This document shows, piece after piece, positions 1-35,927 of a stretch of DNA of 35,927 nucleotides (positions are counted from its first letter, which is position 1; each line of letters opens with the position of its first letter). Origin of the DNA: a virus. The position numbers were made by a program, and so were the translations under genes. The DNA is taken from positions 1 to 35,927 of the IMG/VR virus record IMGVR_UViG_3300028812_000010; one strand, written 5' to 3'. The notes under the pieces were generated by a model. It had not been told where the DNA came from, searched no databases, and saw only the letters and a program-made list of their open reading frames with translations.

Positions 1-1
1 C

Positions 2-28
2 TGCCCGAGCTGCGGCAAGGCCACGTGA
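2..28 (+). CDS. 3' end of an upstream gene (partial)
   Basis: Only the last eight codons are inside the window. They read CPSCGKAT followed by TGA, so the protein ends in a CxxC zinc-ribbon knuckle. The stop overlaps the GTG of the next gene as GTGA, which means the two are in one operon and probably translationally coupled. The position just before the scaffold and capsid genes suggests a head-morphogenesis gene, but too little is visible to name it. Confidence 0.6.
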   Translation, partial: CPSCGKAT

Positions 29-495
29 GCAAGAAGGGACTTCCCGATACCGACGCTATCGTTGGCCAGAAGGTGACTCCCGAGCATCGCAGCCTGCTCC
101 AGAAGATCGCGGTCGCGCTCGGCTGGACGACGGAGGACACCGCTGACACCCATGAGGAGGACGAAGTGCCCCTGACCGATCAGGAGAAGGCCGCTCTCGC
201 AAAGGTCGAGGGCATCGAGACGAAGCTGGGCGAGTTGGAGACGAGGCTGGAGAAGGTCGACGGTCTCGACGGCAAGCTCGACACCCTGCTGGAGCGTCTC
301 CCGCAGCCCGAGAAGACCGAGGAGGAGGAGCGCGAGGAGATCGCCGCGACGCTCCAGAAGTCGATCGAGACGGTCGCCGACCTCCAGGCCCGGCTGAACA
401 AGCTGGAGGAGGGGCGGTCGACGCAGGGCGGAGACACCGACCTCAAGAAGACCGACGACCCCGACGCCGCGCTGGCCCGCGCCCTGTTCGGCTAG
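25..495 (+). CDS. Scaffold-like acidic coiled-coil protein
   Basis: A 156-residue protein starting at GTG, overlapping the upstream stop by four bases. It is very acidic. Residues about 55-130 form heptad-like helices rich in Glu, Lys and Leu, broken near residue 95 by a Pro/Glu stretch, and the tail ends in a short ALARALFG segment. Size, charge, predicted coiled coil and position directly before the major capsid gene are what is expected of a capsid scaffolding protein. The function is inferred from context and composition; no diagnostic motif is visible. It could instead be a minor head protein. Confidence 0.6.
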   Translation: MSKKGLPDTDAIVGQKVTPEHRSLLQKIAVALGWTTEDTADTHEEDEVPLTDQEKAALAKVEGIETKLGELETRLEKVDGLDGKLDTLLERLPQPEKTEEEEREEIAATLQKSIETVADLQARLNKLEEGRSTQGGDTDLKKTDDPDAALARALFG

Positions 496-506
496 GAGAG
501 GAGATC

Positions 507-1454
507 ATGGACCGCCGACAGGCACTGGCCAAGGCCACCATCACCACGAGTGATGCGGCCGCTGGCCTGCTCGATCCCGAGCAGGCGCGCACCTTCATCG
601 TCAAGATCAAGGAGCAGGGCGCGCTCTCCAACCTGATGCGCCAGGAGATCCGCACTGCCTCCTCGGGCGAGATCAACAAGATGTCCACGGGTGGACGCAT
701 CATCCGTGCTGCGACAGAGAACACGGACGACGGCTACCGCGCCGGTGCCGCGTTCACGACCGTCGAGTTCCAGACGGTCAAGATCCGTCTCCCCTGGGAG
801 GTCACGGAGGACGTCTTCCACGAGAACATCGAGGGGGCGGGCCTGGAGGCCAAGCTCACGGGCGAGATGACCCAGCAGTTCTCTCTCGACCTGGAGGATC
901 TGGACATCAACGGCAACACCGCCGACGTGTCCGGCGACGCGCCGTTCCTCACGATCGACGACGGTCTCCTCAAGATCATCGCCGCGTCCACCGACGCGCA
1001 GAACATCGACGGCTCGGCGATCGCCTCCGGCGTGTGGGGCAAGGACCACATGTTCGAGGGTCTCAACGCGATCCCGAACCGCTACCGGAACCAGCCGGGC
1101 TACTACTGGATCATGTCGCCCTCACGGAAGCTGCAGTGGTGGGAGTCGGTCGTCGACCGGCCCGACTACGGCGGCGGCGACTACCTGCTCGGCGAGGGCG
1201 GGGTCATCGACCGGCCGCTGGGCATCCCGATCCTCACCGTCCCCTCGATGCCGGACACCACGGTGCTGCTCGCCCGGCCTCGCAACTTCGTCCGCGTCGT
1301 GTCCTGGCAGGTGCGCAAGCGCCGCGTCACGGGCGAGACGGACGCTCAGCTGGCGGCGCTGGACAAGCGGTTCTACATCTTCTTCCTCAAGCGGGACGTG
1401 GTGATCGAGGAAGAGGAAGAGGTCGCCCGTATCCACACCCTCGATGCCGTCTAG
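507..1454 (+). CDS. Major capsid protein (HK97-like fold)
   Basis: A 315-residue protein with a strong AGGAGAGGAG ribosome site just before ATG. It forms the icosahedral shell. The N-terminal helical region (about 1-60) resembles an N-arm. The stretch PWEVTEDVFHENIEG near residues 95-110 and the following acidic helix resemble the E-loop and spine-helix region of HK97-type capsid proteins. It ends in an acidic run of five Glu just before the C-terminus. Placement between a scaffold-like gene and head-tail connector genes supports the assignment. The exact capsid subfamily cannot be told by eye. Confidence 0.85.
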   Translation: MDRRQALAKATITTSDAAAGLLDPEQARTFIVKIKEQGALSNLMRQEIRTASSGEINKMSTGGRIIRAATENTDDGYRAGAAFTTVEFQTVKIRLPWEVTEDVFHENIEGAGLEAKLTGEMTQQFSLDLEDLDINGNTADVSGDAPFLTIDDGLLKIIAASTDAQNIDGSAIASGVWGKDHMFEGLNAIPNRYRNQPGYYWIMSPSRKLQWWESVVDRPDYGGGDYLLGEGGVIDRPLGIPILTVPSMPDTTVLLARPRNFVRVVSWQVRKRRVTGETDAQLAALDKRFYIFFLKRDVVIEEEEEVARIHTLDAV

Positions 1455-1464
1455 GAGGACTGGC

Positions 1465-2052
1465 ATGGCGACCTACTACCGCAATACCAACAAGCACGGC
1501 GTGTCGATCGGCTCGGGGCGTCAGCGCGCCGGGTCGGTCTTCTCCGCCGACGGGGACGATGCCCAGAAGTGGGGCGAGGTCCCCGGAGTCGAGAAGGCGT
1601 CGAAGAAGGACTACGACGACCAGCGCTCCGAGCGCACGGCGAACAACCCCTCGTCCGAGAAGTCGGGCGAGATGCTGGCCCGCCAGCGGATCACCGACCA
1701 GCGCGTCGAGCACCGTCGCCTGACGGTCTCCGGGCCGCTGCAGCGGGTGGTCGGCGACGACCAGGCCCCGCTCGGCCCGCCCACGGGCACGCTGTCCACG
1801 AAGAGGGAGGAGGCGGAGAAGGACCTGGCTCACCGTCTCGCCTTCGGCCCGAACGAGGCGAAGGAGAAGGTGCCCGAGCCTGAGGAGAAGTTCACCGGGC
1901 ACGCCGTCCCCAAGGGCCAGCTCGTCCACAACGAGCAGCAGGAGAACCGCGAGGTCGCCAACGCGACGGCGGAGGAGCTGAACGAGATGGACCGTGAGGG
2001 CTCGTCCTCCGAGGGCGAGTCCGCCCCGCCGCAGAAGGAGGAGAACCAGTAA
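1465..2052 (+). CDS. Hypothetical hydrophilic head-module protein
   Basis: A 195-residue protein. The start was placed at ATG 1465 because AGGAGG lies a few bases upstream; the earlier in-frame ATG at 1444 would overlap the capsid gene and lacks a ribosome site. The N-terminus (MATYYRNTNKHGVSIG) looks folded. The remainder is highly charged, rich in Glu, Lys, Arg and Gln, and probably disordered, with an acidic-Ser tail. No family is recognised. Its place after the capsid gene suggests a minor head or completion component. Confidence 0.65.
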   Translation: MATYYRNTNKHGVSIGSGRQRAGSVFSADGDDAQKWGEVPGVEKASKKDYDDQRSERTANNPSSEKSGEMLARQRITDQRVEHRRLTVSGPLQRVVGDDQAPLGPPTGTLSTKREEAEKDLAHRLAFGPNEAKEKVPEPEEKFTGHAVPKGQLVHNEQQENREVANATAEELNEMDREGSSSEGESAPPQKEENQ

Positions 2053-2384
2053 TGGCTCTGGAGTCCATTGAGAGTGGTTCGCCGCCCGAGGGCCGTGACC
2101 TCTCGCAAGCCCTCGTGGAGCTGCAGAGCCTCACGTTCTCGGTGGTCGACGGCGCCGCCGCCGACACCAACATCGCCCTCACGGGGCACTCGTGGGCGAC
2201 GGACACGATCGTGGCGGTGCTGTACTTCCCGATCTCGGGCGGGAACGTCACGTCGGTCTCGAACCTCACGTCCGAGGTGCAGGCGCCGTCGGGCGGCGCG
2301 GGGACGGCGTTCTTCCAGCTCTCGACGACGGCCACGACGGGCGGCAAGCTCGTGGTGGTCTGGTTCAACAAGGGCTCGCTCTAG
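2052..2384 (+). CDS. Small beta-rich head protein, possible decoration protein
   Basis: A 110-residue protein whose ATG shares one base with the upstream TAA. The sequence alternates short hydrophobic strands (TFSVVDGAA, TIVAVLYFPI, KLVVVWFN) with Gly/Ser/Thr loops, as in small beta-sandwich capsid decoration or spike proteins. No motif identifies it; the role is inferred from fold type and position between the capsid gene and the head appendage gene. Confidence 0.6.
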   Translation: MALESIESGSPPEGRDLSQALVELQSLTFSVVDGAAADTNIALTGHSWATDTIVAVLYFPISGGNVTSVSNLTSEVQAPSGGAGTAFFQLSTTATTGGKLVVVWFNKGSL

Positions 2385-2387
2385 GCG

Positions 2388-2801
2388 ATGGCCAACGTCC
2401 TCTACGACAAGGGTCGCGAGGGCTTCCTGGACGGCTCCATCGACTGGGACACGGACGACATCCGTGTGATCCTGGTCGATGGGGCCGACTACACCTTCTC
2501 GGCCGCGCACGACTTCCTCGATGACGTCGCCGCCGGTGGTCGCGTCGCGGTGTCGTCCGCGTTCTCGTCCAAGACGGTCACGTCGGGCATCGCCGACTCG
2601 GCGGACGTCACGCTGTCCGCCGTCACCGGCGATCCATGCGAGATGCTGGTCATCTACAAGCACACGGGCTCGGATGCGACCTCGCGTCTGATCGCCAAGA
2701 TCGACACCGTGCAAGGCGGCGGTGCGCTCTCGGTCACGCCGAATGGTGGCGACATCACCATTCAGTGGGACAACTCCACCAACAAGATTTTCAAGCTCTA
2801 G
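2388..2801 (+). CDS. Phage structural protein, small beta-rich family
   Basis: A 137-residue protein beginning MANVLYDKGREGFLDGSIDW. Such an N-terminus, followed by a strand reading VILVDGADYTF, is typical of a widespread family of small phage structural proteins of unknown precise role. It is rich in beta strands and Gly/Ser/Thr turns and ends NKIFKL. It begins three bases after the previous stop. It is probably a virion component; decoration protein or appendage adaptor are both possible. Confidence 0.65.
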   Translation: MANVLYDKGREGFLDGSIDWDTDDIRVILVDGADYTFSAAHDFLDDVAAGGRVAVSSAFSSKTVTSGIADSADVTLSAVTGDPCEMLVIYKHTGSDATSRLIAKIDTVQGGGALSVTPNGGDITIQWDNSTNKIFKL

Positions 2802-2815
2802 GGAGCTGACCGAGC

Positions 2816-4972
2816 ATGGCGCTCGGGACCCCGGTCGGCATCGGCTCCTCTGCGCTCACCGCGCAGACCGCCGCCACATCGCCGCTCGTCACCTCGACGA
2901 CCGTCCCCTCGAACTCGACGGTCGTCGTCGTGGCCGGTGCGTCCGTGTCGGGTAACCTCCCGACTCGCGTTGCCGACGACTCTGGCCTCGGGTTGAAGTG
3001 GCGCGGGATTCGATACGTCGGCGTCGGCGGCGCGGTGGTGGCCAACCTGTCCATGTACTGGGCGTATGCGCCGAAGGGCCTGCCGTCTGGCACGACGCTG
3101 ACGTTCTCCTTCGCCAGCGTCACGTCCTCGACGCGGCTGCTCGCGGCGGCGTACATCCCCGGCTTTGCGGTGCCCGAGCGCAACAAGGTGGCTGCGAACT
3201 CTGTGGCGGGTACGTCGTGGACGTCGGGGGCGACGGCGACGCTCACCGCTGCCTCGCAGGTTGGTATTGCGGCGGCCATCGCTACGGATGACACGACCAG
3301 CACCCCGGGCGCGGGGTCCGAGCTGTACGACTTCAACGCCGCTGGTGCATCCGGCGACCGTACGCTGGTGATGCAGTACGAGACGGGCCTCTCGGCGAGC
3401 GGTACGTACACGGGGGCGGGTACATGGGCGGTGAGCGTCGCTGGGTCTGCCGTTATCGCGGCGACGTTCAAGGAGTACACGCCGTCCACGCTCTGGGCCA
3501 CCGAGGTCGCTGCCGACTCGCCGGTGAACTGGTGGCACCTCGACGAGTCCGCAGGAACGTCGGCGGTCGATGATCCGGGCACATCGAACGGCACCTACGT
3601 CAACACGCCCACGCTGGCCCAGGACGGCGCCCTCGATGAGAGCGTCAACTCGGTCGGTCTGACGGCCGCGCAGTCCGAGGACATCACGCTGCCGATCACG
3701 CTGGGGACGGGTGCGTTCACGCTGGAGTTCTGGGCGAAGGCGACGTCGCTCACCAACGTGCTCGTCCGCGATCACAGCGGCTCGGGCGGCACGGTGATCC
3801 CGCTGGTCTCCTCCCCGCAGTCGAGCGTGCGCCTGGCGGGCTCCACGATCGGTGCGGCACCGGATCAACAGTTTCCCACGGCCTGGATGATCGACGGGCA
3901 GTGGCACCACTACGCGCTCGTCCGCACGACCGGCCCGGTCGGGTTCTTCTACATCGACGGGCAGCTCCAGTCGACCGGCTCGGCGGCCACGACGAACACG
4001 GCCTCGCCGCTGCACTGCGGGCGCAACGGCAGCAATGCCAACTACGAGACGGTCTCCTTCGACGAGGTTGCCTACTACACCACGGCGCTGTCGCACGACC
4101 GCATCCTCGCGCACTTCAACGCGGCGGTCTCCGAGCGGATCATCGTCATCGAGGGGCAGGGTGTCGCCAGCGCGGAGGCGTTCGGCAACCCCACGGTCGC
4201 GGCTGTACAGGCGCTCGCGATCCTGGCGATCGACTCGGCCGAAGCCTTCGGCACGCCGACGGTCACGATCAACCGGCACGAGCCCTCGGCGATCACGTCC
4301 GAGGAGGCCTTCGGCAACCCGACTGTCACCGTCGGCTCCGGCACGCAGACGGTCGAGCCGACTGCCATCGCGAGCCTGGAGGCGTTCGGGTCGCCGTCGG
4401 TCGCCACGACGCAGAGCCTCGCGCCGCTGGCGATCAACTCGGCGGAAGCGTTCGGCTCGCCGACGCTCGTCCAGGGCGCGATCACGGTCGCGATCTTGGG
4501 CATCGCGTCGGCGGAGGAGGTGCGGTTCCCGCTCGTCACGCGCCCGCAGACGATCGCGCCGCTCGCCATCAACAGTGCCGAGGCGTTCGGGCTGCTGCGC
4601 CTGCGGCTGCTCAAGACGGTCACGATCCAGGACCTGGCGATTCCGTCGGCCGAGGCGTTCGGCCTGCCCACGCTGTCGCCGCGCATCCTGCCGCTGGGAA
4701 TCCAGAGCCAGGAAGCTCCCGGCTTCCCGGTCTGGATTCCGGGGCCAATCTACCGCGACATCCTCGGCATCGAGAGCGAGGAGTCGTTCACGACCGAGCT
4801 GCGGCTCCACTACCGGGTCTACATCCTCGCGAAGGACTCCGAAGAGGCCGTAGGATTTCCCGAGGGCATCGGGCACGTGTTGGAACCGTCGCCCCAGCCC
4901 GGTGCCCTCATCTCGCGTCGGTCGCGGCGCGGCTATGTCACGCAGGACCGAGATGGAAAGGCATACTCCTAG
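2816..4972 (+). CDS. Head-module appendage with LamG-like domain and SAEAFG repeats
   Basis: A 718-residue protein. Residues about 1-230 form a Ser/Thr/Gly-rich beta domain. Residues about 235-440 resemble a concanavalin A-like/LamG sandwich: WWHLDES near 237, FTLEFWAKA, DGQWHHYALVR, GFFYIDGQ and SFDEVAYY in the usual order. LamG-like folds commonly bind glycans or proteins. From residue 439 there are about eleven degenerate units of roughly 20-26 residues around I-x-SAEAFG-x-PT. It lies between capsid and connector genes rather than beside the tail tip, so a head fibre or decoration is the most likely role (inference). The tail ends in a basic stretch. Confidence 0.75.
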   Translation: MALGTPVGIGSSALTAQTAATSPLVTSTTVPSNSTVVVVAGASVSGNLPTRVADDSGLGLKWRGIRYVGVGGAVVANLSMYWAYAPKGLPSGTTLTFSFASVTSSTRLLAAAYIPGFAVPERNKVAANSVAGTSWTSGATATLTAASQVGIAAAIATDDTTSTPGAGSELYDFNAAGASGDRTLVMQYETGLSASGTYTGAGTWAVSVAGSAVIAATFKEYTPSTLWATEVAADSPVNWWHLDESAGTSAVDDPGTSNGTYVNTPTLAQDGALDESVNSVGLTAAQSEDITLPITLGTGAFTLEFWAKATSLTNVLVRDHSGSGGTVIPLVSSPQSSVRLAGSTIGAAPDQQFPTAWMIDGQWHHYALVRTTGPVGFFYIDGQLQSTGSAATTNTASPLHCGRNGSNANYETVSFDEVAYYTTALSHDRILAHFNAAVSERIIVIEGQGVASAEAFGNPTVAAVQALAILAIDSAEAFGTPTVTINRHEPSAITSEEAFGNPTVTVGSGTQTVEPTAIASLEAFGSPSVATTQSLAPLAINSAEAFGSPTLVQGAITVAILGIASAEEVRFPLVTRPQTIAPLAINSAEAFGLLRLRLLKTVTIQDLAIPSAEAFGLPTLSPRILPLGIQSQEAPGFPVWIPGPIYRDILGIESEESFTTELRLHYRVYILAKDSEEAVGFPEGIGHVLEPSPQPGALISRRSRRGYVTQDRDGKAYS
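4135..4875 (+). repeat. Coding tandem repeat, about 11 degenerate SAEAFG units
   Basis: The 3' third of the appendage gene encodes about eleven units with core I-(A/D/N)-SAEAFG-x-PTV, spaced 20-26 residues. The first eight keep the core well, apart from an EEVRF variant in unit six. The last three decay to SQEAPGF, SEESFT and SEEAVGF. DNA identity between units is only moderate, so the array is old or has diverged under selection. Such arrays usually form stalks or repeated beta modules. Confidence 0.85.
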
Positions 4973-4974
4973 TC

Positions 4975-5877
4975 ATGCCCTACGTGGTGTCGCTCACCGA
5001 CGTTCGCCCGGCGCCCCGCTTCGATGACATCCCGTGGATCGGCGCAACCATCGAGGAAGCGCCCGACATCGACGGGCCGTGGACGCAGATCGACGACCAG
5101 GTGCTCGATCCGGTCGACGCGGACCCCACAACTCCGCAGGCGCGTGACTTCACGGTCACGACCGCCGAGTCGCCGACGGACTACTTCCGCGTCCGCTTCG
5201 AGGACGAGAACTCGGACGTCTCCTACACGGAGCCGATCGGCCTCACGACGTATCCGTCGACCGAGGAGCTGCTGGCGCTCACGAGCGTGGACGAGCTGCT
5301 GGCGTTGACGGCGGATCAGGCCGACACCCTGCGCGATGCGTCCATCTCGGCGATCGAGGAGTTCTGCGGGCAGAAGTTCGACCTGCGCCATCGGACGGTG
5401 ACGATCGACGGCCAGGGCGCGAACGTGCTGTACCTGCCCGAGCGGCTGCACGAGATCGAGGGCGTCAGCGTGAACGGCTACGGCGTGTCGCTCACCGCGC
5501 TGGTGCTCTCCGACCAACGCGACCGTCTGCACTTCTCCTCCCTGTTCGGCCTCAACTACTACGAGCAGGCGATCGCCGAGATCAGCGGTGAGCGCTTCCC
5601 GCTCGGCTTCGGCAACGTCGTGATCGAGGGCGACTGGGGGTGGGCGGACTTCCCCGAGGCAGTGAAGACCGCGATCCTCTGGGACATGGAGGACACGGCG
5701 CGTGCCGACGCGAACGTGCTCTCGGCCTCCATCGCCTCGTACCGCAAGCTCGGGTTGCGCTCGATCAACCAGGGCAACCTGACTGCGGACATCAGCGGGG
5801 CGCCCGGCCTGTCGCCTCGCGTGATGTCCGTGCTCGCTCCCTACATCTGGCACGGCAACCTAGGAGCGCTGGTGTGA
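4975..5877 (+). CDS. Head-tail connector (adaptor, gp6-like)
   Basis: A 300-residue protein starting at ATG two bases after the previous stop. The frame is open far upstream, but there it is a shadow of the appendage gene. The N-terminal about 95 residues look like a beta domain (RFEDENSDVSYTEPIG). The rest is helical, with ADTLRDASISAIEEFCGQKF and a region of the form WADFPEAVKTAILWDMEDTARA, resembling the helical adaptor proteins that add to the portal in HK97-type phages. Gene order supports this. The fused N-terminal domain makes it longer than typical adaptors of about 100-150 residues. Confidence 0.65.
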   Translation: MPYVVSLTDVRPAPRFDDIPWIGATIEEAPDIDGPWTQIDDQVLDPVDADPTTPQARDFTVTTAESPTDYFRVRFEDENSDVSYTEPIGLTTYPSTEELLALTSVDELLALTADQADTLRDASISAIEEFCGQKFDLRHRTVTIDGQGANVLYLPERLHEIEGVSVNGYGVSLTALVLSDQRDRLHFSSLFGLNYYEQAIAEISGERFPLGFGNVVIEGDWGWADFPEAVKTAILWDMEDTARADANVLSASIASYRKLGLRSINQGNLTADISGAPGLSPRVMSVLAPYIWHGNLGALV

Positions 5878-6158
5878 GCACCCTCCCCTTCTACTCGTCG
5901 GCGACGCTGGAGGACATGGCCGGGTCGCCGCTGGCGATCAACGTGCCGATCTCCGTGTGGCCCGCGAGCGCACGCGACACGGACTCAGGTCGGTCGTACA
6001 CCCACGACGGGGAGTGCCCGGTCGGCTACATCGAGGCGCTGGAAGCAGCCAACGTGCGCTTCTCGCTGGGGGACAAGACCTACCACGTCGTGGATGCACA
6101 GGCGCATGACTTCCTGCCGCACTGCTCGCTGCGGCTGCGGGAGATGCGCGGTGCCTAG
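5874..6158 (+). CDS. Head closure / stopper-like protein
   Basis: A 94-residue protein starting at a GTG in a GTGA overlap with the adaptor stop. It is a small beta-rich protein with YIEALEAANVRFSLGDKTYHVVDAQ. Size and order (adaptor, this gene, gp10-like, terminator, tube) match the head-closure protein that seals the connector below the adaptor. The assignment rests mainly on synteny. Confidence 0.55.
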   Translation: MSTLPFYSSATLEDMAGSPLAINVPISVWPASARDTDSGRSYTHDGECPVGYIEALEAANVRFSLGDKTYHVVDAQAHDFLPHCSLRLREMRGA

Positions 6159-6726
6159 GTGGAACCAGACGGCGGTCTTCAACGTGTCGGCGCGGGGCGT
6201 GACGCGCTCCATGCGCCAGCTCTCGAACGCCGAGGACGCCATCCAGGAGGAGATCGAGGAGACGCTGGACGAGCTGCGCAAGCCGATCCGGGCGATCTTC
6301 CGCGAGAACTCGGTGTCGCGGCGCGTGGGCGACGAGCTGGTGCTGCTCCCCTTCGGTGCCGCTGGCACGGTCGGCTTCCAGCTGGTGTCGACGTACCGCG
6401 ACCCGCTGACCGGCTACGACCCGCTCGGCGTGACGCGCTTCGGGCACCGGAAGAAGTACATCCAGCCGAGTGAGGATCGAGCGCGTGCCTCGACGGTAGC
6501 GACGCGCCTGCCGCGTGGACCCGAGGTGTTCTTCAACCGTCGCACGGGTCGCTTCGGCGCGCAGCAGCAGGCGCTGCGGATGCACGGTGAGCCGCGCTTC
6601 CGGCACAAGGTGAAGGGCCAGAGCCGTCGCGAGGACTGGGTGGACGTCGCGAACCAGGAGGCCCGGCCGCTGATCGCCGAGGCGACGGCGCGGCTCGGGC
6701 GCCGGATCGTGTCGAGGGCGCTATGA
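6151..6726 (+). CDS. Tail completion / HK97 gp10-like protein
   Basis: A 191-residue protein starting at GTG 6151, overlapping the previous stop by eight bases. After a short strand (FNVSARGVTRSMRQL) comes a long helix (AEDAIQEEIEETLDELRKPIR) and then a basic C-terminal half. A helix of this kind in a gene between closure and terminator is characteristic of the HK97 gp10 family of minor tail or neck components. Position-based inference; the basic tail could contact DNA or the terminal tail ring. Confidence 0.55.
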   Translation: MPRWNQTAVFNVSARGVTRSMRQLSNAEDAIQEEIEETLDELRKPIRAIFRENSVSRRVGDELVLLPFGAAGTVGFQLVSTYRDPLTGYDPLGVTRFGHRKKYIQPSEDRARASTVATRLPRGPEVFFNRRTGRFGAQQQALRMHGEPRFRHKVKGQSRREDWVDVANQEARPLIAEATARLGRRIVSRAL

Positions 6727-7172
6727 CGACCGAGGCGGTCTGCGCCGCCGTGCTCGACTGGGCGAAGGCGACCACGAGCATCGTCACCGGCTACGACCAC
6801 ATCCCTGCGGAGAGCACCGGCCCGCTGCCGGACGTGATCGTGGACTGCGCGAGCCTGAGCATCGTGGAGACGAGCGACCTCTTCCCGCACGCGAACATCC
6901 AGCAGGCGTGGGTCGCCGTCTTCGTGATGGACATCTCCGTGATGGTCGACAACACGGCCCCGGAGACCGCCGCTCAGGCCTTGCGCACCTACGCCGACTC
7001 GCTGCGGGCATCTCTGCTCGCCAACGGTACGCTTGGGGGCAGAGTCCCCATGGTCTCCAAGCGGATCGAGTTCGACTTCACCCTGCCCTTCGTCGTGAGG
7101 AACGATGGCGTGCGTGGGCGAGAGATGACCATGCGAATGACAGTGGCAGAACTTGTCGAGGAGGAAGGCTAA
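6723..7172 (+). CDS. Tail terminator protein
   Basis: A 149-residue protein whose ATG overlaps the upstream TGA. It shows the alpha-beta pattern expected for tail-terminator proteins: an N-terminal helix (AVCAAVLDWAKA), strands around DVIVDCASLSIV and AWVAVFVMDISVMVDN, a helix (TAAQALRTYADSLRASL), then a strand pair ending FTLPFVVRNDG. It would cap the tail tube and join it to the connector. Supported by length and gene order. Confidence 0.6.
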   Translation: MTTEAVCAAVLDWAKATTSIVTGYDHIPAESTGPLPDVIVDCASLSIVETSDLFPHANIQQAWVAVFVMDISVMVDNTAPETAAQALRTYADSLRASLLANGTLGGRVPMVSKRIEFDFTLPFVVRNDGVRGREMTMRMTVAELVEEEG

Positions 7173-7474
7173 TGGCGGACGCCGCCAAGAAGAAGGTCAA
7201 GTTCGTCGGCGGCACGGGCGAGCACCGTCGAACGGGCTCTGTGACCGTGCCGGATGCGGGCGTGACGCTGAACCGCGACGAGCCGATCGCGGTCAACCAC
7301 GAGCTGTCCAAGGAGCTGCTGTCGGGCGACTCCGCTCGCTTCAAGGGCCTCAAGTTCGAGGACGCGACGAGCGACGAGCCTCGTAGCAAGGCGAGCCGTG
7401 CGACGGCTGGCGACACTGGCGGGCCGGGCGGGTCGACCGCGCCGGATGGCGACTCCGGCCCGAACCGTCCCTAG
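7172..7474 (+). CDS. Small hypothetical protein before the tail tube gene
   Basis: A 100-residue protein starting at ATG overlapping the previous TAA by one base. The first 65 residues contain VKFVGGTGEHRRTGSVTV and VTLNRDEPIAV, a small beta module. The last 30 residues are a low-complexity Gly/Ser/Asp/Pro tail. No family is recognised. Its place between terminator and tube suggests a tail-associated role. Confidence 0.6.
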   Translation: MADAAKKKVKFVGGTGEHRRTGSVTVPDAGVTLNRDEPIAVNHELSKELLSGDSARFKGLKFEDATSDEPRSKASRATAGDTGGPGGSTAPDGDSGPNRP

Positions 7475-7484
7475 GAGCTGAACG

Positions 7485-8174
7485 ATGGCCTATACCGGCT
7501 ACCCCTTCCCGTACAACATCTCGGACCTGCTGGTCGGGGCCGTCCGCATCCTGTACGCCACCACCGCCGAGCCGATTCCGACCTCCATCTCGGACGTCAT
7601 CGACATGGAGTCCCCCTACGCAGCGCAGACCGGCTGGGTCGAGCTGGGAGCGACCCGCGAGTCGTTCACCTACACGCGAGGGTTCGAGACCGAGGGCCTG
7701 GAGATCCAGCAGACGTCCTCCGTCCTCTTCGAGGAGGTCACGAACGTCACGCGGACCATCGAGGTGTCGATGGCCGAGTTCAACGCCGCGAACCTCGCCC
7801 TGATGGAGGGCGCGCAGAGCGCCGCTGGCGCCGTCGTGGCCGCGTCCGGCATCTCCGCCCAGACGACGCAGAAGTTCGGCTCGTTCACCACGCTCGATCG
7901 CTACCGCTTCGCGTTCCTCTCGCGGCGCAACATCGCCTCGGGTCTGGTCACGGAGTCCTCGGGCGCCGTCCCGGCGTCGGGCACCCGTGGCCGGTTCGTG
8001 ATGGGCGTGCTGTACCAGGCCCAGATGTCCGCCGATGACGCGGAGCTGGAGTTCGACAAGGGCACGCTGACGGCGGCGTCCGTGTCGTTCACCGCCTTCG
8101 GCGACTCGTCGGTCACTCTCGCCGACGACAACATGGGCGTCTGGTTCTTCGAGACGGCCGGTACCATCACGTAG
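7485..8174 (+). CDS. Major tail tube protein
   Basis: A 229-residue beta-rich protein with an AGGAGC ribosome site. It polymerises into the tail tube around the tape measure. The sequence has alternating strands (GAVRILYATT, GWVELGATRESFTYTRG, TRTIEVSMAEFN, RYRFAFLSRRN, GRFVMGVLYQAQM) and no long helix except about residues 95-115. Length and position immediately before the chaperone pair and tape measure are standard for the siphovirus tube protein. Confidence 0.8.
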   Translation: MAYTGYPFPYNISDLLVGAVRILYATTAEPIPTSISDVIDMESPYAAQTGWVELGATRESFTYTRGFETEGLEIQQTSSVLFEEVTNVTRTIEVSMAEFNAANLALMEGAQSAAGAVVAASGISAQTTQKFGSFTTLDRYRFAFLSRRNIASGLVTESSGAVPASGTRGRFVMGVLYQAQMSADDAELEFDKGTLTAASVSFTAFGDSSVTLADDNMGVWFFETAGTIT

Positions 8175-8199
8175 CGCACCTGCCTCCTGCGCGCCGCTT

Positions 8200-8234
8200 G
8201 ACTGGCCTCTATGCTCACAGCATGGAGGCCAGTC
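8200..8234 (+). promoter_or_regulatory. Hairpin enclosing the chaperone start codon
   Basis: Left arm 8200-8215 pairs with right arm 8219-8234. Sixteen pairs form, one of them a U-G wobble (8210/8224), with a three-base CAC loop. The ATG of the next gene (8222-8224) is entirely in the right arm. No clear Shine-Dalgarno sequence precedes it, and no U-run follows to make it an ordinary terminator. The likely role is to keep chaperone translation far below that of the tube protein. Confidence 0.75.
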
Positions 8235-8776
8235 TCGCTTCTGCCCCGAGTCCGAACGGCTCCGGCAGCGCACCCACCCACGTCACGCTCGGCGAGCACA
8301 CCTACCCGGTGTACGCACAGCGACACGCCTACCTCGCGAACCGGCTCGGCAAGACGGTCGCGAAGCTCCAGGAGATGGAGCAGATGGACACGGGGAGCCT
8401 GGAGGGGGTGATCGGCTCTCTCGGGGATCAGGCCTACGACTTCTTGCAGGTCTTCATCCCGAAGCTCATGCCGCGCTACGAGTTCGCGGGCTACCCCACG
8501 GACGAGGCGCGCATCGCTGGCGACTACAACGAGGAGTACGACAAGTCGCCGACGATCCCGGAGATCACCTTCGCCTTCGAGACGGCGCTCAAGGCCAACC
8601 GGCTCGACTCCCTCAAGAGCCTGGGAAAACTCATCAACATGGACCTCGTGAAGGCCTACCTCTCGGCGGGGATGGTGAACTTGATCGAGCGGCAGAGGTC
8701 CTCATCGGGGGAGGGTACGTTGGACTCGACGAGTTCTGGGACGACTCCCCCAACGCTGACGGTGAGCGAGGTCTAA
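8222..8776 (+). CDS. Tail assembly chaperone, upstream (G-like) protein
   Basis: A 184-residue protein with ATG at 8222. A TTG at 8198 in the same frame is a weaker choice. The core is helical (YLANRLGKTVAKLQEMEQM, YDFLQVFIPKLMPRYEF, FETALKANRLDSLKSLGKL) with a Ser/Thr-rich tail after the frameshift point. Such proteins coat the tape measure before tube assembly. Position between tube and tape measure and the overlapping -1 frame downstream are diagnostic of the chaperone pair. Confidence 0.8.
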   Translation: MEASLASAPSPNGSGSAPTHVTLGEHTYPVYAQRHAYLANRLGKTVAKLQEMEQMDTGSLEGVIGSLGDQAYDFLQVFIPKLMPRYEFAGYPTDEARIAGDYNEEYDKSPTIPEITFAFETALKANRLDSLKSLGKLINMDLVKAYLSAGMVNLIERQRSSSGEGTLDSTSSGTTPPTLTVSEV

Positions 8777-9009
8777 CCGTTCCCCGTCTCGTGGCGCTGC
8801 TCGAATGCCGAGAGCAGCGCCGCCGGACGGAGTTGCAGTTCCTCGGCCGGGTGATCGCCTACGCGGTCAACTCGCCGAAGGACATGGACAAGGCGCTGTT
8901 CAAGGACGCTGGACGCCGGGGCGACAATGTGTCTGGCGAGGTTCCCCTGAACGCCGACGCGGAGGAGATCCTCCCCGTGACCGCCGACATGTACGAGAAA
9001 TGGTGGTAG
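8222..9009 (+). CDS. Tail assembly chaperone, frameshifted (GT-like) product
   Basis: Joining the upstream chaperone to the -1 frame at 8707-8712 gives a protein of about 262 residues. The added part reads GGGYVGLDEFWDDSPNAD, then a basic helix (ALLECREQRRRTELQFLGR), ending VTADMYEKWW. The -1 frame also has a start-like codon near 8791, but no good ribosome site, so frameshifting is more likely than separate initiation. The stop at 9007-9009 abuts the tape-measure GTG, as expected for coupled expression. Confidence 0.72.
8707..8712 (+). other. Probable -1 ribosomal frameshift site
   Basis: Five G followed by A (GGGGGA). In the chaperone frame the codons are TCG GGG GAG. Slipping back one base re-pairs GGG on GGG and continues GGA GGG TAC in the -1 frame, which stays open to 9009. 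Runs of this kind are used at the G/GT junction in many actinobacteriophages. Confidence 0.7.
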
Positions 9010-12000
9010 GTGGCCGGTAGCGACCACATCGAAGATGTCCTGATTCGCGTCCGGGGAGAGAGCCGAGACGCGGTACGGGCCATCGCCGATGTGCGGCAGG
9101 AGCTGAACAAGGTCCCGAAGTCGACCCAGGCCGAGATCGAGATCGCCACGGCCGAGGCCCAGGCCGAGCTGGATCAGATCAAGGTCACGCTCGGCAAGAT
9201 CGACCGCACGAAGGTCACGGCCGAGGTCGACGCCGAAGTCGGCGAGGCGCTCGCGAAGGTCGAGTCGTTCAAGGCGGCGCTGGACAAGGCGACCATCCGC
9301 AAGGACGCGACGGTGGAGATCGACATTCGCCGTCGCAAGGTGGAGGCGGACATCTCCGCCATTCAGGCGAAGCTCGAAGTCCTCCAGAACCAGAACCCCG
9401 AGGTCGTCGTCGAGGCGAAGATCGCCGACGCCGAGTCGCGCCTTCGTCTGCTCCAGCGCCAGCTGACCAAGCTCACGCGCCAGCCGCAGAACGTGGACGT
9501 GCGCCTCAAGTCGGAGCGCGTGGTCACGCAGATGGAGGTTCTGCGGGCGCGCATCGCCGAGATGATGGCGAGCGACCCGCGAGTCACGCTCGACGCCGAG
9601 ATCGGTCGAGCGATGGCGAAGCTGCAGGAGCTGGAAGCTCGCGCCGCTGCGCTGGACGACAAGAAGCGGGAGATCGAGGTCGAGGTCGACAACGACGCCG
9701 CCCGGGTGCTGGCGAACATCGAGGGCGGCCTCTCCACGCTCACGAAGGGCATGTCGCGGGCGTCGGCGTCGAGCGCCACGTTCGGGCAGACGATGGCGCG
9801 CTCGTTCTTCCTCATCAAGGGCATCACGCCGTTCCTCTCCGGTATCACCATCATCATCACGACCGCGCTGCTGCCTGCGCTCGTCGCGGTCGGGGCGTCA
9901 GCGGCGTCTGCTGCGTCCGGTGTGGGCATCCTCGCCGCTGCGATCGGCGGCTCTCTCATCCCGGCCGCCATCGCGGGCACGGCGGTGATGGGGCGCTTCG
10001 CCGCAGTGATGGAGGTCAAGCAGCAGCTGGACCAGGCGGACGAGGCGTCGATCACGGCGTCGGCCACTGCGGAGATCGACTACGCGAACGCGGTCGAAGC
10101 TGCACGGGCGAAGCTCGACGGTCTGGTCGACTCGATCCGCAACGTGAACCGTGCACGGCGCAACGCTCGCGCCGTCGAGGAGCAGGCGGCGCAGTCGATC
10201 CAGGATGCGACCGACGCGGCGATCGAGTCCCAGCAGCGACTCGCGCAGGCGAACGCCGAGTTGAAGCAGGTCACGGTCGACGCCTATCGCGCCATGGAGG
10301 ACGCGATCGAGGACGTGCGCGACGCCCAGTTGGAGGTCGAGAACGCCCGCCTCGGACAGCAGGAAGCGGAGCTGAACACGAAGGAGGCCGAGCTGCGGCT
10401 CAAGGAGTTCCGGCAGGAGCTGGGACTCACGGCGCGAGCGCTGGACGACACCTTCGCCAAGTTCTCCGACGTCGACGCCGACGTGTCGGGGATCGCCGGG
10501 GCGCTGCGCCGTGCGGGCAAGGAGTCGGGCAAGCTCGACGCCGGGAGCCTGCTGGAGCTGGAGGGCCTGCTGCTCTCGGTGCAGCGTGCCAAGCTCGGCG
10601 AGAAGCAGGCGGACGACCAGCTGGGGGATGCGGAGCGCACGCTCTCCCGCGCTCGTCAGGAGCAGCAGAAGTACCTGGAGCAGGGCATCAAGGCGTACGG
10701 CCCGTACCGGACCGCGATCGAGTCCGTGAAGGATGCGCAGAAGGTCGCCAACGAGGCCGCCGAGCACGCCCGCGAGCTGGACGAGCAGGGGATCAAGGAC
10801 GCGCCCGCTGTGGTCGCGGCGCATCAGGCTGTCGCTGATGCCATCCGGACGCGCAACCGGCTTCAGAGGCAGCTGAAGGTCCCCGAGCAGCCGACCGGCC
10901 CGGCCCTGCAGCAGAAGCAGGCCGAGGCACAGATGGCGGAGCTGTCAGGCGATGAGGAGAGCTTCCTCAAGCGCCTGCGCCTGATCGAGGACTTCCTGCG
11001 TCAGCAGTTCCAGCCCACGACGGATGCGGTGTTCGACGGCGTGAAGGACGCGATGACCCGAGCCGCGCTCGGCGTGCCCTTCCTGCGCGGGAAGTTCACC
11101 CAGCTCGGCGAGACCTGGGGCGACGTTGCTCGGCAGATCGCGGGCACGGTCATCTCGCCCACGTCGCTGATCGACCTGCGTGGGCTCAGCGATATCGCCA
11201 ATGAGATGTCCAAGCTCGCGGGCACGGGCCTCTCGCAGTTCTACCTGCTGCTAATCCGCATTGGCAAGGCGGCGGGGCCTGCCGCGCTCGACCTGATGCG
11301 CGAGATGGTCGGGATCATCGGCGGGCTCGCGGACAAGGCCGGGAGTCTCAGCGGCAAGGAGACCTTCTTCACGAACGCCGTGAACTCGGTCAAGACGTTC
11401 CTGCGTGCGGCTGGGGCCGTCGGCGACCTGTTCATCGCGCTCGTGGAGACGGTCGCGCCGTTCGGCGATCAGATCGTGGACCTCTTCACCGACGCGGTGA
11501 AGGGCGTGACCAAGTTCCTGCGCTCGGCCCGGGGCCAGAAGAAGATCAAGGCCTTCTTCGACAACACCATCCCGGCCATCAAGGAGTTCATCAAGTTCCT
11601 CGGGAACGTGATCGTGGTCTTCATGGAGATCGGGCAGTTCGTCGGCCCGATCGTCGGCGGCATCCTCAAGTCGATCAACTTCCTGCTGGACGCGATCGGC
11701 TTCCTGCTGGGGCTGCTGAACGCCATCGTCGACAACCCGGTCGGGCGCTTCCTGCGCGACCTGCTCGGGCAGTTCATCGGCTTCGGGGTCGTCGGGAAGG
11801 TGCTCAAGGTCATCACCTTCCTGGTGGGCCGCATCTTCAACTCCCTCAAGCTGCTCGGCCCGGCAGCACAGAAGGCGTGGGGCTTCTTCTCGTCGGCGAT
11901 CGGCAAGGTCGCGGGTGCGCTGCGCTCCGTGGTCACACGTGTCGGCGCGATCGCCGGGCAGCTCATCGGGCGCTTCATCTCCACGATTCGCGGCGCGACC

Positions 12001-12951
12001 GGGAGGCTGTTCAACGCGGGCGCGTGGCTCGTGCGTCAGGTCATGGCGGGCATCCGGTCCATCTTCGGGCCGGTGTTCAATCTCGGCGCGAGCATCGCCC
12101 GCCGGGTGTGGAACGGCATCAAGAGCCTCGCTCGGGTGCTGCTCGACGCGGGCAAGTGGCTCTGGAGAAAGATCAAGGAGGGCGTCCAGACGCTGCTCGG
12201 CGTGGGCGGCGAGATTTTCAACAAGGGCAAGGAGATTGCCGAGGACCTGGGCTCCGGCCTGATCGCGGCAGGCGCCACGCTGTTCAACATCGGCGCCGAC
12301 CTGCTGTGGGAGTTGATCGACGGTTTCACGACGATCGGCCGCAAGGTCTGGGACGCGATCAAGGGCCTGGCCGGGAAGATCGTGGACGCGGTGAAGGACG
12401 CGCTCGGGATCGACTCGCCGTCGAAGGTCATGTACGAGCTGGGCCAGTTCATGCTGGAGGGCCTGCTCAAGGGCTTCACCTCGAAGGACGTGACGTCCTT
12501 CATCAAGGACCAGCTCGGCGGTATCGCCAAGCTCGGTGCCGACCTGGCGATCTCGGCGAGCCCGCTCGGCCCGCTGCGCCGAGGCATCGGCGACATTCAG
12601 GACGCGCTGGGCATCGACATCCCGCTACTGGCGAGCGGCGGCCTCACGCGGGGCGCCACGCTCGCGCAGATCGGCGAGGGCGTGCACCGCGAGGCCGTGA
12701 TCCCGCTGTCGCGCTCCGTGCTCAACTCCCTCGGGCGTGCCATCGCTCGCTCAATGCCGATGCCGATGATGCCCCGCATGGGCACCTTCAACGTGCCCGC
12801 AATAGCTGCCGCACCTGCCGGAGGAGGGGGTGTTCACGTGGATAAGATCGTGGTCGAGTCGCCGCCCGGGACGATCCCGGACGCTCGCGTGGCGGCCGTG
12901 AAGATGGCTCGCGAGCTGGAGTCTCGCGGCGGCGGACCGAGGCAGTTCTAG
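9010..12951 (+). CDS. Tape measure protein
   Basis: A 1313-residue protein starting at GTG directly after the chaperone stop. It sets tail length; at about 1.5 angstroms per residue the tail would be near 195 nm (estimate). The first about 240 residues repeat a strand-plus-helix unit roughly every 35 residues. A strongly hydrophobic region follows (about 265-330: FFLIKGITPFLSGITIIITT and beyond), then long coiled coil (about 345-640). Further hydrophobic helices (about 880-1010) precede a C-terminal region ending in basic residues. No lytic-transglycosylase or peptidase motif was noticed. Confidence 0.9.
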   Translation: MAGSDHIEDVLIRVRGESRDAVRAIADVRQELNKVPKSTQAEIEIATAEAQAELDQIKVTLGKIDRTKVTAEVDAEVGEALAKVESFKAALDKATIRKDATVEIDIRRRKVEADISAIQAKLEVLQNQNPEVVVEAKIADAESRLRLLQRQLTKLTRQPQNVDVRLKSERVVTQMEVLRARIAEMMASDPRVTLDAEIGRAMAKLQELEARAAALDDKKREIEVEVDNDAARVLANIEGGLSTLTKGMSRASASSATFGQTMARSFFLIKGITPFLSGITIIITTALLPALVAVGASAASAASGVGILAAAIGGSLIPAAIAGTAVMGRFAAVMEVKQQLDQADEASITASATAEIDYANAVEAARAKLDGLVDSIRNVNRARRNARAVEEQAAQSIQDATDAAIESQQRLAQANAELKQVTVDAYRAMEDAIEDVRDAQLEVENARLGQQEAELNTKEAELRLKEFRQELGLTARALDDTFAKFSDVDADVSGIAGALRRAGKESGKLDAGSLLELEGLLLSVQRAKLGEKQADDQLGDAERTLSRARQEQQKYLEQGIKAYGPYRTAIESVKDAQKVANEAAEHARELDEQGIKDAPAVVAAHQAVADAIRTRNRLQRQLKVPEQPTGPALQQKQAEAQMAELSGDEESFLKRLRLIEDFLRQQFQPTTDAVFDGVKDAMTRAALGVPFLRGKFTQLGETWGDVARQIAGTVISPTSLIDLRGLSDIANEMSKLAGTGLSQFYLLLIRIGKAAGPAALDLMREMVGIIGGLADKAGSLSGKETFFTNAVNSVKTFLRAAGAVGDLFIALVETVAPFGDQIVDLFTDAVKGVTKFLRSARGQKKIKAFFDNTIPAIKEFIKFLGNVIVVFMEIGQFVGPIVGGILKSINFLLDAIGFLLGLLNAIVDNPVGRFLRDLLGQFIGFGVVGKVLKVITFLVGRIFNSLKLLGPAAQKAWGFFSSAIGKVAGALRSVVTRVGAIAGQLIGRFISTIRGATGRLFNAGAWLVRQVMAGIRSIFGPVFNLGASIARRVWNGIKSLARVLLDAGKWLWRKIKEGVQTLLGVGGEIFNKGKEIAEDLGSGLIAAGATLFNIGADLLWELIDGFTTIGRKVWDAIKGLAGKIVDAVKDALGIDSPSKVMYELGQFMLEGLLKGFTSKDVTSFIKDQLGGIAKLGADLAISASPLGPLRRGIGDIQDALGIDIPLLASGGLTRGATLAQIGEGVHREAVIPLSRSVLNSLGRAIARSMPMPMMPRMGTFNVPAIAAAPAGGGGVHVDKIVVESPPGTIPDARVAAVKMARELESRGGGPRQF

Positions 12952-13463
12952 TGGCGTACACGGCAGCAGATGGTCCCCCCGCTCTGGACGCAGTACACGT
13001 TTGGACGCCCGCTTCTGGCAGCGCCGTGACGCTCAACAACAAGGCGTCCTCCCCGTGGATCAAGATCGACAACATCCAAGGCTGGCGCTCGCTCCCCGAC
13101 GCTGACGACAACCGTGAGCCGCTGACGGTCGGGCACGGCGAGATCACCTACGACTCTCGCTACCTGGGCAAGACGCTGGTCTACGAGGGTCGCGCCATGG
13201 CCACCTTCCGCGAGTCGATGCACGGGCGGATCAACGCGCTGGTGCAGGCGCTCGGGGCCTCGAAGGACGAGGGCACGATGTCCGTGACGCCCTACACGGT
13301 GCCCGGCGGCGTGGCGTGGCAGTACACGGCGCGGGTGATCGACTTCACGCCGAACTCCACGTGGACGTACGGCAACCGCTACTACGCCTACCAGTGGGGC
13401 TTCCAGTTCTCGCTGCGGATGAGCGACCCGTACTTCTACCAGGCCGGAACGCCCTACTTGTGA
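12951..13463 (+). CDS. Distal tail protein (Dit-like)
   Basis: A 170-residue protein starting at GTG overlapping the tape-measure TAG by one base. It has the N-terminal distal-tail pattern: a strand-rich start (GSAVTLNNKASSPWIKIDNI), a DGRE-like turn, YLGKTLVYEGRA, then a helix (RINALVQALG) and a final strand set (YYAYQWGFQFSLRMSDPYFY). It would form the hexameric ring joining tube to tip. It is shorter than carbohydrate-binding Dit proteins, so it is a minimal version. Confidence 0.7.
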   Translation: MAYTAADGPPALDAVHVWTPASGSAVTLNNKASSPWIKIDNIQGWRSLPDADDNREPLTVGHGEITYDSRYLGKTLVYEGRAMATFRESMHGRINALVQALGASKDEGTMSVTPYTVPGGVAWQYTARVIDFTPNSTWTYGNRYYAYQWGFQFSLRMSDPYFYQAGTPYL

Positions 13464-14692
13464 GCGACTACGGCCGCCTCACGGTGCAGATCACGCCGCT
13501 CATCGACTCGGGCGGAGACATCGACTCGGACGACTTCCTGGAGCCCGAACAGGTCTTCGACGTGGAGGTGACGCACCCGTTGAACGAGGGCCGCTCGGCG
13601 AAGGCGTCGCTGTCGATGGAGGACCCGCTCGTGGAAGACCTGCGCCCGTGGCAGCAGGGTCTGCGGATCAAGTACCACCGGCCCGGCGAGGTCAACAACG
13701 ACGAGCCCGTGTTCTGGGGTCAGGCCAACGTGATCGACGACTTCGAGAACGGGCGGGTGACGCTGGAAGCGGTCGATCCGAGCGTGCGGATGCAGCACCA
13801 CTACGTTCGCATCGGGGACGACGCCCTCAACGACCCGGCCGACAACCAGCGCGGGCGCATCTACCCCGACTACCGAGGGATCGACCTGCTCGTGGACGCA
13901 GCGCAGGCGGCACCCGGCTACCCCGTGCTCGGCTGCGTCGTGGAGGACGTGGACTCGATCGAGGACACCCAGAAGATCGACGTGGAGCGTGGCCAGGAGG
14001 TCTGGCAGATGATCCTCGACATCTGCGCGCAGGACACGGGGCCGGACTTCGACATGGCGACGAAGGTCGGGCCGGGCGCGGGGCCGGGCGTCTACGCCAC
14101 GCTGCGGCTGTACGAGCGCCTGGGCTCCGATCTCTCCACGACGGTGAAGTTCGACTACGGCGACGACGAGGACTGGGACACGCCGACGAACGACAACGCC
14201 CCGTCGATCGTGGTCACGCCCGGCCACCCGACCACGCACGTCCACGTCGTCGACACCGACCGCTCGTGGCGCGTCACCGGCTTCACGCCGGACTACGCCG
14301 AGGAGCACGGCATGTGGGTCGACTGGGTGGCGACCGACTGGAAGATCAAGGACTCTCTGGACGTGAACGTCCTCAAGCAGTACGCCAAGGCGCACATCAA
14401 GGCGTACGGCATCCCGCCGAAGCAGACCGAGATCCGGCTGCGGCTCGACTCGGGCGCGGTGTTCTTCTACGGCGACCCGGGATGGCCGGACGGCAACACC
14501 GTCGGCGACTTCTACATCGGCGACTCGGTGAAGGTGCGTGCCAAGCGTGGCTACCGCGAGGTCAACAAGAAGTACCGCATCACGCAGGTCGTGCTCTCCC
14601 AGCCCGGCGCTCGCGGGCCGATGCAGACCCAGCTCACGCTGATCCCGTCCGACGTGGACATCGACGTGACGCTGGACGTGGACGAGACCTGA
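13460..14692 (+). CDS. Tail hub / tail-associated minor tail protein
   Basis: A 410-residue protein starting at GTG in a GTGA overlap with the Dit-like gene. The N-terminal domain (FDVEVTHPLNEGRSAKASLS, FWGQANVIDDFENGRVTLEA) and later modules resemble baseplate-hub proteins of the gp27/Tal type, where a barrel sets the opening of the tail. The C-terminal part (GDSVKVRAKRGYREVNKKYR) looks like a further barrel. No peptidase motif is seen. Order after Dit supports the role. Confidence 0.65.
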   Translation: MSDYGRLTVQITPLIDSGGDIDSDDFLEPEQVFDVEVTHPLNEGRSAKASLSMEDPLVEDLRPWQQGLRIKYHRPGEVNNDEPVFWGQANVIDDFENGRVTLEAVDPSVRMQHHYVRIGDDALNDPADNQRGRIYPDYRGIDLLVDAAQAAPGYPVLGCVVEDVDSIEDTQKIDVERGQEVWQMILDICAQDTGPDFDMATKVGPGAGPGVYATLRLYERLGSDLSTTVKFDYGDDEDWDTPTNDNAPSIVVTPGHPTTHVHVVDTDRSWRVTGFTPDYAEEHGMWVDWVATDWKIKDSLDVNVLKQYAKAHIKAYGIPPKQTEIRLRLDSGAVFFYGDPGWPDGNTVGDFYIGDSVKVRAKRGYREVNKKYRITQVVLSQPGARGPMQTQLTLIPSDVDIDVTLDVDET

Positions 14693-15126
14693 TGGCCGGG
14701 TTCCCGCGCCCCAACGACCTGCTCACGTCGCACGCCAGCCACGCCGAGCAGCTCCGCCGCCTGCGCACGCGCTCGCCGCAGCTCTCGTCGGAGAACTTCA
14801 TCATGGACCCGGGCGAGGTTCGCGCCTGGCCCCCGGCGCTGCCGGTGCGCGAGCGCATCGTGGGCGTGCAGGCCTTCGCGGGCTCGGGGACCGTCACCAT
14901 CGACTTCATCGTGGTGCGCTGGGACCCGCCGATCAGCGACCCGAACCCGGTGCTGGTGCACACGCTCACGGTGTCGTCCTCGGGGCAGGTCTTCTCGGCG
15001 TTCGGCGACAACATGGACTACGGCACGACGATCAGCGTGGAGACGGGCGACTACTACTACCCGGAGATCACGGCGGGAGCTGGCGCGGGGAACGTGGTCG
15101 CGACCTTCGTTGTGGCCCCGGCGTAA
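14692..15126 (+). CDS. Minor tail protein
   Basis: A 144-residue protein with ATG overlapping the hub TGA. A polar helical N-terminus (HASHAEQLRRLRTRSPQLSS) resembles a coiled-coil attachment segment. It is followed by a beta domain (GSGTVTIDFIVVRWDPP, TISVETGDYYYPEI) ending in a hydrophobic strand. It is probably a small tip or fibre-base component. No specific family was recognised. Confidence 0.6.
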   Translation: MAGFPRPNDLLTSHASHAEQLRRLRTRSPQLSSENFIMDPGEVRAWPPALPVRERIVGVQAFAGSGTVTIDFIVVRWDPPISDPNPVLVHTLTVSSSGQVFSAFGDNMDYGTTISVETGDYYYPEITAGAGAGNVVATFVVAPA

Positions 15127-16538
15127 TGGGCATCGTCGGCGCGAGCCGCAGCAGCGTGACCGTGGGCGCGGTCACGCTGTCGTCGGGCGCCATCCAGCTG
15201 CCGATCGTGAGCGCCCCGGCCGGGTCCATCATCGTGGCAACCGTCTACCTGGCGGGCGGGACGTTCCTGTCGGCGCCCGGCTGGAGCACGTTCGCGTCGG
15301 TGAACGCTGGCACGAACTGGAACAACAACCCGGCGACCGGGGGCGGCCCGACGGGGGGCGGCTTCGTGACGATGGTGCTCCTCACGAAGGCCGCCGTGAC
15401 GGCCGACTTCTCGCCGGGCGTTACCTACAGCCTTGGCACCTACACGACGTCCGGCGGCACGATGGGGTACGCCTGGGGCCACGCGGAGGCGTTTCAGAAC
15501 GTGGGCGGTATGTCGTTGCACGACGGTCTGGACGAGATCACCTCGCCGGTCGACGGCGAGTACGCGATCCGTGTGTGGGCCACGGGCGGCAGCGACATTG
15601 GGGACTTCGACTGGCAGGACAACGAGCCAGCGGCGCCGGTCCCCTACGGCTCCAGCTACCCCGGCACGGACTACTACGCGCCCTCGACGCCGGTGGGGTC
15701 GCCGCTGCTGTCCGGCCGCACGATCTTCACCGTCATCACCATCTCCCACCCGCGCTACCTGGGCGGGACGCTCGTCCCTCACTGGATCGGTCGTACGGAC
15801 ATGACCGAGGAGATGCAGTTGGATGCCAACGGCGTCACCGGACCCCTGTCTGTGCTGTCGGCGACGTTCGCCCATGGCGGCATTGACCATTGGTGGGCGC
15901 TGCTCGTCTACGGCCCCGGGGAGACCGACACGCTGGACAGCGAGTTCACGCCGACGTGCGCGGAACGACTCTCGGAGGCGCCCGCGCTCGACACGCCGGG
16001 GATGGACCAGGACGCTAGCGACTTCATCGAGGACGTCGCCATCTCCGCGAACCTGGGACCGATCGCCGACGTCGGCAACGTCACCAACATCCAGGTCGGC
16101 CTCAAGATCACGCACCCCGCGATCGGCTGGGTCGGCGTCGCTCTGGAGTCGCCGTCGGGCAGGCGCGTCCCGGTCTTCCTAGGCAACAGCCAGCAGGATC
16201 ACGACCTGGGCGACGGCTCGCACATCGCATGGTTCCACTCGGACGACAGCGGCGGTGCGCTGGACGACTTCGACGACTCCAACTTCGACGGCACGTGGGG
16301 TCCGCTGTGGGGCAACTTCTTCGGCCCGGTCTACTTCCAGAGCGGCGCCGAGAGCTTCTTCTATGAGGGTGGTCCGAGCGGTCGCTCCCACCTGGAGTAC
16401 CTTCTGGGAGAGAGTGTCACAGGGACGTGGAAGCTCTGGGCCTGGGACACGGACGCCGACAACTTCGAGGGCACGGTCGACCTCGTGATCCTGCGGATCT
16501 GCCTCGACGACGACACCGTGCTGATGATGGTGGTCTGA
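15126..16538 (+). CDS. Receptor-binding/minor tail protein with P-domain-like end
   Basis: A 470-residue protein with ATG overlapping the previous TAA. Residues about 1-265 are a beta sandwich rich in Gly/Ser/Thr, comparable in style to the N-terminal part of the head appendage. Residues about 280-470 resemble the P (homo-B) domain of proprotein convertases: TNIQVGLKITHPAIGWVGVA, then ESPSGRRVPVFL, an acidic DDSGGALDDFDD loop, and GTWKLWAWDTDADNFEGTVD near the end. P-domains occur in phage tips and secreted proteins. A host-surface binding role is inferred. Confidence 0.7.
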   Translation: MGIVGASRSSVTVGAVTLSSGAIQLPIVSAPAGSIIVATVYLAGGTFLSAPGWSTFASVNAGTNWNNNPATGGGPTGGGFVTMVLLTKAAVTADFSPGVTYSLGTYTTSGGTMGYAWGHAEAFQNVGGMSLHDGLDEITSPVDGEYAIRVWATGGSDIGDFDWQDNEPAAPVPYGSSYPGTDYYAPSTPVGSPLLSGRTIFTVITISHPRYLGGTLVPHWIGRTDMTEEMQLDANGVTGPLSVLSATFAHGGIDHWWALLVYGPGETDTLDSEFTPTCAERLSEAPALDTPGMDQDASDFIEDVAISANLGPIADVGNVTNIQVGLKITHPAIGWVGVALESPSGRRVPVFLGNSQQDHDLGDGSHIAWFHSDDSGGALDDFDDSNFDGTWGPLWGNFFGPVYFQSGAESFFYEGGPSGRSHLEYLLGESVTGTWKLWAWDTDADNFEGTVDLVILRICLDDDTVLMMVV

Positions 16539-16873
16539 TGCCCGATTCGATCGAGAGCCGGATGGCGAGATTGGAGCAGCGGGTGTCCGACTTCGAGACC
16601 CAGCTCACTCGGCTCCTGCCCGTGGCCGAGGCGCAGGCGCGCAATCAGGTGCAGCTGGAACACATCGAGGACCTCGCGCAGCGCACCAACAAGGATCTGC
16701 ACACCTTCCAGGAGAAGATCGACACCCGCGACGAGCAGAGGGACGAGGCTGTCTCCGCTGAGCGTCGCGCCACGCGGAACGCCCTCTACGCCCTCGCGGG
16801 CACGCTGGGCGCCGCACTCATCGGGGCGCTGGCGATCATCGTCGTAGCCCTGCTTGGAGGCCAAGGGCCATGA
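16538..16873 (+). CDS. Coiled-coil plus membrane-anchor protein, XhlA-like
   Basis: A 111-residue protein with ATG overlapping the previous TGA. Residues 1-80 form a charged coiled coil (RMARLEQRVSDFETQLTRLL). Residues about 86-107 are one hydrophobic span (YALAGTLGAALIGALAIIVV), then a short tail. This layout is that of haemolysin XhlA-like lysis accessory proteins. It opens the lysis block and overlaps the next gene by four bases. Confidence 0.6.
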   Translation: MPDSIESRMARLEQRVSDFETQLTRLLPVAEAQARNQVQLEHIEDLAQRTNKDLHTFQEKIDTRDEQRDEAVSAERRATRNALYALAGTLGAALIGALAIIVVALLGGQGP

Positions 16874-17211
16874 GCACCGAGGACGAGCACCGGCCATCGC
16901 ATCACCGGCGCTTCCTATCGCCGCCGCAGGACATGAACCGGCTGGTGGTGCTGCTCGCCGCGATCTGCGGCATGTGCCTCGTCGTGATGACCCTGACGCT
17001 CACCTTCGGCTACGTGCATCTGGCGCAGCAGGACGTGGCGATCCAAGAGCAGCGCCTCGCGGGAGCCCGATCCCAGTGCGCCCTCGTGGCGCAGATTGAT
17101 CCCGACTCGGCCGAGCTGATCGCCAGATGCGTGGGACGGGTCTGCGAGATTCTCCACGACCTCGATCGGCAGTGCGACTTCAACGGAGAGCTGGCGCGTG
17201 CCCGCCAGTGA
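16870..17211 (+). CDS. Single-span membrane protein in lysis block
   Basis: A 113-residue protein starting at ATGA overlap. A short basic N-terminus (RPSHHRRF) precedes a transmembrane segment (about 23-49), then a helical part and four cysteines (about 70, 87, 92, 102) in the outer region. The topology suggests an N-in, C-out protein. A role in lysis or envelope disruption is inferred from position only. Confidence 0.6.
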   Translation: MSTEDEHRPSHHRRFLSPPQDMNRLVVLLAAICGMCLVVMTLTLTFGYVHLAQQDVAIQEQRLAGARSQCALVAQIDPDSAELIARCVGRVCEILHDLDRQCDFNGELARARQ

Positions 17212-17587
17212 GGAGCGGACGGACATGCTCGCGGCTCTGCGGCTCGCCGCGATTCTCGGCATCGCGCTCATCATCCTCGTCGGGGTCATGGGCTTCATCT
17301 ACATCTCGGCGTCGAGGAACGAGGCTCGCCACGACGACCGCGTGAGCATCTGTCGCGGCAACGTGGCACGCGGCTACCTGCTGCTGCGCGCCCGCGAGTT
17401 CACCGTCGCCGACACGCCGATCCGCGACTCGACCACCACGAAGATCGCGCCGGAGCTGTTCCAGATCCTCGACTGCGACTCGGGCTTGCCGCTGTCGACG
17501 CCCGAGCAGGAGCGCTATCTCCAGGTCCTGAACACGGGCGTCGTGCCCGAGATCGTGAACGGTCTAGTCACCGTTCCCGCTGAGTAG
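17198..17587 (+). CDS. Second single-span membrane protein in lysis block
   Basis: A 129-residue protein. GTG 17198 has GGAGAG seven bases upstream; ATG 17225 with GAGGAG upstream is an alternative that removes nine residues. One span (about 14-37: LRLAAILGIALIILVGVMGF) is followed by an outer domain with two cysteines. The layout parallels the gene before it. Together they could act like accessory lysis proteins, but no family was recognised. Confidence 0.6.
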   Translation: MPASEERTDMLAALRLAAILGIALIILVGVMGFIYISASRNEARHDDRVSICRGNVARGYLLLRAREFTVADTPIRDSTTTKIAPELFQILDCDSGLPLSTPEQERYLQVLNTGVVPEIVNGLVTVPAE

Positions 17588-17596
17588 GCTTCGGCC

Positions 17597-18268
17597 ATGG
17601 CCCTTTCCGAGAGACAGGTGAAGCGCCTCCAGCGGGATCTCAACCGCTTCTCCCGCGACAAGTCCCTGAGCCTCACGCCGCTGCGCATCGACGGCGAGAT
17701 GGGCGCCCTCACGCGCAAGCGGATCAGGTACGTCTACTTCCTGCTCGGCTACTCGCGGAAGCGCATCAAGGCGGCGAAGGTGAACCGGGACTTCCGTCGC
17801 CAGCTCGCGAACCCGCGCCGAGTGCTGGGGAAGACGAAGTGGCATCGCCGTCGCGTGCGCCGAGGCCTCAAGCGGCGGATCAAGCGTCGCCGTGACGTGG
17901 CCCGCAACCATGTGCAGGCGGTGCGGGCGTCGGGCGTGACCTACTACGACGGCAAGCCCGTCGCGAGGTGGATCGTGCCCTACATGGAGTGGGCGCGGCG
18001 CAACGGTTGGTCGGGGCGTCTCGTGAGCGGGTGGCGCGACCCGCTGTACTCGGAGCGCCTGTGCTACGGCATGTGCGGCCGACCGACGTGCCCGGGACGC
18101 TGTGCTGGTCGCGGCTCGGCCCACTCGCAGTCCGCATTTGGGTCCGGCGCCATCGACGTGTCGGACTACATTCGTTTCGGGCAGCTCATGGCGCGCTGCC
18201 CGTTGAACCCGAAGCTCACGAACCATTTGCCGAACGATCGTGTCCACTTCTCGCGGAGTGGCTACTAG
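17597..18268 (+). CDS. Endolysin: M15-type peptidase with PG-binding-like N-terminus
   Basis: A 223-residue protein. Residues about 5-52 (LQRDLNRFSR, then LRIDGEMGALTRKRI) look like a peptidoglycan-binding domain. A very basic linker (about 80-108) follows. The C-terminal part has the M15/VanY-like features VSGWRD (about 143-148), zinc ligands His176 (SAH) and Asp187 (GAID), and a final His217 (DRVHF). It should cut peptide bonds in cell-wall stems. An insertion with four Cys (156, 160, 165, 169) before the first His is unusual and may bind another metal or form disulfides. Confidence 0.75.
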   Translation: MALSERQVKRLQRDLNRFSRDKSLSLTPLRIDGEMGALTRKRIRYVYFLLGYSRKRIKAAKVNRDFRRQLANPRRVLGKTKWHRRRVRRGLKRRIKRRRDVARNHVQAVRASGVTYYDGKPVARWIVPYMEWARRNGWSGRLVSGWRDPLYSERLCYGMCGRPTCPGRCAGRGSAHSQSAFGSGAIDVSDYIRFGQLMARCPLNPKLTNHLPNDRVHFSRSGY

Positions 18269-18276
18269 GAGGAACC

Positions 18277-18600
18277 ATGGTGGAGGATGCTGTAAAGAGC
18301 CAGATCGGGAAGGTGGTCGCCTTCGTGCTGACGCCGATCCTGTTGCCGCTCGCGGGTATCGTGGCGAACTGGGCGCAGGACGCGCTCGGGCTCGATCTGA
18401 ATGGTGCGGACCTCACGGCCTACGTCGTCGCGGTCGTGGCTGGTGTTGCGCTCGGCGCGTGGCAGTGGCTGCGGAATCGCTCCGAGTGGGAGAAGGCGGT
18501 GCTGTTGACGCGGCAGGTGCACGAGGCGGGCGCCGCCTACACGGGCACCGCGACCACCGGCGTGACCGTTTCTCCGCCTGGGGCAACGCAGATCCCATGA
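18277..18600 (+). CDS. Holin
   Basis: A 107-residue protein with a strong AGGAGGAACC site before ATG 18277. Two hydrophobic segments are visible (about 13-32, VVAFVLTPILLPLAGIVANW, and about 47-64, YVVAVVAGVALGAWQWL), then a charged region and a polar Thr/Gly-rich tail. Size, topology and position between two lysin genes fit a holin that releases the endolysins. Its ATG lies eight bases after the M15 stop. Confidence 0.7.
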   Translation: MVEDAVKSQIGKVVAFVLTPILLPLAGIVANWAQDALGLDLNGADLTAYVVAVVAGVALGAWQWLRNRSEWEKAVLLTRQVHEAGAAYTGTATTGVTVSPPGATQIP

Positions 18601-19340
18601 CCCTGCCTGCCGAGCCGCCTCGGTCGATCGACACCGCGCTCAAGACCGGCGACAGCGGGTGGGCGGTCTTCGGCCTGCAGAAGTGCCTCAACTTCGTCAA
18701 CGGGTCTACCCTCGTCGCGGACGGCGCCTTCGGGACCGTGACCGAAGGCGCCGTCGCCAGCTACCAGAAGCGCATGAGCCTGCTCGCGGACGGGATCGCG
18801 GGTCCCAAGACGCAGCTGGCCGCGTGCCAGCACCTGTGCGCCGTGACGTTCATCAACGGTGCGCCGAACGGGCTCGGGCTCGGCATGGTCGAGGGCGAGG
18901 GTGGCTACTACTTCGGCGCCGTGAACTGGGGCGTGACCGGCGGCGTCGACTGCGGCGTCGTGCAGGAGCGTGTCGTGGGTCCACCCTTCTCTTCGGTGAA
19001 CCTGCGACACGCCTTCAACGCGCCCGAGAGCCTCAAGGGGGCGCTCATCACCGTCACCGAGCGGGCGAAGGGGTACGCGATCCACTCGTGGGCGAAGTTC
19101 TCGTGGGAGCGCCAGCTGCGGTGCGCGATCATGGCGCACAACTGGCCGGTCGCCGCGCTGTCGATCGCCAAGACGGGGAAGTGCCCGCACCCCGACTCGA
19201 CCGACGGCTGGTGGCCCCGGACGCTGGAGTTCCCCGACGGGACGTTGGTGCGCACGCGCTGGGACTGGTGCCAGTGGTACGCGATGGGCGGCCCGCACGG
19301 CGAGGCGCGCATCCCCCGCTACGTGACGCGGTGGTCGTGA
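18597..19340 (+). CDS. Endolysin: PG-binding domain plus lysozyme-like domain
   Basis: A 247-residue protein starting at an ATGA overlap with the holin. Residues about 15-78 are a PG_binding_1 repeat (LKTGDSGWAVFGLQKCLN, ADGAFGTVTEGAVASYQKRM, LADGIAGPKT). The C-terminal 150 residues contain GMVEGEGGYYFGAVNWGV with Glu99/Glu101, then GGVDCGVVQ, a pattern of Glu-based lysozyme/transglycosylase folds. It likely cuts the glycan strand, complementing the peptidase. The enzyme class is tentative; the binding domain is clear. Confidence 0.7.
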   Translation: MTLPAEPPRSIDTALKTGDSGWAVFGLQKCLNFVNGSTLVADGAFGTVTEGAVASYQKRMSLLADGIAGPKTQLAACQHLCAVTFINGAPNGLGLGMVEGEGGYYFGAVNWGVTGGVDCGVVQERVVGPPFSSVNLRHAFNAPESLKGALITVTERAKGYAIHSWAKFSWERQLRCAIMAHNWPVAALSIAKTGKCPHPDSTDGWWPRTLEFPDGTLVRTRWDWCQWYAMGGPHGEARIPRYVTRWS

Positions 19341-19624
19341 TGCTGCGGCCCGCTGGCCTGGAGCCGATCATCATGCGGGAGACGCCGCAGGCGCTGTCGA
19401 GCGAGGCGGCCTATCGGGCGGCGACGCTGCAGGGCGTGCAGCAGGCGTCGGGGGTTCGGGTGACGCGCTGGGCCTCGACGCGGGAGATTCAGCGGGTGCT
19501 GGAGCTACGCGGCGAGCCGAGCGCCGCTGCTGTCGCTGTCGGCCTCTTGCCGCAGCTTCTCCGTGAGGGCGTCCTGGAGCAACAGACTCGCCGCGACGGC
19601 CTCTACTGGCGGCGGGTTCTGTAG
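19340..19624 (+). CDS. Small hypothetical protein ending the forward operon
   Basis: A 94-residue protein with ATG overlapping the lysin TGA. The second half (ASTREIQRVLELRGEP, LLPQLLREGVLEQQTRR, DGLYWRRVL) looks like a small winged-helix pattern with a final strand. Its last 120 bases are antisense to the end of the first minus-strand gene. Both frames look protein-like; this one is favoured by continuous overlap with the lysis operon. Confidence 0.55.
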   Translation: MLRPAGLEPIIMRETPQALSSEAAYRAATLQGVQQASGVRVTRWASTREIQRVLELRGEPSAAAVAVGLLPQLLREGVLEQQTRRDGLYWRRVL

Positions 19625-19843
19625 CGTCGTGGCGTCCTCGGAGACGACCACGATGGCGTAGTCGCTGCCGTTGTAGTAGGCCTCGAACGCGGGACGCGCC
19701 CAATAGAGAGCGCGCTTCCACTCCTTGTACTCGGGTTGCTTGCGCGGCAAGGTGCGCATCGCCGCTGCCCATGCTGTCCGGAAGGGTGTCCCGATCGCCT
19801 TGAACTCAGCGAGGACGATCCGGGTGTGCTGTGCGGCAGTCAC
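19505..19843 (-). CDS. Hypothetical protein, convergent with the forward operon
   Basis: A 112-residue protein starting at GTG 19843. The N-terminal 75 residues (TRIVLAEFKAIGTPFRTAWA, QPEYKEWKRALYWARPAFEA, SDYAIVVVSEDATTL) look like a genuine helical domain closed by strands. The C-terminal 37 residues are helical and overlap the forward gene 19340-19624 on the other strand. No family was recognised. It is the last gene of the minus-strand transcription unit. Confidence 0.55.
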   Translation of the reverse strand: MTAAQHTRIVLAEFKAIGTPFRTAWAAAMRTLPRKQPEYKEWKRALYWARPAFEAYYNGSDYAIVVVSEDATTLQNPPPVEAVAASLLLQDALTEKLRQEADSDSSGARLAA

Positions 19844-19877
19844 GTCCCCGCACAGTCTTGCCCCCCCGCCGGACGAG

Positions 19878-19976
19878 TCAAGGTTGCGGCTCTCGGCACT
19901 TCGGACAGTGGGGGACGAACCACCACATGACGTGCCCGCAGGACCAGCACCGCTTGCGCTTGCCGATCTTCGTCAC
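19878..19976 (-). CDS. Mini zinc-ribbon protein
   Basis: A 32-residue protein starting at GTG 19976 in a GTGA overlap with the gene before it; GGAG lies eight bases upstream. It has a basic start (TKIGKRKR) and two knuckles, CWSC and CPKC, separated by 13 residues, making a single four-Cys zinc ribbon. A nucleic-acid or protein contact role is plausible. Coupling to a membrane-protein gene is clear. Confidence 0.6.
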   Translation of the reverse strand: MTKIGKRKRCWSCGHVMWWFVPHCPKCREPQP

Positions 19977-20098
19977 CAGGTGATCTCCGTCACCTCGATG
20001 AACTTGACCACGCCGAGGACGACGAGGGCCAGAACCACCACGGCGGCAACAAGGACGACTGCTGCGGCAGTCCATGACCGGAACATACCCGGCTTCAC
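19973..20098 (-). CDS. Small membrane protein
   Basis: A 41-residue protein starting at GTG 20098 (GTGA overlap, GGAAG upstream); ATG 20086 is an alternative. It is essentially one hydrophobic span of about 24 residues (AAVVLVAAVVVLALVVLGVV) followed by a short acidic end. The function is unknown. It is sandwiched between two zinc-protein genes in the same coupled operon. Confidence 0.55.
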   Translation of the reverse strand: MKPGMFRSWTAAAVVLVAAVVVLALVVLGVVKFIEVTEITW

Positions 20099-20445
20099 GG
20101 CGTTCTTCCGTAGCAGGGGATCAGACAAACCTCGTGGTCGAGCCCCACGAGGTCGTTGAGCACATTGCCGTAGCGCTCCTCGACGTAGCGGAGCACCGTG
20201 GGGTCGCAGCCGATCAGCAGATAGCCGCGCCCCTCGCCGTGGTAGTGGAGCGATGAGAGCCACTGGTGATAGGTGCTCGCGGGCACCTGACGCTCGACGA
20301 AGGTCATCACGCGATCCCACTCCGGATGCCTCACTCCCGGGCAACGGCACTCGTCGCAGCAGGTGTCGCTCGGCCGCATCCAGTTCACGTTACAGACGGG
20401 GCAGCGGACGTCCTCGGGGCGCAACTCCCTCACTACCTCGATCAC
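20095..20445 (-). CDS. Zinc-ribbon / DnaA domain I-like fusion
   Basis: A 116-residue protein starting at GTG 20445, coupled by GTGA to the upstream gene. Residues 15-35 hold six cysteines (CPVC, then CC-x2-C-x-C), a small zinc module. Residues about 42-100 follow the DnaA N-terminal domain pattern: EWDRVMTFVERQVPASTYHQ, WL, a strand pair (GRGYLLIG), then PTVLRYVEERYGNVLNDLV. DnaA domain I binds the replicative helicase and initiation regulators. The AAA+ and DNA-binding domains of DnaA are absent. A role in capturing or blocking host initiation factors is inferred. Confidence 0.7.
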   Translation of the reverse strand: MIEVVRELRPEDVRCPVCNVNWMRPSDTCCDECRCPGVRHPEWDRVMTFVERQVPASTYHQWLSSLHYHGEGRGYLLIGCDPTVLRYVEERYGNVLNDLVGLDHEVCLIPCYGRTP

Positions 20446-20642
20446 CGCTTGTACCGCAGCTCGTCCACTTTGTCGGCGATGTCCGACAGGGAGTAGACGA
20501 TCGCCGAGCCGACGAGCAGCACGACCCGGGCGATGGTAATCATCTGGTTCGACCGCGCCGCGCTCACGATGTTCTGGGCGTCGCGCAGGGCACCGAACGA
20601 GCGCTCGGCGTAGGTGAGGTCCTGCTCTGTCTCAGCGGCCAT
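20442..20642 (-). CDS. Small single-span membrane protein
   Basis: A 66-residue protein with ATG 20642 inside the end of the upstream gene (11-base overlap). An N-terminal charged helix (TEQDLTYAERSFGALRDA) is followed by a span (about 34-52, MITIARVVLLVGSAIVYSL) and a charged tail. It lies between two replication-type genes, so it may help tether replication proteins to the membrane (speculative). Confidence 0.6.
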   Translation of the reverse strand: MAAETEQDLTYAERSFGALRDAQNIVSAARSNQMITIARVVLLVGSAIVYSLSDIADKVDELRYKR

Positions 20643-21036
20643 CGGGAACTCGGATCGCGAGGCGTGAGCCGTACATGGCTGTGAACTCCTTGAGTAGCGG
20701 CGTGTCGGGGCAGGAGAGGACCTCCCGCTGCATGGCGACAGCAACCTTGGGGGAACGGTTGGCGTAGTGGGCGCGCTTGACGACCCACAGCACCTCGTTC
20801 TCTTGGTCGTACCTGACCATCGGCTTTCGTGCCAGCTCATCGAGCGCGTAGCGGACTCGGAGGCTGTCATTGCCGAACAGGCGAGACATCGCCCGCACCG
20901 AGACCTCGTAGATGCCGCTGATCGCGGCCTTGGGATTGGTCCAGCTCCAGAGGAAGAGGAGTTGAGCGTCGGCGGACAGAGCCGCGAAGTCGGGGTCCGT
21001 CCAGATGGCGCACTCGACCATTACGAAGCGACCCAC
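20632..21036 (-). CDS. Winged-helix replisome organiser / helicase-loader-like protein
   Basis: A 134-residue protein starting at GTG 21036 with AGGAG five bases upstream. IWTDPDFAALSADAQLLFLW and ISGIYEVSVRAMSRLF, then a helix and EVLWVVKRAHY, form the winged-helix layout of the N-terminal domain of phage replication proteins of the DnaD/replisome-organiser type. The C-terminal helicase-contact domain is short. It is the first gene after promoter 21063-21092. The DnaA-domain-I fusion two genes downstream supports an initiation role. Confidence 0.65.
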   Translation of the reverse strand: MGRFVMVECAIWTDPDFAALSADAQLLFLWSWTNPKAAISGIYEVSVRAMSRLFGNDSLRVRYALDELARKPMVRYDQENEVLWVVKRAHYANRSPKVAVAMQREVLSCPDTPLLKEFTAMYGSRLAIRVPDGR

Positions 21037-21062
21037 GACAGCTCCTCTCTCTCACACAGTGG

Positions 21063-21092
21063 ACTATGCGCTCCAAGGGGCGCCTTAGTCAA
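21063..21092 (-). promoter_or_regulatory. Promoter P1, TTGACT-N18-CATAGT, GGCGCC in spacer
   Basis: The -35 (21087-21092) overlaps the RusA stop codon. The spacer is exactly 18 bases and begins AAGGCGCC; the -10 is 21063-21068. Transcription would start near 21056, leaving a short leader with GAGAGAGAGGAG before GTG 21036. Confidence 0.65.
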
Positions 21093-21475
21093 CCATCGGA
21101 GACGAAGAGGTCGACGACCGTACGACCGAGCGGCTTGACCAGCTCGCCATGGATCTCCAGCCCGCCGAAGCGGAACTTGTCGGGCGTGTCGTCGTCCAGG
21201 TAGTTGCCATCAACGAGGGCGTCGCCGAGACACTTCTCAACGATGGAGCGGTAGTTGCCTTCGTCGCGCTTGCGCCGCGCCGGGAACCACATCTCGGCCT
21301 TGGCATAGATCGCCCTGGGGATCTCGGGCGTGTGGACCTTGGGTAGCGGACTCGCCAGCAGGGCCATGCCGAACAGGCCTTGCCACTGTTTCTTCACGCG
21401 CTGGTGCACTCGCCAGTTGCGGTACATGAGCGCGTTCAAGGACGGCGGCGTGCCGTCGAGGTCGAGACGTACCAT
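21089..21475 (-). CDS. RusA-like Holliday junction resolvase
   Basis: A 128-residue protein; ATG 21475 overlaps the upstream TGA, and GTG 21478 immediately before is also possible. The N-terminus (LDGTPPSLNALMYRNWRV) and the acidic core RDEGNYRSIVEKCLGDALVD with YLDDDTP match RusA, whose catalytic acids here would be Asp71, Asp85 and Asp94-96. RusA dimers resolve four-way junctions during recombination and replication. Length is normal. The gene's end carries the -35 of promoter P1. Confidence 0.85.
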   Translation of the reverse strand: MVRLDLDGTPPSLNALMYRNWRVHQRVKKQWQGLFGMALLASPLPKVHTPEIPRAIYAKAEMWFPARRKRDEGNYRSIVEKCLGDALVDGNYLDDDTPDKFRFGGLEIHGELVKPLGRTVVDLFVSDG

Positions 21476-21768
21476 CACGCCGCGACCAGCTCTCGCTCCT
21501 CCTCGTGCTCCAACTCGGGGAGGGTCGCGCCGCCCCACACGTACGTCGCCGCGTGGGTCTTCTCGTTCACCGAGTCCCGGACGTAGCACTCGGTGCCCGG
21601 CGCGGGGTTGAAGTGCCAGGCGACGTGCCTGCCGCAGCGCTGGCACATGCACACCCACATGCGCTCCACCAGCTCCTCGATGCAGCCGTCGTCGCCGTCG
21701 AACGGGCCGTGCACCAGCACGACGTCCCACATCACGTGGGTGTCATCCCGCCATGGGTTCCTGCGCAT
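21475..21768 (-). CDS. Cysteine-containing hypothetical protein
   Basis: A 97-residue protein with a strong AGAGGAGG site before ATG 21768. It starts inside the last 26 bases of the upstream gene. CMCQRCGRHVAWHFNPAPGT in the middle looks like half of a zinc site, with a further Cys just beyond. An acidic tail (ELEHEEERELVAA) ends it. The family is unknown; its position next to RusA suggests DNA metabolism. Confidence 0.6.
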   Translation of the reverse strand: MRRNPWRDDTHVMWDVVLVHGPFDGDDGCIEELVERMWVCMCQRCGRHVAWHFNPAPGTECYVRDSVNEKTHAATYVWGGATLPELEHEEERELVAA

Positions 21769-22060
21769 TGCCAGCCTCCTCTGTGGACTGTGTGATGACC
21801 TCTCGGATGAACATGGAGCGCGCCTCGGCCTGCGCCCGCTGTCGAATCTCGACCGGGGACGGCGAGACCAGCCCGGGGACCAGCAGCTCGCACGCCTGCA
21901 CCTCGCCCCAGATCATCGAGAGGGTGTGCAGGCCTCGCCCGTCGTACTTGTGGTAGCGCTGCCCACGTAGCTCTGCGAGGCGTTCGCCGCGAGCGAACAG
22001 GTAGGCCGAGCGCAACATCTCGGCGTGCCGCTCGCGGATGATCGTCTCCATCTCGGTCAC
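21743..22060 (-). CDS. Helical hypothetical protein
   Basis: A 105-residue protein starting at GTG 22060 in a GTGA overlap with the sIHF gene. It is mostly helical (EMETIIRERHAEMLRSAYLF, PVEIRQRAQAEARSMFIREV) with a short middle (SMIWGEVQACELLVPGLVS). No motif was recognised. Tight coupling to sIHF suggests co-expression. Confidence 0.6.
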   Translation of the reverse strand: MTEMETIIRERHAEMLRSAYLFARGERLAELRGQRYHKYDGRGLHTLSMIWGEVQACELLVPGLVSPSPVEIRQRAQAEARSMFIREVITQSTEEAGNAQEPMAG

Positions 22061-22389
22061 GAGACCGCTGCGCCCTTCGTCAGATCGGCGAGTTGCTGGC
22101 GACGCTCCTTGGTGAGCCTCCCGAGCTTCGCCTCGGCCGAGCAGTCGAACGCCGCGATGATCTCGAAGGTCAACGAGGAGCCGATGCCCGGCACGAAGCG
22201 CAGGATCTGGCGCAGGCGCATCTCGCCTGCCAGTTCTTCGATCACCGGATCGGCCTCGCCGCGCAGCACGCGGTAGGGGTCGATCTGGCCGCTCGCCATG
22301 GCCTCTCGCAGGAGCTTGCGCTTGCCGCGCACTTCCTTGCTGATCTCCCACACGGGGCGGGAGTCAATGCCACGGTCGAGTTGGGTCAT
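22057..22389 (-). CDS. Actinobacterial integration host factor (sIHF/mIHF-like)
   Basis: A 110-residue protein starting at ATG 22389 (ATGA overlap). The body follows the sIHF pattern: a charged helix (RGKRKLLREAMASGQIDPYR), an acidic step (EADPVIEELAGEMRLRQILR), the helix-hairpin-helix FVPGIGSSLTFEIIAAF, and a final helix (LGRLTKERRQQLADL). sIHF binds and bends DNA as a nucleoid protein and assists L5 integrase in mycobacteria. This strongly indicates an actinobacterial host. Possible roles are replication, packaging or late-gene control; no integrase is in view. Confidence 0.85.
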   Translation of the reverse strand: MTQLDRGIDSRPVWEISKEVRGKRKLLREAMASGQIDPYRVLRGEADPVIEELAGEMRLRQILRFVPGIGSSLTFEIIAAFDCSAEAKLGRLTKERRQQLADLTKGAAVS

Positions 22390-22754
22390 GCGACGATCTT
22401 GGGCTCCCGGTTCTCCAGCCGGGGCTGGACGGGGTTGAAGTTGGCGATGGCGGCCAGCGTCGGCATGTGCTCGCCGCCCGCGAGGACCGCAGCGCGGAGC
22501 TGCTCGTTGTCCGCGATCGCGGCAGCCCGAGCGGCAGGCTGTCCACCGATGACCTCGTAGGTGCCGATGACGCGGAGAAGCTCGTCCTCGTCGGTGCGCT
22601 CGCCGACGACCTGCACGACGAGGTACTTCGTCGGCCTGCGCTCTGCACCGACCTGGCGCTTGACGGCCTCGACGGCGGGCGTGTCCTGGGACTGCGCGAT
22701 GGCGTCCTCGATCGAGCCCTTCCGGGTCACGTCGTTCGTGGTGATGGTGTTCAC
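22386..22754 (-). CDS. Hypothetical protein
   Basis: A 122-residue protein starting at GTG 22754 in a GTGA overlap. A Thr-rich N-terminus is followed by a strand (TKYLVVQVVGERTDEDELL), a strand-helix part (GTYEVIGGQPAARAAAIADN) and an Ala-rich helix. The C-terminus is polar (LENREPKIVA). No family was recognised. It is co-transcribed between the OB-fold-like gene and sIHF. Confidence 0.6.
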   Translation of the reverse strand: MNTITTNDVTRKGSIEDAIAQSQDTPAVEAVKRQVGAERRPTKYLVVQVVGERTDEDELLRVIGTYEVIGGQPAARAAAIADNEQLRAAVLAGGEHMPTLAAIANFNPVQPRLENREPKIVA

Positions 22755-23206
22755 TGCGTGGCGCCTCCTTCGGCTTCTTGGACCTGCTTGAACAGGGTCG
22801 CGGCGACGAGCTTGACCTGCGCGGCCACGTCGCCCGCGCTGGGCGGGTGGTACTCGCCGTGGGCCGCTGCGACTTCGAGGATCGTCACCGCGCACTTCTG
22901 GGCGTGCTGCATGGCGATCGAGCGGCGCTCCTCGGGAGGACGCGCTCGACTGCCACCTCCCCCGAAGCCTGCGCCCTGGGCCAGCTTGAACTTGGGGCCG
23001 TACTGCGCCTCAAGATCAATGTCTCCTTCGACGGACTGCCCGACCTGCGGTGCCGGGGACTCCGGCTTCCTCGACCACTCGCAGTTGCGAACCACCTGCC
23101 CCGAGGCGTCCTGTAGATCGACTCGGTAGCCCTTCATCGGGCCGCCCTTCGTCGAGTTCCAGTCCCGAACTTGGTCTGAGACAAGGGTGACTGTATACGT
23201 TGGCAT
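22751..23206 (-). CDS. Possible OB-fold / single-strand DNA-binding protein
   Basis: A 151-residue protein starting at ATG 23206. Residues 1-75 are strand-rich (YTVTLVSDQVRDWNSTKG, YRVDLQDASGQVVRNCEW, SVEGDIDLEAQYGPKFKLAQ), consistent with an OB fold. A Gly-rich basic link and a helical end (RRSIAMQHAQKCAVTILEVA) follow. This architecture is common in phage-encoded ssDNA-binding-like proteins next to recombination genes, as here. There is no classic SSB acidic tip. The gene is preceded by the attenuator-like leader and promoter P2. Confidence 0.5.
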   Translation of the reverse strand: MPTYTVTLVSDQVRDWNSTKGGPMKGYRVDLQDASGQVVRNCEWSRKPESPAPQVGQSVEGDIDLEAQYGPKFKLAQGAGFGGGGSRARPPEERRSIAMQHAQKCAVTILEVAAAHGEYHPPSAGDVAAQVKLVAATLFKQVQEAEGGATQ

Positions 23207-23227
23207 CGGAGCAGGTGGTCCTCTGGT

Positions 23228-23281
23228 AGAAAGGAGATATAGATGGAGAAATGAGCCTTCTCTATTTCCTTTCTCCCATCT
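23228..23281 (-). promoter_or_regulatory. Leader with mutually exclusive hairpins (attenuator candidate)
   Basis: In the about 100-base leader after P2, segment 23270-23281 can pair with 23241-23251 (11 pairs, one bulge). The overlapping segment 23267-23274 can instead pair with 23228-23235 (8 pairs, extendable past one mismatch). The two cannot form together. A five-codon ORF lies inside the first hairpin arm. The region is visibly poorer in GC than its surroundings. Confidence 0.55.
23262..23279 (-). CDS. Five-codon leader ORF
   Basis: It reads MGERK then TAG. AAGGG sits six bases before the ATG, a usable ribosome site. A ribosome translating it would cover the arm shared by the two alternative hairpins of the leader, as in translation-controlled attenuation. 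It might be chance. Confidence 0.35.
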   Translation of the reverse strand: MGERK

Positions 23282-23315
23282 AGAGCCCTTGTCAACGGCC
23301 GGGTTACTGGTGTTG

Positions 23316-23345
23316 ATGTTACAGGCCTAACGGCCTGAAAGTCAA
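23316..23345 (-). promoter_or_regulatory. Promoter P2, TTGACT-N18-TAACAT, inverted repeat in spacer
   Basis: The -35 is 23340-23345 and the -10 is 23316-23321. The 18-base spacer contains a perfect inverted repeat, CAGGCC-GTTA-GGCCTG (23322-23337), suitable as an operator. It would drive the operon starting with the OB-fold-like gene. Confidence 0.65.
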
Positions 23346-23392
23346 GCACCACGTCGCAAATAGCGAGGAACTGTTAGACAAGGGACCCCGTC

Positions 23393-23695
23393 CTACGACT
23401 GGCCCGCAGCGGCCTTCATCAGCACGGCGCAGGCGTGGCGCTCGCAGCAGTCCCCCGTGAAGAAATCGGGGAAGTGGACGGAGAACTTCTCGGCGATCTG
23501 GCAGCAGCCCGTCTCGCCCTCGATGTCCTCCAGGAACTTCTCGGCCTCGCGCACGCGGCCGATCGTGCCCCGCGCCCGTGAGCGGGCCTGCTTGCGCCTC
23601 GTGTCGGTCTCCTTCGGGTCGGCGATCAAGCGCCCGGCCCGGTCCCACTTCACCTCGCCGCCGTGAATCTTCGGCAGCTCCACCTTCTTGGGCAC
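23393..23695 (-). CDS. Cys/His-containing hypothetical protein
   Basis: A 100-residue protein starting at GTG 23695 with GTAGGAGG upstream. The first 55 residues are basic (DPKETDTRRKQARSRARG). The second half holds GCCQ and GDCCERHAC, with His before the second cluster, so metal binding is likely. It is the last gene of a unit that began near 25371; promoter P2 lies just beyond. The family is unknown. Confidence 0.6.
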   Translation of the reverse strand: MPKKVELPKIHGGEVKWDRAGRLIADPKETDTRRKQARSRARGTIGRVREAEKFLEDIEGETGCCQIAEKFSVHFPDFFTGDCCERHACAVLMKAAAGQS

Positions 23696-23706
23696 TCTGT
23701 TGCCTC

Positions 23707-24378
23707 CTACTCGGCATCCCACGAGAGGCCCTCGTGGAACGCATCGCGGTTCAAGAACGGCGACGTGCGCAGCCGCTCCGCTTCGATGGCTCGATCCTCG
23801 TCCGTCATGTACGGCTCCCACGCGGCGATGCCAGCGAGGAACTCCGCCATGTCGATCGGCCGAGCGTGGCGAGCCGCCACGTCCTGCTCGTCGGGCTCCA
23901 CGGGCACGGTCGGGGCGTCGTAGCCCTGCTCGCCCTCGAACAGCGCGTGGTCGCCTCGGATGATCTTGCGGCGCGACTTCTTCCGCTTGCCCTCGTCGAC
24001 GGAGCGGACGTTCTCAGGGCGCACCGGCAGCTCCTCACGCGGGATGCGCGGGAGCTGCACCAGAACGCTCTCTCCGTACTCCGTGAGGACGTAGACGTAG
24101 CTGCGCCTCGCGTGACCGGCAGCGGTGCGCGAGCGTCGATGCTCGCCGGTCGAGCGGATCAGTCCAGCGCGCACCAGCGCGTTGACCGTCGCCCCGATGA
24201 TCGACCGCTCGGTCAACTCCGTGCCCTCCAGATGATCGCCGTGGAACTCACCTTTCTGACGGGCGATCAGGAGGATGCGGGCCTTGAGCCACCCGTACTC
24301 CTCGGGCTTCCACTTTCGGAACATCTCTTGGGCCTGGGCCAGGGACGCGGTGCGTCCACCTCGGCTCCCCGAGTTCAC
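23707..24378 (-). CDS. Winged-helix DNA-binding protein (putative)
   Basis: A 223-residue protein. Start GTG 24378 was chosen because GGGAGG precedes it; ATG 24324 is an alternative. Residues about 20-105 fit a winged helix: EEYGWLKARILLIARQKGEF, TERSIIGATVNALVRAGLIR, a basic loop, then SYVYVLTEYGESVLV. A basic stretch (GKRKKSRRKIIRG) and an acidic C-terminal region follow. It may be a phage transcription or replication regulator. Confidence 0.6.
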   Translation of the reverse strand: MNSGSRGGRTASLAQAQEMFRKWKPEEYGWLKARILLIARQKGEFHGDHLEGTELTERSIIGATVNALVRAGLIRSTGEHRRSRTAAGHARRSYVYVLTEYGESVLVQLPRIPREELPVRPENVRSVDEGKRKKSRRKIIRGDHALFEGEQGYDAPTVPVEPDEQDVAARHARPIDMAEFLAGIAAWEPYMTDEDRAIEAERLRTSPFLNRDAFHEGLSWDAE

Positions 24379-24517
24379 GATGATCCCTCCCGCAGATTCG
24401 ACAGATCGCAGGCAGCCACGCAAGGCCCACGCCGATCAGCTCCTTCACCGAGCCGTCGTGCGAGTGGACGATCCACAGCGTCGTACCGTCCTGCCGGGCG
24501 AAGCTCTCAATGGGCAC
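24248..24517 (-). CDS. Small CxxC protein overlapping the next gene
   Basis: An 89-residue protein starting at GTG 24517, 11 bases before the upstream stop. The first 55 residues look real (MPIESFARQDGTTLWIVHSH, LPAICRICGRDHRELG) with one CxxC and nearby His. The last about 40 residues are Pro/Arg-rich and overlap the following gene by 131 bases, far more than any other pair here. The true end may be affected by overprinting or a sequence difference. Confidence 0.45.
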   Translation of the reverse strand: MPIESFARQDGTTLWIVHSHDGSVKELIGVGLAWLPAICRICGRDHRELGEPRWTHRVPGPGPRDVPKVEARGVRVAQGPHPPDRPSER

Positions 24518-24695
24518 GAGGACGACCCGGCGGGTTCACCTTCACGCCCGACTCGTGCACCAAGATGGCGGCACGGGCGCGGGTGATGCCCATCTCGGCA
24601 GCCACGGCCGCGAGCGTGCCATGTTGCGCGTACAACCTTCCGGCCTTCTCGCGCAGGTCGGGCTCGTACTTCGGCGAACGGTTCGGCTCGATCAC
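24507..24695 (-). CDS. Small HTH protein
   Basis: A 62-residue protein starting at GTG 24695 (GTGA overlap). YAQHGTLAAVAAEMGITRAR forms a compact helix-turn-helix, flanked by a charged N-terminal helix (YEPDLREKAGRL) and a short strand. It is probably a DNA-binding regulator. It ends inside the start of the next gene. Confidence 0.6.
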   Translation of the reverse strand: MIEPNRSPKYEPDLREKAGRLYAQHGTLAAVAAEMGITRARAAILVHESGVKVNPPGRPRAH

Positions 24696-25054
24696 GTGTA
24701 CCTCGACTTCGTGAAGTCCACCCCGAGGCGCTGGCCCTGCTCGCCTGCCCAGGCGTTCATGGCCAGGAAGGTGCCGCGAGTCATGTCGGCGAGCACGTCG
24801 AGCGCCGTCAGCTGGTTCTGGTAGTCGCTCGCCCACGTGTTGACGATCTCTCGCTGATGGGTCTCGGTGCCGACCTGCTCGCGGTACTTGGAGCGGGAGA
24901 TCAACCAGACCTCGATGTCCTCGTCACCGCCCTCGCGCAGCACCTCCTGGGCGGCCTCGGCAGCGCGACGCAGCAGGTTGTACCGCTCCAGACGCGGGTC
25001 ATCGTCGTCGTTCTCCCTGATGAAGCCCGAGATGCGGTCACGGGGGTCGCTCAT
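24692..25054 (-). CDS. Hypothetical helical protein
   Basis: A 120-residue protein with ATG 25054 overlapping the upstream stop by four bases. It is acidic and helical at the start (RENDDDDPRLERYNLLRRA), has a short strand (EDIEVWLISRSKY), and long helices (THQREIVNTWASDYQNQL). No family was recognised. Confidence 0.6.
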   Translation of the reverse strand: MSDPRDRISGFIRENDDDDPRLERYNLLRRAAEAAQEVLREGGDEDIEVWLISRSKYREQVGTETHQREIVNTWASDYQNQLTALDVLADMTRGTFLAMNAWAGEQGQRLGVDFTKSRYT

Positions 25055-25371
25055 CGGCGTTGCTCCTTGTGGTCAGTGGCGAAGCCGTTGCACGTACGGC
25101 ACGCACGGCACTCGCCGTCCAGATTGTGCGAGGCAGCGATGTGCCCGCACTCGCACACCGACACGATGGTCGGCGGCTCGTACTCGGTCTCCACGATCTG
25201 GCTCCAGCTCTCCAACTGGCGCGTGTCGAGGTAGACCCGGATCGTGTTCCCATCAAGCCTGTCGGCGAGTAGCGGCGCCTGCAGCCACTCGCCGACACGC
25301 TCATAGGCAACGTCGGCTTCGTCCTCTGTAACGAATGACCGTTCCCAGACGACGATCAACCATGGTCTCAA
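25051..25371 (-). CDS. Hypothetical protein with C-terminal zinc knuckles
   Basis: A 106-residue protein. The start is placed at TTG 25371, four bases after AAGGAGG; a longer TTG start at 25398 would put the ribosome site inside the gene. An alpha-beta N-terminal domain (WLIVVWERSFVTEDEADVAY) is followed by CECGHIAASHNLDGECRACR and TCNGF, a CxCxH...CxxCxxC zinc module frequent in actinobacterial small proteins. It is the first gene after promoter P7. Confidence 0.6.
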   Translation of the reverse strand: MRPWLIVVWERSFVTEDEADVAYERVGEWLQAPLLADRLDGNTIRVYLDTRQLESWSQIVETEYEPPTIVSVCECGHIAASHNLDGECRACRTCNGFATDHKEQRR

Positions 25372-25400
25372 TGGGCCTCCTTGCTTGCTCTCTCGCAAGG

Positions 25401-25430
25401 ATTGTGACGCCCGCTATGCCTCAATGTCTA
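25401..25430 (-). promoter_or_regulatory. Promoter P7, TAGACA-N18-CACAAT
   Basis: The -35 is 25425-25430 and the -10 is 25401-25406, with an 18-base spacer like the other promoters here but no GGCGCC. Just downstream comes a small hairpin, CTTGC-GAGAGA-GCAAG, with the shared GAGAGA element in its loop, then AAGGAGG. It would start the operon that ends near 23393. Confidence 0.5.
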
Positions 25431-25440
25431 CCGTTCCCGT

Positions 25441-25490
25441 AGAACTCCCGCGCCGGGGCCGAAGCCCCGGCGCGTGTCCTGGGGAGTTCT
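25441..25490 (-). terminator. cUUCGg hairpin terminator after the AAA+ gene
   Basis: On the minus strand, eleven perfect GC-rich pairs (25464-25474 with 25449-25459) are closed by a TTCG loop on a C-G pair, the extra-stable cUUCGg form. An outer stem of eight pairs (25483-25490 with 25441-25448) encloses it. It begins at the AAA+ stop codon. No strong U-run follows, which is usual for high-GC hosts. Confidence 0.8.
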
Positions 25491-27039
25491 AGCCCTCGAC
25501 CTTCTTGAGCGAGTCGGAGCCGCCGTTCTCGGTCTTCGTGCGGAAGACCGTGGCGCCGTCCAGCTCCTTGATGTCCACGCCGTCCACGGCGCGGCGCATC
25601 TCGTGCCGCATCGCCGTCCCGAGCGGGTCGGGGATCTTGCCCTCCCCGGCGCCGTTCATCAGGTCGAGCTGGGGACGCAACCCCGACGCCGCGAGCACGA
25701 AGTCCTCGGTCGTCAGCATCAGGTCCTCGACCTCGCCCTCCGAGCGGGAGATCGCGTAGCGCAGGGTCCGGTCGATCGCCTCCTTCACGAACGCCGGGAG
25801 GAAGCCCTCCATGGCCTCGTACACGGCCTCGTAGTCGATGTCCTCGTCGAGCGTGCCCTGGGGCGCCGTCGCCTCGATCATGCGGGTGATGCCCGACAGG
25901 TCGAGCGCCCCGATGTGGATCATCGCGTCGAGGCGGCCGGGGCGCACCATGCCCCGGTGGATGCGCTCCTTGTGGTTCGTCGTGAGCACCAGCATCAGCT
26001 CGGTGCCCTTCGCCGTGATGCCGTCGAACAGGTCGAGCAGCCGGGCCACGGCGTCGCGGTCGCCCGACTCCGCGAGGATGTCCACGTCCTCGAAGAACAC
26101 GATCGCGGGCTGGTAGAGCCTCGCCGTCGCCATGACGGTCGCCAGCGAGTCCCGGGTCGGACGGCAGTAGATGAACGTCCAGCCGTTCGGCACCGCGACC
26201 TGCGCGGTGAGGAACGCGCCGAGCGTCTTGCCCGTGCCGTACGGCCCCTCCAGCAACACGGCGCGCTTGCGCGGGATGTTCATCCTGCGCATGACGTCCG
26301 TGTGCCTGATGACCGACCAGAGGTTCGCGTCCAACTGCGCGAGCACCTCGTCCGAGTAGACGACCTTGCGCGGGTCGACGCCCGACAGGTCGAGGAACTC
26401 CGCGTCCTCCTGCCCGTCGATCGCCTGGCCCTTGTAGATCGACTCCGACTCCAGCGTCTGCTGGACGACCCGGAAGAGGCCCTCGATGTGCGCCCGGTAC
26501 TTCCGGGGCGCGTCGACGGTCAGGACGAACAGCTGGCCCAGCTCGTTGTCCTCGGACACGCCGAGGAACATCTTGCCCCCGAACAGCGGGACGGCCAACT
26601 GCCCCCACGGGACCTGCATGGTCTCGGTCGGGCCGACGTTGATGGCGCGCATCTCCGGCGGCTTCTTGCCGAAGAACGTCCAGGTCGGCTTGCCGATCCC
26701 GGCCGTGCCGAACACCTTGATGAGGGACTTCTGCACGGCGGACGCACCGTCCCAGGGACGGAACTTGTACGTCCGCGTGAAGCGGGTCTCCTCCTCCTGC
26801 TGCTCGATGTGGTCCTCCAGGTACCGAATCGCGTCGACCGGCGACATGGTGGCGGGGAGCACCAGCTGGTTGCCCTGCTGGATCAGCGAGTCGTCCGTGA
26901 TCCGCTGGCCGCCCAACGCCGCGAGCGTGTCGAGCAGGTTGTCCTCCAACACCTGCTGCTCGGTCTTCTCGGGCGCGACGGCGATCCCCACGTTCGAGGA
27001 GCCCTTCCTGTCCTTGCGCTGCACTGCCTTATTAGCCAC
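25489..27039 (-). CDS. AAA+ ATPase (FtsH/Cdc48-like core)
   Basis: A 516-residue protein. GTG 27039 is preferred, five bases after AGGAGG. The N-terminal about 230 residues are a separate domain without a known motif. The AAA+ module has Walker A GPYGTGKT (265-272), Walker B IVFFEDVD (about 313-320), sensor TTNH (about 353-356) and a second-region-of-homology RPGRLD (about 366-371), most like the classic AAA clade. No protease or helicase domain is attached. The substrate is unknown: remodelling of host or phage complexes is inferred. It has its own strong terminator. Confidence 0.8.
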   Translation of the reverse strand: MANKAVQRKDRKGSSNVGIAVAPEKTEQQVLEDNLLDTLAALGGQRITDDSLIQQGNQLVLPATMSPVDAIRYLEDHIEQQEEETRFTRTYKFRPWDGASAVQKSLIKVFGTAGIGKPTWTFFGKKPPEMRAINVGPTETMQVPWGQLAVPLFGGKMFLGVSEDNELGQLFVLTVDAPRKYRAHIEGLFRVVQQTLESESIYKGQAIDGQEDAEFLDLSGVDPRKVVYSDEVLAQLDANLWSVIRHTDVMRRMNIPRKRAVLLEGPYGTGKTLGAFLTAQVAVPNGWTFIYCRPTRDSLATVMATARLYQPAIVFFEDVDILAESGDRDAVARLLDLFDGITAKGTELMLVLTTNHKERIHRGMVRPGRLDAMIHIGALDLSGITRMIEATAPQGTLDEDIDYEAVYEAMEGFLPAFVKEAIDRTLRYAISRSEGEVEDLMLTTEDFVLAASGLRPQLDLMNGAGEGKIPDPLGTAMRHEMRRAVDGVDIKELDGATVFRTKTENGGSDSLKKVEG

Positions 27040-27052
27040 TTGCACCTCCTAC

Positions 27053-27292
27053 TCACCCCCTCTCTGTGGCAGATTGGGGATGGTCTCCTTTGTGCCGTCG
27101 GTGCCACCACTCGCACTCGGCGAGTAGGTAAACGTCCGACCGCCCGAACCGACCAACCGTCGCCGGGAAGCTGTCGAGCTTCGACCATGCCCACACAGTC
27201 GAGCGCGACACTCCCCAACGACGGGCGAGGTCGGCCTGTACGACCAGACCGCCAACCGCCCGCAGAGCAGACCTCGCTACGGTCACGCTCAC
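27053..27292 (-). CDS. HTH protein (excisionase/MerR-like)
   Basis: A 79-residue protein. GTG 27292 is the likeliest start, though no clear ribosome site precedes it. GGLVVQADLARRWGVSRSTV and WAWSKLDSFPATVGRFGRSD give a helix-turn-helix with the wing typical of excisionase/AlpA-type proteins, followed by VYLLAECEWWHRRH. It sits immediately before the AAA+ gene (13-base gap). It could be a regulator of that gene or a recombination directionality factor; without an integrase in view, regulation is likelier. Confidence 0.6.
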   Translation of the reverse strand: MSVTVARSALRAVGGLVVQADLARRWGVSRSTVWAWSKLDSFPATVGRFGRSDVYLLAECEWWHRRHKGDHPQSATERG

Positions 27293-27318
27293 GGGGGGTT
27301 TGCGCTGGTCGCCCAAGA

Positions 27319-27507
27319 TCAGATCGCGGCCACGATGCGGATAACGATCACGGCCGCAACCACGATGGCCAGGAACGCCACGAATACTCGCGACCATTCG
27401 ACACGTTCGCGGCGCTCCACGCGGTTGAACTGCTTGATCCGGCGAGCGTCAGCGGCACGCTGCGACTCGGCAGCGCGCCGCTCCCACTCCTGCTGCGACA
27501 GCCTCAC
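27319..27507 (-). CDS. Small membrane protein
   Basis: A 62-residue protein starting at GTG 27507 in a GTGA overlap. A charged helix (RIKQFNRVERRERVEW) is followed by one C-terminal span (about 41-62, VFVAFLAIVVAAVIVIRIVA). The function is unknown. Confidence 0.6.
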   Translation of the reverse strand: MRLSQQEWERRAAESQRAADARRIKQFNRVERRERVEWSRVFVAFLAIVVAAVIVIRIVAAI

Positions 27508-27896
27508 TTCTTCTCCTCGTCGCTCGGCTCCTGTTCGCCGAACAGCTTGCGTAGGAACTCGATCGGGTTCTCGGGAATCTCGTCGGGGCCGAACGGGCCG
27601 AGCACGATCGGGCCTTGCATCATGCCGCGCTGCTGCTCGGTCATCTTCGCCAACGCGAGCGCGGCGACCATCTCGGAGATCGCGATCACCTTGAAGCGAT
27701 CCTCGGCGTCCAGCTCGCCCTGCTTGTAGATCGACTGGTAGCCCTGGATCATCCCGATGAGGGCGTCGAGCAGCACGGGGAGCGACTGCTCGGGCTCAAG
27801 GCCGTTCTCCTCTCGCTGCCGCTGCCAGAAGCTCACCGCCGCCAGTAGCGTCGGGTCGTCGTCGGGGTCCGGCGGCAGTTCCTCTTCGTCGGACAC
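27504..27896 (-). CDS. Hypothetical helical protein
   Basis: A 130-residue protein starting at GTG 27896 with AAAGGAGA upstream. An acidic N-terminus (SDEEELPPDPDDD), a long central helical core (LLDALIGMIQGYQSIYKQG, KVIAISEMVAALALAKM) and an acidic-basic tail are visible. No family was recognised. It heads a group (this gene, membrane protein, HTH, AAA+) that ends at the cUUCGg terminator. Confidence 0.6.
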   Translation of the reverse strand: MSDEEELPPDPDDDPTLLAAVSFWQRQREENGLEPEQSLPVLLDALIGMIQGYQSIYKQGELDAEDRFKVIAISEMVAALALAKMTEQQRGMMQGPIVLGPFGPDEIPENPIEFLRKLFGEQEPSDEEKK

Positions 27897-27923
27897 TACG
27901 TCTCCTTTCTGCGGTCGATGGGA

Positions 27924-27949
27924 CCGCGTGCTCTCACATACGGAGCATG
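27924..27949 (-). promoter_or_regulatory. CATGCTCCG...GTGAGAG element without clear -35
   Basis: The same CATGCTCCG (27941-27949) and following TGAGAG seen at promoters P4 and P5 occur here 45-55 bases before GTG 27896. No TTGACA-like hexamer lies 16-19 bases upstream. It may be an activator-dependent promoter of the same family or a leader element. Confidence 0.45.
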
Positions 27950-27982
27950 AACGCCACTGCACCTATCGTGCTTCCTCGTGTG

Positions 27983-28228
27983 TCAGAGCGGGCGCGTCGT
28001 GAACTTGGCGTGGCGCTTGCCGTGCTCGCGCAGGAAGGCTTTGGTCACGCCGTCGTAGTTCTCGACGCACGGCTTCGACGCCGGGTACGCCGCTTCGCAG
28101 CGCAGGCACCCGACCTCGACCGTCAACAGGTTGTCGTGCAACAAGCCAATCGCCACGCCCCGGGCGAGTGACTCCTCGTCCACGTGGTACATCGCGATGG
28201 CGATCCATTCATGCTCCGGCGATGGCAC
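27983..28228 (-). CDS. Small CxxC protein
   Basis: An 81-residue protein starting at GTG 28228, overlapping the upstream gene by 20 bases. A helical start (HEWIAIAMYHVDEESLARG), then VGCLRCEAAYPASKPC with three cysteines, suggests a metal site. The end is basic (REHGKRHAKF). No family was recognised. Confidence 0.6.
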   Translation of the reverse strand: MPSPEHEWIAIAMYHVDEESLARGVAIGLLHDNLLTVEVGCLRCEAAYPASKPCVENYDGVTKAFLREHGKRHAKFTTRPL

Positions 28229-28685
28229 GGAACCCCGCCTCCATCCCGAGAGTCACCGCGCCGTCGCCGTTCGCGAGCGGGTGCCTGCGCCAGTCGCCCA
28301 ACAGCGGGCTCTCGTTCTCGCGCCGGGTGATCGGTGCGTCCCAGAACTCCGTCGCCTCGTGGTCGCGGATCATCACGAACACGACCTCGCGTCGGTTGGG
28401 ATGCGTGGACGGACGACTCTCGCCCGGCGGCGCGGTCCACGCCGAGGAGACCATCGCAACCAGCGACGGCTTGTTTTCCACGATCAGGCCCGCGATGACC
28501 ATCGGCAGTTTCTCCCGCCCCTTCGGCTCGAAGAAGGCGCCGTCGATCAACACCATCGTCAGCTTGCCGTCGTTGAACATCAACATGTGGGCGTTGACGT
28601 CGCCGTCCGGGCCGCACGACTCCAGGTCGTCCTTCGCCCACTCCTTGACTCGCTCGCGGAGTTCGCCGAGCGTCTCCTTCGCCAT
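28209..28685 (-). CDS. Hypothetical alpha-beta protein
   Basis: A 158-residue protein with AAGGAGACGAG before ATG 28685. It has an N-terminal helix (TLGELRERVKEWAKDDLES), then strands (MLMFNDGKLTMVLIDGAFF, LPMVIAGLIVENKPSLVAMV, REVVFVMIRDHE) forming a clear alpha-beta fold. A polar C-terminus follows. No catalytic motif was recognised. Confidence 0.6.
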   Translation of the reverse strand: MAKETLGELRERVKEWAKDDLESCGPDGDVNAHMLMFNDGKLTMVLIDGAFFEPKGREKLPMVIAGLIVENKPSLVAMVSSAWTAPPGESRPSTHPNRREVVFVMIRDHEATEFWDAPITRRENESPLLGDWRRHPLANGDGAVTLGMEAGFRAIAGA

Positions 28686-28706
28686 CTCGTCTCCTTGTTC
28701 GCTCTC

Positions 28707-29228
28707 TCAGGTCTTGGCCTTGGTGTTCGGTCGCACGTGCCCCGTCTGCTGCTCGTGGAGCGCGAGCACCATCGCCGCCACCTTGCGCGGCCAGATGCGC
28801 CGCGACTCTGTTGCCTTGCAGAAGGCACGGATCTTGGCGAGCGCCTCGCCGGGAATCTCGTCGCGCCCGGCGCCCTTGCCGCCCTGCGCGTAGTGCTGGA
28901 GCTGCTGCAGGGTCGCGGGCTCGAACGCCTTGCCGGGCTCGGTGCCCAGGCGCTCGGCGATGAGCTGCGCCTGCGGTGCGGTGATCGCTGAGCCGAGCTT
29001 CGCGCCGCCTGCCTCTGCGATCTCCACAGCGCGGTGCGCCAGGACTCGCATCGGGTCGGGCGGCTTCGGCTCATCCTTCTTGGTCGTGCCGATCGGGATG
29101 TGCTCGCCATCCGGCGGCGCGTTCAGCTTGTCGAGGCGAGCGAGGCGCTTGCGCTCCGCTTCCGCGTCGAGGGCGGTCTTCTCTCCCTGCCCGTTCTTGA
29201 CGGGTGTCTCCTGCTGCTCGGTAGCCAT
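28707..29228 (-). CDS. Hypothetical protein with WPRKVAA module
   Basis: A 173-residue protein; ATG 29228 has GGAGG five bases upstream. A charged disordered start (residues 1-58) is followed by a helical core (MRVLAHRAVEIAEAGGAKLG, LQQLQHYAQGG). The C-terminal module ESRRIWPRKVAAMVLALHEQ is nearly repeated in the partial gene at the right edge of the window, so the two proteins are paralogues or share a domain. Promoter P3 drives it. Confidence 0.6.
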   Translation of the reverse strand: MATEQQETPVKNGQGEKTALDAEAERKRLARLDKLNAPPDGEHIPIGTTKKDEPKPPDPMRVLAHRAVEIAEAGGAKLGSAITAPQAQLIAERLGTEPGKAFEPATLQQLQHYAQGGKGAGRDEIPGEALAKIRAFCKATESRRIWPRKVAAMVLALHEQQTGHVRPNTKAKT

Positions 29229-29290
29229 GCGGCCCTCCGTCGTTCGCTTGCACGACGGACCTTGATCGCCGCGCAGCCGTGACTGCAACC

Positions 29291-29320
29291 TCTATATCAA
29301 CGAGGCGCCTTGTGCGTCAA
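29291..29320 (-). promoter_or_regulatory. Promoter P3, TTGACG-N18-TATAGA, GGCGCC in spacer
   Basis: The -35 is 29315-29320 and the -10 is 29291-29296; the spacer is 18 bases and includes the palindrome AGGCGCCT. The -35 and spacer are also the last codons of the 3D-domain gene. The leader carries a 7-pair hairpin (CCGTCGT/ACGACGG) touching the ribosome site of the next gene. Confidence 0.7.
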
Positions 29321-29701
29321 CCGACCGAGCCGGATCTTCTTCCCCACGACCCGGCCTCGCCTGTGCGGCCAGCCGAGCGAGTAGGTCACGTAGCGCCTGC
29401 CCCAGACCCACGAGTAGGAGCATGACGGCGACCAGAAGTCGAGGTCGGACCCCCAGCCGATGCGGTCGCGCACGGTGAACCGCTTGCGGCCCAAGAAGGA
29501 CGTGTTGCGCAGGTAGATGCGCGTCCCCAGCGGGTGCCGGTTCGAGGCGACCGAGCCGAAGCGCACGTAGCTGCCGTCGGCCATGATCGTGCCTGCCGAG
29601 CAGAGTGAGTACGAGGTCGACATGGCGCCGAACTTCGCGACCGCAGACGACGGGGCCGCCGCGAGCGCGGCGGCCCCGAGTGCAACCAACTTCACCTTCA
29701 C
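29297..29701 (-). CDS. Secreted 3D-domain protein
   Basis: A 134-residue protein; GTG 29701 follows AGGAGG by five bases. Residues 1-22 are a signal peptide (VKVKLVALGAAALAAAPSSA, cleavage near AVA-KF). The rest matches the 3D/double-psi pattern of RlpA and MltA-type proteins: MADGSYVRFGSVASNRHPLG, TRIYL, FTVRDRIGWGSDLDFW and a closing GRRYVTYSLG. Such domains act on or bind peptidoglycan. It is expressed from the early strand, away from the lysis cassette, so a role in envelope remodelling or superinfection control is possible (inference). Confidence 0.75.
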   Translation of the reverse strand: MKVKLVALGAAALAAAPSSAVAKFGAMSTSYSLCSAGTIMADGSYVRFGSVASNRHPLGTRIYLRNTSFLGRKRFTVRDRIGWGSDLDFWSPSCSYSWVWGRRYVTYSLGWPHRRGRVVGKKIRLGRLTHKAPR

Positions 29702-29721
29702 GAAGTCCTCCTGTGGACGAG

Positions 29722-30267
29722 TTACACCTGGCCGAGGTGCGGCAGGTCGAAGTCGGTCTGCGGGCGAGCCGGGTACGCCCTGAGCCTGAAGCCCGCCGCG
29801 TCGCCCATCAGGAACATCGCCGTGGCGATCACGCGATCCGTCACCGGGATCGAGTTGACCGTCTTCGGGTAGGCGCAGAACGACTGGGTGCGGGTCTGCA
29901 CCGCGTAGGAGATTTTCCTCGCGGTGATGCGGTACAGCAGCGAGTCGCTGCCGACCACCGTGATCTCCTGCGTGCGCAGGTAGTCCTCGAACTGGCGCTC
30001 GTTCACCAGCTCTTGGAGCAACGACACGGCCTTGATCTCGGCGTTGTTCGACTGGCCCGGGTACGCCTGGTTCGGGTAGCAAATCGCGCAGCGGGCGTTG
30101 CCACACCCAGCCGAGCGATCCCTGTAGGGCGTAGCGAGATACGGCCAGTTGATGGCTTTGAGCCGCTCCTCGATCGGGAGCAGCGTCTTGTCGCGGTCGG
30201 GGAGCATCTGTTCGGCCCGCCACAGGGGCGCGGCCGACGCCGCGCCCCTGTAGAGGAAGTTCGCCAT
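29722..30267 (-). CDS. Hypothetical protein with CxxC cluster
   Basis: A 181-residue protein with ATG 30267 directly after the upstream TAG. CGNARCAICYPNQAYPG (about 55-71) gives three closely spaced cysteines, suggesting a metal site. A mixed alpha-beta domain follows (AEIKAVSLLQELVNERQFED, ITVVGSDSLLYRITARKISY). The C-terminal third carries a hydrophobic helix (DRVIATAMFLMGDAAG). No family was recognised. Confidence 0.6.
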   Translation of the reverse strand: MANFLYRGAASAAPLWRAEQMLPDRDKTLLPIEERLKAINWPYLATPYRDRSAGCGNARCAICYPNQAYPGQSNNAEIKAVSLLQELVNERQFEDYLRTQEITVVGSDSLLYRITARKISYAVQTRTQSFCAYPKTVNSIPVTDRVIATAMFLMGDAAGFRLRAYPARPQTDFDLPHLGQV

Positions 30268-30492
30268 CTAGCCGCCCTGGAACGCCGGGACGATGAGGAC
30301 GTTCGGGTGCTCGCCCGGCTTGTAGTCGCCCCGGGCGATCCGCTCCTTCGACTCCTGGTTGAAGACCATCGAGCGGTTGTTGAACGCCCGCTGGACGATC
30401 GCCTCGGCCTCGCGCACGGCCATGTCGGACTCGGTGTCGATCTCCACGACCGAGTGCCCGGACGAGTCCAGGGTCTTGATCCTCGCGATCAT
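30268..30492 (-). CDS. Small hypothetical protein
   Basis: A 74-residue protein with CAGGAGGCAGC before ATG 30492. Pattern: strand (MIARIKTLDSSGHSVVEID), helix (MAVREAEAIVQRAFNNRSM), strand (NVLIVPAFQGG). A helix start such as AEAIVQRAF suggests a small alpha-beta fold. No function is known. It follows the hairpin at 30529-30555. Confidence 0.6.
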   Translation of the reverse strand: MIARIKTLDSSGHSVVEIDTESDMAVREAEAIVQRAFNNRSMVFNQESKERIARGDYKPGEHPNVLIVPAFQGG

Positions 30493-30528
30493 GCTGCCTC
30501 CTGCATGGTTGCTACGGACAACGACACA

Positions 30529-30555
30529 CGCCCCTGGCTCGCACTGCCAGGGGCG
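30529..30555 (-). terminator. Perfect 10-pair GC hairpin
   Basis: CGCCCCTGGC (30529-30538) pairs with GCCAGGGGCG (30546-30555) around a seven-base loop. It lies between two minus-strand genes and is followed only by a mixed T-rich stretch, so it is a terminator or processing signal typical of high-GC genomes. Confidence 0.6.
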
Positions 30556-30566
30556 CTCCCTTCTGA

Positions 30567-30653
30567 CTACTCCCAGACCGGGATCGGCGGCCCCAAGGGC
30601 TCAGGCCGACGACGCGGCGGCGGGTCGTACTACGTACCGACCGGAGGCGTCAT
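30567..30653 (-). pseudogene. Small Pro-rich ORF with an internal TAG
   Basis: After a strong AGAAAGGAGAGGT site, ATG 30653 starts MTPPVGT, then TAG (30630-30632), then continues in frame for 20 codons, YDPPPRRRPEPLGPPIPVWE, to a second TAG. The part beyond the stop looks protein-like, and the ribosome site is excellent. Either a small gene was broken by an amber codon, or the codon is read through. Only a seven-residue peptide is made otherwise. Confidence 0.4.
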
Positions 30654-30695
30654 ACCTCTCCTTTCTGGTCTCGCGGTGGACAGGGACATCGGGGG

Positions 30696-30938
30696 CTACT
30701 TGCGGACGACGATCCTGTCGCCGTTGTTGAAGCCGAGCCCGGACTCCACGATCACGACGTTGGAGTCCTGGATGGTGTACTTCACGTTGCCCTTCGGCTG
30801 CCCGCGCTTGGACAAGACCTGGACGATCAGGTCCGGGTCGTTGAGCCCGTGCATGAAGGCGTAGATCGTGGGCGACTCGTCGTCCTCGCCCAACTCGAAC
30901 GTGTGGACCGCCTTGTTGGCGGTGCTCTCATCGGCCAT
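30696..30938 (-). CDS. Small hypothetical acidic protein
   Basis: An 80-residue protein with CAGGAGGCAGG before ATG 30938. It contains strands and a turn (ESPTIYAFMHGLNDPDLIVQ, GNVKYTIQDSNVVIVESGLG) and ends GDRIVVRK. It is probably a small beta fold. It follows tRNA gene 30975-31045 in the same direction. No function was recognised. Confidence 0.6.
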   Translation of the reverse strand: MADESTANKAVHTFELGEDDESPTIYAFMHGLNDPDLIVQVLSKRGQPKGNVKYTIQDSNVVIVESGLGFNNGDRIVVRK

Positions 30939-30974
30939 GCGTCCTGCCTCCTGTTGTGGGTTGTGGGGGGAAAG

Positions 30975-31045
30975 TCCCGGGGCCAGGGGTCGAACCTGAG
31001 CTACGACCTACACCGGGTCGCGTGCTGCCTCTACACCACCCCGGG
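30975..31045 (-). tRNA. tRNA with Gln-type D arm; loop lacks U33
   Basis: A 71-base cloverleaf. Acceptor CCCGGGG/CCCCGGG with discriminator A; T8; a D arm like tRNA-Gln (GGTGTA...GGCAGCAC); anticodon stem CGACC/GGTCG (five perfect pairs) around loop CGGTGTA; T arm with TTCGACC loop. By position the anticodon would be GTG (His), but base 33 is G instead of the invariant U and base 37 is T. Identity is therefore uncertain. CCA is not encoded. Promoter P6 ends about ten bases upstream. Confidence 0.7.
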
Positions 31046-31055
31046 ACATGCCGCT

Positions 31056-31085
31056 GCTAGACGAGCACCCCGGCGCCCTGGTCAA
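31056..31085 (-). promoter_or_regulatory. Promoter P6, TTGACC-N18-TCTAGC, GGCGCC in spacer
   Basis: The -35 is 31080-31085 and the -10 is 31056-31061, containing the TAG stop of the upstream gene. The 18-base spacer begins AGGGCGCC. The -10 is weak (3 of 6), but a start near 31049 would be only about four bases before the tRNA 5' end. Confidence 0.45.
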
Positions 31086-31446
31086 GGCGCTGCAGGGCCT
31101 CGTCACGGCGCCTCTCGGCGTCGCGCAGCAGGCTCTCGATGCGCGAGGCAGCCTCGCGCTCGGCGTGGTCGAGCTGCGTCCGCAGCTCCTGCACGTTGGC
31201 GTTGATCGCGTTCATGGTCGCCGCCGCGTCGTACGCCTTCTCCAGCTCCTCCTTGAGCTGGCGCTTGAAGGGCTTGACCTTGTGCGACTTCGCCTCGGCG
31301 TAGCGACGGACGAACGCGACGCGGCTCATCTCCTTCTTGGCACCGTTCGCGGTCAGGTAGATCCCGATCCCCGTCGTGCTCTCGTTCGCGGGCCTGCCGT
31401 TCTCACCGACCGGCTCCATCACGACGTCCCACGTCGTATGTGCCAC
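31057..31446 (-). CDS. Coiled-coil hypothetical protein
   Basis: A 129-residue protein starting at GTG 31446 (TAGTG overlap with the upstream stop). The N-terminal half is alpha-beta (GIGIYLTANGAKKEMSRVAF). The second half is a long coiled coil (KRQLKEELEKAYDAAATMNA, LRTQLDHAEREAASRIESLL) to the end. No function was recognised. The last codons form the -35 and spacer of P6. Confidence 0.6.
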   Translation of the reverse strand: MAHTTWDVVMEPVGENGRPANESTTGIGIYLTANGAKKEMSRVAFVRRYAEAKSHKVKPFKRQLKEELEKAYDAAATMNAINANVQELRTQLDHAEREAASRIESLLRDAERRRDEALQRLDQGAGVLV

Positions 31447-32030
31447 TACTCCAGCTCCTTTCCGTCAGGCATGAACACCCGTCGCCGCACGCTTCGGTTG
31501 CGTGCGTAACGGATTGTGCTCCACGTGCCTTGCCCGCGACCGGGCTGCGGCTCGTACAGCTCCTTGGGCGTGCCGACGAGCACGGTGCTCGCCTGAACGA
31601 TGTCCTTGTTGCGGTCGAGATACGGCTTCGCCTGCTCGACTCGGATAGCTCCCTGGCACCACGCACGCTGCTTGGCGTCGCTCGGGGGATGGATCACAAC
31701 GTCCACGCCCTCTCGCCGAGCAAGCTCGTGGAACTGCTCGTCGGCGCCGATGCAGTCGCCGTGATGCGCCTCGTCGGCGCCTCGCAGCGCCTCGCGCACC
31801 AGCGACTTCTGCTGGGGCGTCATGCCGGAGCGCGTGCCCGTGAACCCCACGATCACACGCACCGTCGGACGCTTCCTGCTGTCCTTCACTTCCTGCACAC
31901 GTCTCCTCTCGCTCGGAGTGAGCGAGTCGCGGGCAAGCCACTGAGCGACCCAGAGATCGGGCGCTTGCTCCAGCGCACGACGCTTCTTCGGCACCTGCTC
32001 CGGTGCATCGCCCAAGTCCTCCTTGCTCAT
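31446..32030 (-). CDS. SLOG/DprA-like Rossmann protein
   Basis: A 194-residue protein with ATG 32030. A charged helical start (1-55) is followed by a Rossmann-like core: VGFTGTRSGMT (61-71), GDCIGADEQFH (91-101), DVVIHPP, RNKDIV (140-145), TVLVGTP and RGQGTWSTIRYA (165-176). This is the nucleotide-binding layout of the SLOG superfamily (DprA/LOG-like). Such proteins sense nucleotides, bind DNA or act in defence and counter-defence. The specific ligand is unknown. It is read from promoter P4 with an almost leaderless start. Confidence 0.7.
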   Translation of the reverse strand: MSKEDLGDAPEQVPKKRRALEQAPDLWVAQWLARDSLTPSERRRVQEVKDSRKRPTVRVIVGFTGTRSGMTPQQKSLVREALRGADEAHHGDCIGADEQFHELARREGVDVVIHPPSDAKQRAWCQGAIRVEQAKPYLDRNKDIVQASTVLVGTPKELYEPQPGRGQGTWSTIRYARNRSVRRRVFMPDGKELE

Positions 32031-32045
32031 GCTCTCTCAACTCGG

Positions 32046-32075
32046 AGCATGACAGTTTGGGCGCCTAAAAGTCAA
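32046..32075 (-). promoter_or_regulatory. Promoter P4, TTGACT-N18-CATGCT, GGCGCC in spacer
   Basis: The -35 is 32070-32075 and the -10 is 32046-32051; the 18-base spacer holds GGCGCC within a near-palindrome of T and A ends. CCGAGTTGAGAGAGC then leads straight into ATG 32030, so the leader is only about ten bases. Confidence 0.65.
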
Positions 32076-32088
32076 CACACATGGCATA

Positions 32089-32161
32089 GACCGGGGGCAG
32101 GAGTCGAACCCGCATTTCCCAGGTAGAGGTGGGCGTCCTGTCCGCTTTAGACGACCCCGGT
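32089..32161 (-). tRNA. tRNA with Glu-type D arm, irregular anticodon arm
   Basis: A 73-base cloverleaf. Acceptor ACCGGGG/CCCCGGT with discriminator C; canonical D arm (GTCT/GGAC, GG in loop) of the tRNA-Glu style; T arm GCGGG/CCTGC. The anticodon arm is one base short: CCCA/TGGG closes an eight-base loop CCTCTACC. Read by U33 the anticodon would be CTA (amber); read as a Glu tRNA it would be CTC with C33. It cannot be settled by eye. No encoded CCA. Confidence 0.65.
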
Positions 32162-32171
32162 ACGTACATCA

Positions 32172-32245
32172 GACCCGGGGAGGGGATCGAACCCTCGTTT
32201 CTCTGATGAAGGAGTGAGCGTCCTAGCCAACTAGACGACCCGGGT
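32172..32245 (-). tRNA. tRNA with Glu-type D arm, poorly paired anticodon stem
   Basis: A 74-base cloverleaf. Acceptor ACCCGGG/CCCGGGT, discriminator C, Glu-style D arm and T arm GAGGG/CCCTC are normal. The anticodon stem keeps only about three pairs (CTC/GAG), either with two inner mismatches or with an eight-base loop CTTCATCA. Candidate anticodons are TTC (Glu), TCA or CAT, depending on the register. It lies directly after the gene 32250-32435. Confidence 0.65.
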
Positions 32246-32249
32246 ACGT

Positions 32250-32435
32250 TCATTTCGGTTCTTCTTCCGGCTCCACCCACACGTCGATGGTCACGCTCTT
32301 GGGAAAGCCCAAGTGCTGCCACAGGCCCCGAGGCAGGTACAAGATCGCCTCGTTCTCGACGCCGATGAATGTGGCGAAGCGTCGCGTGGTGTCCTTCTTG
32401 TCCAGCAAGAAGCCGACTACTTTTGTCTCTTCCAC
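32250..32435 (-). CDS. Small hypothetical protein
   Basis: A 61-residue protein starting at GTG 32435, with GGAG five bases upstream and a 19-base overlap with the preceding gene. Pattern: VEETKVVGFLLDKKDTTRRF, then ATFIGVENEAILYLPRGLWQ, then VTIDVWVEPEEEPK; a small beta barrel is likely. No function was recognised. Two tRNA genes follow. Confidence 0.6.
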   Translation of the reverse strand: MEETKVVGFLLDKKDTTRRFATFIGVENEAILYLPRGLWQHLGFPKSVTIDVWVEPEEEPK

Positions 32436-32908
32436 TTGGGCTCCTTGTGCGCCTTGGACTTCTGGGCGTCCTTGCGCTTCTGGATTGCTTCCTGATGACG
32501 CTGGTACGCCAGCTCGTTCATCCGCATCCGGTGCCCCTCGCCCGGCTTCGATCCAGCGCGACGACGGTCCTTGTCGGAGCGGATGCGCACCGGCATCCCC
32601 CTGTTGCGAGGCGCGAGGGAGTAACAGCCCGGAGTCACTTCCGGCTTCCACTCGGGCGCCCATGTGCGGAAGTGCTCGCGGGGACCGGACGGGAGCTTGA
32701 TCCAGCGATACATCGCCTCTTCCGGTCCGGCCCCGTTGAGCCTGATGCCCGTGTCCTCGATCATTTCGTGCCACAGGCCCGCCTTGATGAAGCGTTCCGC
32801 GAGCTGCGGGTGAATCGCCATCACCTCGGCGATCTCCGACGGAGTGAAGGCACGCAGCCAGCGCACCCACTGACGGAACTCTGCGTAGTTCGGGCCTGCA
32901 ATAGGCAC
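32417..32908 (-). CDS. Hypothetical protein
   Basis: A 163-residue protein starting at GTG 32908 (TAGTG overlap). Residues 1-55 contain helices that look like a helix-turn-helix (FTPSEIAEVMAIHPQLAERF), followed by GLWHEMIEDTGIRLNG. The C-terminal third is very basic (RHQEAIQKRKDAQKSKAHKE). DNA binding is plausible. Its family is not recognised. Confidence 0.6.
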   Translation of the reverse strand: MPIAGPNYAEFRQWVRWLRAFTPSEIAEVMAIHPQLAERFIKAGLWHEMIEDTGIRLNGAGPEEAMYRWIKLPSGPREHFRTWAPEWKPEVTPGCYSLAPRNRGMPVRIRSDKDRRRAGSKPGEGHRMRMNELAYQRHQEAIQKRKDAQKSKAHKEPKWKRQK

Positions 32909-34386
32909 TAGACCTCCAGCCCCTGCCTGCGCAGGCGCGTACGGTCGTTCAACACGGTCCGAGAGGAGCTAGGCGTGTGCGCGATCTGGACACGCTTGCC
33001 CTCCCACTTCACGTCGATGTGGCCGTTCGAGGCCATCTCGACTCCTGCGCCTGCTCGGATCGCGTCCTGCACGAGGGCGCGCACCTGCGCGTCCTTGATC
33101 GTGATGGAGCGGCCCGTGCCCTCTGCGGGGCGACCGCGCTGCGCTTGGCCCTTGACTTCGGGGCGACCTGCCGCCCGCTCCTCGGCCTTGCGCACATGCT
33201 CCGGCTTGATGCGGGAGAAGATCCGCATGTCGTCGCTCGGCGAATCATCGGCGAGCACGCCCCGCTGAACGAAACGCTCCAGCACCGACAGCACCTGGTC
33301 CTTGGGTAGCTTCGCCCCCTCGGCCACTTGCTGCGGACTGAAGGCGTCGCCGTACTCGCGATTCGCCTCGATCCACACAACCATCTGCTGCGCGGGTGAG
33401 AGTGCCTCACGGTCGACGGGCGCCGGTTCAGGCGCCCGCTCCTCGACTGCCGGAGCGGGCGCTGCTGGGGCGTCGGGGAATGCCTCCCCGATCGTCTTGC
33501 CGGTCCAGCGGTACTTCGAGCCACGAGCGTGGCCCTCGTTCCACTCAAGGAAGCCGAGCCGGATCAACTGCTCGATCCGATCCTTCAGCTTGTGCTCCGA
33601 GATACCAGGCAGCTTGTCCCGCAGCTCGCTGACCGACCACCACTCACGTGGTCGAGCGATCCTCGTGACGGCCATGGCGACATCCACCGCGAACGGCGGC
33701 TGCTCCTCGTACTGCGGCTTCGCCGCAGGCGGCTTTGCCGACTTCGACTCGGGCGTTGGCGCGAGACTCCACGTGTTCGTGCGCCCCACGCCTGCCTCGT
33801 TCTGCACCACCAAGCCGTCCGCAGCCAGCTTCCTGATCGGCTTGCGAATGCTCTCGGGATGAGCCCCGACCGCAGTCGCAACGTCCTGGATGGTCGACTC
33901 GCCGCCGTTGCCGGGCGTCTGGAAATACTCCAGAACCCGCTCGGTCAGCGACTTCTCCGTTGCCCCGTCTGCGGGGCGCTGCGGTTCGGCCTCGGGCTGC
34001 TTCGCCTCCGGGGCAGTCGCCTGCTCCAGAAGCTGCTGAGCCTCGTCGCGCTCGCGCTCCAGCTCCGCTGTACGCCGCAGCGCGGTGTCCAGGTTCCCCA
34101 GAGCCTCGTCCCGCTGTTTGACTACAGCCAGACGCCGGGACTCGGCCTCTTCGGCCTTGTTCCGGAACGCGACTACCTTGCTCTTCGCGGCCTCCAACTC
34201 CTCGCGCAACTCGTCGAGGTCTGCATCCATCGAGACGGCGTGCAGCTCCTCGCCGGTCAGCGCGAGATATGCGGCGCGCAACTTCCCCAGCTCGTCCTGC
34301 TCACGGATCAACCACTCGTGACGAGCCTTGATCGCCAGAGCCTGCTGCTGGATGAAGTCAACGCCGCTTACGTCCACTTCTGCCAC
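32908..34386 (-). CDS. Coiled-coil plus three winged-helix modules
   Basis: A 492-residue protein; GTG 34386 follows GAGGAGG. Residues about 15-130 are a long coiled coil. Three winged-helix-like modules follow: about 145-208 (STIQDVATAVGAHPESIRKP), about 232-300 (WWSVSELRDKLPGISEHKLK) and about 328-400 (FSPQQVAEGAKLPKDQVLSV), separated by Pro/Ala/Glu linkers. The last 65 residues (GVEMASNGHIDVKWEGKRVQ, then IAHTPSSSRTVLNDRTRLRR) resemble a small HicA-like nucleic-acid-binding fold. It probably coordinates DNA or controls transcription; no enzyme motif is seen. Confidence 0.65.
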   Translation of the reverse strand: MAEVDVSGVDFIQQQALAIKARHEWLIREQDELGKLRAAYLALTGEELHAVSMDADLDELREELEAAKSKVVAFRNKAEEAESRRLAVVKQRDEALGNLDTALRRTAELERERDEAQQLLEQATAPEAKQPEAEPQRPADGATEKSLTERVLEYFQTPGNGGESTIQDVATAVGAHPESIRKPIRKLAADGLVVQNEAGVGRTNTWSLAPTPESKSAKPPAAKPQYEEQPPFAVDVAMAVTRIARPREWWSVSELRDKLPGISEHKLKDRIEQLIRLGFLEWNEGHARGSKYRWTGKTIGEAFPDAPAAPAPAVEERAPEPAPVDREALSPAQQMVVWIEANREYGDAFSPQQVAEGAKLPKDQVLSVLERFVQRGVLADDSPSDDMRIFSRIKPEHVRKAEERAAGRPEVKGQAQRGRPAEGTGRSITIKDAQVRALVQDAIRAGAGVEMASNGHIDVKWEGKRVQIAHTPSSSRTVLNDRTRLRRQGLEV

Positions 34387-34684
34387 TTTTCACCTCCTCT
34401 CCTGTGCGTCGGGAACCGAGCTTTGTGCCGGTTCCGGGTGGAAGGACGCGCCAGAGAGCGCGCCCCACGCTTCGGGCGTGCAACAGGGTCTCGTACTGGC
34501 ATTCCAAGACCGGCTCGTAGGAGTACACGTCGCCGTCTCGGAAGCTCACGTAGAGCGTTCCGTGCACCACACTCTTGTGACCACGCTGCTGGTCGATGAA
34601 GCCCTTGCCCTCGAAGCACAGGGCGTTGACTGCGGTCGATTCGACTCGCACCCAGTTGTAACGGTGTGGACGATCTGTCGTCAC
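34358..34684 (-). CDS. KTSC-domain protein
   Basis: A 108-residue protein starting at GTG 34684; no Shine-Dalgarno sequence precedes it because a tRNA-like element lies there. Residues about 12-82 fit the KTSC domain: VRVESTAVNALCFEG, then TLYVSFRDGDVYSYEPVLEC, then a helix (YETLLHARSVGRALWRVL). KTSC domains occur in phages and in host RNA-related proteins, function unclear. A basic tail overlaps the next gene by 29 bases. Confidence 0.65.
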   Translation of the reverse strand: MTTDRPHRYNWVRVESTAVNALCFEGKGFIDQQRGHKSVVHGTLYVSFRDGDVYSYEPVLECQYETLLHARSVGRALWRVLPPGTGTKLGSRRTGEEVKSGRSGRKRR

Positions 34685-34688
34685 CTAA

Positions 34689-34737
34689 TGCGGAGCACGG
34701 GGATCGAACCCGTCAACTGCGCCCAACGCCGCTCCAC
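34689..34737 (-). ncRNA. Truncated tRNA-like element in a leader
   Basis: Seven acceptor pairs (GTGGAGC with GCTCCGC), discriminator A, and a normal T arm (ACGGG-TTCGATC-CCCGT) are present. Only 17 bases lie between the 5' acceptor strand and the T arm, so no room exists for D and anticodon arms; a 3-4 pair hairpin fits there. It sits between promoter P5 and the KTSC start, so it forms most of that mRNA leader. It could also be a tRNA 3'-end attachment core. Confidence 0.5.
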
Positions 34738-34758
34738 ATGCGCTCTCTCTCACTACGG

Positions 34759-34788
34759 AGCATGAGCGCCGTACTGCCTCTCTGTCAA
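34759..34788 (-). promoter_or_regulatory. Promoter P5, TTGACA-N18-CATGCT
   Basis: Perfect -35 TTGACA (34783-34788) and -10 CATGCT (34759-34764), with an 18-base spacer ending ACGGCGCT. Downstream comes CCGTAGTGAGAGAGAGCGC. It lies just after a stop codon and would transcribe the tRNA-like element and the KTSC operon. Confidence 0.65.
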
Positions 34789-34789
34789 C

Positions 34790-34852
34790 CTACCCCTGCG
34801 CGCTGATCCTGGGCTCGCTCGACCGATACGGCCCCCGCTGGTGGTCGGTCAT
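34790..34852 (-). CDS. Mini-protein with EPRISAQG end
   Basis: A 20-residue ORF starting at ATG 34852, overlapping the upstream stop as ATGA, ending at TAG 34790-34792. It reads MTDHQRGPYR then SSEPRISAQG. The last eight residues nearly repeat the end of the protein at 34996-35148 (EPRTSAQG), and the DNA repeats too, so it is a partial duplication or a remnant gene. Confidence 0.45.
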   Translation of the reverse strand: MTDHQRGPYRSSEPRISAQG

Positions 34853-34983
34853 CGCCCAATCACCCGCTTCCACCGGCGCACCGCGACACGGCGCACGTAG
34901 GGGTCGTAACGACGCTGCCACGCGGAGCGCGTCCACCGCAACGCCCACTTGATCTGTCGCGCCTTGCGTCCGAAAAGACCCAT
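34849..34983 (-). CDS. Small, very basic protein
   Basis: A 44-residue ORF from ATG 34983 to TGA 34849-34851. It starts MGLFGRKARQIKWALRWTRS and continues with Arg and Trp through to RWKRVIGR. About a third of residues are Arg or Lys, in an amphipathic helix pattern. Nucleic-acid binding or membrane activity is plausible. Its ribosome site is weak (GGGCGG), but the frame is closed at both ends by coupled neighbours. Confidence 0.5.
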   Translation of the reverse strand: MGLFGRKARQIKWALRWTRSAWQRRYDPYVRRVAVRRWKRVIGR

Positions 34984-34995
34984 TACGGCGCCGCC

Positions 34996-35148
34996 CTACC
35001 CCTGCGCGCTGGTCCTGGGCTCGCCGGGAATCGCGTGGCGCTGCTCCAGCGCGCTGGCGATGCGCTCCAGGCTCTCGGCGATCGACGCGAGCGACGAGGC
35101 GATGCGGCCCAGATTGCGGTAGGCCTCGATCTCGTAGCCGGTAGGCAC
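34996..35148 (-). CDS. Small amphipathic-helix protein
   Basis: A 50-residue protein starting at GTG 35148 (TAGTG overlap). The core NLGRIASSLASIAESLERIA is a heptad repeat with Leu/Ile every three to four residues, so it should form a helix bundle or coiled coil. It ends EPRTSAQG, nearly repeated in the mini-protein 200 bases downstream. Confidence 0.55.
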   Translation of the reverse strand: MPTGYEIEAYRNLGRIASSLASIAESLERIASALEQRHAIPGEPRTSAQG

Positions 35149-35540
35149 TACCCGGCGTCCTCGTCCTCGGCGTCCCGCGTCACGTCGATGGTCGCGGTCC
35201 AGTCCCACAGCTCGCTGGGGATGCGCACGGCGTCCATCTTCGGGGTGCCGTCCATTGCGTCCACGAAGTGGCAGAAGTGGTCGCGGCCGAGCCAGCCCTC
35301 GATGATCGCCATCACGCGGGTGTCGTTGAACTTGAGCGGCGCGACGGTCAGGACGTGGTAGCCGTGGATGCCCGAGGAGCAGCGCTCGGCCTCGTCGGCG
35401 GGCTCGCAGAGCTGGATCGTCGAGATCGGCGTGGCCTCGATGCGCACCGAGTCCGGGAGCAACTCGTAGTCCCGGTCGGAGAGCATGTCCACGAAGTAGG
35501 CGACCTGCTCCTGGACCGCCTCGGGTGCTGCGTTGGGCAT
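35148..35540 (-). CDS. Hypothetical protein
   Basis: A 130-residue protein with AAGGAGGCAGTA before ATG 35540. It starts with a helix (EAVQEQVAYFVDMLSDRDYE), then strands (SVRIEATPISTIQLCEP, HGYHVLTVAPLKFNDT) and a helix (VMAIIEGWLGRDHFCHFVDA), ending in an acidic tail. No family was recognised. Confidence 0.6.
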   Translation of the reverse strand: MPNAAPEAVQEQVAYFVDMLSDRDYELLPDSVRIEATPISTIQLCEPADEAERCSSGIHGYHVLTVAPLKFNDTRVMAIIEGWLGRDHFCHFVDAMDGTPKMDAVRIPSELWDWTATIDVTRDAEDEDAG

Positions 35541-35574
35541 TACTGCCTCCTTGTTGGCAAGAGCGCGGATTCGC

Positions 35575-35639
35575 TCTCGCAGGGCGCCGGAGTTGCCCCC
35601 CCAGGCAACGGCGTTACCGCTCCCCGACGCCCTGCGAGA
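35575..35639 (-). other. Large structured leader, 12-pair closing stem
   Basis: A perfect 12-pair inverted repeat (35575-35586 with 35628-35639) encloses about 41 bases that contain a second hairpin (35592-35597 with 35604-35609, six pairs, C-run/G-run loop). A third possible stem (GGCGT/ACGCC) competes with the outer one. It lies 35 bases before ATG 35540, followed by another six-pair hairpin (AGAGCG/CGCTCT). Confidence 0.6.
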
Positions 35640-35655
35640 AGAACCACGCGCAGAA

Positions 35656-35682
35656 GCGCGAGGGAGACAAGCTCCCCCGCGC
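35656..35682 (-). terminator. GC hairpin after the right-edge gene
   Basis: GCGCG-a-GGGAG (35656-35666) pairs with CTCCC-c-CGCGC (35672-35682), eleven positions with one mismatch and a five-base loop. It comes 14 bases after the stop of the partial gene and is followed by TTCT, so it is a probable terminator. Confidence 0.6.
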
Positions 35683-35696
35683 TGCCTGCGTGTCGG

Positions 35697-35927
35697 TCAG
35701 GACTTCTTGCGACCCGACTGCTTCGGCGCCTCCTCCTTCGTCTCGTCCGACGACGGGGTGTCGGACTCGTCGGTACTGCTCGCCTCGCCCTCGCCCTCGA
35801 CGGGCTCCGGCTCGGGCTCGGGCGCCGGGGGCTGCGCGTCGTGCTGGGCGATGATCGCCGCGACCTTCCGGGGCCAGAAGCGCCGCGCCTGCGACTCCCC
35901 CGCGCCCGGCGTCTGCGCCGTCTCGAT
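35697..35927 (-). CDS. C-terminal part of a WPRKVAA protein (partial)
   Basis: The last 76 codons of a gene whose start lies beyond the window. The visible start is a linker (ETAQTPGAGESQA), then RRFWPRKVAAIIAQHDAQ, then an acidic, Pro/Glu/Ser-rich disordered tail ending in SGRKKS. The core closely matches residues about 142-160 of the protein at 28707-29228 (ESRRIWPRKVAAMVLALHEQ). The function is unknown. Confidence 0.65.
   Translation of the reverse strand: METAQTPGAGESQARRFWPRKVAAIIAQHDAQPPAPEPEPEPVEGEGEASSTDESDTPSSDETKEEAPKQSGRKKS

Follow-up and report, generated by a model that had tools for sequence, protein, structure and literature searches.

We report here a small phage protein that joins a six-cysteine, zinc-ribbon-like N terminus to a C-terminal domain resembling domain I of the bacterial initiator DnaA. 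Sequence profiles and the predicted fold, taken together, settle the identity of this domain as DnaA domain I-like. The protein could well form, with a second phage protein, a two-piece replication initiator in which it recruits the helicase; it would then be a DnaA domain I-like adaptor with a zinc-ribbon-like tip. We put this forward tentatively, as a reading that falls somewhat short of probable.

The gene and its product

The gene was found in the IMG/VR virus record IMGVR_UViG_3300028812_000010, of which positions 1 to 35,927 were analyzed; this whole stretch of 35,927 nucleotides is called the window below. It lies on the minus strand (20445-20095), starts with GTG and encodes 116 amino acids.

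20095..20445, minus strand: target gene, with a six-Cys (zinc-ribbon-like) N terminus and a DnaA domain I-like C-terminal domain (based on the ORF, its coding composition, PF11638 and hhalign)
20341..20403, minus strand: Cys-rich segment, residues 15-35, CPVC-x11-CDEC with the additional C29 and C35
20116..20325, minus strand: DnaA domain I-like (KH-like) domain, residues 41-110 (based on sequence profiles, models and fold searches)

The ORF is a genuine coding gene. Its GC content by codon position (0.65/0.44/0.87) resembles that of the rest of the phage genes (0.64-0.66/0.40-0.45/0.84-0.98). The start codon, GTG, overlaps the stop codon of the upstream 66-codon gene. The same intact ORF is present in a near-identical twin record, with 99% identity across all 116 residues.

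The N terminus contains six cysteines (C15, C18, C29, C30, C33 and C35), all within residues 15-35; a six-cysteine N terminus had been described in an earlier reading made from the sequence alone. Their CxxC-x11-CxxC spacing suggests that this part of the protein binds zinc. A PDB sequence search returned no convincing match for the Cys-rich segment (best E 0.64). A similar layout of cysteines occurs in the window just downstream of the target gene, where a short ORF nearly repeats it:

19878..19976, minus strand: zinc-ribbon-like ORF, 32 aa, CWSC-x10-CPKC (from sequence, within ORF 19878-20075)

This 32-aa ORF may be a source of the Cys module of the target protein.

A domain resembling DnaA domain I

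Residues 43-99 of the target protein match positions 4-62 of the 65 positions of DnaA_N (PF11638) with an E value of 5.7e-4 and a score of 20.0 bits, which falls below the curated cut-off of 24.6 bits. DnaA_N is the sole Pfam family detected for the protein at E ≤ 10, and in a search of the whole record with PF11638 the target is the sole match (E 1.5e-5). In a pairwise phmmer comparison with E. coli DnaA (2e0g), 58 columns align without a gap, yet the E value of this alignment alone is 1.5. Comparison by hhalign with a set of seven DnaA domain I sequences, comprising six DnaA proteins and one phage initiator, gave a probability of 90 and a P value of 1.7e-6. An HMM built from this set ranked the target first among 8,367 ORFs (15.5 bits, against 7.1 for the next), and in a control with 5,000 shuffled sequences the best score was 7.3 against 16.8 for the target, so that none reached it. 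The gap was narrow with an HMM of 27 sequences, mostly of DnaA from one small-genome phylum, which gave the target 10.7 bits and the next ORF 9.9 bits.

A search with PF11638 across 78 bacterial genomes also yielded, in genome G106, a match of 21.5 bits that looked like a phage-type relative; it is a C39-peptidase-like protein and evidently a false positive. Because a false positive reached this score, the Pfam score of the target is insufficient alone, and the sequence score taken by itself is suggestive. The sequence-only reading had placed a DnaA N-terminal pattern at residues of about 42-100. This placement holds up, with the PF11638 match at 43-99, the hhalign P value of 1.7e-6 and shuffled sequences scoring far below the target; the profile-profile match, whose absence that reading had named as a refutation, is thus significant. 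Its statement that the ATPase and DNA-binding domains are absent is also borne out: Pfam detects neither an AAA+ domain III nor a Bac_DnaA_C domain IV in the 116-aa protein, and DnaA_N is its only Pfam match.

We built an AlphaFold2 model of residues 37-116 without any DnaA sequence (pLDDT 67.4). A full-length model generated without an alignment had a pLDDT of 42.7 and was treated merely as a hint; the confidence of the models is thus low to moderate. The predicted elements are helix 41-53, helix 56-64, strand 67-71, strand 74-79, helix 82-100 and strand 105-110; this predicted α-α-β-β-α-β order is that of DnaA domain I. In Foldseek searches of the PDB with either model, places 1-5 were all taken by DnaA domain I chains, from Bacillus subtilis (4tps), E. 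coli (2e0g) and Helicobacter pylori (2wp0), and the best match of the domain-only model had an E value of 8.1e-4 and a probability of 1.00. DciA bound to DnaB followed at rank 6 with the domain-only model, and tau domain V came 34th when the full-length model was used. The α-α-β-β-α fold, a departure from which had likewise been named as a refutation, is accordingly the one predicted, and its five nearest matches are DnaA domain I.

VIA-align 2 also placed a DnaA chain first (4tps_B, Z 7.7, rmsd 3.5, 75 residues), with the next match at Z 6.9; ribosomal S3-type KH domains lie within about 1 Z unit of 4tps_B. KH scores are too close for VIA-align 2 to serve as the sole discriminator between DnaA domain I and KH domains. 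The fold class of the target is therefore firm, and its exact family rests on sequence together with Foldseek.

The target shares with DnaA domain I its length, the predicted order of elements and a gap-free alignment to the E. coli protein. It differs from DnaA in the lack of the AAA+ and DNA-binding domains and in the six-Cys segment that precedes the domain. On these grounds, what the sequence-only reading had observed in the target gene is confirmed.

In the gap-free alignment, W6 and W25 of E. coli DnaA correspond to W43 and W62 of the target. P18-A19, L29 and Y55 are also kept, and F22 and W50 are replaced by Tyr. Three further positions are changed in the alignment with E. coli DnaA: E21 to T58, N44 to D81 and F46 to T83. 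In E. coli DnaA, W6 is the dimerization Trp of domain I, E21 and F46 contact DnaB, and N44 and F46, among others, contact DiaA (PMC5448010).

Replication genes around the target gene

The target gene lies in a run of replication genes on the same strand.

21089..21475, minus strand: RusA-like Holliday junction resolvase, encoded upstream within this run (PHROG 34, E 2.7e-7)
20632..21036, minus strand: replisome organizer-like winged-helix protein, 134 aa (PHROG 1701, DnaD-like helicase loader, E 9.8e-12)
20442..20642, minus strand: predicted membrane protein, 66 aa, between the organizer and target genes (TM segment read from the sequence)
19973..20086, minus strand: one-TM peptide, 37 aa (MFRSWTAAAVV...), directly downstream of the target gene (internal ATG of ORF 19973-20350)

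The start of the 66-aa gene overlaps the stop of the organizer gene, and its stop overlaps the start of the target gene. The target had been described as standing next to a replisome organizer-like gene; such a gene is indeed located close upstream, but it is not adjacent, as the 66-codon gene intervenes.

The organizer is unusually short. It covers only positions 1-129 of the 323 positions of phrog_1701. A search for its relatives with a four-sequence alignment gave 80 loci, of which 77 with complete frames were compared. These relatives have lengths of 212-483 aa (median 255), against 134 aa for the protein of the window, which is alone among the 78 in consisting of a winged helix without a C-terminal region. 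No trace of a frameshifted organizer tail was detected in any frame of the following genes. The organizer belongs with the DnaD-like and replisome organizer loaders (phrog_1701, phrog_6251), which differ in having a further C-terminal region, some 100 aa or more in length; this region is absent here, and the target protein is unrelated to it.

Neither the window nor the twin record gave a match to DnaB_C at E ≤ 10, and a scan of the window for Walker A motifs picked out a single ORF, that of an AAA protein. A DnaB-type helicase was thus detected in neither record of this phage, both of which are genome fragments. Among the records of organizer relatives, 4 of 34 contain a DnaB_C match, so the absence of a helicase is not special to the phage of the window. 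In annotated relatives of the organizer (Geobacillus virus E2, Tenacibaculum phage JQ and Escherichia phage LMessi), a helicase gene adjoins the organizer gene or is one small gene away from it.

A possible role in helicase recruitment

Phages without a replicative helicase of their own must capture that of the host. Known routes of capture involve AAA+ loaders such as DnaC/DnaI, lambda P and DnaD-like proteins. In the arrangement that we tentatively favor, the winged-helix organizer encoded two genes upstream of the target would bind the phage origin. The Cys-rich tip would tether the target protein to the organizer or to DNA, and the target would make contact with the host's DnaB-type helicase, or with its DnaA/DciA handlers, and deliver the helicase to the phage origin once this is open. 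For the target protein, the binding of zinc, an interaction with the organizer, helicase contact and a role in phage DNA replication are all inferred. Capture of the host helicase or inhibition of host initiation, the functions proposed in the sequence-only reading, are plausible.

A phage protein found elsewhere combines both parts. When viral proteins were searched by structure, the target's second match was a 'replicon initiation protein' of phage SecTim467, and the third was an uncultured phage protein named as containing a DnaA N-terminal domain. The SecTim467 initiator (L060:1472-2512; phrog_26369) contains, at residues 62-110, a winged helix of the HTH_36 family and, at residues 273-330, a DnaA_N match with 37.6 bits, which is above the cut-off. 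Since both are present in this protein, phages do join a winged-helix initiator to DnaA domain I. The protein is annotated merely as a putative replicon initiation protein. The initiator of Brevibacillus phages SecTim467 and Jenst (phrog_26369) is likewise a pairing of winged helix and DnaA_N; however, it is one protein of 347 aa, in which an O-like winged helix (HTH_36) is followed by DnaA_N, whereas in the window the two are separate genes, the winged helix is of a different family and a Cys-rich tip is present.

The proposed function gains support from the winged-helix-only organizer, the lack of a detectable DnaB and the fused winged-helix and DnaA_N initiator found elsewhere. It is weakened by the replacement of the DnaB/DiaA contacts E21, N44 and F46 by T58, D81 and T83. 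According to a review, contact between domain I and the helicase had been demonstrated in E. coli only, and H. pylori DnaA likewise lacks F46 (PMC5448010). The loss of E21 and F46 in the target is therefore compatible with helicase contact.

We consider it possible, but rather doubtful, that the target goes as far as to be a zinc-tipped stand-alone DnaA domain I used in trans as a helicase-docking module that completes a winged-helix-only initiator. If so, initiation in this phage would be split and modular, and the domain with which the host initiator contacts the helicase would have become a phage part in its own right. Acting in trans, a small DnaA domain I of this kind would add another route of helicase capture, and the target would serve as a compact reagent for studying the role of domain I in bacteria beyond E. 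coli.

DciA (DUF721, PF05258) shares a KH-like fold with the target (Foldseek rank 6), but Pfam does not match the target to DciA at E ≤ 10, and the target lacks a DciA-type C-terminal tail. DciA is a KH-like helicase operator and needs no ATPase. DnaA domain I, KH-like helicase handlers and phage initiators with DnaA_N are already known. The novelty lies in the stand-alone domain I-like form with a Cys-rich tip, paired with a winged-helix-only organizer, in a single phage so far.

A different use of the same domain would be as a decoy in host takeover, in which the target pairs with host DnaA through the conserved W6-type face, or occupies host regulators, and blocks initiation on the host chromosome to the benefit of phage DNA. 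The dimerization Trp is kept (W6 as W43), as is W25 (as W62), and the target sits among short early-type genes. There is also a precedent for a prophage protein acting at DnaA domain I in YfdR of the cryptic prophage CPS-53 (PMC5448010), although this phage-borne factor is described as binding domain I, whereas the target resembles it. The Trp residues belong to the core of the family as well, however, and their retention is no proof of a shared interface; the surface formed by E21, N44 and F46, with which DiaA, DnaB and YfdR interact, is not kept. The run of replication genes and the fused SecTim467 initiator point to initiation instead, and we regard the decoy as unlikely.

Less likely still is that the target binds RNA or single-stranded DNA through a KH-like domain with a zinc ribbon, its likeness to DnaA reflecting a shared fold and not a common function. 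Such a binder would agree with the position of S3-type KH domains within about 1 Z unit of 4tps_B in VIA-align 2, with the frequent binding of nucleic acid by zinc ribbons and with the PF11638 false positive at 21.5 bits. With both models, however, Foldseek ranks DnaA domain I at places 1-5, above the KH chains; the profile points independently to DnaA_N, with no KH family detected in Pfam at E ≤ 10; and the signature Trp/Tyr pattern aligns without gaps. That the gene is a fragment of host dnaA, decayed or acquired laterally and without current function, as the low match score and the survival of a domain I-like sequence alone might suggest, is very improbable. Against it stand the unbroken reading frame, a coding composition typical of the phage, the overlap of its start with the preceding stop, the added Cys-rich module, the intact ORF with 99% identity over 116 residues in the twin record, and a distance too great for recent capture (best tblastn DnaA match 25% identity, E 0.8).

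Distribution and genome context

Among viral contigs, the only homologue of the whole target protein is that in the near-identical twin record, and none was found among genome contigs. A tblastn search of phage and plasmid records gave nothing of weight, the top plasmid match being Priestia DnaA (E 0.8). Two DNA patterns based on the Cys and Trp residues matched at least 155 stretches, none of them a relative with a meaningful E value. PF11638 had no match outside the window in 39 records sharing the AAA protein or the Cys pattern and in 4 further records, and no DnaA_N was found in 47 records of organizer relatives. The target hit no PHROG family; phrog_34489, of 94 aa and unknown function, was reached with a DnaA query (E 0.035) and may be a stand-alone relative.

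DnaA boxes with at most one mismatch show no excess in the window (10, against 11.8 expected), and no iterons were found near the organizer gene. Cumulative GC skew peaks at about 20000-21000, at the junction between the structural genes, which run rightward, and the early genes, which run leftward; the direction of transcription alone may explain this peak.

The twin record, IMGVR_UViG_3300028587_000017, is 99.96-99.99% identical to the window over the compared stretches. It continues the genome for about 9.9 kb beyond the left end of the window (L061, 29400-39327) and lacks window positions 29473-35927. As each covers sequence absent from the other, the two are fragments, their common genome measures at least 45 kb, and genes may be missing from both together. 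The extra stretch of the twin holds frames that, read by eye, are terminase- and portal-like.

Three further genes of the window were noted:

22751..23206, minus strand: 151-aa protein, OB-fold single-strand-binding-like by eye, with no Pfam or PHROG match
25489..27045, minus strand: AAA ATPase, phrog_10440, of unknown function
32908..34386, minus strand: 492-aa protein, several stretches of which resemble winged helices (HTH_20; weak TrmB, MarR and DnaD_N; phrog_345, O-like, E 7e-7)

The 492-aa protein is a second candidate replication or regulatory protein, judged from these matches. The AAA ATPase is shared, at 43-52% identity, with other phages (L005-L007), which have no other tested early gene in common with the window, and with a contig (L046) from the MAG of a small-genome bacterium. 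The capsid protein gave 207 weak matches, which are spread over phages of Streptomyces, Vibrio, Rhodobacter, Rhizobium and others.
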